Below are positions 1-64,000 of a stretch of 64,000 nt of DNA, in pieces (the stretch's first letter is position 1; the number at the start of each line of letters is the position of its first letter). The stretch is from Argopecten irradians. Its lineage: Eukaryota > Mollusca > Bivalvia > Pectinida > Pectinidae. The notes under the pieces are model-generated. The model was not told the DNA's origin. It searched no databases and worked only from the letters and a program-made list of their open reading frames with translations. The DNA lies in NCBI RefSeq assembly GCF_041381155.1, contig NC_091142.1, positions 35,265,604 to 35,329,603 on the forward strand, read 5' to 3'. A program made the translations under genes and the position numbers.

Positions 1-70
1 CTTTTACGATCATGCAATAGGGGCAGCAGGTACAATTCTTACGCCCTACATGCAGGGTCAAAACTATACA
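1..70 (-). repeat. Inverted fragment of the 1.7-kb repeat region
   Basis: Positions 1-70 resemble the reverse complement of about 1718-1785. Both share GGGGCAGCAGGTACA and ACATGCAGGG with small differences. The first 17 bases, reverse-complemented, give the TGCATGATCGTAAAAG start of the dispersed repeat seen at 2026 and 60964. This is therefore the edge of another copy, on the opposite strand, cut by the window start. Confidence 0.6.
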
Positions 71-454
71 CTGTGGTAGCGTTCAGAATAACAAAAGTTT
101 TCATAGAAATGATTACATACTTTTTGACAGAAACTTCAATAAGAATATTTGACTCCCACTAAGAATTATTGTTGTACCAAGTTCATCATTCATATTATTT
201 CTGAGTTGGATCCGCGTTGCTAGATATCTACATATTTCACAATGTGTCTGCAGGCTTACCGGGATGGGTGATTAAGTGGTTTACATCCATTTGCTTCTGT
301 CCAGTCGGTTTCTTGGATCCGGCGTCCGGCCATGAAGCAAACGATAAGTAAGATAGAAGACAGCGTTCACTAACTGCTAATAGCTGGATACATATTTGTC
401 TTTACGTAGTTCAATACATTCATAAATGTTTTCTGCTTATCGCTCATCGTAAAG

Positions 455-730
455 AGAGCAGGACGACTGGATCGCCCGTTGTCAGTATAATGTGACCGAT
501 TGGGATGCGTTGCTGGGTGTCTTCGGCGATATGCTTCAGTGATATAGCACTATAAAAAGGAAATCAGTTCCACTATACAATAAGACGCAATATGAATATA
601 GCGCAGTCTCCCAAAACACGCACCTTGCACTTTACATCCGCTACACACTGCATAAATGGGAGGCCTTGCTTACATGACCCTTGCTGTTATTAGAACGTTA
701 ATACATAAAAAAAACACAAACAATAAATTC
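455..730 (+). repeat. Dispersed repeat family R1, copy 1 (3' part)
   Basis: This copy shares a long ordered series of blocks with 1772-2020 and 61160-61427: CGCCCGTTGTCAGTATAATG, TGTCTTCGGCG, CAGTGATATAGCACTATAAA, CAGTTCCACTATA, CGCAGTCTCCCAAAACACGC, then GTTAAT near the end. It lacks the 5' half that begins TGCATGATCGTAAAAGG. No coding frame and no clear tRNA-like head are visible, so the class is undetermined; it is most likely a non-autonomous element. Confidence 0.75.
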
Positions 731-988
731 ACAGCATCAAATCAACAACTGCTAAGCGACAAAAACGTTTTTTGCTAGTTAAAAGGGAAAGAACAATTTT
801 TGGAATATGAACAGCGGTCAAAAAAGAATGATTGGTGTATATATGTCGATTGTCATTTTGCCTGTAACGCCGAAGTTGCATTCACACTCCGTTTAGAAAC
901 AGCAGCTATATATGCGGCATCGCCAATTTTACCAGCAACTTGAAATCGCATGTTTTTACTAGAGCGTCCATCAGGAGTGTATCTTTCG

Positions 989-999
989 GGTTCGAATCC
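989..999 (+). other. Box-B-like site, possible SINE relic
   Basis: GGTTCGAATCC matches the RNA polymerase III box B consensus, but no matching box A or cloverleaf can be drawn upstream. A decayed tRNA-derived SINE fits better than a tRNA gene. A second box-B-like site (GAGTTCGAATCCC) is at 29675-29687, followed by GGGGTAGTAGAAAGGCACTG, again without a foldable tRNA. Confidence 0.3.
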
Positions 1000-1771
1000 T
1001 TGTCAGGTGGTTGTTTATATTGCGATACGATCCTACATGATTCACATTGTCACTTCTACATCACTTCCCGATAGAATCGTTATTATGTAAAAATGAATAC
1101 ACTTTGTATGAATCTTTGACAGGTTTCCAGATTTTGACAAAACTTTGAAAAACTGAATGGTCATTAAATACAAATGAGGCATTGTCATACAGCCACGTCC
1201 GAAACAACAATTCCCCACAAAATTATTACGTATTTTATTATTGCACGTCATTATCGAAGGATTGGATCTTAACATTGTTACATGAATAATACATACATGT
1301 AAAAGGGGATGGCAGGAATGATCTGGCGCTTTACGTGTTGTATATGGTATCGTGTTGTCTTTGATTCTGTTTACATGTTTGTCCCGCCAGAGATGGTATC
1401 GGATTTATTGAGCGGTGCCCTAAAGGTGACAACAGATATGCATTAATGCTCTATCTATCGATTATTAACGCTCACTGTGCAGGGACCTTAGATTTAGGAA
1501 AGGATAACTTGAATTTGGACTTGTTTAGCCCAAAGTAGCGTTCTGATGGGCAGATTGAAATTCTATAAAAAATGGTAGCTTTCTGTGCTAGACGTTTCAC
1601 GTAAGATTAACTACAATTAAATCCGTGAAATCAGATTTTTTTTCAGGTTTTTCTGTCGCTTGAAGGCATACAAAGACAAGGTTAAATTATCTGTGGGTTG
1701 AAGGCATACAAAAACAAGGTTTATATACACTGCCCTGCATGTTAGAAATGTACCTGCTGCCCCTGTAGGCT

Positions 1772-2020
1772 CTGGTTCGTCCGTTGTCAGTATAATGTGA
1801 CCGGGTAGGGTGTGTTACTTGGTGTCTTCGGCGGCATCCTTCAGTGATTTACATGTAGCACTATTAAAAGGACAACAGTTCCACTAGACAAGAAGACACA
1901 ACATGAACATACTGCAGTCTCCCAAAACACACACCTCGTACCTCATACACACTACACACATGGGATACTGTCCATACATGACATTGACTGTTAATAGGAC
2001 ACTAATTAATCAAACAAACC
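1772..2020 (+). repeat. Dispersed repeat family R1, copy 2 (3' part)
   Basis: This copy has the same ordered blocks as 455-730, starting at GGTTCGTCCGTTGTCAG and ending TAATTAATCAAACAAACC. It directly abuts the 5' end of copy 3, so the two lie head to tail with about five bases between them. No coding potential is visible. Confidence 0.8.
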
Positions 2021-2025
2021 ATACT

Positions 2026-2345
2026 GCATGATCGTAAAAGGCGACTTAATTTAGGATCTCATCTTTTCTCTTCTTCCTAACGTCTCCCTTGACACCGCCT
2101 CACTTTTGGCATTCTGTGTAGCGCTCGCCACTCTGAAGTAGTCTCTTGGTTCTACCCCCTGGCCGAGACACACCATAGTCTATAAAAGTTGTAGTTTCTG
2201 CTTCAGATTAGCGTTCAGTATTAAGGGACTTGGATTGGTTCGCACTTTGTCAGTAAAATGTCACCTGATGAGTTGTGTTGCTTAGTGTCTCCGGCGACAT
2301 GCTTCAATTATATAACTCAAGAGGTCCACTTTACAAGAAAACGCA
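2026..2345 (+). repeat. Dispersed repeat family R1, copy 3 (5' part)
   Basis: It begins GCATGATCGTAAAAGGCGAC and follows the copy at 60964 through the CTGGCCGAGACACACC block, GTCTATAAAAG and the TGTTGCTTAGTGTC block. It loses similarity near 2345, before the CAGTCTCCCAAAACAC block, so it is truncated at its 3' end. Confidence 0.75.
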
Positions 2346-5300
2346 TACTTGTCCTTAATTGGCCCTGGCTTTAAACAAGGGGGTAAGGGGCTTTGGCTAC
2401 CATTGATTGGTTTTACCTCTTGCTGTATAGGAATTCTGTCTATAGGTATCGATTTTAACGTCATTATTTTGTGAGCACAATTCACGTCGTCACTATTTGT
2501 CTCCTTGAAATAGCGGAAACTTTGACGTCAGACTTGGACATTTTGATCGGTATCTATAGTAACAAAAAATATACCATACGTCATACCTTCAGAATATCTT
2601 AAGTCTGGTAACAGGGCCTGATAAATCTCTGATCAAGCTCCTCCACACAAATCAGGTTCCCAGCATCCCATACTGTGACAGGGCTATCGAGTGCACTTGT
2701 AATACTTATTAATGGTTGCTTATCTACTAATACAGTATATTGATCACCAAACATCAATTATCGATTTCCCATCGATCTGATCAGTCGCTGCATTCAGTGT
2801 TGTTGTGTTTCATGACTGGACTCTTTACCCTGTACAAACTGGTAATTAAATATGTATGTTTTGAGTTACGCTGAGACCCAAATATCCTAATAATACCATA
2901 TCACACAGTTTATACGTTTATTCAGCTCAGTTATATTGAACAGTGGCTGTCTGTTTTCGATTGTAGCTTTGTAAAAAAAAATAAACGTAATTGTATACAT
3001 GTAAGTACACACTTCACTCGGGTAGGTATATGAGAGGCGTTCGTTTTAAAAACGGAATTCATTTGTAGTCTTCTGCATGATATTTAAGTAAAACAAATTC
3101 AATATAATCGATTTTTTTTATAATTTACTTAACAGTCCATGTCGTAGTTTATGTTAATGTATCTGTCAAAGTATTGAATATAATTATGTGGTATGTACTG
3201 TTATATTAGGGTTCTTGTTTAGATAAGTATGACTTTTAAAATATTCAAATTCCGTTGAAATAGCTCACTAAATACGTTAATTAGTCTAAATTTTCCCAAG
3301 AATTGTCTAATTATTCCAGGTAACTACTATAACGTTAATTAGAAAATACTAATGTAACCAAAGTTCAACATAATAGTAAAAACGCCTGGCCGACTTTTTA
3401 ATCGATTTCAAATATTCGAAATTCCTTAACTTGGGATAGGAATTAGGATGTTAGGTCAATTTTATTCTATTTGATCTTTCCCTTATTCCTTTTTTTACTA
3501 ATAAGATGTAATTCACGAAAAATATCAGAGTATATTACCAGTCTAAAACATGAAATCTAGACATTTTCGTTTATATATGTTTTATATTACGATCATGAAA
3601 CTGAAATATTATTTTTGTATTAACCTGGGGTTACACTAGGAAATACAGAGATATGACATTATTAGATGACAATATCGGCCACTGATACCACATGTTCTAA
3701 TTATAGATACTGGGAGAGGTATTTCAGATAAAAAAGCCTGAAATATAAATTGCTAATTATAAATAATACAAACGTTATTTATTTGGTGCATTATATTACA
3801 CGACAATGTATAGTATAGGTTGTATTGGACATGTGTAACACCGCCAGTGTATGTAATGTGTATATACTGTATGTATGGTATAGAGAGAGTGTATATATGT
3901 GGACTAATTGTTTGTGCGAAAGCTTTTCAAACTTACCGGAGCGTATCTACACTATTTAACTGTACGGCGGGTGGATTTTCTCACTGCCCAGCTTTGTACA
4001 TAGTAATATACTTTAGGGTGTAAGCGACACAACATTACGTGGTCCCACCCCCAATCTACACGCGGTATCTATGTGTAGAACATAAACACACATAATGTAT
4101 ATATAGTGTGGGAGTGGAATGGAGGCGTTTTACCTGTAAACCACTGATAAGGTAAGGGAAATTAACGACTTTACTGATAATGCTGTGTCTGTTAATTAGA
4201 TTAGTTTAGTCCATATCTTTTGTAAGTATTAATATATACATCAAAGAAATGACATATATTTCCACGAGTAGTGGATAAGATACTGTGTTAGTATCATTAT
4301 ACATTAATATATACATCTACATGTTAACATGTATACGTGGCAAACCATGGTTACCTAAAAAATGTATTTAAAGGATTTGAACATGTTGCTTTAGTGGGTT
4401 TAAGGGGTAAGTTTCAGATGGGGAGGGGGTATGGTTACACAAAACACGTGTTTGGGATACCCTAGCTGTTACTAGGACGTCCATGTAATATACCAAAGTA
4501 AAGGATGGACAGGAGTAGATGTGGGGTGTGGATGGAATATGACAAGGGGGTATATATGGGTGAGACGATGATGATAGAAGTAGATATTGAGAGTGGAGGG
4601 ACTATGATAACTGCTGGGGGTAGGGGATGTGAATCTCCGTTAGGATGACTATTGAGATTGGGATGGGGCTAAAGATCCCCCAAATGGGGGTTGTTGGCTG
4701 TATTCCCTTTCGTAAAGAGGAAGAGGGATTTTTCCCTTCTAAATGTTCCTCGGTTGGATATTAGATTAGGATAAAAAACGTTGACCCAACGACCTAGTAC
4801 AATGAGGCGGTTGACATCGACAGCCTGACTGTATAATACTACTCAACGGATTATAAAAGCACTCACAATGAGTAATACCCAATACATTATAGCTGTATCA
4901 CAATGAGTAATACCCAATACATTATAGCTGTAAAGCTATTGATTGGGGTTAAGAACAATAATTCTATTTTACAATATTTCTTAGTATTGTATATTCTATA
5001 CTTCAATCTGCTCTTTATGCAAGACGTCGCCAGATTTTCTAGTAACGAAAACAGTTGTATAACGTGCTTGTGGTGTTTAAATGACAATAAGTCCCGCGTG
5101 TGTCCTAGAGCCACTTATAACCACTGGATGGCCTCTTCAATTACTCGTTTTTATCTTCCTTGGAAGTCGTTTATCATAAAATAGAATCAAACATCAAACA
5201 GTTTGCACTGCTTTACTCGCATGTCATGTAAACAATTGTGGAAACAAAAAATCAACAATGCTCTCAAATAATATGAAAACATCACAGATATTTAGGGAGT

Positions 5301-8300
5301 AGATTACAATTTGTTTTAATTTAAAAATAATTCATTTTTTTGTATGAAATAAAGACTATGGTCACAATATGTACCTAGGTATGTAAATGATAATGAACAA
5401 GTCCTTTTGTAATATTTGGTAACGAGTACCCTTGCTTGGCGAGGACTTACATAGGAAAAGATCAGCGCAGGTGAAGTCAATGAAGGGATATCTTTGATTT
5501 ATTGACCTTTCAACTACCAAACACGAGCTTTTCATGATTATTATGGTATTTCGTCCTCCTTTACCTCAATGTCAATGTTATATGAATGTAAGATGATAAC
5601 AACAATTGTATTGTTTACTTTTGTAAGACGACAACAACGCCATCTGCATGATAATAATGTATGTAGATATGAAACATGAATCTAGTCATAGATAATTTGC
5701 AGTTTAACTTCAAGAGAAACAAATCAAATAATGTCCAATGTGATATGTTATAATTGTGTTCTATTGTTAAAAGTTGTATCAACGTTCCTTATGAGAGACC
5801 CTATTAATAGCATTGCGGATGTTTAGTCTCACTGTTTAACTACCCGCAACTGACAAAACATAAAATACTATGTTGTTCGCTACCTCAAACACGCCCCTCT
5901 TAAACATATATTTACTTTTATAGTAATTACGGAAATATCCGATACAGTTAAAAGGATGGCGACTTTTCGATTAGCAGGTGTATCAATAGTTGATATTGGA
6001 TATTCCCAAACACCGGTGAATATTTACCTACCACTTGTGTGTTAAACTGTATACTGCTGTCCTGTCCAAAATGTAAGTCGGACCCTCTTTCTAATTTTTA
6101 TCGAGATATGTTTTCATGATATTTGTTAACATATACTTTCTTATTTAAACTCAAATACGTGAATTAAATAGTTTTTGTATCTTTCTGCCGTTTACATGTG
6201 ATATGATTGTTGGTTGGGTGTTTTGTAAGCCTGTTTCCCCTTTGGGTGATTAATGCATTGCTTCTATAAAGTCGGAGGTATATCATTTCCGATAACCGTC
6301 CCATTCTGTGTACTCATCTCCGCTATATGTTGACTTTTCACTTGTACACCACTCTCATCTTCATTATCTGTCCATCCACATTACCTTATATTTGACCTGT
6401 AGCTGTTTACTCATTCACATGATGGAATCTTTAGACAGAGTATGTATTCTCTAGGTGATAGTGGCTGCGTCTCCTACACAAGGAATATTGTTAAATCTTT
6501 GATCATCTGATGCTGACTGAAGCTGGTTTGTGTACAAAGCACCAGTTGTACTGAAGGATATGCAATATTGATGGAGATTTCTGGAGTTAGCAACTGTGAA
6601 TCTGGTGATCGATCGCCAGAAAATCTTTTTTAATGGAGACAGACAAACAAGTATAATTCCAATCTTATTTCTGAAATGAAACATGGAATGATCATTTCTA
6701 TACTGAATAGCGGCTTTGTGGGGATTTCTCTTTGACCATTTGAGATATTCTGTGGAACATCCGTATATAATCATGAACCAAATAATATCTATTTAAGATA
6801 TTAATGTACTTGAAATTGCGTTTTAGGTCGATATGGTTCCAATACATATACTCAAATATTGGAACGCAAACCCTACAATAAACTTATTTGATGATATATC
6901 TTTTAATAAATTGGTTGATCTTCAATATTTACTAGAGATCCTACTTGGAAATTTCTTTTATCTTTCATTATTCTCCCTTTCTATTTGACAGTTTGTTGGC
7001 AGATCAATCTAGAAAAGTGTAATACCGTGTGTATGCAGTACTGCTTAATGGTGCTAGCACCAAATCACAAATCCGATTGTATATACATTGTACATCTCAC
7101 AGTTGGGAATGGTGGTTTTTATGAAAACTGTAAAAGGAGCGGGTCGGTGTGACTAGGTCATTGTGTTTACTACAATTGTAAGTCTATGTCACCAAACTGA
7201 CGGACGCTCACGCCGGAGAGCTGGGTTTAATTCCTGGTTAGTTCACTCGACAGACATGTGTATGTTTACCTGGTCCTCTACACAAACAAATGTTATCTGG
7301 GAAAGCTTAATATCAGATATGTAGAATATCAGTACGATATAATAACTGCACAGTACCAAAGTATTTATACGAATGTCAATATTGATTCAGGTAGGTTTAA
7401 TCATGAACTGTACCTTCTGGATTATTTATTAATATCATTTCTGAATACTTCTTTTAATTAAAATCTTATTTATCGCGAACCAAGGCACACCATCTACAAG
7501 TATCTTTACTTTGAACTAGCGGGCTGTCAACGGCGGAGATCGATACTGGATCCGGAGATTCGATAGTCTATTTTTGTCATGTGATAATTAATACATGTGC
7601 ATTTAAAAGCTCGCTCGAGACTCAATCACTGTGAATATGAGCTTTGTTACTTCAGTAAAACAGTCCCTTTAAATTTGACAGAAAACTTTGTACCATATTC
7701 TATAAGAGATGGTAATGGTTCACGCTGGTAAAATCGCACCACACCTATAATACGAGTTCATTGTATAATGTAACACGAGGAATAATAACAGATTTCCATG
7801 TAGTTATGTCTATAGTAAAATATTCCTTTTTTTCAAACAAAAACTGTAATTAATTTACCAATCATAAATTGTGTGGCTTCCGTGTGACCTACCTTACATT
7901 ATCTGTCTTTCAAAACTGGTCATGGTTAAAATATGTTCAGGGCACACCCGTCCTATAAGATATAAAGGTGTTTATACTTGTTTTTAAGTATAGTTGTGCC
8001 TAATGTGACTATTCTAAAAGGTTTTCATTGCAAACAACGGTTTAAAGAATGTGTATATTGAAAATTCAAATCAAACTTTTAAATACATAGCTACAATTCG
8101 TATGTACGGATATTTAAAACCGACAGCTACTCTTGAAATATTCAATTTAGCTGAAATAGTCACTCTGCACCGATGCTTAGGAACATGCAACATTACACTA
8201 CGATGGAAACATAGAACGCAGCAATCCACTGACAGAATTAAGTCGGATGCCTCATCACAAACATTAATAGCAAATGATGTGTTATTAGGTTAATTCGTAA

Positions 8301-8470
8301 AGAAGCTTCCAGAGCTAGATTTTGCTAATTGTGCGATGACCGGATAATCATATATCAAAAGTGACAAGATATCAAACTAAATATGTAGATCGGACTTTCG
8401 GTACCCGGGTGCAACTGCATGCTTGTAACTAAGATTGATTGATTAACTGTTATTGATTTATTGTTTTACA
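2346..8470. other. AT-rich region without supported genes
   Basis: I see no exon with recognisable protein similarity or good splice sites here. A 35-bp direct tandem duplication lies at 4863-4932, and a G-rich plain strand at about 4390-4700. The sequence AAAAT|GTAAGT near 6070 could be the donor of a noncoding first exon of the NLR-like gene, since that gene's start exon is preceded by an acceptor at 8471; this pairing is inferred only from the sites. Open frames here, for example 6451-6774 on the minus strand, have no family features. Confidence 0.5.
4863..4932. repeat. 35-bp tandem duplication, two copies
   Basis: The unit starting TCACAATGAGTAATACCC is present twice in succession without visible change, so the duplication is probably recent. 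It falls in noncoding sequence. Confidence 0.85.
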
Positions 8471-8478
8471 GGGACAAC

Positions 8479-11400
8479 ATGGACCCAGCTTGGGCCAACA
8501 AGTTTAACAATGCCAGCAAAGAACGAGAGTATTTAGCCAGAACAGCATGGTTGCTTTTAGATGGTGGGACAACTGCGCTGAGGACAGTCTTCGACAGCGT
8601 GCATCCACCATTGAACCTCCGGGACCATCTCGCGCAGGCGCACGTGCGAGCAGTACTTTGCCGTCTTCATGAGGAACAAAATGTGATATCAGAAAACCAA
8701 TGGAAACTTTTGTATCCTCTAAAGAAAAAGCACGTGCTGTCTCAGAAGTATGATAGTCACTTACTTCTGACCCTGCTACAGTCTATCTGTCACCTCTGTC
8801 CTCCCTATCCTAATGGATGGCACGCACAACCAATGTCGACAGACAGCAGTCTGGCCGCGGATATCGTCAGGATGCAACTCCTTCACCAACAGGTGGCCTC
8901 TATGGGTAGGTAATTCTGCATTCAAGCATGTTATATAATATTGGTCAATATAATCTCATGCAGGTTTGTTTATACGGATAGCCAAGGATGATATTTAGGC
9001 TATAAAAATCAATACAATGAAAACGGTCTTAAATATATAGTTCATATTTAAACAATGGTTTCTTTGTGAAGCTTCCTACACTATATTATTTTAAAGGTTT
9101 ATGGTTTGTATGATGTGTACAAATATATTGTTGAATCCATGTACGTTAAAGATTGAAAAATAACTCGCTTTAAAGGTTCCAACATTCAAATATTGAGAAA
9201 ACGTATTAATTATGGTAAATTCTTGTGGTAAGAATTGTCAGTTGTGCAATACATGCCAGAAGGATATAATTACAATAAGTTGTTTTTACATTGACAGAAA
9301 CCATGACGCTTGATGAATATGCCAGAATTTGGCGGCAGGCGCGTGATGTGCTCTTCCGGTTGGGTGGTCCACCAATTCGGGTCAAGATACATAGAATAGA
9401 ACACGAGGTGATGACACAGGAGATGCAGACCCATTATATCAACACGTTCATGGCGGGATGGGGAGACGGGCGGAGGGTTATTTCTACTCCCAAGTCAGCC
9501 GACTCACTTCGGAAAGCGCGGAGGAATCGCCAAGCCAAACACAACAACGACCAAAACGGTAAGATTCAGATAAATACTAAACTAAATATGCAAAGAAGAT
9601 AACTATAACTTGAGTCACTATCAGGTGTCCTCTATGGTTCTGTATACAACAAAGTGAGTAGTGAGTTGATTAATACGCCAAAACGATAATTTACAAACAA
9701 ATAGTTTCCATATTTTTTCTTAAGATATGCTACCCCGTCCAATCACGAAAGTATTATAGCATTTGTCATTAGACGTTATTTAAATTATAAAAAAAGAAAT
9801 CTTACTTCTCTTTTTAGTCTTTAAGCAATTTAGGGTATTATTTAGTTTACTTCATTTGTTCCCTTGTACTATCAAACGCCTACATCAGCGCCAAGTAACG
9901 AATACACGTGGCCGGTCTACTATACAGGTATCAATGCCTGTTTAGACGTCTTAAGTGCTACAATATTGCAGCTTTTTACCTCCCCCTGTATATTCGTCAA
10001 CAGGTCTATCACCTGAGGATAAGGTTGTTTGGAGGAAGATCCACAAGCCGTTGGTCGATAACGTGGTCGCAGACGACATACTGGACAGGCTTCAGCAGAA
10101 CCAGGTTATAAAGTTCAGTGACAGACAGGAAATCCTGGCAATCTCAAAGAACTCGGACCGGATGATGAATTTACTAGACAAGATACTCCACTCCAAGAAT
10201 TCGTCTGCTTTAAAGGCACTGATTGAGGCGATGAAGTTCAAATACAAAAGTATACACGACCAGGCCGTACAGATCAGGAAGGAGACTTACAAGAATGGAG
10301 TGCGGGATAATGTTGGTAAGTCAGATGATAGAGTAAAACTCGAGAAGAAAGGAGGAGTGCCAATTTGGGCCCTCTGGTGGCCATGACCGATAAGCATTAT
10401 TGTTGTTCACAGATACCCGGGGGTGAGGACAGCATGATATGACATTTGATTAAGGTCAGGTCGGAGTCCCTTGTGGGTTATGGGGGTCAAACAGGAGGGG
10501 CAATTTTCTGTTTTGTCTAGTTTTGTTTGAACCAAATTATATTTTTGAATGATTTTTTATGAATAATGATGAATTTATATGTTAGAAATAAAACATTTTG
10601 GAAAATATGACCTAGTGTAAACAAATAGGTCACAGTGACCTAATTTTGTTAAATGTAAATTATTCAAGAATAAAGTTAATCTGGTGCCATAATGTACCAG
10701 ACAAAATGCTATATACATATTAAATTGCATTGAGCTATATATTTGCATATTATAAACTTAGGCAGAGGAGAATATTGTGGATTAGAAAGGATTTTGCAGG
10801 GGGTGCAGGGGGAGGGGGTGCAGGGGGGGAGAGGTGAGGAGGATTTTTAATTTTCAAACTTTAAAACACCAATAAATGTTTCTGCTTCCGTTTAGAGGGT
10901 CATATACATGCTCAAATACTTTGCTATACAATTTTGAAATGCAATAATTATTTTGTAAATATTTTAATTTGCATTGTATTATATACACATGTATATTATA
11001 TGTAGTTAAATTCTCTCAAATGCAATTCATTACAAAAAATAATATTATTTTAGTCAGTTCGTCTTATTTTTGAACATATCAATACATTTATTGGTGTTTT
11101 AAAGTTTAAAAAATGAAAAATTCTCCACCCCCTTTCCCCCCTCCTGGTGCCCCTCCTCAATCCCATCTCAACTTTTTTCTGCTATACAATGGCACCAGAT
11201 AAACATTTTTCTTTTATGATTGACATTTTACAAAATTAGGTCACTGTGACCCAGTTTTAGACATTAAGTGACATTTTCCGAAATGTTTTATTTTTAACAT
11301 ATAAATGCCTTATTATTCATAAAAATCATTCAAAATTATAATCTGGTTCCAACAAAACTTGACAAAACAGAAAATTGCCCCTCCTGTTTAACCCCCATAA

Positions 11401-14400
11401 CTCACAAGGGACTCCGACCTGACCTTAATCATATGTGATATCATGTTGTCCTAACCCCCGGGTATCTGAACAAAAAATAATGGTTATCGATCATGGACAC
11501 CAGAGGGCCAAAATTGACACTCCTCCTTTCTACATAACTCTGATATTGAATCGTTAATCGTCTACAAATTCTACTGTTGTGGTTTGCGGAGCAGTTATGG
11601 GTATTGCAATCTCTGTAACTTAACAAACATGAAATTCTTGTAGTAAATATAGCAGGAATATCATACTTTGGTGCTAATTGTATTTTTGGAGTGGTTTAGA
11701 GCTTCAGATCTTGTAGCTGTGTTGTTACTGTATATACATATCTATATTACATTGATTCTGATTGGGTTTCAGATAAGTATAGTGTCTGGTTATTATATAT
11801 ATGTTACAATGATTCTGATTGGTTATCAGATGTAGTAGGTGTTGTTGTTATTACAATGTTAAAATGATTCTGATTCGGTATCAGATGTAGTGGGTGTTGT
11901 TGTTATTACAATGTTAAAATGATTCTGATTGGGTATCAGATGTAGTGGGTGTTGTTGTTATTACAATGTTAAAATGATTCTGATTGGTTATCAGATGTAG
12001 TAGGTGTTGCTGTTATTACAATGTTAAAATGATTCTGATTGGTTATCAGATGTAGTAGGTGTTGTTGTTATTACAATGTTAAAATGATTCTGATTGGGTA
12101 TCAGATGTAGTGGGTGTTTTTGTTACATGTGTTACAATGATACTGATTGGGTTTCAGATGTAGTGACTCTGGTTATTATATACATGTACATGTATATGTT
12201 ATAACGATTCTGATTGGGTTTCAGATGTAGTGGGTGTGGTAAGTGAGGTCATGTGCAGCCATTACAAGCAAACCTATAACAAGTGTCAGCCTTTCGCTTG
12301 GAACGAATCGGTTACCGTTAACATCCGGGATATCTACACGCCACTAGACATTCTCAATTCGGAAGGGTAAGTACATGTTCTTCATATTGCCATAAAATCA
12401 GGTTTCCAAATCAAATCTAAAATTCATTTTTTACATGTAACAGGTGCAAATACCGTCTATTTCAAAAAGGCTTTGATCTTCACAAATATTTTTCACTGTT
12501 ATTGTAATACAAGTATGTGATATAGTATACATTTATCCGCGAATAAAAAGCTAGATTTTATTTTCAAAATCTTAATAATGATTTCAGAAAACGACTTCAT
12601 CTCCATGACTTCTGTCCTGCACCCACCACCAATGGACGAGGACAAAGGGTAATGTTGGAAGGTGCAAGCGGAAGTGGAAAGTCTGTTCTATGCCAGATGG
12701 TGTCCTATATCTGGGGATCACAAAAGTCCTTCTTCAGACATCGTTATCCCATCTTCCTGCACGTAGACCTACAGGTCATGGAGGGCGGCTTCTACGAACA
12801 TGTGTACGACAAGTTCTTCCCTTCTGGCCACAGCCTCGATCTGACAGGATTTCGTGACATGTTGGATGACCATTCGTATGACGTCATGGTGCTTATCGAC
12901 GGCTATGACGACGGATGTAATGTACCGGAAGTTCAGTCAATTTTATCAGGAGAAAGTCTTCGTCTAGCGACAGTTATCGTGGCTTGTAACCCGGAGCTTC
13001 TGTCTTCCGGTCATTTCACCCCCGATAGTAAGATGTTCTGCATGGGGTTCAGCCAAACAAACGTCATCAAGTGCATAACAAACTATCTAGAACAATCCAA
13101 AGTCAATATTGAGCACCATCAAAAGTTCATAGATACCATGGCGAACGACAAATGGCTATTGAAACCGTACCTCAATCTTCCAGTGGTTGTGCTGCTCATA
13201 TTTGGATATTATCAAACGACGAAAAACGCCAAACTTCTCGACATAGAAACGGTCACGGCACTATTCGAGTCGTACGGTATCTCGATGGCAATGCACTTGT
13301 GCAAGAAGCAAAAGATTGATGTCATTGGATATGAGTTTCCAGATGACGTCATTTCAGGTGTGGAACGCCTAGGAAGTTTTGCTTTTAACACATTGCTTAG
13401 CAACCGTAAGGCTTTCGGCGAGGATGAACTTGCACTCGAAATGGACAACCCGGTTGCATTAAAACTCTGTGCCTTTTCCAAATTCATGCTTGGTTCTAAA
13501 GTCAAGTTCTTGTGTGGACTCATGCAGGATTTCCTGGCGGCAAAACATCTTGCAGATTTCGTCATGGATGACATCGTCAAAACTTTGAAGGATAATGGAA
13601 TGACAAAGAAACCAAAGTATACACAGGTCGTGAGCCTCTTGTCCGGCCTCTATAGGTTTGATTACGATACTTCTGTGCTTCGCGCCATTTTCACAGAACT
13701 CGCCGTCCGTAACGTCCGTCAAACGCGAGTGCCGACCGGACAAGAAACTAATACCTCATCTTCTGACAAGAAACTGAGGCCACCAAGCGGGCAAATCATG
13801 GATTTTAATACTAGCCTCCAGTCTCTTATTGAGTGCCAGTCACGTGAAGACGTGTGTAAAATTGTCGCACAATCATTACCGCCAAGAATCCTGGTGCGAC
13901 GAGAGGGACTTATACCTTCCAAATGTCTGTACGCCCTGCAGAATATGCTCCAGTTTGATGAAAACCGCTTGTCCCATTTGGAGTTTCACTTACAGCCCAT
14001 GTATATGTACCAACAGAACCAGTTCAGGGATTTAGCCATCTCGGCAGCAAATAACTCAAATCTTACAAGCCTTAAAGTGCAGTGGTCATCATTCGACTTA
14101 ATGTCAAAGTTCATGTGTACCTTTATGACTGAGACTAAGCAGATCCAGCACGTGACTTTGGAGGATGTGTATAGAAAGCCTTTATCAACAGTGCCTGCTT
14201 CTACCTGGGCGGCCTTCCAAACAGCCTGTGAAAACATGTCAAAGGTGTCTCGCGTGTCCTTCATCAATTCAAAGGAAGCAGCAGTGACCTACTTTTTCCT
14301 TCAGCACCTCCCGCACTCAATCAAGGAGTTGGAGCTACGAGGGTGTGCTATGAACATGATGTGCGCTGGCGAAATCAGCTCCAAACTAGAAAACACTGTA

Positions 14401-14784
14401 GATTTGGAGAAATTGGACCTGACTGGGACTCACCTTACCGGCTCTGATTTCGTCCCTATATTACAAGGATTAAAGCTGTGTAGTTCAATCAAAACCCTTA
14501 AGATGTGTGGCGCGAAACTTGACCGATCAGCTGTGGACGCATTGTCCGAGTGTCTCAAACTGACCAGGTCATTGCAGATACTGGACTTGAGTGAATGTCA
14601 ACTGACCACTGACATGTGTCAGAAACTGGCCGGAGCGATTGTCCAGAATCGGACACTACAGAGACTGGTGTTGAAGAAGACAAAAGTGACGTCAGAAGGA
14701 CGTGACGCCATTTCGCATTCGAAATTGGATCAGATCAAGGTTGTAGGTTTGGAGGACAGTTTACATGTGGTGCACACGACTTGA
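8479..14784 (+). CDS. NLR-like protein: HEPN-CARD-NACHT-LRR
   Basis: Five coding exons join in frame: 8479-8905, 9298-9558, 10004-10315, 12225-12366 and 12588-14784 (3339 nt, 1112 residues plus stop), all at GT/AG sites. Residues ~15-185 match the DZIP3-type HEPN family (LLLDGGTTALRTVFDSVHPP, then an R-x4-H pair, R131/H136). Residues ~239-322 look like a CARD, a six-helix death-fold. NACHT follows: Walker A GASGSGKS at 406-413 and Walker B VLIDGYDD near 482-489, then winged-helix-like sequence. Residues ~959-1092 hold four 28-residue RI-type leucine-rich repeats and a partial fifth. By family knowledge this is a cytosolic sensor that oligomerises through NACHT and signals through CARD; the ligand is unknown. 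Exon 1 begins after a TTTTACAG acceptor, and the first in-frame ATG (8479) lies eight bases inside, so a 5' noncoding exon is likely. An ATTAAA lies ~25 nt past the stop. The exon joins are predicted, not proven. Confidence 0.9.
10346..11537. mobile_element. 1.2-kb foldback element in NLR intron 3
   Basis: The outer ends are inverted repeats: GAAAGGAGGAGTGCCAATTT near 10350 is mirrored by AAATTGACACTCCTCCTTTC near 11510. The pairing continues through CAGATACCCGGGGGT, GGTCAGGTCGGAGTCCCTTG, GAGGGGCAATTTTCTGTTTT and GGTCACAGTGACC-like blocks almost to the centre near 10940. There is no open frame for a transposase. It is best read as a long non-autonomous foldback transposon or a decayed inverted duplication. 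It starts about 30 bases after the CARD exon's donor. Target duplications were not certain. Confidence 0.8.
11829..12224 (+). repeat. 55-bp tandem array ending at the exon 4 acceptor
   Basis: Five regular 55-bp units (11829-12103) and two diverged, length-variable ones (to 12224) each end in GATTCTGATTGG-G/T-T-A/T-TCAG and begin with ATGTAGTGGGTG. Degenerate copies extend left to about 11748. The last junction, at 12224/12225, is the acceptor used to keep the NLR frame. The array therefore repeats the real 3' splice site together with the first bases of exon 4. Confidence 0.85.
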
Positions 14785-16481
14785 TTAAAAACCATAACAA
14801 ACGTAAACCATTAAAATAATCAAACTTGTATGGGGGCCATGTTCACTTGCCGGCTCACAGTTGGATATTCTGTACTGATGTGAATATTTCGGGGCAATGG
14901 CACAAAACGTTACCCCGCGAAATCAAGTATAACATACTTGTGTTTTACTACCAGCCAAATACACGTTCATAACTTTACGGAAACAAACGTTCATTTTTAT
15001 ATGTCTAATGGAAAATGAAAGGACATGACAGTGATAATAATGCAGGACATTTTTATATGTCTAATCCGTCCAAGTTATATTTCATTGGAAAATGAAAGGA
15101 CATGACTGATAATAATGCAGGACATTTTTATATATGATATATGGCTATTTGACGATTCCATGAGGATCTGTTCTGTTTTCATTACTTAAAGATACTGGGA
15201 AGTAAATCCGTCCTATCATGTATATGTAATTTGTAATCCGCAATCATTAACAGAGGGTTTAATCCTAAAGCTTTTGTTAATGATTCATAGGAACAGATTC
15301 GTTTTTTCTAAAGAAGCCAAAAAAAATCCTAGCTTATATATTAATATAAAATTAGCTTTATATTTACCACAATATATAATGAATTATTTATTTATATTTA
15401 TTTTATGATACCATACGTTTAAGTTTTATTAAACAAGTTGATATATCTTTGTATGAACTATATGTTTGTTGAAATGTTAATTGTGTACATATATTACATG
15501 TAGTCAAATATCAAGATAGATAGAAGTTGTACAGCATACCGATAAGGTGTTCAAACTAGAAATGATTACGCAAAATACAAGTAACTGTGATACAATTCTG
15601 GACTGTGATAAATATCGTATAAACTCTTTATCCTAGTCTGTAAGTGTGTTGTATCCCAGACCGAGACCAGGGGTGCCTGGTCAGGACTCCACCCAGCTTT
15701 CACTGTATCGTTTCTTGAGCTGAGAACGGGTCGGTCTGTGCTGAAGTAGTAACCCCCTCCTCATTGCACTGTCCGACAGGCGGCGGGTCTCCAATATGTA
15801 GTGCCGTTATATAGACACTAACTAGTAGCTACCACATACATTACAACATATTAGGACAATGGCTGTTCATAATCTGAGTAATGATCAGGTGTAAAATTTT
15901 AGTATGCAACATTTCAAATTAGATTATGATAAGTTTATGTCGAGTCCTATTGCTAACTATTATTACTCACCAGTATTTATTATCTTGTATTACGATGTTT
16001 TTGCATTGTTATTATAAGAATGATAGAAATATAAACAACAATTAAATTTATGGACTATGTACATTAATATGTATGCATGGAGTTTCAATTATATTTTTAT
16101 TGAGGTCTTATTGTGTCAGGATTTGATTAGGAGTAATAAATTATAAGTTATAGAATATTTGGTCATTATACAGAAAGATTACTTGTATTACAAATATTGG
16201 GCAAGTTTTTGGGAAATGTCATTTATATCCATGCTAGTTGACTATAGCCATTCATCCATACAGTTATTTATTTACCATTGTACATCACAAATTGAATCCC
16301 CTATCTCTTGATAAAATGTCCAATCTTTCTCTTTTTGCTGTCTTATTTGATAACTTTAAACCAAATAATGTCCCATGTGATTAACTTTCACGTTTTTTAC
16401 GGGAGCATGATAGATATCGCGAAAACTTATCACGGCGAAAATCATTCCAGCACAGTGACGATAAAATGTGTTACTTTCAAT
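14785..16481. other. 3' flank of the NLR-like gene
   Basis: No gene is supported. At 14993-15135 a block containing ACATTTTTATATGTCTAAT and GAAAATGAAAGGACATGAC is repeated in two to three imperfect copies. A less AT-rich stretch at 15640-15830 (CCCAGACCGAGACCAGGGGT through CGGCGGGTCTCC) stands out from its surroundings. It may be a fragment of a dispersed repeat, but no second copy lies in this window. Confidence 0.5.
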
Positions 16482-17436
16482 CACGATATTAAATTAGCAT
16501 CAAAAACTTGTAATGCTTTACAACACGATAGTAAATTGGCATAAAAAACTTGTAAGGCTTTACAACACGATAGTAAATTGGCATAAAAAACCCGTAAGGC
16601 TTTCAACACGATATTAAATTGGCATCAAAAACTTGTAAGGCTTTACAACACGAAATTAAATTGGCATCAAAAACTTGTAAGGCTTTACAACACGATATTA
16701 AATTGGCATCAAAAACTTGTAAGGCTTTCCAACACGATAGTAAATTGGCATAAAAAACCCGTAAGGCTTTACAACGCGAAATTAAATTGGCATCAAAAAC
16801 TTGTAAGGCTTTACAACACGAAATTAAATTGGCATCAAAAACTTGTAAGGCTTTACAACACGAAATTAAATTGGCATCAAAAACTTGTAAGGCTTTCCAA
16901 CACGATAGTAAATTGGCATCAAAAACCCGTAAGGCTTTACAACGCGAAATTAAATTGGCATAAAAACTTGTAAGACTTTACAACGCGAAATTAAATTGGC
17001 ATCAAAAACTTGTAAGGCTTTCCAACACGATGTAAATTGGCATCAAAACCGTAAACTTGTAAGGCTTTACGACACGTCAAAACCTAGCTTTACAACCGAA
17101 TTAAAGGCATAAAAACCGTAGGCTTACAACGCGAAATTAAATTGGCATCAAAAACAAAAGGCTTTCCAACACGAAATTAAATTGGCATCAAAAACTTGTA
17201 AGGCTATCCAACACGATAGTAAATTGGCATCAAAAACCCAAAAGGCTTTACAACACGAAATTAAATTGGCATCAAAAACCCAAAAGGCTTTACAACACGA
17301 AATTAAATTGGCATCAAAAACTTGTAAGGCTTTACAACGCGAAATCAAATTGGCATCAAAATCCAAAAAGGCTTTACAACGCGAAATTAAATTGGCATCA
17401 AAAACCCGTAAGGCTTTACAACGCGAAATCAAATTG
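16482..17436. repeat. 42-bp minisatellite, about 22 units
   Basis: The unit reads AAATTGGCATCAAAAACTTG then TAAGGCTTTACAACACGAAATT, with recurrent variants (CCCGT or CCAAAA for CTTGT; GATAG for GAAAT). It repeats head to tail with a few shortened units near 17030-17130. Because 42 is a multiple of three, both strands carry short open repeat frames (14-residue period). These are explained by the repeat and have no gene-like start or flanking exon. Confidence 0.95.
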
Positions 17437-18396
17437 TCATGAAAAAGTAACGCGAAAAATAAGTTGTTCTACAGTATCTTTCTCTTTTAGCTACAAGGGA
17501 ACATCTATTATTTTCCTATCAAGTATTTCTAATGTAATGTAATGTCTATAGTAGACACTATATACTATAACCAATGATTATATAATCGGACAGTGTTACT
17601 GTATATTTTAGTCATTGCACTACACTACTGTCAATAATTACAATTGACTTTGTGATTGTATAACTTAAGGATACATAGCATTATATATTCTATGAAAATA
17701 CTTATTTTTTCTATTTAATTAAATCGCATTTATGAATTTGCTTCATTCTAATTCATAATCAAATTGTTAATAAGTTGATGTTTAACTAAAACCGTCCAAT
17801 CGTTAGACTATCATTAAGCGAGTCTGATTTAAAAGTTTAAACAATAGCAACAGGGTGAAATTCCATGCTTTTGTTTTTACCCTTCATTTTCGCCTATGAA
17901 TATTCGATGCAATAATTTGGTGTTTTAATTTTGTTTAAAACATTTGTGCAGATTCAGAACAGAAGCTTTTAAGTTTAAACAGTGACAACAGGAAAATTAT
18001 CAGCCGATTTAGCAGAAAAGGTTCATTACAAAACATTTCTGGCGTTTCTTTGAAAATTGTTCAAAGTAATGGCTTAACCTTAATCATAACAGAAACACGG
18101 TATCATGGGTATAGGTTCATGAATATGTTACACGAATTAAAGTCATATTTACATCAATTACAAACTGTTTGTCTTATTTTTAATGTCATGTTGACATTCG
18201 GCTGACTGTGCACTTTGGAAGTCTTTACGTTGCTTACTTGAGCGTTTGAAACGAAAGGACAGAACGAAGGTAGAGCTAAAGGAGATATTTGAAAACACTC
18301 TTTTATAAAGGAGAGAAAATTACCATCCTGACCATTGTCGTCGTTTTTGGTTATAAAATGTTGAGAACATATACAATTCCAATACATCACTTTGTA
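17437..18396. other. AT-rich spacer, nothing recognised
   Basis: No exon, RNA gene or clear repeat was seen between the two minisatellites. Confidence 0.5.
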
Positions 18397-18716
18397 TTTT
18401 GCCTGCTAGGACAACATTATTTTGTACTTTACCTGCAAGACAACATTATTTTGTACTTCGCCTGCTAGGGCAACTTTTTTAAAACTTTGCCTGCTAAGAC
18501 ATTAATTTGTACATTGAATAGTAGGGCATTATTTTGTACTTTGCCTGCTGGGACAACATTATTTTCTACTTTGTCTGATAGGACAACATTCTGTTGTATT
18601 TTGCCTGCTATGACAACTTTTTAAGTACTTTGACAGTTTGCCTGCTAGGACAATATTATTTTGTACTTTGCCTGCTAGGACAATATCATTTTGTACTTCG
18701 CCTAAAAGGCAGAGCA
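18397..18716. repeat. ~30-bp minisatellite, about 11 diverged units
   Basis: The unit is roughly TTTGCCTGCTAGGACAACAT followed by TATTTTGTAC. Copies vary in length and sequence (GCAAGACAAC, GCTGGGACAAC, GATAGGACAAC). The array is older or less homogenised than the 42-bp one. No coding signal is visible. Confidence 0.85.
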
Positions 18717-19294
18717 AAAGTTGGCTTACACCGATCATATGTAATAAATAACAGTTCCTTATACATAAAAAGAAAAACAAGCATTAAGAAGATGTCTTTA
18801 GTAAACAATATTTTATTTTGTGTGTTCTGGTTACGTCACTCTATGTCAAGGTCGAGGGTGATTTGATCCCCGTCAACTGAAATGTAACCTTACAGATTGA
18901 TCAATTTATATTTCACATGCGACATTGCTATGATCATCAAACGCAGCTGGCATTGTTCAGTACGGTGACCACCAGTCGCTTCATCAAAGTTGTATAATTT
19001 ATGTAACAGTTGTATAATTTATGTAACAGTTGAACTGAATCCAGTTGGCAACTATGGGAGAGTAAATGTAAACTGGACAAATTGAACATGAAACTTAAGC
19101 GCATCACTGTCTAGTTGGCATTCATCCTCCCATAAATGGCAAATAGACCAAATCAATGTTTAAATGGCACCCACATTACCGTTTGACGTTTTGACATTAA
19201 ATCTATTGTAAAATGACAAATATTTAAGGCTTGGAGTTACTATAACAGGTATTCGATTCCAATCAAACAAAATGTTCTATTTGTTTCCGCTATC
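18717..19294. other. 3' flank of the phosphatase gene
   Basis: This is noncoding. A 22-bp duplication (CAGTTGTATAATTTATGTAA) lies at about 18987-19030. On the minus strand an AATAAA (plus-strand TTTATT near 18811) could end the phosphatase transcript about 480 nt past its stop. Confidence 0.45.
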
Positions 19295-20101
19295 CTATGG
19301 TGGCCTATAGACTTTTTGTGATTTTACTGAAATGCGTTTTTTGCAGCCATTAATGAAAATCCCAGTGAGTTCCTTTCCATAAAGACAACCAGTATCTAAT
19401 CCAGTAGCGAATGGGCAATCCTGAAACCCTCGGACGGCATCATGCCCAAAGTACACATGTTCCGGACCTGGCCATGTAGAGGACCACTTTTCCCCATTAG
19501 TTCGCATTTCACTCGCTTTTAGGCTGCCGTCATATTTTTTCTCGACATTCCTCATAACTATCATGTCTGTAAGATCTTGGCTTTCAAGAGGAATACCAGG
19601 CACAAGTCCCGCATGAACTAGTAACGCGTTGCATGACGGGATAGATATTGTGTAGGGAAGGTCAGTTAAGAAGTCCGCATCTGAATCAGTAAGATGCTTG
19701 CACCATTTGTACTTGGGTGGAAATTCATAGTTAGAGTCTTTCCTGCGATTCAACAGTTGTCTTAAAACGGCTTCGTCATGATTGCCCCTCACAGAGTAAG
19801 CGTCCATGTTTTGGATTTTGTGAAGAACTTCTACATTCTTCGGTCCCTTGTTAATCAAATCACCAACGAAAACAGGCAGAATGGGCCTGCTTGGTTCGGC
19901 ACTTTCTGCTAGACTTAATAGTTCTAAAAGTTCGTCATAGCAACCATGTATATCCCCAATCACAAAGACGCTTCTATTTCCTATTACGTCATCGTCCAAA
20001 ACAAAATGACACTTCTGAGGAAGTGGTAAGTTGTATTTTGACCGTCTCGCCGGAGACGATTTAAATATAAATGAACATATGTACGAAAGAAGACCAGCCA
20101 T
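19295..20101 (-). CDS. ApaH-like metallophosphoesterase, 268 aa
   Basis: This uninterrupted 268-residue frame carries the full set of PPP-superfamily metal-site motifs: GDIHG (49-53), GDLINKGP (80-87), GNHDE (106-110), LVHAG with H163, and GHD (219-221), followed by GLDTGCLYGKELT. The NKGP second motif is characteristic of bacterial ApaH and eukaryotic ApaH-like phosphatases rather than of PP1/PP2A, which have a GDYVDRG form. Members cleave dinucleoside polyphosphates or related pyrophosphate bonds; the trypanosome ALPH1 is an mRNA decapping enzyme. The substrate here cannot be told from sequence. The N-terminus (MAGLLSYICSFIF) is hydrophobic but short and followed by basic residues. The ATG at 20101 is in good context, and an acceptor-like tract at about 20184 suggests a spliced 5' leader. 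The family has a patchy eukaryotic distribution. Confidence 0.9.
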   Translation of the reverse strand: MAGLLSYICSFIFKSSPARRSKYNLPLPQKCHFVLDDDVIGNRSVFVIGDIHGCYDELLELLSLAESAEPSRPILPVFVGDLINKGPKNVEVLHKIQNMDAYSVRGNHDEAVLRQLLNRRKDSNYEFPPKYKWCKHLTDSDADFLTDLPYTISIPSCNALLVHAGLVPGIPLESQDLTDMIVMRNVEKKYDGSLKASEMRTNGEKWSSTWPGPEHVYFGHDAVRGFQDCPFATGLDTGCLYGKELTGIFINGCKKRISVKSQKVYRPP

Positions 20102-20370
20102 TTTATTCTCCTTGTTGTGCGATGATTATTCTGTCTGTGTTTCGTTCGGTTGGTGATTTCCCGAGAACCTCAATATCTTGAAACTGAAAAAAAAACAAAA
20201 AAAACAACACTTTTTTATCAAAGAATTAACGAAGTTCAATCTTTGGTAGTTTGTCAATTCGGTGTGATAATATGTGGATGTACATGTAAATACATTTAAA
20301 AACTTCAAGTAATTATTGAAACTCGCCACGTATACAGTATGCATTTTGCATTGATGTCATTACAAATATG

Positions 20371-20487
20371 TTTTAACTTCATCGGAGTATGAACGGAATT
20401 TTGTTTGCAAACTGTTTGAATCCGCGTAGTGGAATTCTCACAAAAATTTGCAAACAAAATTTATTTCATTACCCTATGAAGTTAAAA
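20371..20487. mobile_element. Short foldback (MITE-like) element
   Basis: The arms TTTTAACTTCAT...ATTTTGTTTGCAAA (20371-20411) and TTTGCAAACAAAATT...ATGAAGTTAAAA (20448-20487) are inverted repeats around a loop of about 35 bases. A related half copy lies at 20925-21013 (CTACGCGGATTCTCACGAAA then GTTTGCAAACAAAATTCC). Both are non-autonomous. Confidence 0.75.
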
Positions 20488-23400
20488 GAATATTTCTATC
20501 AATGTTCATATTTTTTTCTCAGATAAGTTTAAACGTAGGATTCCAATGATTTTCCAACAGATTATTATTTTTAATGCAATACGCAACGTCGACATCTCTA
20601 TTGTGACGTACTGATAACGTCGGGTTTTCGCATCATTCTCAGAATATTTCGTCATTGCAGTGTAATTAATTTCTAATTGTTTTCAAACTAAAAAAAACAT
20701 TTAATATCCCAGACATGTTATACATCTGAAGGCTGCCAAGGTTGGGGCCTTGGGGTTAGCCTTCAAAAATATAAACAAATGTTCCCACACAGGAGGGCTC
20801 TCATTCATCACACCACTTACATACATGTATTATAATAACTCATCACATTTATCCTATAAACGTAGACATTTATACAAAAAAAAGCGATTTTCTTATTGGC
20901 AGATACTTTTCCGTCATACTACTATGAAGAAAAAATCCAAGAATGACGCGGAAACTACGCGGATTCTCACGAAAGTTTGCAAACAAAATTCCTTTCATAC
21001 CCTGATGAAGATAAAAAAAAATAGCAACATCAATGCTTAAATGGAGAAAACCTATCTGCAAATCAGAAAGTCGGATTTAGTATGACAAATGAAAATTAAT
21101 TATTGAAAATCGATTCAAAAGGCGGAAATATCATAATATAGGGAGGATGTGTCATGAGTTTCCCTTCATATTAGATTTATGATGTGAGTTAATGACTTTT
21201 TCATTTTTTTGCGAGCCTGTGGCGAGCAATAAATGAAAAAAAAATCGAAACAAGTAGATCATGAATCTAATACGAAGGGAAACGAATGATAAATTCTATT
21301 TATCATGTGACTAGTATTTGTCTTTGTTTCTTCCCGTTCGGAGTTTTTTGCCCGATGATCAACCAATCGATCAGTTGATATTTGGACCGTATCACTAAAA
21401 ACCAAAAATCCGTCAAGTACCAATGCGCCGTAATAACTATATTTAGTTGGAAAAATAGCCAGTGTATTTTACAAAATCAAACAATGTACATGATTTATAA
21501 CTGAAGCGAAGATTTGAATATGCAATAAAAATGTTGAAATATATCAATTTTGTAGCACATATAAGCATGTTCAAATCGATAAGAGAAGGCCAGAATATTG
21601 ATACTGATTTTAAGCATCTTTATGAATCTACAGATTAGTGTCGTCGTGCAGCATTTCGTAGTAAAATATTGTAGTATACAAGAAACGTGGTAATAGTACC
21701 ATTCATATCGGACTAAACCAATCACAATTCACATAGGTGATATTACAAGTGTGTAATAAAGAAAAATTATGAATTGGCATTATTAAATGGGAAACACGGA
21801 AGTCAAAAGTTTTGCCTATATTTCCATTAATTAACGTAGTGATAAGTGTAGCGTAGTGTAGTGCGATCACCCGTGGCCCGTGGGTCTCCGACGATGTTCA
21901 GTACATACCTTGATATTGTATAAGCATCCCGGAGTTAACTTTCCTTGTTACTGCATAGGTTAGTACGAGTTGCTTCCCTTTATACATCTACAAGCATGTA
22001 GAGAAGGAAATACATGGCAGGTTATTAGGCTCAGAGTGAAATCAGACTCGGTCCATTTATCATTTACCAACGTTTCCTATTTTGTCACAAATGAACGAAA
22101 TATCTATTAATGAATCCTAACTGCTAGACTAATATCCGAATCTTTATTGAAGTTAGGCTGGTAATCTACACTGCAGGTGTTGATCTCTATTGTTGACAAC
22201 GTAACACATGTTAGCTAACAGCCTATATATATCCACATTGTTTTAGTTAGTTCTGTAACCCTTACAGTATTCACTTTCCCTGTAGTTTAGACAGATGATA
22301 TATCCATAAACTTACAATCACTTACCTGGTGTATTACTAAGACACGTGAAATGAAGCTGTACCTACTGGGATCAACGACGGTTTGTTTATAAAGGGAAGT
22401 AACTGTTACTAAACATACATTCTATACTACATACTTTTTAGTGTTAACATGTCTTCTTTTTTTCAATAAATTTGTTCTTTTTCTAATCAACGTTTTCTTT
22501 TAATCTCGACATGGTCAGCATGTGGGAAGCAAATTAATTAAGTTTTTTTTCAAAGTCAGCATGCGCACATAGTATTATTTTTGAAATACAGCATGAATCG
22601 CCATGGACTTTTTATTCTTATGGAATATATTTCTTGCTAATTTCACGCCCACTCTGCTTGTGAAAAATCAAAATATAAATTGCCATGATAAAGAGTTCAA
22701 TATTGTATGAATTGGAGTTTTGATCATAGTTAGCATGCTATTGTAAACCTTGACAATATGATGCGACAACAGCAACATACTGTGCAAATAAAATAAATAT
22801 CATTATTATCACTGCGTTTTATTGCGGATCTAACAACATCCTTCTAAATGACCAATCAAATTGACGGAATGAAATAGTTTTATGAACTATCAGAATCATT
22901 TTTGTGTACGTATTCGTGTCGATAAAAGAGCACAACGTATAGCTAGATGTATATGTATGCTGGGACGAAATGTTGCTTCGAGTTGATGTAGCTACGTATA
23001 GACAAAGGAGAACATGACCCGTAATGGGATGTTGTTAGGTTCTATGTGATACGAAGTGATAATAAGGATATGTATGTTAATCACACAGCGTGTATATAGT
23101 ATGTATAATTCATAGTATATGTGGTTAAATCTACTCTGACCTATATATCGACTATGTTTTGTTTTAATCACGAAGCATGGTGAACAACATACTTCCTCAT
23201 TGCATGTTTAAAGACAGAGTGAAAAACAATAAGAAACAAAGAGAAGAAAATGACATGTTTAGTAATGATATATATGGAGTTATCATTAGTTGTCATTTCT
23301 ATTTTTAACTTATACATAATCTGCTGGTAATGTGTTATGATAGTACTAGCAAGGAGCGACTAAATATGGGATCGGGTCTTTGTCTCTTCTTTATTGTTAC

Positions 23401-23786
23401 ATAACTCTCCACCGAATACCTCCACACCGCCTCTCATGTAAAATATGAAGATTCCTTTCTGCTTAATATTAAAAAAATGAATCGGTACTACCGTTTTTCC
23501 TTTCGTTAAAATACAGAAAACGTCACTGACAATATACAGGGTAGAACTTTATTTATATGTACAGTTGTATTACACAGTTGGCTGTTCCAACAAATTCCAC
23601 CAAACCCAGTTTTTGTTGAATGGTGGACGAGGTTGTTCCGATTGGTTCGTTACACCATACTCTGTACACATCGTGGATATGAACATCTACAATACTAGAA
23701 ATGAAATGTGGTGAAACACCGTGAAATCAATATTATAGAGAAATGGTAGCAAAAACAATACAATGAATGGAGAACAAAATAATAAT
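20488..23786. other. AT-rich intergenic region
   Basis: No exon is supported. It contains the half foldback at 20925-21013 and the foldback at 21158-21283. A less AT-rich stretch at about 21840-21990 (GATCACCCGTGGCCCGTGGG) has no recognisable gene feature. Confidence 0.5.
21158..21283. mobile_element. Foldback element, 126 bp
   Basis: TTTCCCTTCATATTAGATTT at the left is mirrored by GAATCTAATACGAAGGGAAA at the right. A second inner pairing involves TTTTTCATTTTTTT and AAATGAAAAAAAAA around GCGAGCCTGTGGCGAGC. It is noncoding and probably a small MITE. Confidence 0.7.
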
Positions 23787-23995
23787 AGCATTGAACATCA
23801 AATACGTCATTTATATAGAGAACATATACAATACTTAGTCTATAGCATTGAACATCAAATACGTCATTTATATAGAGAACATATACAATACTTAGTCTAT
23901 AGCATTGAACATCAAATACGTCATTTATATAGAGAACATATACAATACTTAGTCTATAGCATTGAACATTAAATTCATCATGTATATAGATAACA
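23787..23995. repeat. 57-bp minisatellite, about 3.6 units
   Basis: Three apparently identical 57-bp units start AGCATTGAACATCAAATACG at 23787, 23844 and 23901. A diverged partial fourth starts at 23958. The length is 19 codons, so both strands stay open through the array, but no start context or domain supports coding. It may fall in the 3' flank of gene A. Confidence 0.9.
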
Positions 23996-24340
23996 TTAAA
24001 ATTATCTTTTAAGTGCAATATTTGGTTCGAAAACGCAGACTCTCAAACAATTAAAAATCATTTCAAATCAACACAGTTTCATTAACGTTATGATCCGTTC
24101 ATGGTAGTTCTACGCTTTCAACCGGAAAACAAATCATCAGCCAGAATATCACCTTTGTCATATGGCAATTATAAAAACAATTCTTTGTTGAAATAAGTTA
24201 AAGATATATCAGTTTTGATTATAAACTTTCATAGAAATAACAAAAAACCTGAAAATACATACATATATTCTAGGAAAGTTAACCGTTTAGTTATCAATCA
24301 ATATTAAATAATATTTGTAATTATAAGAAGTTGATATACC

Positions 24341-27300
24341 CTAACGCCTGGTTTGCTTCTCTGTCTTTTCTGGTACTTCTGGTGATTCGATCTCCCACGA
24401 CAGTGGCTGACTTTTCTCATATGTGAGTTTTTCGACTATAGAAGGCGTTTCTTTGACGTGCTGAGCCTGAGGTGGCGAGGATTTGTCCCCTTGACCTGGG
24501 TTTACATTGTCATTGCCTTGGTTTTCGGTAACGCCAGCATTAACCTTTATACTACCATCTTCATTAACAGTCTGATCGTCCAGTTCTGTTTGTTTTTCTG
24601 AGCCGTTATCTGTATCCTCATGTCCATCCCCAGTCTCTGCTGACTCCGCCTCCCACGACAGTGGTGCAGTCTCGTCATGATCACCGTTTTCTTTTGAGAC
24701 AACACTCTGTACCTGGTTAGCCGGTTCTGTTGTAACATCTCCAGCAGGCGTCCCTTTTGTCACTGCTTTATCGACATTATCGTTGTTCATATTTTCAGTT
24801 ATCCCTTCATTTACTTTCTCATTTTGTTTTTCAGTCACTTTTTCCTGCTTTCTATCTGACTCCACAGGAGTATCGATAGAAATCTCATCATGTTTGTCAT
24901 CATTTTGAACTTTATCTGGGTCCTCTGTTTTCGAGTCGCCCTCTTTCTCACCATCCTGAGAATCATCGTCTTTTTTACCACTATCCTCCATCGGTTCTGT
25001 ATTGGTCTTTGTATCCTGAGGCATGTTTTCGAGCACGCCTGCGTTTATTTCTGTGGCCTGGGGGTCTACTTCTGTAATGTTAGAGGCTGAGTCCTTGTCT
25101 TGTATGTCTTCTGTGGACGTGCTATTATCCTAAAGTTTAAAACAACTAGTTAAGTATCGATAACAAATTAAATGTTTTGTCTATTTCTTGTTTCTCTTAT
25201 GAATAATGTACAATGCAATTATGTTAAAATGTATGATAAAAACAAATTCTGAAGTCTATAAACTATAATATAACAAAACGTACAATTATGTTTTACACCA
25301 AAATGAGACGCTAATGACAGTTATGATGAGGCATATTTGCATTTAGAATTGAAAATAAATATAAATATCGAAATATTATCTATAATTTGTTTTTACTACT
25401 AGCCAGCATTATTGTCTTTACCTACAAGTTGTTGAAGGAATAGCTGTATGTACTGCTACTGTGAAAATATTATAAAAGTGAACGTAAATTCTCTCCCAAT
25501 ACCTTGTCCTCATCCGGTATGAAAGCCTTAGCTATATCAGGTATCATGTTTTTCCAGGAGCCACTGGAGGAGCCACCGGAAGTAGAGTCACCACCGTCAC
25601 CGCCTCCTCCTTTTTGATTCTTGCTCTTACTTCCAGGAACGAAGTTAGTTTTGATAGATTTCAAGATATCTGTAGACATAGAGATAAAATATTTATCATA
25701 TTAAAAAGGTTAGTTAGCAAGGTGGCTAACATGTTGCATTTTGCTAACATGATTAAAATAAAATTGGCACTGGTTGTACATTGACTAATGTATCTCATTT
25801 AAACCATTTTACTTGGCTCTTATCTTTATTTTTACATGGAAAATAAAAGAGTTATGTTTCCACTGTAAAAACCATTAATTTTGTCATGAAATAGATCAAA
25901 CTATTTGTGGTTACTTGTAGGGAAGTCCTTTCTTCCACCATACAGCTAGCATTTTTCGATATGATTTATGTATCAATGTCAAAAATCAGAAAGCCAGTTT
26001 TGCTAAAAAAACAAACCTTCAAGTTTCCTTTTTAACATAGGCCCATTACCTTTCCGGAGCAAAATATTAAAAAACGTTAATAACATCAGAAAATGCATAC
26101 CGATGACCTAAAATAAGGTTACGACACCAAACATATGCAAGATTTCCTGCGTAAATGAAAACAGTGGAGAGATAATTCGCTGTTTTGCCGTCTGGCGTAG
26201 TGATAGTCAACTACACGCGGTATTTAGGACGACGGCGGGAAACATAATACGACCCGCGTTATGAAAATTTACATTTTATTTATTTTAATCAAATCGTTCA
26301 GAAGGTGATGATAAATGTAGTATTAACGGTAAGTTAATAATTTTTAAGACTCTACAAAAATATCGATCTTGTTTTACATTCCCATTTTAAAAATTAAAAG
26401 CCGTTTCGGAAAGGTAGTGGGCCTTTAACATCAGAGATTGCTTGTTCAAAGCGTTGATTTGTGAGTTCGATTTAAAATTAGAATCAATCTGATATGTTAA
26501 AATTAGTTTCTGCAAAACGCCATTGATTGTCACAATTCATAATAAATGTGCATTTCAGAGTCTAGCAAAAAAATCCCATTGATATCCAGTTCCGAATTAC
26601 TTAAAATAAATAAATAAAACAAAAATAAAACACAAACTTCACTTGAGTGTGATATTTTCTGTAGGAGTTACCTCCCTTCCGAAAACGTTAGGTATACGTT
26701 GGAGGATACACTTTTTATTTACAAATGAGGTTATACCACTGTCATGCGACACATTATTTTGTATAACACCAATTACACAGATGGTTGGGTTGGGTGGGAC
26801 GTCAACTACACCTACACGTCATAAAAACCTTCATTCCGGATAAATCCACTGCAAACAAATGTACTGTTAATTCCCATAATCCCCTGGGAAGACTACTCAG
26901 TCTAGTCATCAATGAACTGTAACTGAAATATCTGGTTTCTTTAAGTTGTAAACATTGTTCAACTGTTCCGCTACGTATCCCAAGTAAAAAAGGAAATACA
27001 CTGACTCATGAAACAAACTGAAAAAATGGCAATTGGGATATCAGGTATTACTGAAAAAATCAAAGTCTGACAATGGTAAAGTGTGTCCTATAAGCATTTG
27101 CTACCAAACTTGAGATCACATATATAAACCCCTTTCATGACTAATCAGGATTACGTGATCAGGAAAGGGGCTAGATATGTAAGCAGTCGACTTTGGCAAC
27201 ATTTGCATTGTTTTAATGATTAGCTCAGTCAATATATGAACATGTATATAGTATACCACGCAAGTAGAAAAGTGCTAACTCGTAAGCATTTTTGTCATTT

Positions 27301-28862
27301 TGTATGACAGTGGGATATGAATACCGCATTTATCTCAAATGACTATACGCGAAATCTTCAATAATCTTTGTTTGATTTAATTGAAAAGCAAATAGGCATT
27401 GTAAGGAAACGTTTTGAATTTTCAGGAACCTCTTTTATCAAATAACACTTGTTGCTTGTAGTTGGTGACAGAAATATGTACTAAACCTAGTGGACTTGTA
27501 CACTGCTTTGCATATTTTGTCAAAATATACATTCAACCAAACAATCTACGAGACAACAGTAATACAAATGATAAGGCCTAAGTCATACACACTTTTGATT
27601 AAAGGGACAATTCAGTCTAAGAGAACATTAAAATTTGTACATATACCAGAAAAAATCCAGTTCTTATGGAAATTAGATCAGTCGGTTTTACTTTGATATG
27701 CCAGAAAAGCCCATGGTGGTGAAATGCGTGTGAAATGTGCAAACTCGCTCGCTGTCCGCCATTCTAATTGTGGTCAAACATCTGGTATGCCGAACCCTGT
27801 CCCTTGCTCGTAGAGTAATGCTACTTTTGTCTAGAACTGCTCAAATCGCTCTTACAGTAGTGTGTTTACCTTATTAGGTGAATTGTTTTGCCTAAAAATC
27901 ATTTTATCACCTCAACAGTGGCTATGTAGTTCATTTGCTTAACGTGCGTGACTTTGTCTCTGGTATATAGGTACAGCGTACATATTGTACCTGCTTAATC
28001 GTATTGATCAACGATTTGTAATAACAACAGTATCAATTAAAATACTAAACATTGAAGTAGAATTTATCAATAATTTATAACATATGTTTCATAAGAAATG
28101 TAGAACAATACATTTATGCCATATTTTGCTTCTTGGTTATGTAAAAGAATTAGCCTGAGTGAATTGTCCCTTTAACTTAATATAAAACATCAAATAAAGA
28201 ATACTATGTATTATTGAAGCTTTGCATTACATATATTTTGACTTTGATTTAAGTTATTTGTTATTTATCTGTCAAATGTTCACAATGCTACATGTAGTAT
28301 TGCTCTCTACCGTTCATTGCACATTAATTTACCTGGACCTGTAGATTAGTTGAAAGTAATCTACCGCTACATGTAAATTAATGTACAGTGACAGGTGTAA
28401 TAATAAATATATGGCCCTTCAGCTCAAATTCCAACCAGGGTAGTCATTTTGCAAGTTTGCACTGAAAAAATCCTGAAATTCTAATGGTTTTACCCACTCG
28501 TAATCAAAACTGATATTTTGAACCATCTGTTCATTTCATTGATCATTGCTAGTTAGGAATAATTACCTGTCAGAAAACATTTTTACTTTTGAAGTTCATG
28601 ATTAACCAGTCAACCAGTCGCCGAGTCAATATGCTATCCAGGGCTCAATCTTTTATACACAGAGGCCATTCCGAATGTCTGTTTCGCATTTACGTAGTTG
28701 GTTGTTCTCTATAAACTGAGCGATATGTAGCTTACCTTGAAACATGCTACCCATTGCCCGTTTATCATGGTGCCTTATTTGTTGGGCTCCCTCGGATATC
28801 GCGGTATGGTATATAACCAGAACAATGACCACGGCCAGTGATAGGTCAGCCTTCCTCGCCAT
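24341..28862 (-). CDS. Secreted acidic repeat protein, paralog A (360 aa)
   Basis: Three exons join in frame: 28862-28736, 25669-25503 and 25129-24341 (1083 nt). The intron phases are 1 and 0, as in genes B and C. Residues 1-25 form a signal peptide (hydrophobic LSLAVVIVLVIYHTA). A dibasic site in HHDKR/AMGSMFQ precedes DILKSIKTNFVPGSK, a Gly/Ser-rich linker, and WKNMIPDIAKAFIPDE. Exon 3 encodes a long Asp/Glu/Asn/Ser-rich, probably disordered tail. It contains an NAGV(L/T)EN-type motif three times (near 126, also VNEGITEN and VNAGVTEN) and PLSWExES twice. There are no cysteines in the predicted mature chain. The family is unknown to me. Extracellular matrix, biomineral-associated and host-defence peptide precursor roles are all possible; none is shown. 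Two MITEs lie in intron 1. No clear TATA box was found upstream, but TCACATGA is present. Confidence 0.8.
26039..26423. mobile_element. hAT-type MITE in gene A intron 1
   Basis: The terminal inverted repeats are AGGCCCATTACCTTTCCG on the left, mirrored by CGGAAAGGTAGTGGGCC on the right. The flanks repeat TTTAACAT (26031-26038 and 26424-26431), an 8-bp duplication as made by hAT transposases. The interior (385 bp) has no transposase frame. Confidence 0.8.
27603..28171. mobile_element. piggyBac-type MITE, AGGGACAATTCA ends
   Basis: AGGGACAATTCAGTC at the left is mirrored by TGAGTGAATTGTCCCT at the right, with TTAA on both sides (27599-27602, 28172-28175). TTAA targets are typical of piggyBac elements. 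It is 569 bp long, without a coding frame, and lies in intron 1 of gene A. Confidence 0.8.
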
Positions 28863-28914
28863 GATCAGAGTAGTACCTTACTCTTCAGCATATCCATGTG
28901 AGGCGTGCGACTTG

Positions 28915-28922
28915 TCATGTGA
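28915..28922 (-). promoter_or_regulatory. E-box TCACATGA upstream of gene A
   Basis: On the minus strand TCACATGA lies about 55 bases upstream of the gene A start codon. Genes B and C carry TCACGTG at comparable places. Such sites are bound by bHLH-zip factors (MITF/TFE, USF type) in animals; use here is inferred. Confidence 0.35.
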
Positions 28923-28989
28923 CTTCTTAAGGATACAGGAGACAAAGTCATGGGGCTCGCCATGTACCATATCGTCTAGATTTGTCTAG

Positions 28990-31847
28990 AACAAAGACAT
29001 ATGCATTAAATAATTAGCAAGATAAACAGTATACAGGTACTTCAGTTAATGACCGTTATTTTGTGTTAGAAATAAATATGTACATTAAGATATTAATCTT
29101 TGGAAAAATATCGTGACATAACATAACAATGCAGCACATGTTGCCCTCAGTACATTGTTGGGGCAAAGAAAAATAAAATGAATAAAGTAATACTTGTAAT
29201 GGGTGACCATTTCAGAAGTCCCCTTAGCGCCCCAGCAATTGTTCTATATAATTCTGTATTCCTCCAAATCCATATATACCATATTATACTGTAGTTGGAG
29301 GATATCTAAATTCGACAAATCAGACTATTAAATTTTCGTTTCTTTGGCAACACGGATTTTCGAAAGTAGTACCATTGTGTTCCCTTTCACCTCCATAGTA
29401 ATTTTAACCAATCAAAATCCATTATTTTGTTACCATGGCAACGGAGTCTTTCCAAAGTGGTACCATTACGTATGGTATCCCTGACAACCTTTATTTATCA
29501 CTGTTCATTGAAATCAAACAATATCTAAATATTAACCAATCAGATGTTATGGAATGACGGCCAAATTGTTTAATGGGTTGAGAAATTAAAGTTAGGAAAT
29601 TATGACATCAACCATTCTATCAACTATTATACGATTATTACGATTTTACCATAATGATTCTATCTCTAGATTGCGAGTTCGAATCCCATTTGGGGTAGTA
29701 GAAAGGCACTGTGCCGTATCTTTCATACTCGCGAATCTGGAAGGAACACTGAAGAATTACAATGCTTACAATACATAGGCTGCAATTTGTGCAAATTACA
29801 GCTGACAATACTGCCAAAACTCATTATATTTATGTCCACAGTACGGTCAGACCATGAAGTCAATGTGCGGTCTATAATTTCATTTTACATTATTACCGTG
29901 TTTAATAATTGTGAAGTGATTTCATCAGGTAAATTTTCATCTTAATATATATAAGATATAAAAAACAACAATTTAACAGTAGTGCATTAATTATGTGTTG
30001 TAGGTTACGTTAATAAGGCACCATATATGTTTGTCTGTTCATTTGAATGACTTTTACAGCTTTCTTCATTAAATCTTATGGTTTTCAATAGATTACTAAA
30101 GAAAAAATAACATAAGTGCACTCATATTTTCTCGAAATTAATAACCGCTTTTGTCCTGTTTTTGTAACCAATCTGTCCGATATTAAAAGGTATTTTTGAC
30201 AATACAGCGCGACGTTTAGTAACCATTTGAATGGAAGGAAATGCTACATGTAGTTAATATTTTTATATCATCCATTATTAGAACTGTACTGGGGTTGTCG
30301 CTACATATATACATTGTAAATGTCTTGAAATCTTCATTATATGACATTCCAATCTCCGTCGTTTTACAGGTTCGAAAAAACTTGTAAATGTCAAATGTGG
30401 TAGTTGTTTGTTTACCTGTCGATAAAATACATAGTCATTATTGTTATTAATAATCAACAAAATGTGGACGATTGAGGGATTATAATAAATATTTTATAAT
30501 TTCACAATGTTCGAACCCATGTTTGAAAATGATTTATTAAGGGCTAAAATATCTAAAATTATTTCCTTATATTTACAGTTTGCACTGGCATGGACTCAAT
30601 AGCAATGCTTTCAAGTATTATCATTAGCAGTGCATAATGATATTATAACACGTGCGACGATTATATTGTTACGGGAATAGTCGCTGATGTAGCAACGTTG
30701 GGTCATGACCCCACGTTTGGTGGGAACATATGAATGACTCGATTCCAATTAGCTGTTCAATCGAATTCGTTGGCGATGACGGGAAAGGAAAAAACTCTGG
30801 TATTTTGATAAAAAATATGCATCTGTTGCGAGAATAAATAATATTTATCTATGTGGAAAACTGTAAATATAAGGAATAAATTTTTATTTTGTTGAGGTTA
30901 TGAGGGTATAATGATAATGGAACACGTGTAAATTATGTAACCCCTTAAATAATGAAGAACTTTTACCTGTGATCAGTGTTGTATTTTACAATTGTGATCA
31001 TTTCTCTAAAGCGGCTTACACAAACATACACAGTACATATGGACTGATTTCTAGATATAATTTGTTTACGATATGGCCTCATGAATGATGGCACATTTAT
31101 TAGGTGTATCACTATGTTTACAATAGCGTGTATTCATTGTATTACATTAATGTACGTTTATTAGGCCAGTTTCGTCAGACAGCCGATATGCATTCAAATA
31201 ATGTTCAATCAAAAAACGTTTCATCTAGTTTTATGCCTACAATAATAACACAGAGAATGAATTCTGTTGATAATGCTAACCACGTAATTTGCATTAAGTA
31301 AATTTTAGATCTAAAAAGGGTTATGAATCACAATATTTACCTCATAGAGGGTTAATGATTTATGAATATCAAATCACACTGGTTATATAATTTGAATGCA
31401 ACCAAAAACAAATATAGAAAGACGTTTGGCGTAAGCTTTATCAACAGACAGCAAATGTTTTAATGAAGAAAATTATACTTTTGATTATACCATACAGCTC
31501 CAATTGTTCTATACATTATATGTCGACAGAACTGTTTTTCTATTCTAAATCGGGAAATAAAATCAATCCGTTTCTGATGATTATTCACACAGATACCTGT
31601 GATTTTAAAAAACAAAAATATTTAATAACATAATCGATTCAGTGATGTCGTGAAATGGATGCTATTTAAGTAAAAATACATTATGTGCATGAATAAACAT
31701 TTGACAATCAATCGTGCAATTATTTATTTGTCCATCTTATAGTGGTGACTCATAATCAATGCTTCCATTTTTGTTCATTTTATAAACGTCAATTTAATGT
31801 ATAAGGTGACTTTCTATGGGTTTTGGTAAACTTTCATTTGATGCTTA
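28990..31847. other. AT-rich intergenic region
   Basis: No exon was recognised. A box-B-like site lies at 29675-29687. Small open frames at 30278-30460 and 31104-31301 lack any supporting feature. Confidence 0.5.
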
Positions 31848-32613
31848 TATCACAAAGAATTTTGTGATAAATTTTAAAGTGCTTTGAACTTTGCGTTAAT
31901 AGTTGCTAAATTTTAACATCAATTATCAGTTAATACTATTGTGTGTAATTTGACATTCCTAAGGTTATATTCTTGATCATATTTACGTTTGTGACATTTG
32001 AGATAAAATCCTTATGTGTGATAACTGTGTATATCCTCTGGCAATTTACTTTGATACCTTTTCTGAAAGATCTTAAGTTCCATTCTATTACGTAACCGGA
32101 TTAATGTCACGGCCATCCTAATTGCCTAAAGGACACTGACCACGGCTGATTAATCTGCCAATGAGCGATATCTGTCAATCATAATTCTGTAATTTTATTG
32201 TATGTACATTATTTAAGCATGAAATATTTTATTTGTAAAGCAGTTAGGTCTCCGACTTTGTACGGAACACATCAGCTATATTCTGGACACTCCAGAATAG
32301 CCATCCGTCAAGTCAAAGTTATCATCATTAAATTCCAAAGTTCAACTTCAACAGTTTTCTTTCGTCATCTTTACATCGTGACAAAACGTGCGGAAGTTTC
32401 CGTATGTTAATTGGTGGAGATAATCCTGGTAGTACCCACTTCTACGCTCGGTACGCTTTCCCGAAACCTCAACTGCCAAGCAAGAATTTCCCGCGAGTGA
32501 CTCAAAAGAAGGACCATCTCTATTCGGAATCACACGGACTGGATTTTAACCAAGACTGTGTTCGCCATACTTTGGAGTTAACCAGGGTAACGTTTTGACT
32601 GTAACCATTCAGG

Positions 32614-33531
32614 ATGGCATTATGCTATAGATGTGGAGGCCACTTCGCCCCAAACCATCCGATGTGTTGTCCAGCAAACGGATGTTACTGTTTCCGATGT
32701 GGAAACATTGGCCACTTTTCGAGAATGTGTTTTAATCGAACCGGACATTGTACTACAAATGTTGGTACAACAGGATATTATCCCTGGACCAGTCAGCGAC
32801 AACTGCCTATCCATCCTGTTCCTGTCCCGAAAAACTCTTCGGACAGTAAGTCCGTTATTCGCACTGCACCAAAGAAAAAGGCCAAGTCAACATCTAAACG
32901 GCGGCGAGATTCTGAACGTCTCAGGAAATTCCGAGAAACCAAAAAGGTATTGTGTATTTTTCCATTCAGTGACATTGAAAATAGTGAACTTCAAAACGAT
33001 TTCCAGAAAGACTCTAACTACAACAACCAGATAATTTCATTACAGTCAAAACTTGTTCGTACCAAAATTACCATCTCCAAAATATCAGAAAAGTGTGCAA
33101 AATTACAAAGATCAAACGAAATTCTAGAAGAGGAATGTGCACGCGCCAAAAATGTGAATATAACCAATTATGTGTCTCAAATTAAGGAACTAGAAAAAGC
33201 ATTGGACAACAGAAAGAAAATTATGAAAAGCAAAGACGAAACAATCAGTACATTACAAACAACCGCGAAACAAAAAGAACAGACACAACGACAGATTGCG
33301 AATTTGAAGTTCAAAATTTCGGAGAAGGACGAGGAATTAAAACAGAAACAAAACATAATCACAAGCCTCCAAAAACAACTTAGTTACTACAGCGCTCCAA
33401 ATACTACCAGACCGAATACTTTTCCCGGACCACGAAACCAACCACAAAATAATTCACGACGCCAGCGACCACACATTTCCTATGAAAACCGAGCGAATAG
33501 ACTCCATCAAAACAGAGGACAGTTTAATTAA
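32614..33531 (+). CDS. Gag-like zinc-knuckle/coiled-coil frame, LTR element copy 1
   Basis: This is a 305-codon frame inside the first internal region. Two zinc-binding motifs lie at its N-terminus (CYRCGG..H..CC, then CFRCGNIGHFSRMC, a CX2CX4HX4C knuckle). A basic stretch (KKKAKSTSKRRRDSERLRKF) follows, then a long coiled coil rich in Lys, Glu and Gln, and an Asn/Arg-rich end. This resembles the nucleic-acid-binding part of an LTR-element Gag. The frame looks whole. It is treated as part of a mobile element rather than a host gene. Confidence 0.7.
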   Translation: MALCYRCGGHFAPNHPMCCPANGCYCFRCGNIGHFSRMCFNRTGHCTTNVGTTGYYPWTSQRQLPIHPVPVPKNSSDSKSVIRTAPKKKAKSTSKRRRDSERLRKFRETKKVLCIFPFSDIENSELQNDFQKDSNYNNQIISLQSKLVRTKITISKISEKCAKLQRSNEILEEECARAKNVNITNYVSQIKELEKALDNRKKIMKSKDETISTLQTTAKQKEQTQRQIANLKFKISEKDEELKQKQNIITSLQKQLSYYSAPNTTRPNTFPGPRNQPQNNSRRQRPHISYENRANRLHQNRGQFN

Positions 33532-34330
33532 GACGCGGGACGCGTTTTCCCGGAGCGGAAGGAAGTTATCACAAAGAATTTTGTGATAAATTTTAAAGTG
33601 CTTTGAACTTTGCGTTAATAGTTGCTAAATTTTAACATCAATTATCAGTTAATACTATTGTGTGTAATTTGACATTCCTAAGGTTATATTCTTGATCATA
33701 TTTACGTTTGTGACATTTGAGATAAAATCCTTATGTGTGATAACTGTGTATATCCTCTGGCAATTTACTTTGATACCTTTTCTGAAAGATTTTAAGTTCC
33801 ATTCTATTACGTAACCGGATTAATGTCACGGCCATCCTAATTGCCTAAAGGACACTGACCACGGCTGATTAATCTGCCAATGAGCGATATCTGTCAATCA
33901 TAATTCTGTAATTTTATTGTATGTACATTATTTAAGCATGAAATATTTTATTTGTAAAGCAGTTAGGTCTCCGACTTTGTACGGAACACATCAGCTATAT
34001 TCTGGACACTCCAGAATAGCCATCCGTCAAGTCAAAGTTATCATCATTAAATTCCAAAGTTCAACTTCAACATTTTCTTTCGTCATCTTTACATCGTGAC
34101 AAAACGTGCGGAAGTTTCCGTATGTTAATTGGTGGAGATAATCCTGGTAGTACCCACTTCTACGCTGGGTACGCTTTCCCGAAACCTCAACTGCCAAGCA
34201 AGTATTTCCCGCGAGTGACTCAAAGAAGGACCAACTCTATTCGGAATCACACGGACTGGATTTTAACCAAGACTGTGTTCGCCATACTTTGGAGTTAACC
34301 AGGGTAACGTTTTGACTGTAACCATTCAGG

Positions 34331-35059
34331 ATGGCATTATGCTATAGATGTGGAGGCCACTTCGCCCCAAACCATCCGATGTGTTGTCCAGCAAACGGAT
34401 GTTACTGTTTCCGATGTGGAAACATTGGCCACTTTTCGAGAATGTGTTTTAATCGAACCGGACATTGTACTACAAATGTTGGTACAACAGGATATTATCC
34501 CTGGACCAGTCAGCGACAACTGCCTATCCATCCTGTTCCTGTCCCGAAAAACTCTTCGGACAGTAAGTCCGTTATTCGCACTGCACCAAAGAAAAAGGCC
34601 AAGTCAACATCTAAACGGCGGCGAGATTCTGAACGTCTCAGGAAATTCCGAGAAACCAAAAAGGTATTGTGTATTTTTCCATTCAGTGACATTGAAAATA
34701 GTGAACTTCAAAACGATTTCCAGAAAGACTCTAACTACAACAACCAGATAATTTCATTACAGTCAAAACTTGTTCGTACCAAAATTACCATCTCCAAAAT
34801 ATCAGAAAAGTGTGCAAAATTACAAAGATCAAACGAAATTCTAGAAGAGGAATGTGCACGCGCCAAAAATGTGAATATAACCAATTATGTGTCTCAAATT
34901 AAGGAACTAGAAAAAGCATTGGACAACAGAAAGAAAATTATGAAAAGCAAAGACGAAACAATCAGTACATTACAAACAACCGCGAAACAAAAAGAACAGA
35001 CACAACGACAGATTGCGAATTTAAAGTTCAAAATTTCGGAGAAGGAGACGAGGAATTAA
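34331..35059 (+). pseudogene. Gag-like frame, LTR element copy 2
   Basis: This is the second internal region's copy of the zinc-knuckle/coiled-coil frame, nearly identical to the first but with a shorter open frame (242 codons). It appears broken by about one change, consistent with a non-functional duplicate in the array. Confidence 0.7.
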
Positions 35060-35851
35060 AACAGAAACAAAACATAATCACAAGCCTCCAAAAACAACTT
35101 AGTTACTACAGCGCTCCAAATACTACCAGACCGAATACTTTTCCCGGACCACGAAACCAACCACAAAATAATTCACGACGCCAGCGACCACACATTTCCT
35201 ATGAAAACCGAGCGAATAGACTCCATCAAAACAGAGGACAGTTTAATTAAGACGCGGGACGCGTCTTTCCCGGAGCGGAAGGAAGTTATCACAAAGAATT
35301 TTGTGATAAATTTTAAAGTGCTTTGAACTTTGCGTTAATAGTTGCTAAATTTTAACATCAATTATCAGTTAATACTATTGTGTGTAATTTGACATTCCTA
35401 AGGTTATATTCTTGATCATATTTACGTTTGTGACATTTGAGATAAAATCCTTATGTGTGATAACTGTGTATATCCTCTGGCAATTTACTTTGATACCTTT
35501 TCTGAAAGATTTTAAGTTCCATTCTATTACGTAACCGGATTAATGTCACGGCCATCCTAATTGCCTAAAGGACACTGACCACGGCTGATTAATCTGCCAA
35601 TGAGCGATATCTGTCAATCATAATTCTGTAATTTTATTGTATGTACATTATTTAAGCATGAAATATTTTATTTGTAAAGCAGTTAGGTCTCCGACTTTGT
35701 ACGGAACACATCAGCTATATTCTGGACACTCCAGAATAGCCATCCGTCAAGTCAAAGTTATCATCATTAAATTCCAAAGTTCAACTTCAACATTTTCTTA
35801 CGTCATCTTTACTTCTTGACAAAACGTGCGGAAGTTTCCGTATGTTACTTA

Positions 35852-37140
35852 CATGCGTGCTGGAATGGATATATAAATGTAGTGTCTCCTTCTGAATAGC
35901 TGAATTCGTATCAATTTTTAAATGATACATTATTGTAGCATACTGCCGTACAGTTCACTCATTGGACATTCAGTAAACCGGCCAGTCAGTCGTTACCCTG
36001 CCTTTATATACTTGGTTTCTTGACCACGGAGCAGAAGCAAAAGAACTTTCTATGAAGGCACACATATTCCATTGCCATAAAAATGAATATGTTTTTTTCG
36101 AGAAGAACAAAATTACAAAACTAAGTAGAATCTTACATCCGTGTAATGTTACTTAACGATATGTTATAACAATTAGCATGAAATCTTGTAGACTTAGCCA
36201 ATCATAAATGACATTACAAAAAGTAGCATCATTTTTTTACTGTCTAAACACAAATTTAAGTCTGAGACTGTTTCATAATCCTGGGTTATGTTGACTTAAA
36301 ATCAAATCCAATATTTAATGACTCTACAGATCCTATATAATTGTGTTTTAAGTATGTGTTAGTGACCCTTATTTCCATGTTATATTGAGGACATTGCAAT
36401 TGAAATAGCGTAAGAAGGAATATGGCCTTACTCCAGAAATTCAGGAAATACTACCAGAGGATTCCAATAAGTGTAAACGTGCTCATTGTAGCACAAATTA
36501 ACGCAAATACGAATAACTCTAAATTAGGATTTATTAGTGCGGATATGAATTAGTACTATTAGGTGGTTCAATACCGAAAATACCCTTTGAGAAGATTTAT
36601 AACTGTACTTGCGAAAATCTCTAAAATAAAACTCTCGCCAGAATAAGTACGTTTACAGTATTACAGTATATATCATGTCAATCCCCCATACAAATAATTG
36701 ATGAATAAATATGATATGTTTTACAATACGTACAACTCAATTAAAAGAGAACAATGACTTTTTGTTTTTTTCATCAATCATTTTATTGGTTCTTCAAGTA
36801 TACATTAAAAACTGACAATTCTTGTTTCGTAGGTTTATCGTCGTTATAGATGCAGTCGTAATCTGTAACATACAAAAATGTAGTGCATTATCCAATGAAG
36901 AGCGAATGTTATGCAGTAGATACCACTCAAATGTGCATATTTTGATTCATCTTTATATATATTGCTTACTATGAATACAATTATATTTCGAATAAAAGAA
37001 TAATGTTAGATGCTATGACTTGTCTATATCTATTTTTGGATTAATTTCGACTCGACACAGATAATTAAGAAATTCTAATTGTATTTTAGATAGTAGGGTA
37101 GGTAATGACTCACGCTGTCAAATAGATTTGATCATGAGGA
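35852..37140. other. Spacer and 3' flank of gene B
   Basis: No exon is supported. On the minus strand an AATAAA (plus TTTATT near 36782) could end the gene B transcript about 350 nt beyond its stop. Confidence 0.45.
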
Positions 37141-39397
37141 CTAGATGGTGGTTTCTTTGCTTGTTTCAGTATCAGCCTGTGCTAACGTCTTCTTGTCCTG
37201 TTTAAGGGCTGCCTTCCCACTCATGGCCACCTTGAGAAACATAGACTACAACTACTCGATTAGTATGCTCGTCAACATTTTAATCGGTACCAATAACTAA
37301 TGGTCCATTAAAACTCACAAAATATAATATTACCCAGTGTGGTATGTTATCATAGTGACTTACGAATGAACTATTCGCATGGTATTCGTTTGGATTACTT
37401 CAAAGCATTAAGGTTTCACACAGACATGGTTTGGTTTAAACGAAATAATACCACGCATTACTTTTTGTTTATTTTAACGAGATAAATGAAAAAAAAGCTT
37501 TGCTGTTTCATGTACTTAAATAAATTAATCTTTAAGATATACCTTTTTGGCTTCAGCGTCCGGGTCCTGTTTTGTTTTCATTGTATCGACACTTTCATCG
37601 TTTTCTCCCATGTCATTAGTCAAACTTGCCTTATCATTCTGTGCTTCTGCTGCTTCCCGTTCCGGTTGCATCATATCAGTTTCGTCATTTTTAGGTTTTG
37701 CTGCCACCTCCGCTGTAGTTTCACTAGTCTCACCATCATCGCCTGCTCCGTTAGTGTCCCCCATTAGAAGTCCATATTCTGAGGGAACGTTGTCATCTGT
37801 GGGTAGGGCGTCTGGTAACGCAGTACTATCAGGGGATCCGCCATCTTGTGACGTCATTTTGTCGTCCATGTTTGATTCGTCATCTTTGATACCAGCATTG
37901 ACCTTGAATGACCCCTCGATTCCCACGGAGGTTGAGTTTGTGGCAGAAGTATCTGCAGTAGTATCTTCACTGATAGTGCTGTTATCTGTATCACCCTGGT
38001 AAAGTAATGAACATACAGTTTAAACACGTTTATAACGAACACGCTTACGACGACATCATAGTTATAACGTAGGTATCTCTATTTCCCGCAATGATTCTAT
38101 AATGTACATATAACATGTGTATAACGAAATATGTTTATATATGAGGGAGTTTTGTGGCCCCACGAGATTTTTTAGAACCATGAAGTACTTCAGCTCTAAC
38201 CGGCAAGGGAATGACTGGGTTAAAATTAGTCTTAAACGTATTTGTTACTTATTATCATTGTTTAGAAATTATTGTTAAAACGATACTTCGTCATTTACAA
38301 ATGCAGTTTGAAAAACATGCTGGTTGTCAGGTTGTCAGGTTGTCATGACACAAATGTATCACAATAGTGCAACAACTGTGGGAACCCAAAGTCATTGTCG
38401 CCAAACGGGGTTTGCTGTACCATTTCAAGCGAGCGGCAAGACGTAAGCGGTGCGTCTTCCGAATCCCCCAAACAATATATGTCATTACGTACCTCTGCAC
38501 TATCAGGAATAAACCCTTTCGCAAAACCTGGAATCATGTTCTTCCAATCACTCGGAGATGCGTCGCTATTTCCTCCGTCATCCTTCTTTGAGCCAGGAAC
38601 AAAACTTGTCTTAAAGGACTCCATCATACCTGGGCAGGTTGTGATTATTTTAGACATTAATACTTCATAACGCGTAATATTCATCTTATGGTTTGATAAT
38701 TTCACGTATATCTATATCACTAACTAACAAATGAAAAATGTTTAATCTGATGTATAGCATATTATATGTAGTGAAAAATAAGATATTTTACTATTTTGAC
38801 AAAATAATTCAATTTTGTTTGTTACGAGCATTTTATTTCGCGCTTTATTTAGAGTACACTCATATTTTTGTGTTATATCTCCATAAAATAAAAAATAAAT
38901 TCAAGTTAATCCTTAAACAACCTCAAAAACATTATCGGTACCACGACTTAAAGCCGGGTTTGAAATCTGTCTTAAGCAGCCCATGAAAAACACAATACGA
39001 ACATTTATTTTTTGAATGTTCATCAAATAGTTTTACTGCTTGTCGGTCCACTACAAATTTCGCTATACAACAGTTTTGCGGAAGTTACCTTTCTGTGTGG
39101 TAGCTATTATTCGAAAACTAACTTGACCTTGTATTCGAGGTGGTAATTAAATTGTATGTACAGGAGTTGATTCGCAATATACAATATACATGTGCGAAAC
39201 ATTTTATAATTAAACATATTTTTTATCTATATCTCACCTTTATACATACTGTCCATGGCCCGTTTCCCGTCATGCCGTGATTGTCCAGGCTGGTTGTCAT
39301 TGTTACCGTGACCTTTCACAATTTGACCAGACACCACAGTGAGGGTCAATGTTGCGATGGTCAAGAGAAGGATAGAATTTCTCATTCCCGTCATCAT
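37141..39397 (-). CDS. Secreted acidic protein, paralog B (279 aa)
   Basis: Four exons join in frame: 39397-39238, 38629-38493, 37995-37543 and 37230-37141 (840 nt), with phase 1 and 0 introns matching gene A. The start codon could be 39397 or the adjacent 39394. A signal peptide (SILLLTIATLTLTVVSG) is followed by an HDGKR dibasic site, AMDSMYK, GMMESFKTSFVPGSKK and DWKNMIPGFAKGFIPD, closely paralleling gene A. The exon 3 tail is acidic and Ser/Thr-rich, with a VNAGI motif as in A, and DNST near its start in both. Exon 4 adds a basic C-terminus (VAMSGKAALKQDKK). No cysteines lie in the predicted mature chain. A TATA box sits at a normal distance upstream. Function is unknown; it is a secreted, probably processed and largely disordered protein. 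Confidence 0.8.
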
Positions 39398-39451
39398 TCA
39401 CTCTGATTCTCAAACAATATGCTGTTAAATTAAATTTGTCAGACGCTTTAA

Positions 39452-39472
39452 GATATATAACCGACCACGTGA
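39452..39472 (-). promoter_or_regulatory. Gene B promoter: TCACGTG E-box and TATA box
   Basis: On the minus strand TCACGTGG (near 39472-39465) is followed after a few bases by TTATATATC (39460-39452). The start codon lies about 55 bases further on, which leaves room for a short leader. The E-box parallels those at genes A and C. Confidence 0.6.
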
Positions 39473-39814
39473 CCCTGACTGGTGAGATGATGCAGTTTAT
39501 ACTGGTATATATAATGGTACCAGCATGTTGATACTGGGAAGAAAAGTTATATGTATAGGAATTTACATATCTGTATCTTGTGCATTTATCGCCAGGTGTT
39601 GTATTGTAAAATGTACATGTCAGCAGAATTTATATAAATAAAGATGTAAAGTATCACCGATGTATTGTTAATAGTGGTAGGCTTGTTACGTAAAAAGTCA
39701 TCCTAAGAGGCGAGACAAGTTCTATTACTTAAAACATATACCGGTATTGTATATATATAAACATATGTATAATAGTAACATTCACTGTAGGTGTTGATTT
39801 CCGGTACCTGTTAT

Positions 39815-39960
39815 TTAAGGAGTGATTTTTATTGTTTGTTGTTTACTGGTGTTTAAACTGCATTTTTTGTACATATTATAACGCGCGTCATTTAAAATAT
39901 ATGTACAAAAAATGCAGTTTACACACCAGTAAACAACAAACAATAACAATAATTCCTTAT
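39815..39960. mobile_element. Foldback hairpin, 146 bp
   Basis: TATTGTTTGTTGTTTACTGG and CTGCATTTTTTGTACATAT on the left pair with ATGTACAAAAAATGCAG and CCAGTAAACAACAAACAATA on the right, around AACGCGCGTC. It is a near-perfect palindrome, probably a MITE; target duplications are not evident. Confidence 0.8.
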
Positions 39961-40681
39961 ATTGACATTTTGGCTGACCTTTTCTTTAAAAATTTAGTGT
40001 TCAAATAAAATAAAACTATGTTTTTTCAGTGTTATACGATTGTCGGAAGAGCCGATCAATTGATGGAATCCCGCAACAGCTGACTTCAATTTGGCGGGAA
40101 ATGTTGTCAAATTCAGAGAGTACACAATATAAAGTTCCACATTAATTTTATCTTTTTTTCATCCCATTTATACAATATTTGTTTAATATTTTATTTGCTG
40201 ATATATAATTTAAGATTTACATTACATTCATACATGCAGTATATTCAAGATTTAATAGGACTAATTGGATGCGCATTAATACTATTTGCGGAAGTCGTTG
40301 TTCCGGTGTGTGTATTCTTGCGTGGCAACCACTGCGTTTACGCAAGTGTAAACGATTTCGCAGTTGGAATTGTTATATATCAAAGAGAAAGCAGAAATGT
40401 TAATATTAAAGAGTAATCGGTACTATTGTAATAGTTCACACATATACGGATGTCCTTTTCATGGATTAATTGATTTCTTTAGTTTAGAAAGAAATATATT
40501 CGTATATAATATCGGAAAAAATAAGAGTTACTTCATACCAGTTTAGATGATGTAGATTTGGTCTATTGTTTATATTTTCAGGAACAATCAACTTATGCAA
40601 CAATTTCTCTAAAAGGTCAACTTCAGGTTGGAAATAAGGGTCAAATTTCAAAAGTGCATAGTTCGGAAAAAAAACAACTAT

Positions 40682-40841
40682 ATATTTAAGGATTAAAGTT
40701 TCATTCTGGTGGTTCTATCGAAGAATAAAGTTGAGTAGGGTATCGATATTTGCGAAGCGGTCCATGAAACAAATATTGATACCCTACTCAACATTATCCT
40801 TCGATAGAACCACCAGAAAGAGAATTTAATCCTTATATTTA
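40682..40841. mobile_element. Foldback hairpin, 160 bp
   Basis: The arms carry CTGGTGGTTCTATCGAAG and GTTGAGTAGGGTAT, mirrored on the right, and outer TAAGGATTAAA ends. The loop is about CGAAGCGGTCCATGAAA. It differs in sequence from the hairpin 0.8 kb to its left, so it is a separate family. Confidence 0.8.
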
Positions 40842-43800
40842 GTCTTAACTATTATTTTCATAACTCAAAATTTACCCTTAATAGTGTTTATGGCATTTAT
40901 AAGACTAAAATTGAATTATATCGTTTGGTTCCGACATGCATTTGGAGCAGCCACTCGAAGTGACGATAATTTCCGCCAATTTATCAATGAACATACAAAT
41001 AAAATGAGTTCCGTCTGATGAAGCATATATCTGGGGTTTTCCCGGTATGAAACTATAAATCGTTTAATTTATCTGTTGTTAAAAACACCATGGTGCAAAG
41101 CCGTTTGGTTTTAATCTTTTACTTCGTATGATTACACAAGCTTACACAGTTCATAACGTGGCAGGATATTTAACGTAGTTGTGACGCGGCGTCCGATTCA
41201 AACCGCCTGTGTCAAGGAGGTGTGACAAACAGAGAGATTCTTCAATTTTGTGATCACTTGAGTTTTACTTAATCAGTTCACGTTTGAAATTACTTGAATA
41301 CACTGATCCTAGTTCCTTTCAAATGTATACGTCGTTTCAGGATTGTGGATTTCAAATGTATCAGACGTCGTTTCCAGGAACATGTACAAACACAGGTAGG
41401 CCCACTACTGTAAACGTCTACCGCTCTCAAAATGTTAGCTTATATTTATATTGTTGTTTCAAACACTTCAATAAATATTAGAGATATCTATTACAAGTAT
41501 TGTAAAGCTACAATTGTAGGATTCCGTTTCATTGATATTTCGAAACACCCAAACGTACATTTTGTATGTAAGGCCTACTCTCGCCGATTCACAGTAGATA
41601 ACGTACAGGACTTGTCTGTCCCCCGAGGTGAACAAAAATGCATTATCGTGCTTGGTCGTTTTGGTTAAACTTATGCAACTCAAAGACTGATGTTGTCCTG
41701 ACATATCTTATCCATTTGCGTACAACCAAAGATGTTAACAATACAAATAGGATGTAGATCTACATGTTGTAGCGAACAACACAGACTCACCGACACACAA
41801 CATGTAAACATTGCGACGTCATCGGAATGTGCAATACTGTACATTGTACAACATTGTTTATTTATCATACGCACGGAAGCATTGCTCAAAGAGGTACGGT
41901 AGTAACATAAACAATGTAGCTTTTCTACATTTGTATTTACACACATACATGTATATGTGTTCAAACATATTTTGATACATGTACATGTTCATCGAACGTA
42001 CGTTCGGTACTGAAAACACCAAAAGTTTCTGATTTGGACCATCATAAATTCATCCGCGCGGCTCCAAATTGCTTTGGTTGAAATCTTTGGTTGAAATCAA
42101 CGGGGTTTATACTATCAACTCACCACTGACTGTAAATATTCAAAAAATATTCTTCTCAAGTTCTGCAGGCCTAAAGACCTGTAATTATGCAGCAGCATGC
42201 TGAGATAAATGGCAACCAAGTTTGTTAATATGAAAGACCTTGACCTATATTCAAGGTCACAAGGGAAAAAACTTTAAAACCTCAAACAACTGAAGTTTTG
42301 AAAGACCTAGTTGACTACCTAAGTTTATTAATATGACGATCATGACCTTCATTCAAGGTAACAAGGGCTAAAATACCTCAAACGACTTCTTATTCTTACA
42401 TTTAGTTTACAAAGAAGCAATTTATCACCAAACCCTTAGATAACAAGTACATGCAATTGTTATAAACCGAGATGAAAAAAAATGGATTTTGAATGTCCGG
42501 TTTGGATATCCATACTCTTTTAGTGTATATGTGAAGAATGCTGTGGTCAATTTATACACATTTCAATCTTCCTAAATGTAGTTAGAGTTATAGTTATCTT
42601 CACTGTTCCTTAATGTAATCGGCGCTTAGTATGTGCTAATAGTTCTTAATTTATCCTCAAGGTCAATATAAATGTACATACAAATGTAAGCAAAATTTCT
42701 ATATATTGTAATGTTTAGTAGTTGGACTCAGATGTATGTTGATATTTTTCACTTTTAAATCGTAAAAGTCAATTTAATCTTGGATTTAATGCCCATGGCT
42801 ATCTAGATCAAAATACATTTTATTTCTGTCTCGTGCCAACCAAACACTATAAATAAGGTTTCGTTCCCAGTCACTCTTTCCTTGACTATAAACCAGCTAT
42901 TTCTAACCATGAGCCCAGAATATAATATTCTGAATTGCATGCATGCCTTCCAGCAGAGGCGGCCATTTTTTTTACAAATCCTGACGCCACTTCTTGGCGT
43001 AGCTTTATTTGTAAAATAATAGCTTTATTTGTATATTTAAATGTGACGAAATCTCAAATCAATACGGTTACTGCTGTTTGATTAAGTTCAATGTTTTTAG
43101 TTTGTAATTGATTTTATAAATCATTAAACATGATTATAGGATATGTTCTAAATGAGGACTGGGTTAATGCTGGTACATCCTTATCTATGGATACTATTGC
43201 CCTTTTTCTTTACAGATAAATTGTGAATGCTACATCAGCATGCCATGTTTATGGTTTCATCTGAACTCTGTTGTTCACAATGTTGCACCCTCTATGTCAG
43301 CATTGAATGCCTAAAATGGACTGTATTGGTTCTCCCGAACATTATATATATGTTTAAAGGTAGTTTTCTAAACAATTTGTTCTACCTGCACGTTTACTGT
43401 ACTGCCGGTTAGGGTAGGTGGCGGCTTCAGAACAAGTGAGGAAAGTGTGGAGGTGTGTGTCATTTTTAAGACCAGACCACTCCGTAATGATCCTCACTTT
43501 TACTTCATGCAAGAGTACCATTAGAGAATGGCAAGGTGTAACTGTACTGACTTGTAGTAGAAAACGTTTTTGTGCCTTAGCTTCTTGTAACATACTAATA
43601 AAACTTAATAAGATTTTGTAATAACGAGAAAATGCAATATTTATGTGTACTTTGAAATAGTATCTGGCATTGATGATATCATAATTTCAGTAAGACGACA
43701 TTTATCAAAAATAGATAAGATTCTATTGTGCTCTATATGTACTTCTCAAAAAAGACATAGTTCGCTTTAATGTCCATTTGCTTTGGTCAGTTGATGTTTC

Positions 43801-44035
43801 CTGTTAAACAGTGAGTGACTGACCATTGTGCCAATTAAAATGTTGTCTAACCTTCTTGGACAGTTCCACCTGTTTAAATGTCAAAACTTCACTTGTGTTA
43901 TTGTTCACCCATAAAAGGCCACACTGTTTAAAGCTAGAACATAATCTTATATCCGATGGCTGCTGTTACCGTTTGAAATCAATCAATAAAATTAGGGATT
44001 ATACAAAAATCAAAACATTTGTGATGACCAGTTTG

Positions 44036-44137
44036 TTTTATTTTCGTAAAATTGCTAAATAATAAAATGATAAGGATGAAGAAAGACAACGATGAATCTT
44101 TAGACACTTCCGCCACTGTATCCTAGTCCGCCTCCTG
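44036..44137 (-). other. Probable 3' noncoding exon and poly(A) signal of gene C
   Basis: On the minus strand an acceptor (CTTTTTTCCAG) at about 44137 is followed by GAGGCGGACTAGGATACAGT. AATAAA lies at 44042-44037. Gene C has a donor (GTGAGC) directly after its stop codon, so this is a plausible last exon carrying only untranslated sequence. Confidence 0.45.
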
Positions 44138-44996
44138 GAAAAAAGATCGCATAATATCAATGTAAATTCAAAACTAAAATATTCAACGAGACACTTTATT
44201 TTCTTGCCATGCAATATTTGTATTGCACATGTTAATATCGAACATTTTATAAACTTTTGACCGATAATTGCATGCATTACTATAATGGACCTTTGATACG
44301 CAGTATTTTCTCTTTTTCCCTTCTATTTTCTAAATCTATTTATGTTTCGACTATATATAACTACTACGCTCATTTATTTGTTGATATAATGCAACAAATA
44401 AACTGGTACCACACAATGAACATTACCATGAATTGTTAAATTCGTTATCATCCACCCACGCTTTGATAATTAAATATCAACATAATTATTTCCCTTCACT
44501 GATTCACGTAAGTAGCACATTTGGGGTTCTAATGCCGATTTATATTGACTATAACGGTGTATTTCCACGCATGCCAGTATTTCCATGCATGCCAGTATCA
44601 GTTAAATGCAAATCTAACATTAGTAATATTGTTAAGATAAAAAAAATAATCCCTGGAATTGCTACAGTTTGTTTATTGTATCTAAAATGAGTTAATCTAA
44701 TTAAAAGAAATACGTTATAAGTGCTAGCCATATCTAAAACGCATAATTAGAAATAATTTGTTATGTTCATTTTGTTGCTGCTACTCTTCTCTAACGTGTT
44801 GTATATGGAAAAAGAACAAAAGAAAAAAAAACATAATTAAAACAAATGATTGACCCAAGAAACAAATAACGGTTTTTCTCTTCTAAAAGTAATAATTACT
44901 TGGCATGCAATTTGCTTTTGCGTGATAAGGGCACCTCAAACTGAATATGGCAAGGTATAGTACAACATCATAGCTGTATAGCGTGTGGAAGCTCAC

Positions 44997-46525
44997 CTAT
45001 CCCTTGAAGAACTTGGCAAATGCCTGAGATATAGTGTCGTTCTGTTGGGCTTGCTGGGTCTGGTTGTTGCTATCTTTTTCGTTAAAACCCTGCATGGAAA
45101 TATTAGTAAAGAAAGCGGGATAACGTAAAAATAATCAAATCAGGCATTGGCTCGGTAAAAACAACTCAAACTTATTAAAAACAGGTGGTTTTATTACTCC
45201 TTACAATTAACGCTAATCTTATTTTAACACTGTTTGTACTTAATGTATTCTTCTCGTTGTTATTTATTACTGATCGTATTGTTTAGTTGATGTTTCTTAA
45301 GACAAGTGTTCAATTTGCCAATACTCAACAGTCAAAGTATGTCGAAATAAGGGCATTTACGACGTATTCAGTAATAGTCGATCAGGATATATACAGACAA
45401 AAATGTCAAAGCGTGGGTTCAGAACACGAATCTCTCCAGGACTATTCGTTATTTCAGTTGGATTTTTAGTAGATAATACAATTTCTAATTAACGCTTAAT
45501 GATGTGTACACATACACTAGCATTCTAAGACTATAAAGCATAGACAGTTTGATTTTAGGTTTACGATGACAGTTTTACATGATACCACGAAATCCCAACC
45601 TCTTGATCGCCACTTGGAAACACATACGTTTGACATTAGATGTATACAGATTTTATCGCAAGGTTGTGCTTGAAAAGAAAATATTTGAAATTCCTTTTGA
45701 AGCGACAGACCACTGGATATTTACCTGACTGTTAGTGCCGTTCATATACTTGTCAGAAAACCCAGCAAAGAGAGACGCCCAATCCATCTGGTCGTTATCG
45801 CTACTATCATCGTCATCTTCATCGCTATACTCCTCCTCGCTTTCGTCGTCGTCGTTGTTGTCGGGTTTAGGGAGAAATCCTTTCAAGTTTTCCATGATGT
45901 CTGAAATGAAATGACCCGTATGTACCCTCTGCTCATTTATAGCCGAAGTTTCCAAAATCTAGAATTATAAACCAGAAGAGAAACTTATTTATAGAGAGAG
46001 ATTATCTAAACTATGGTATATCTTACCTACGTTTTGTAATAAGATTGATCCAATTAATTAATTACACCAATTTCATCATTGTAATCTAAAGTTGTCACAC
46101 CTCACACTTTCTTTTGTACAAAAAAGCACATCAGTCCTATGAGCAATAATGCTATAAAACTATCTAGCAAATGACAACACTTTGGTGTTCCTCTATCATA
46201 AATCACGTACAGATTTCGTTAGAGCTTTTCTATACGTTCATCTTTTTGAACATTCTAATAAGAAAATATTGATAAAACATTTCGAGACGTTCTCTTTCTC
46301 TGTATACACACCTTTATAGAACTTAGAGTAGTCCCCTCCTGCTGATTTACTGGGGTCTCCCTTACCCCCGTTACTGCCACTACTACTACCATCCCCCGCC
46401 AGCACGTCCTGTGTGGCTGTCGAGCCCCCACTGGTCTCAGACCGGCGATGTTTGGTGGCACTCTTACAGGTAATCTCTAAAATCGACAGGTATAGTATCA
46501 TCAACAGTAGAGTATGGCGCAGCAT
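44997..46525 (-). CDS. Secreted acidic protein, paralog C (160 aa)
   Basis: Three coding exons join in frame: 46525-46312, 45900-45725 and 45089-44997 (483 nt), with phase 1 and 0 introns as in A and B. The signal peptide is TLLLMILYLSILEITC, followed by a Gly/Ser-rich stretch with HRR, then DYSKFYK and DIMENLKGFLPKPDNN. This last block aligns with AMDSMYK and GMMESFKTSFVPGSK of gene B. A highly acidic run (DDDESEEEYSDEDDDDSSDN) precedes DWASLFAGFSDKY, the counterpart of DWKNMIPGFAKGF. It ends SQAFAKFFKG. The stop codon lies directly against a good donor site, so a 3' UTR intron is likely. C is the most diverged and shortest of the three. Role unknown; the acidic run suggests calcium binding, by inference only. 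Confidence 0.75.
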
Positions 46526-46561
46526 AGTGCTTCGATAAACAGTAACACTTCAAGTAAGACG

Positions 46562-46609
46562 TTTTTATAACTTTTCTGGAATTTATATTGTTATTTTTAA
46601 GTCACGTGA
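46562..46609 (-). promoter_or_regulatory. Gene C promoter: TCACGTGA E-box and TATA box
   Basis: On the minus strand TCACGTGA (46609-46602) lies about 30 bases upstream of GTTATAAAAAC (46572-46562). The start codon at 46525 follows after about 37 bases. The arrangement resembles gene B. Confidence 0.55.
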
Positions 46610-46825
46610 ACATAGAAATTGAGTCTACTTTGCTAATGACTCCTTTGATTTAATATTGTTCGTGTATCATTCTCACTTTGTCCTGTACAAAACATCAGAT
46701 AGCGGTATTCCTTAAGTGCCCCTTTACCGACCATCATATCGTCACACCATATGGCATTAGATGTATGACTTTGTGCGCTGATAGCGTGCGTCAATCATAT
46801 ATTTTTGATATTGCATTAGTATTAA

Positions 46826-47181
46826 AGATGCTCCACCGCCGACAGACCATAAATAATATTCATCATTTGAACAATAATTGGTGTTTAATCGTGCATGTAT
46901 ATGTCTAATTAACACAAAACATAATAAAAAATAATTTATTTTGCCTTTGGTGCATGCGCAATCAGTACTAAATTCCATAAAGGATATAGTGCCACGGAAT
47001 ATTTTCGGGATGCAATTAATTCGTTTTGATATTTTTATCTTGATATCAAATTAAAAGCTCAAACTTTTCAATGGTGGTAATGGTGTAAAGCAAATAACTT
47101 TTGTAACTGAAGGAAAACATTAAATCGTCTGCTCCTGTTATTGATAGTGAAAAAATACCATTTGTCAGCGGTGGAGCATCT
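46826..47181. mobile_element. piggyBac-type MITE, AGATGCTCCACCGC ends
   Basis: AGATGCTCCACCGCCGACA at the left is mirrored by TGTCAGCGGTGGAGCATCT at the right, flanked by TTAA at 46822-46825 and 47182-47185. It is 356 bp long with no coding frame. Its ends differ from the other TTAA-flanked MITE at 27.6 kb. Confidence 0.85.
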
Positions 47182-47219
47182 TTAAATGAAAGTGATTAAT
47201 ACAATAAGTCTTACTTACC

Positions 47220-47447
47220 TTATTTTGTGATTTCTTGAGACGAGTTTCGTTTTTTAAAATCGGCTGAATCTACTACTGAGTTCATAGTCATTACAGATAT
47301 CCTATTAAAATCAAAACCGTTGCATTCATTTTGCCACGCTGCATGTAAGTTGTAATTGTACAAGACTTCAGCTGCTAATTTAATAGCACTTTCAATCTGC
47401 TGTTTCCCACTACAGTTTTTTGTTCCTATGATGACGTCATAATTCAT
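47220..47447 (-). other. Unassigned open frame, 75 codons
   Basis: The frame has a protein-like composition (IIGTKNCSG, IKLAAEVLYNYN) and a strong donor-like AAG|GTAAGTAAG immediately past its stop. I recognise no family, no signal peptide and no partner exon. It could be an isolated exon read in the wrong frame, or chance. Confidence 0.2.
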
Positions 47448-50400
47448 TTTTTCTCATTATATGACATGACAATCGCTCCGAGTACTGCTCATGTAATTAC
47501 ATGTATGCATATCTTCCTGTTTTAACATACTTACCTACTTAATTGGTATCCTATACGTCAGTTATATTTATTGATCTGCTTTATATTCATAGTGGAATGA
47601 TGAAGCCCATCGTAGTGAAATTTATATATTTTAGTTTGTAGATGCTTTACCATTGTATATAAGGATTAATATTCTATTTCCGAGGACAAAGATAGCATAA
47701 GTTTTAAAAGTTCTCTGTCAAGGCTTTGGTAATTGAGACTTATGCCGTGTGCTGTTGTGTTGGAAAAATATAAATTTCGTATTTCATGAAGTTCAAAGGG
47801 GGATAAATCTTATTGCTTTAAGTTAAATTACTGCCAGTGCTGATGATATGACTTTGTATTAGGAAATGATAATTCTGTATCATCCATCAATAAATTGATT
47901 AGGATTATCAACGAAAATTGAACGTATGAATGAAAACAAATAACTCTATGCCTTATATGACAATTTAGCATATGTGAAATTTTGTGCTTGGTTCTATTTT
48001 GTCAATTCAAAAGCAAACGCAAAAAACACTGTGTCAGGCCGTGAAAACATCATATAACAGCTATGATAACCTATACAACACTAGTTATTGAAGCCTGCAT
48101 GATTATAATAACATTTTACTACGATGTATGATACAAAAAATATGTTATAGATATATGTCGTCTATAAAACAGCTTTGCTGCCTTAAAATAGTCTGTCGTA
48201 CTACACTGTAACAAGTTACATGTATATATATTGTGAGGAAGTCAGGATCAAAATATGTCCTTGTACTTCATTATAAAGTCATAAATAACATACCCATAAC
48301 AAACTCGAGGGACCTCACATACATGTCCTGTAGTTTACACAGTGGAAATAGACCTTAAATGAATATATTAAACGTAATAACGTACAATAATATAGATATT
48401 GTAATAGCATAATTATAACATTATCATTTTGTCTAGTGGCCACTACAATGCTACTCTTCCTTGTTTTATGTAGCATGTTCTGATAGAAGGACTATTCAGT
48501 AACGCCGCGACAAGATGAATGGATTACGTGAGGGCAAACAAAACTGAATCATAAAGGGTCTTGACATTTTAATCGTTTAATTAATAAATAACTGCATAGG
48601 TAAAACTATGGATTGACTACCTTCCGCATCATATATCTATAATTTGAATACTACTCCATAGCGTTATAATTATTTATCACACTCCAAATACAGAAAACAA
48701 ATAATCAAATGAATTGAAAATTACTACCATAAGGTGATGAATTTATTATCAAAAAAGATGAAACTCATATCAAAGTAATGTAACAAATATGATGCAAACA
48801 AATTTACACATAATTCATAATCAGTGTAATAAAATCATTATAAAAGCATTATGAAAAATAACATAATCCAGTTATAACGCATATTCCGCTCAATCAGCAA
48901 ACACTCAAAGTTTGTAATTTGGCTCGTAGAATAACAAATCTTCTCTAACACACGCATACTAAAATCTGTTAAAGATGCATTAGTTGAAAATAAGGCGAAA
49001 GAAAAAGTTGATACTCCTTTTGACAAGATAAGATTAACGTTAATCAATATGCATTGTATATTGATGAAATAAACACACTTAAATCTTTGTTAAATTTAAA
49101 CTTCTTCATTTAAATCACTTAATTACATTAGCGAAGCAAATATAATTGTAAAAAACTTGATATTTATAATTAGTAGATGTTACTGAAAGTTGTATTTGGT
49201 TAAAATAATTGTGAATTAATAAATCATCACTAATTCGTGGTAAATTTCTGGTTTAACCAACGCTAACTGGAAATAGGATAGGGATATAAAATGGGTGCAG
49301 ATAGTTCTGCTATCTTAGGATCTGAGCATAGTAGAGAAGCTGGACTGGCGAAAACTATTGACGATTATCTGAGCAAAGCAGTTGTATGACAGTTGTTAGA
49401 TTATTAGTACAATTTGAAAGAACCACATATTTATAAGTTAGTCAAAGATACGTATGATGAAAGGCGACAAAATCCGGCAATCAACTATAAAACAATTAAA
49501 TAATTAAGAAAAATGTGGAGACGAATGCAATCGACGTTTTGGCAATATCATTAATATAGTAATAAGAGTGCTATGGATTGCCAATATCAAAATCAGGTAT
49601 CATTGATTTGTGAAGAACAATAGACAATACGATGGCGTCGGGATATCAAAACGACATAGGTAATATTGCTTTTATCTTTCGGTGTTTATCACGTCGACAT
49701 ATGATTTCATAATCACCTGAAATGGGGATTAATCGAATTTGTTAAAGATCTCTTTTACGACGTTATATTGTCTATTTAGAATACCACACATAATACGCAG
49801 TACCGTAGATGACTAGATGTTGAACATAATTTTCAAGTTTAATTCACAAAATCATAGGAGGGAAAGATTGTTTGTCAATGGTACAGCCGGTACATACGAC
49901 ACAACAGACCATCCAGACGATGAATTCTAGCATGCCCTTTTAAAAGATGTCCTTCATTTCTCCTGTGTCACAACAAGTGATAGACGGACGAGTACGCCTA
50001 CATAGTTTACCTGGAATTGGGCGGGTCACCAGATAAGTGTAAAGCGGACTTTCAATAAGATATTGCTACTACATTATCACATGATGAAATACAATGCAAG
50101 TACATTTATTAGATACTCGATGTACTGTCCAGATGTATTATATTTCGACATTGACTCTAGCATTTGAGAACTTTTAAAGTTTTTATATCTATTTACAAAT
50201 GAAGAATTAATACAGAAAAACAATACATTATCAAATGCACTGATGAATGTAATTGAAAATTAGGCGAGTGTAATTAATGAAGGTGGTATATTCAATGTGT
50301 AACACGTAAGATCAAATACAAATAAAAAATATATTAACATACTTATCTACAATTCTGTAAATGTTATGAAAATAATGCATAATCAAATAGCTGGCCTTAC

Positions 50401-53175
50401 CTAAAACTGCTAGTTGAATACTACATAAATTGAAATCATATGGACCTAAAACGTAATACATAGATAAAAGAGACAGCTGCTATGCAATTACTTTGAATTG
50501 ATAAAATATCCGAGAGGCTATAAATATTTCAGTAGTGGCACAGTAAGGAGCAATACAGGTAAATAGTGTGTATAACTTCTATATGTGTTTACGTCAGCCA
50601 GCAACACTTTCTATACTATTTGTGAATAGAAAATGGCATATGTCTTTACAGGGAACTGCTTATGTTTACTAAAATAACCATATTACTAGCATGTTATATT
50701 CTATATATCTGGATTTTCTCTATTGATACCATTTGTCACGTATAACTAGTATAATCTACAACCATAAACGCTGTCTTGTGTGCTGAACATAATGATGGTC
50801 ATCTTCTATGATAGAAAGTTTGGCTAGCACATGTGAATTGTCAAACACTACTGTAAGTGGTAGTACTTCACATTAAGATATGTCTCGACGTTTACCAAGG
50901 CTATATCTCCCTGCGTGCCAGTCTCACCCACCAAGTTATCCATCTACCCAGATATACCAGTGATAATCCAGAGGAGTGTGGACACTGGCCTTTAACCTTC
51001 ACAGTTAATAGGGCCAGGTGGGGATGATACGGCTGTAATGGACACTCAGTGTATAGTTATACCAGGCCAAGGAGGGTCGGTGTTAATGAAGATACATTAA
51101 TAGAGTCAACAGGCAGGTATGCAATTTGTGTTATTCTAATGCTTCTATAGATTCGTAGGCAGATATATCTATAAAAATCAATGATTAGAACTTGGATATA
51201 ATTATAACTGAAGTTGATACGAAAACCAGAAATCAGATAAAAAAAACAACAACATTGGATCAACTTGAATCACTATTTGATGAAAACGGTTGCTTTATTG
51301 TGTATCAATTATTTGTTGTTCTAAATGAGATATGAAGTTTTAAATAAGTATATCGACACATCTACCAAGTCGTTTGGGTCAGGTAAAGAAACGACCATGA
51401 TATATAGTCATTACAGGTAGAATATATTTCTCCCATACATACGGATGTAATACTTATCCCATGTCACCCATGTATCGGACTATATTAGATGGCTACCCAT
51501 GTAATACAACCTCTTCATGTCAGAACCAATGCTAATTTCTTCGCTAAAATGTTAACTCGAACTTCGTAAATCAGGCTGGTAGTATCGTAGAGGACGCAAA
51601 CAAAAATAAAAAATGCGGGATATCTTATACATGTAAAAATGTGGACGTATAAGAGAAAAATACTCTTTCATCAGTTGATATGGAAGAATAGGATTACTCA
51701 ACGTCCAGAATCACAGAATAGTGTAAAACCCTGGGCATGCCTCAGGTCTTACTTCACGTCGTGACCTTCGTATGAAATACCCCTTTCCTTCCTATCCACA
51801 TACGAAATATCGTACGTGTTACATGGATATCTATTCCTAAACTCACATCCCTACAGGTATGTTAGCCATTTGTTAACTCCTCATACTGCTATCGATTAGT
51901 AGTCGAGTAGTCTATATATCAGCCTTTCTTAGATAAGAATGTGTTTATTAAATTTAGTTAACAGTGAAGTCAAGGACCAGACAGTGAAATGGCATGATCT
52001 TGTAATCGTGAGGTCATGGAACAACTGAATTCGACATATACTAGATATTTGTCATTCTTATTAAGACGTGATATGGTATATATACTGTTATTAAGACATT
52101 GAAACGAATGTGATATTAGGATGACATTCTGTGGGAGCTTGGCTGATAATTGGTAGTTATTTCATAATTTGTGTTAATTGTAGTTAGCATTGTGTTTATA
52201 GTTAATCCCAACCTATCTATGTACATGTCTAAGGGATATATGTGGAATTGGTGTACCGCTGTACTAGCAATGGGTGTTCCTACAAAAAATGGAATATGCA
52301 TACAATTCTGATTTTTGGTCATGTTATGACATCGTTTTCCCCATAGAAATCATGCTGTAAAAGGGTAGCGATTTCAAAACATATTTTCAATAAAAACAGT
52401 TACTTTATTGTCATGTACTGTTTTACGTTTGACTAATATATGTACATCAGAAGAGCGGATAAAAGGTACTAATATCTTCTCAATCTTAATTATTGATTCT
52501 TAAAAATATAAAAATGCTTAATGCTTTTTCAGTGATTTCTTTTTATTCTAAAGTAAAAATGAATACCTAGATATATATCAAGGAAAGTTACAAAAAATGT
52601 AAGAGCATTTTACAAACTGTAATTTGGATTAACTAAATAAGGAAAACTATTTCACAAAACTAATATGTCACAGTATTATAGCTCGTATCATTACTCTGGT
52701 GTCAACAGAGCAACAATTTAATGCACTCCTATATGTGAATAATTTAAGTAGCATTGATTCCTTGCATTACCTTTGAAATAAGACTTGCATAAGTTTAGTA
52801 TAGATATCATCATGACACGTTTCACTGTCGTACCCAATCAGAAACCATGTTTTCTTCTTTACGACCTTTCCTTTATGAAGTATCATATTACATCACGTAG
52901 CGTGTACAGAATTACAGTATGTTGAGTGTTTTATGCTTTTCAGGCAATTCTGTATCTAGATATATCTTTTTATGAAAAGTGCTAGTGATATCTGCCACCC
53001 GATCATTCGTTCCGTTCCAATGAATTCATCAGAATAAATATTTCCTGATTTTCAGATCTGGAATTCGGTTTTAGTGTGGAAATATTAAAATGAAACTTCC
53101 TTGTGTCATTGATATGTTCGAATACCTCGCTATTCTCAAAACAATGGTATTGTATGATCTGAAAAAACCTGGTAT
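47448..53175. other. Long AT-rich region without supported genes
   Basis: No exon or repeat family was recognised in 5.7 kb. A TATA-like GGGATATAAAATG occurs near 49281, and a short ATG frame with a donor (MASGYQNDI, near 49631) lies downstream, but I found no continuing exons. The region could be regulatory DNA or decayed transposon sequence. Confidence 0.45.
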
Positions 53176-53436
53176 TCATACCCGGGTTAGGTGACCCTCT
53201 GCTAGTGGTCTGATAAGCCTCGTAACGTTATGACATACTATAGATGTGACTGTTTCCATAGCTTTAACCACCTGTCTGGTGATGTGACTTCTGTGGTCGT
53301 CGTCAATTAACAGTTGAAGGATAAATAGCCTCACAGGGTCTTCTCCTGTTTGATACCCACACGTATAACTGCCAGATTGTTCCTTGTGATCGATAATCCA
53401 GGTTTGTTGTGAGGAATCCGACTGATTAGAAGCCAT
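53176..53436 (-). CDS. Possible small protein or first exon (86 codons)
   Basis: The frame begins MASNQSDSSQQTW and has an amphipathic middle (VRLFILQLLIDDDH) and more balanced codon use than nearby chance frames. No family is recognised. CTATAAATAG lies only 9 bases upstream of the ATG, too close for a TATA box serving this start. Either that site is chance or transcription starts inside the frame. A donor-like CGG|GTATGA lies at the stop. Confidence 0.3.
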   Translation of the reverse strand: MASNQSDSSQQTWIIDHKEQSGSYTCGYQTGEDPVRLFILQLLIDDDHRSHITRQVVKAMETVTSIVCHNVTRLIRPLAEGHLTRV

Positions 53437-53586
53437 TCCTGGATCTATTTATAGCCATTGGTTGACTTAGAGGAGGATACACCTCCGCCGGAAAGACAGA
53501 TATACATCTAGCTGCCCCGGGTGGGTATAGGTGTGTTCAGATGTGATACAGGTGTGGTTACCATGCTGTAGCTTTAATTACACACC

Positions 53587-53642
53587 TATATATAGTGATG
53601 GATCTTACCTGTGTGTCATTCACTATCAAGGATAAACAATCG
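53587..53642 (+). promoter_or_regulatory. Possible promoter and noncoding first exon
   Basis: TATATATAG at 53587-53595 is followed after about 45 bases by a strong donor (ATCG|GTAAGTG at 53642/53643). The next gene on this strand starts in an exon preceded by the acceptor TATTTCAG at 55316. A short leader exon spliced over 1.7 kb would connect them. This is inferred from the sites only. The intervening 53643-55315 shows no other exon. Confidence 0.4.
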
Positions 53643-55342
53643 GTAAGTGTGTTGATTGTTACGTACTTGATCAGGTACGCGTGCAACACGTGTTTTTTAC
53701 CATATCAAGGAAATGTGTTCTTAGGCCTATATAAGTTTATGTCTTTATATATAGACAATCTGGTTTAAATTATTAACAGGTGAGAAATGTGTAACTCTGT
53801 GTGAGGCCAAACACACGTGCTCATATCAGTTTATTTATTACGCTAGTATGAATTATATATATAGTGCGCAGTCAGGCAGAACTGTTTTGAGTTGACTATT
53901 TACACTGACCGCATATCTCTTCAATATATTGTATAGGCTAACAATGGCAGGTTAAATTTTAATCAAATCAAGGCTGTTTAAGTTTTAATTCCAATACACA
54001 CGTGGCAAGAATATATATGTGTGTGTTTGATACCTCTGACTATTTACCTATGTTTGGTATCTGATTACGAATTTGTACCTAACCTACATGCTATTACCGT
54101 ACAGCACATAATATATTCGAAAACCGGCGTTTAAGATGAACGATCGTCCGTTTAATCACTAGCTTAGATTAATTAAAATCTAATTTAATTTCAGAAGTGG
54201 TTTTCAAATACAAATACAAGTTTCAATTAGGTAGAAGGGCATTGCATGCATAACTGTTTATACAGCTTCATTGGTTATGCATGTCTTAACCTACATAGCT
54301 TCATAGCATGTAAATTTGAATTTTAAGCAGAATATGTGTACATTGTCGTCGAGATTTACAATACCATTCACGTTGACGCAAATGGTTGACGATGTATTAT
54401 AAATTGTTAAAGCAAATTTAATTATGATATTATCTATATGTATTTCAAGTTGTAAACATTCTATGGATGTGATGATCACTTACAATTATTTTAATGAATC
54501 ATTTGGTGCAAGTCTTGTGGGATCTAATCAGTTTGAATATCACAGATGAGTGTTATTATATAAAGAGCAGTTGATAATATCGGTATTTACATAGCAAAGA
54601 ACGACCCCATTATATCAGGCGCATCCATTTTAGGTGTAATTTGTAAATTTTGCTGATTATGTGAGCATAAAAAACAATAGCTCAATGGTTAAAACCATAG
54701 AAATAACAAGTCTGACAAACCATACGTACTGCCGTATGTCAGTGGAATGTTATGGCAGGGCTACTTCATTTGTAACTTAACGTGATGTATGATGAGAATC
54801 CAATAATTAATTTCTTGTTTGTAGGTAAATAGAACATCATTAATTATACATGAATTGATGAGATAGGGTGTCGGTATATCATCAACACGTAAAAACAATC
54901 AGGCAATCATAGTATAAGACACAGAATGGCGCTGCCACGAACAACGCCAGCAAGTCAGTCCAATTAGATTCCATATGTTCATCAGATCTGGATATAGTGC
55001 CTTATGAAGGACTGCTATATTTTTCTTCACTGGTTCCAACTTGAGAGGCACCTACATGGAATGTTTAATCTATGACAGCCACATAACGTTATTTCGTGTT
55101 AATATACAACAGGAATCAAGTCGCTGTAGACAACGCGAGGTAATCTTAAAAGAAGTTTTTCATAAGGTATACGTACATTTCCACATCGTTCGATACTACA
55201 GGTATACATATATACAATACGTATCCGTCAATAATTATATCCCACGATCAAACGACGCATCTCGTGATACATTCACAGTTCATACAGTCATAAATGATTA
55301 TTTTTACTATTTCAGACATGCACGTTGTAAGCCACAGAGCCA

Positions 55343-58300
55343 ATGAGTAATATCAGCTCAATTACGTCTAACACTGCAGGAGTAGCGTCCAATGACGTCA
55401 CGACAGCGGCGGGACGGGTACAAAACGAAGACGGCAGTGGTAATAACTATCTATACACAAATACTATCTCTCATAATACGCGATTGAAAAACTGTCATCA
55501 GTGGTTTAAGGATCATTTCGTCTAACATCACATTTTTCAGTACATCAAAATTTCAATTTCTAAATCCAAAGCTTGATAGAGATAGCAAATTTATATATTA
55601 AAGAGTTAATTTTAGTTTGATGTGTTTGTTTGCGCAATGCAATCTATAAGGAAAATAATATTTCAGATACGATTGGGTCCGGGTGGACTGCATACAATTA
55701 ATCAACATTATAGTAACACCACCTTAATTAGTATGTATTAAATGTAAAACTTGATTAAACATTCTTTAATCAGGAAATTTTCAAGTCAAGAACGGAAGTA
55801 AGCATAATACAATGTAACTTAATATTGTTAAGATAGATAATCAGATCTATATCAGTTTCGGAAATAATATTTAAAATAAGACATTTTGTGTATTAATCAT
55901 GTTCTGTTGTCACGATCGTATTCCCTGTCTCTCAAGGATGTATTATAGGCTTGTGCCTTTCATTGAATTCATTATAAATGAGCATATCACTGAATTTATC
56001 GATTTAGCTCCTATAATGATTTTAAAATCTTATGGTAAAAATGCAATCTTTTCGTTGTTACTTTAAATGGCACTAGACATAGTGTGGCTATAATGAGGTC
56101 GAGGACCACTATTTCCAAATGTAAAATATTCTATTGAACGCCATTATAAATCTGGTCAATATTAATTTTTGCGGGTGTAAAATTTCGCTATTTACTGTTT
56201 GGAACTCTTTTCGTGTAGTTTTGTTTTCGAGAATTATTTTCATGACTTAGAAATCGTTGTTCACACGACAGGTAGGCTGTGATAAGTAAAAACATGATTT
56301 TGATAAATTTAAATTTAGCGCGATATTGATTTTCATTAAAGTAATAGAATTAAGCGAAACAAAAGCCCGCGAATATTAGTACCTTCACGGTAAACATGTT
56401 GGGGTACCAAATCTTTTGGTGACGACCTTGGAATTTCTTTATTTCATACAGTGTGATAATAATACTTGATGTTTTTGTTTTACATTTTGCCCACCAAACC
56501 ACTTGTCATCAACATCCTTTGAAGATATTATATATACATAATAAATATATTTATTGATTATCTGTTTTGGTTTGAGAGACGAAAACCTATATTGAACTTA
56601 TCCAATCAGAGGTATTGGCAGCTTAGTGATTGCTGACGTTGTTATTTTACAGGTACCACTGCTAGTGGGTTGGCTGTGGGTCTAGCTGTAGGAGGGGTGA
56701 TACTAGCAGCTGTGCTGGTATTCATTGTGGCCTACTGCTTCTTCAGGTAACCTTCCAACTTAATATCCTTAATATTTCAACGTTTAATTTATCTTATTTT
56801 CCGTCATGTAAGGTCGTGCATGCGATGGCGCTGTTAGATCTAGCCTATGTTTGTGTTTTTATCGTCAGCCACCACTTGTAGAGTCTATAATCGATTGACA
56901 TGTATCGCTAAATTAACAATCAGAAAAGTAAAGACTTCCCTTGGGTTTCATTAAATAATGATAAGTTCAACAACGAACTGCAATCGACACTATGTAGTTA
57001 AAAGAATTGCCATGATCGATTTGAACTTTTTTTGCAGATAAAAGTAAAGAAGTTACCTCTAAAGAAAAATCAATATAATTTTATTTTGTGTAGAAGGTTA
57101 GAATGATGATTTTATTTGATTACGCGTTTGTCTAACTTTTCAGGCGCCGCAAAGACAATGAAACAGACAGCGAAAACAACAATGTGCAACGCATTTCCAT
57201 GAATAACGAAAATTTTTCTCATGTAACCAATTTGAAGAAACTTGAGCCATTAGAAGTTAAAAACGGAAAAGCGATTCCGAAACGTACAAAGCCAACACTA
57301 GATGAAAAACGAGAGGTGGGAAAGGCCGATGACCTATCTGATGTTGACCTTTCATTGTTTTCTGGTGAAGGTCAACTTAACCCTGCCTTTATTGACGACG
57401 ATGAATTAGAGACTGCTACTCGTAAGACATCTAGCAATGGAAAGGACAATAACATGGTAGTGTTTAAGCTCGAAGGAGTGGTCAAATTCGATGTATCACA
57501 AATTACCGGGGTAGATAGGAATCTAAAATTATCACCGGACAATCAAACCGGAAGTGCGGCGTCTAATACTGTGACCAGTAATGGTGATATCTCAGGAAAA
57601 CCAGAGCGGAATTCTAACGCCACGAAACAACATCACAAAGTACCCGATAAACAGGATATGCAAAATGTACAACTGAGAACAGTGATATTGGATAACAAAG
57701 CTACAGTCTCTAACGATTCACAAAGTAAACGAACCACAAAGGTTAACGATTATAAAACGGCTGTGTATAATGCAGATAATCGACAATTGTTGGACCAGTC
57801 TCGTAGTGATATGGCTGATGATATACGTCCGGGAACGAGTAGTTCCACGTTTCCAACAGCAGTAACAGCTCGTGTAGACGGTGAGGAAGTTATTGAGGTG
57901 ATCTCTGAGGGACCATCAACCTCAAAGGGAATGGATACACAAACTGTGGTTACTGGGGTTAGAACAGATCAATTAACCTTAAACTCAAATCAAATGCAAC
58001 AAGACAAACCGGAGTCAGTAGCGGTTGTTATAGAAGACAGATATGTGCCTGATAGTGATAAAACAAAAGATGAGAAGTCTGGTACTGTCCCAGACAGAGG
58101 TTTCTCTGTGATAGAGAAGACGATAGAACTAGATGAGGAGTATAAGAGGAAGCACAGTGTTCGTGGCAGAGAAATTACGACGATATATATCGGCGAGGAA
58201 AATACACATGTAGGAAAAGATAAACGGGGACGCCATGACAGAATTGCATTCAAAACGGATTCAAAATCAGAACGTTCTGGTAAATCTGAACATAGGAAAC

Positions 58301-58581
58301 GTCATTTAGAAAATGACCCTCCTTTAAAGGGAAAGGATATGAACGTACCTGTAAAACTAGAGTCTATAGAAACTGGAAAGGTGAAAAAATATAGACATTC
58401 ATCAGATAAATTAGAAAGACAAGACAGTAAATCACTAGTAAAAAGTAACAAAAAGAAAGGAAAAATAGTGCCCGTCAAACCCGCTCTTAAGCGAGAGGCG
58501 AGCACTTACGAGATCCCGTGGGACATGACCGACGTAGGGGCTCTCCTAATGCAAGTCAATAATATCGCAGAATCAGATTAA
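55343..58581 (+). CDS. Single-pass membrane protein, 542 aa
   Basis: Three exons join in frame: 55343-55439, 56653-56746 and 57144-58581 (1629 nt) at GT/AG sites with phases 1 and 2. The first ~35 residues are Ser/Thr-rich with an NIS glycosylation site and no signal peptide. Exon 2 encodes one membrane helix (about 38-63: GLAVGLAVGGVILAAVLVF), which contains small-xxx-small motifs that often mediate helix pairing, and ends in FFRRRK, a stop-transfer-like basic cluster. This predicts an outside N-terminus and a cytoplasmic tail of about 480 residues. The tail is rich in Lys, Ser, Asp and Thr, looks disordered, and has no domain I recognise. It ends STYEIPWDMTDVGALLMQ, an ordered-looking hydrophobic segment that may bind a partner. 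An upstream leader exon is probable. Function unknown. Confidence 0.8.
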
Positions 58582-60963
58582 TTCTCACATCTCTAAATAA
58601 CATCGAATCAGAAAAGTTTCAAATGGTACAATGTATTACGTTGTTCGTTGATAGAACATAATAATAAGAACAGTAAAACGGCTTAAATGAAATTTACAGA
58701 TGTGATCGAATTATCTTTAACGTAACTTAAAGTATGATTTCTAAAAGTTGTATTTTGGTTCAAGTGTAAAAATGTCATTATTCTAGAGTAAGGAGAGCGT
58801 GTGTACACGGGATTTGACTCACACCACTTTAATCACACATTTCAGTTGTTATCTATGTTAAATGTTACTTACATAAATTAAAACAATTAAATTGTTTTCA
58901 CTCTAATATATATATATATTAAACATTAAATGTGATAACAAGAATACTTATAGAGTTGAGTATGACTTTATCAAATTTTAAAGTTGTGACTTAGTGTACT
59001 ATGAATATATCTTATTTTTTGCTTTTATGTTGTGATTTACTACAAATATTCGTACTTCTAATTACATCACTGCAACAGTTTGGTGTAGCGGTCAGACGAA
59101 TCAAACTATAGAAACAAGACCAATTTCCGGTACTAGACAACAATATCATCTATAAGGTCCTATCCCTCATCGTGATGAAATGCCTTTTTTAGACATTCCT
59201 CATGGGGATTGCGAGTTATCTCCCTTTCAACAAAACATTTAGTAACACATAGTAATAGCCATGCCTAACCAGAAAACGTGAAAGTGAATTAAACAAACTT
59301 TGTTATAAAAACATTTAATCTCAATGCGTAGAGACTTTATATTTTAATGGCATCAATTCTCCTACATCGGCCTAATTTAAGGATTGATTTTCATTTGGCG
59401 TATACAGTAATATGAACACAGTTGCCAACAAGCTTTCCATAAATGAATATATTCGTTGCCAACTGGGTTACCACCGTTTACGTAGTCAAAATCACGATCA
59501 AATATTATATTTACATTCCTGTTTTGCTTTTACAATGAATAAAACTGACAACTACGGTCGCCGTGGCTAATTAAACAGCGTATGCACTAAATTATACCTG
59601 ATGATACTATACAAAGTCACGACAAAAAGATTTAAATATTTCATATTGTACCCTTGGTCTATTTTCCCATACACATTTTTTTGTAAAAAACGACTTCAGT
59701 TGACAAAAGGTATTAGAAAATGAATAAATATAGGTAGATAGACACCTCTATACATTTTAAAAGCTATACAAATCCAAAGCGACGGAAGCATCGTGCCTTC
59801 GGTGCTTAAGTATGATATATCTTTCTATCGAAACCCTGCCGCATGATGGTATTCAATTATCATATCAGGTTCATTAAAGCATAAGAGATATATCAACATG
59901 GATATAATACTATCCTCTACCAATGATAATGGATATCATAAGCGTAACATATTTTTCCTACATTTGTATTTCAGAAGTCAAAATGTCAATGTGGTCCGAT
60001 TGTGCAAACAACAAAATAAACACAGAATCTAAGCTCTATACGGACTAGTACAAACATAATACAAAATAAAACCTCCATTCAATTATACACGTATTTACTC
60101 ATACTGCGGAAAGCAGTACAGACATTTCATCCTCTAATATAATAATGACATTTGAAAGACTACAGCCTACGATTACTACACAAAAACCTCTACTGTATGG
60201 TTCAGACAAGGAAAGGATTTATATAGGCTTCGCCTGTTGTCCGATCCATTCGTTAGATACTTTATTAGTTCATGATTTTTGCTACATGTATGTTTATATT
60301 GCCTGTATTATCAATAAAATATTTTGAAATGAAATGGTTCAGATACGATACAAATATCTAAAATAAGGTAAGACCTGATTACATACATACATTATTATTA
60401 TCATAGGAATATCAATACCAAAACCAAGTACGACTTCAGAATTTTATTTTTTATTTCACAATTCTTGATTATTAAGTTTAATAGAAAAATCATCGCATGA
60501 TGTAATTCGTATATCATTAGATTATTCAGAATATTGGAGAAATATTAGATAGAATATACCACCCTGAAACGATGTTAAATGATATAACCACAACATATCT
60601 GTCCTACATTTGTAAAGCTGATGTCAAAATGTTAACGTGGTCCGATTGTGCAAAAGCAACACAACAGTGGAATCTATGCTCTATTAGGGCTAGTACAAAC
60701 ATGACACTTAATAAAACATACAGAAACATCCATTCAATTAAACGTATAATCAAGATGTGTTGTTTGTACTGTGGAAAGTACAAAGACTCTTTTGATAAAA
60801 ACAGTTTAAAGACAGAAGCGCGCAGTTTTTAAAAATAGAATCTTTCGTTTCAAATAGCGTTATTGTAAATGCCTATGTATGTCTTCATTGATGTAGATGA
60901 ACAGAACTTAATTTTGTCAGTGACTTTTCAGATAAGACCGAAGGAATACTTGCTGCCTTTATT
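58582..60963. other. 3' flank with local duplications
   Basis: No gene is supported. About 180 bases near 59956-60135 recur in diverged form at 60603-60790 (shared CCTACATTTGTA, GGTCCGATTGTGCAAA, CTAGTACAAACAT), a spacing of about 647. A block at 59141-59260 (ATCATCTATAAGGTCC, AGACATTC, GTTATCTC) recurs at 62069-62200. ATTAAA near 58877 is a possible poly(A) signal for the membrane-protein gene. Confidence 0.5.
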
Positions 60964-61427
60964 GCATGATCGTAAAAGGCGATTAAATATAGGAATATGT
61001 TTGTATTCTTCTTATCTGACGTTATTCTTCCTCTAACGTCTTCAATACTTTTGGTCTCTCTTGAGCGCTCGCCCCAGCTAGTTAGGCTTTGGGTTCTGTC
61101 TCCTGGCCTAGACACACCGAAGACTTTCAACATGATTGTTTCTGCTCCTGCTTACTGGAAATTGGACGACTGGTTCGCCCATTGCCGGATTTAACGTGAC
61201 CGGTTGGGTGTGTTGCTTGGTGTCTTCGGTGGCATGCCTTGGGGTATATAGCACTATAAAAAGGGCAACAGTTCCACTATATAAGAAGTCACAACATGAA
61301 TATACCGCAGTCTCCCAAAACACGCACCACACACTTCATACTGACAGCACACCTCAAACAGGGGAGGCCGTCTTAGCATGACAATGACTGTTAATAGGAA
61401 GTTAATTTAATCAAACAAACAAACCAA
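60964..61427 (+). repeat. Dispersed repeat family R1, copy 4 (full length)
   Basis: This is the only copy here with both ends: it begins GCATGATCGTAAAAGGCGAT and ends TTAATCAAACAAACAAACC, about 460 bp. It shares its 5' half with 2026-2345 and its 3' half with 455-730 and 1772-2020. There is no coding frame; the class is undetermined. Confidence 0.8.
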
Positions 61428-62524
61428 GTTAAGTTTATATAAAGTAAGCATCATGACTAATATTACTGTTGAGTTGGTAAATTGTAGAAACAATCGGCAG
61501 GGTTCGGAACATATTTCTGCTGCTCAAATAACAGTGCCATTGTATTAACCATATGTCTATAGCAAGTACCACCGGCGATTGTATATTACATGTATATCAC
61601 ACAAAAATATCATATTTGGATATGTTACATTTGACACTAAAGTTTCTAATCGATGCTTAACTGTCATTGAAGCATACAATCTGCATTTTCCCATAAATAG
61701 AGTGATCTATTTTTCCTCAAATTTCATTTTGTCATAAGTTTTACAACCACCAAAAGAGTGATTTTTTGTAAATTCAAATACAGTCAAATAAATACTTTTA
61801 TTAACTGCTATAGATACCAGTACACATAATGGCATGGTTATTTCGTGCTAGCTGTTATGTCAAGTTTGTCAAATTGTACAAGTTACACAACACTTTACCA
61901 GTCAGCAGTGAAACCTAACGTTAGGTATGAAACATGCGCACTTTTGAAACGGTTCTGACACGGCCTTGTAAAGCTCGAGTATACACACACTGGCTTTCTA
62001 TCTTCAAGACTATAGCCACAATAATGCAGAAGTAATTACATGCTTAGCAATAAAAATGAGGCGATGAACAATATATCATCTATAAGGTTCGCTTCTATTT
62101 CGTCCCCTCATCATTGGTGTCTGTACGATGAAATGCGTTTGTAGACATTCATTGCAATATAGAGTTATCTCACTTTTCTTACAAAACCTTTACTTACACA
62201 TGATGAAATCGTCACGCATAACTTTAAAGATAAACCCTGAAATGAAGAAATTCAAAGGGTAAAATTTTCTGTTTAGAAACATATATCAATACACCTATGT
62301 AAGTTGTAAAATTGTATGATTAAACCAACCAGCAGGTTTCCACAAGGTCTTCGTAAGGATGTCTAAGATCGATAAAATCTAATCTGATTATATCTTTTTG
62401 TAAATACTTTATAGCATCATAATAAGTCCCCTTTCTTTATCTACATTAGTGTTCGTCATGTTGGCTACTATTCACTTTAGGTAACATTTTACCATCCGCG
62501 AATATTTAAATATTAATGATCATA
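61428..62524. other. AT-rich spacer
   Basis: No gene was seen. It contains the diverged copy of the 59.1-kb block at 62069-62200. Confidence 0.5.
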
Positions 62525-63168
62525 CAGGGTGTCCCAATAGACATGTCCCGAGTTTGTCGCTCTATAAAAATGTTTTGGTAGACGGAGGAATTTGATCTAT
62601 TTACCATGAGAAATATAGTGATCTGTTCTGTACAACGATACATAACAACCTGGACAAATATCTTTTTGTTAATACTTATATTGAAAATCGAGAGAAAATC
62701 ATATTTCGCTGATTTCGCGATTTGTTCAGAAAATCAATAACTTTCAGTTAAAGAAAGGGCGCGAGATGTCCACCCTTCTTTTCGATGACATGATGAATTG
62801 TGTCCCTGAAATTCCTCACCACCTCACAATTCTGTAAATCTGCTTTCTTGAGATGGACAGCATACCTGGGTACATTTTTATATACTTCCATTTACTAAAG
62901 TAGGGGATTTTCCGGTCGCATTGTAGATTTTAATATCTTCATCCTGAATCTTCATGGTGCTAGAAGTCATCAAAATGTGACATCATCATTTCATCATTTC
63001 AATTATGACGTCATTAGACATAATGATAATGTAATCTGTACATTTGTATACAATTAAGTTAAATGTGGATTCTCCTGCTTTCCAAATCATTTTGAATTTT
63101 CAAGAAAAGTTTAGTATTGCAAAGTTTATTACCAGTCAAAGTCGGGACATGTTTTTTGGAATACCCTG
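62525..63168. mobile_element. Tc1/mariner-type MITE, 644 bp
   Basis: CAGGGTGTCCCAATAGACAT at the left is mirrored by ATGTTTTTTGGAATACCCTG at the right, with CATGTCCCGA shared just inside. TA flanks both sides (62523-62524, 63169-63170). TA targets and CAGGGTGT ends are typical of Tc1/mariner relatives. No transposase frame is present. Confidence 0.8.
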
Positions 63169-63224
63169 TAGTATTTCCACGTGCGCCTTTTAGACAGTAA
63201 TTAAGACGATAATTTTAGTTTGTA

Positions 63225-64000
63225 CAGAGTGTTTCATAAATTGTGTTACACTTTTAAAGTTAAATACTATTTTCATTTTTAGTAGATTATTCTGAAATTT
63301 GGACATCATAATGCTAGTACTTGAAATTCTTATATTAATTTAAATATAAATTACTACAATGTTCATTGTTGCCATAGCAACGGTTTTTATGGAGCTTAAC
63401 ATTTTCACAAAATGTGTTCTAGGTGGCGTCCTTTCTGCTTCATTACAGTCGCAACCCTTTTCTTGAAGTTCGTAAGAACTGCAGCACACATGTCTCTCGG
63501 AATGTTGTTGATTTCTCTTTTGATTGCTATTTTGTGTTCATCAGTAATTGTTGGCCTAGGTGAATACACTCTATCCTTCACGTAGCCCCACAGAAAGAAG
63601 TCCAGAGAACTAAGGTCTGGGGAATGAGGTGGCCATACAAACTGTGTCATGTAAGAAATATACCGATCCGTGAAATGTTGTTCGAGCCACTCGATGACAC
63701 AGCGAGCTGTATGTGGTGTTGCACTATCCTGTTGGAACCACACTGAATTGATATCTCTCACTTTTCGTTTCAAAGCAGGTGGAAATTTGGACTTAAATAG
63801 CCTCAGATGGCGTTTTGAATTAACAGAGGCAGTATTGCTGTCAACACAGAAATATGGACCGATAATTAACGAGGAGTTGTTTATTTACCACATTTGATAA
63901 AGTGAAATGAGCTTCGTCTGAAAACCAAACATTACCAAAAAATTCATCTGGCTGCCGAGAGATCAAGTTTGCAAATTCAAGTCTATTATCAATATCTGAT
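63225..64000 (-). mobile_element. Mariner-like transposon, cut by the window end
   Basis: A TA at 63223-63224 is followed by CAGAGTGTTTCATAAATTGT, which matches the usual form of mariner-like terminal repeats (CAGGGTGTTTCAAAAATT type). The transposase runs on the minus strand inside it, and its end at 63405 is close to this terminus. The other terminus is outside the window. Confidence 0.8.
63405..64000 (-). pseudogene. Mariner-like (DDE) transposase, damaged
   Basis: 63773-63405 encodes the C-terminal catalytic part: WFQQDSATPHTAR, then WPPHSPDLSSLDFFLWGYVK, a hallmark of mariner/Tc1-related transposases, ending HLEHIL. Upstream, at about 63999-63850, another frame gives DEFFGNVWFSDEAHFTLSN and VNKQ, the preceding conserved block. 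Between VNKQ and the QQD block, far fewer residues are present than the family normally has there, including the usual GPYFF region, and the two parts are in different frames with stops between. The gene therefore has an internal deletion and a frameshift and cannot make an active enzyme. The N-terminal DNA-binding part lies beyond the window. Confidence 0.85.

Follow-up and report, generated by a model that had tools for sequence, protein, structure and literature searches.

The 64,000-nucleotide stretch of the Argopecten irradians genome analysed in this work (the window; positions are counted from its first letter) harbors on its forward strand a predicted gene of five coding exons, listed in Table 1 together with two repeats of its third intron. 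All four introns begin with a GT donor and end with an AG acceptor, and their phases (1, 1, 1 and 2) join the five exons into a frame of 1112 amino acids with no internal stop, the stop codon lying within the range given for exon 5. These borders, phases and open frame bear out the in-frame joins proposed by the initial annotation and, at the level of sequence, confirm the five-exon gene model as real and well formed. An AG at positions 8470-8471, directly 5' of the ATG, could serve as splice acceptor if a non-coding exon precedes exon 1.

Table 1. Coding exons of the predicted receptor gene and repeats of its third intron (positions in the window)
Feature	Position	Strand	Remarks
Coding exon 1	8479-8905	+	Start ATG; roughly the N-terminal two thirds of the DZIP3-type HEPN domain, including the degenerate active-site segment (HQQVASM)
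Coding exon 2	9298-9558	+	C-terminal part of the HEPN domain, then linker
Coding exon 3	10004-10315	+	CARD (39.1 bits, E 7.5e-10, exon alone)
Foldback (inverted-repeat) element in intron 3	10346-11531		Long, imperfect inverted arms in four nested pairs with 82-93% complementarity
55-bp minisatellite in intron 3	11753-12164	+	Repeat units similar to the splice acceptor of exon 4
Coding exon 4	12225-12366	+	Pre-NACHT linker; phases fit on both sides
Coding exon 5	12588-14784	+	NACHT, helical and winged-helix region, RI-type LRRs, stop codon

Other features were observed in the window outside this gene. Downstream of it lies a 42-bp tandem repeat of about 23 copies (16474-17446), followed on the minus strand by a reading frame for a calcineurin-like phosphoesterase (19295-20122). 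Two near-identical zinc-knuckle reading frames are found at 32605-33528, where the zf-CCHC match is barely above its cut-off, and at 34322-35250, where the copy has a frame change. A minus-strand segment at 63405-63884 has by eye the look of a mariner-type transposase, and no Pfam match was obtained for it at E 0.01.

In the Pfam-A scan of the joined protein, the domains appeared in the order HEPN_DZIP3 (aa 45-189, 105.3 bits, E 3.1e-30, cut-off 27), CARD (aa 243-314, 34.4 bits, E 2.3e-8, cut-off 23.9), NACHT (aa 401-549, 30.1 bits, E 5.3e-7, cut-off 26.7) and C-terminal LRRs (LRR_6, aa 1067-1090, 22.4 bits, E 1.1e-4, slightly below the cut-off of 23.4), which is the order that had been proposed from the letters. 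The first three profiles are matched near full length, the HEPN_DZIP3 profile from position 2 to 144 of 144, which places the domain in family PF18738. When exons 1, 3 and 5 were scanned without joining, the exon 1 part of the HEPN domain scored 78.0 bits (77.8 in the genome search), the CARD 39.1 bits, the NACHT 30.6 bits and LRR_6 on exon 5 26.1 bits, this time above its cut-off; the CARD therefore belongs to PF00619 both in the joined protein and in exon 3 alone. HEPN and CARD, previously called by eye, were thus recovered as families within exons 1-3, and all four families expected from a search of the translated exons were returned. The reversed protein, used as control, gave one match, at E 0.028 and below its cut-off, and none above; all NCBIfam matches were far below their cut-offs, and patterns from exon 5 had no match in viral contigs.

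Comparisons with solved structures point in the same direction for the C-terminal half. NLRC4 is the best structural relative over aa 402-753 (E 1.5e-10), and ribonuclease inhibitor, NLRP and other LRR structures match at about aa 940-1090. Together with LRR_6 on exon 5, these matches agree with the earlier assignment of the repeats to the RI type, as found at the C-terminus of NLRs. Five repeats fit a strict LRR pattern and 15 a loose one; five strict-pattern repeats are short for a ligand-binding LRR. For the CARD exon, the structure search was weak: an E limit of 10 admitted 15 rows, the majority of them unrelated; the best was MDA5 (E 0.053), matched in a segment which we take to be its CARD region, and BCL10 and CARD11 were also among the 15. 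The CARD provides the N-terminal signalling domain of an NLR, and CARD, NACHT and LRRs follow one another in the order of NLRC4 and NOD-type receptors. The vertebrate CARD-bearing NLRs of NLRC4 and NOD type are not known to carry a HEPN domain.

The two halves of the protein are separated by the longest intron of the gene, intron 3 (10316-12224; 1.9 kb), which holds the foldback element, the minisatellite and polyA-like hexamers (AATAAA at 10587, 10669 and 10871; ATTAAA at 10719). By its sequence, the foldback element is one of many genome copies, with 40 scored matches of 90-100% identity, two of them its own arms, and 712 first-look candidates. Between 11770 and 12235, the minisatellite and its flanks contain nine copies, with small changes, of an acceptor-like site, CTGATTGGGTNTCAG/AT, which in eight copies, among them the last, runs on as ATGTAGT. 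The last copy (CAG at 12222-12224) is the acceptor of exon 4 in the model, and the copies may act as decoy acceptors or lead to alternative splicing. Such an intron, together with Met codons in exon 4 and shortly before Walker A, would also suit two genes or two main transcripts, one for a HEPN-CARD adaptor (exons 1-3) and the other for a NACHT-LRR protein (exons 4-5). We regard this division as unlikely, because the GT donor of exon 3 and the AG acceptor of exon 4 match in phase, because HEPN, Death-like, NACHT and LRR domains are described in one annotated protein of Aplysia (PMC9334734), and because an unsystematic look gave no sign of a start exon belonging to the NACHT half alone. From the one gene that we prefer, the contents of intron 3 could give rise to a HEPN-CARD transcript that ends early or to a NACHT-LRR one that begins with exon 4.

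The initial annotation had described the N-terminal domain as an RNase-type or RNA-binding fold. Family and fold support this description, since the joined domain reaches 105.3 bits, compared with 105.2 bits for the best HEPN_DZIP3 match elsewhere in the genome. The RNase active site does not, as revealed by an alignment of the window protein with all 22 other HEPN_DZIP3 matches of the genome and by an earlier, rougher alignment. The motif R-[N/D]-x(3-4)-H is kept in 20 of the 22; in one of the remaining two (C14:18656893) K replaces R and the H is kept, and the second (C13:39057473) is one of the two halves of a frame-broken copy, its partner (C13:39057256) being already included in the 20. 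At the aligned place the window protein reads HQQVASM, with H in the column of the catalytic R, Q, neither N nor D, in the next one, and either S (rougher alignment) or a gap (fuller alignment) in the column of the catalytic H, so that Rx4-6H is absent from the active site. A later exon 1 donor, GTAATT, was considered by eye as a way of restoring the motif and was discarded, since the active-site segment lies upstream of both donors and the use of GTAATT would shift exon 2 into a frame with an early stop.

According to PMC3710099, the His is needed for HEPN RNase activity, and the Arg as well in KEN and PrrC, while HEPN domains lacking the motif are proposed to be probably non-catalytic RNA-binding domains. 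For the DZIP3/hRUL138 family the same source gives Rx4-6H as "mostly conserved", so that losses are allowed for. As the aligned Arg and His are both absent here, the domain appears to be RNase-type by fold and family and not by catalysis, and a family fit as good as any in the genome suggests a loss of catalysis, not a general decay of the domain. It could be argued that the domain is still an RNase through other residues, for example RMQLLH, and is unleashed by oligomerisation of the NACHT. The window HEPN does contain three plain-text Rx4-6H strings (RDHLAQAH, RAVLCRLH and RMQLLH), the motif is reported in 194 of 202 DZIP3-type HEPN proteins of Pinctada fucata (PMC9646362), and HEPN-T proteins are described with an alternative conserved His (PMC3710099). 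None of the three strings, however, falls on the active-site columns of the 23-sequence alignment, which are occupied as described above. RMQLLH in particular was rejected as an Rx4H active site, being out of register, with its R five residues upstream of the active-site column, in a column where most of the other matches also have R. We therefore find an RNase of this kind quite improbable.

The NACHT of the joined protein has intact Walker motifs (A, GASGSGKS; B, VLIDGYDD), as had been noted before, and as expected for an NLR. The winged-helix motif, FxHxxxQEhxA, reads FLCGLMQDFLA, with Cys in place of His and Asp in place of Glu; in the alignment with NLRC4 over the NACHT and the helical and winged-helix region, this Cys falls on the NLRC4 His. 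The motif is described as conserved in NLRs, and the change His443Leu renders NLRC4 constitutively active (PMC7583971). The winged-helix His is also missing from five NLRs listed in the same source (NLRP6, NLRP8, NLRX1, CIITA and NAIP), and therefore its loss does not disqualify the window protein as an NLR. The change to Cys hints at a different off-state and not at a dead protein, and regulation may differ from that of NLRC4, whose winged-helix His locks the ADP-bound form. A genome search with the NOD2_WH profile gave no matches among 10 scored candidates and missed the window gene itself, which makes it a poor guide to other NLRs.

The replacement of two functional positions that are normally conserved, in the HEPN active site and in the winged helix, and an intron invaded by repeats might also be expected of a receptor gene decaying towards a pseudogene. 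Yet 1112 codons remain open, all four introns keep their GT-AG borders, HEPN, CARD and NACHT match their profiles near full length, and Walker A and B are kept; decay thus seems very improbable.

Copy number was examined in the whole genome (845.8 Mb, 1508 contigs) with two queries from the part of the protein that precedes the LRRs, aa 1-381 and aa 382-759. The second query recovered itself alone (one match, three candidates). The first recovered its own four exons, followed by 13 weaker matches to the HEPN part with 28-34% identity, five of them at E above 0.001. As far as these two queries reach, the gene appears to be single-copy. Profile searches returned at least 23 HEPN_DZIP3, at least 56 CARD and at least five NACHT matches, those of the window gene included. 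Among the 23 HEPN matches, that of the window alone lies less than 50 kb from a CARD (1.4 kb; the next case is at 79 kb), and it alone has a NACHT less than 1 Mb away (4.0 kb). Among the four other NACHT matches, two have an NWD1 winged helix, a third (L010) exceeds no cut-off other than those of NACHT and NPHP3_N, and the remaining one is a fragment covering 37 of 167 profile positions; the scan of the three non-fragment frames covered 837 of 1528, 808 of 1350 and 441 of 441 residues. The window gene is thus the sole NLR-type NACHT gene seen in this genome, where a NACHT split by an intron could escape detection.

Contig C13 accounts for 11 of the 23 HEPN matches, the two halves of the frame-broken copy among them. 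The same contig carries a gene (L022, 2198-3940) predicted to encode an nSTAND3 NTPase followed by a DZIP3-type HEPN domain with an intact motif. Both this gene and the window gene join the same HEPN family to a STAND NTPase; in the former, however, the NTPase is of another family, the HEPN domain lies behind it and the active site is intact.

The initial annotation had presented this combination of domains as unexpected for a mollusc, a view that previous studies do not support. Fusions of DZIP3/hRUL138 HEPN domains with TPR, Zn-ribbon, RING, Ankyrin, CARD, NACHT, DEATH and LRR are tabulated for animals, and the family is described as expanded in oyster (PMC3710099, Table 1 for the fusions). 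Anthozoans are reported to have 17-83 HEPN-NACHT proteins (PMC8260672), and the pearl oyster P. fucata more than 50, with 5-20 NACHT genes being typical of other molluscs (PMC9646362). In Aplysia californica, LOC101849611 is described as the sole protein with NACHT and LRR among four NACHT proteins, and, by that description, it shares with the window protein a NACHT, LRRs, a Death-like domain and a DZIP3-like HEPN domain in one molecule (PMC9334734). A lone NLR is thus described for Aplysia (PMC9334734) and was similarly the only one seen here, where the NACHT search gave four full matches, its own included, and one fragment. The P. fucata HEPN-NACHT(-LRR) proteins likewise have an N-terminal DZIP3-like HEPN domain, a central NACHT and, in some, LRRs (PMC9646362). 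They differ from the window protein in number, more than 50 against one, and in the motif, lost here and present in 194 of the 202 HEPN proteins mentioned above; a term search of the main text of that paper found no mention of CARD, which the window protein has (PMC9646362). On the grounds of these fusions, of the HEPN-NACHT proteins elsewhere and of the Aplysia NLR, the four-domain architecture is already known, and what the window gene adds is two informative motif losses. In the open-licence literature, supplements excluded, no gene combining all four domains with a lost HEPN active site was found.

Taken as a whole, these features lead us to favour, as the probable reading of the sequence, a single-copy NLR-type (STAND) receptor in which the NACHT would serve as the switch, the CARD would signal and a non-catalytic HEPN domain would bind RNA or dimerise. 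By analogy with NLRC4-type receptors, the C-terminal RI-type LRRs would probably hold the off-state and act as the sensor of a ligand or partner. Binding of ATP by the NACHT would then cause oligomerisation, which would cluster the N-terminal CARDs and seed a CARD assembly able to recruit a CARD-bearing adaptor, caspase or kinase. The HEPN domain, having lost the catalytic Arg and His, would most likely work as an RNA-binding or dimerising module and not as an RNase effector. As a more tentative proposal, which we hold to be possible though unlikely, the HEPN RNase could have become, in this lone NLR lineage, a non-catalytic module for RNA recognition or pairing ahead of the CARD; a single protein would then link the binding of RNA, of viral or stress origin, by a dead RNase fold to CARD assembly, with a NACHT that does without the usual His lock on ADP.

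Inflammasome-like signalling is poorly defined outside vertebrates. A single detectable NLR with CARD, NACHT and LRRs would offer a simple test bed, free of the redundancy found in the pearl oyster and in corals, with one gene to remove and one CARD whose partners need to be found. The dead HEPN domain would, in turn, allow a precise test of whether the HEPN domains of animal NLRs work as RNases or as binding modules.
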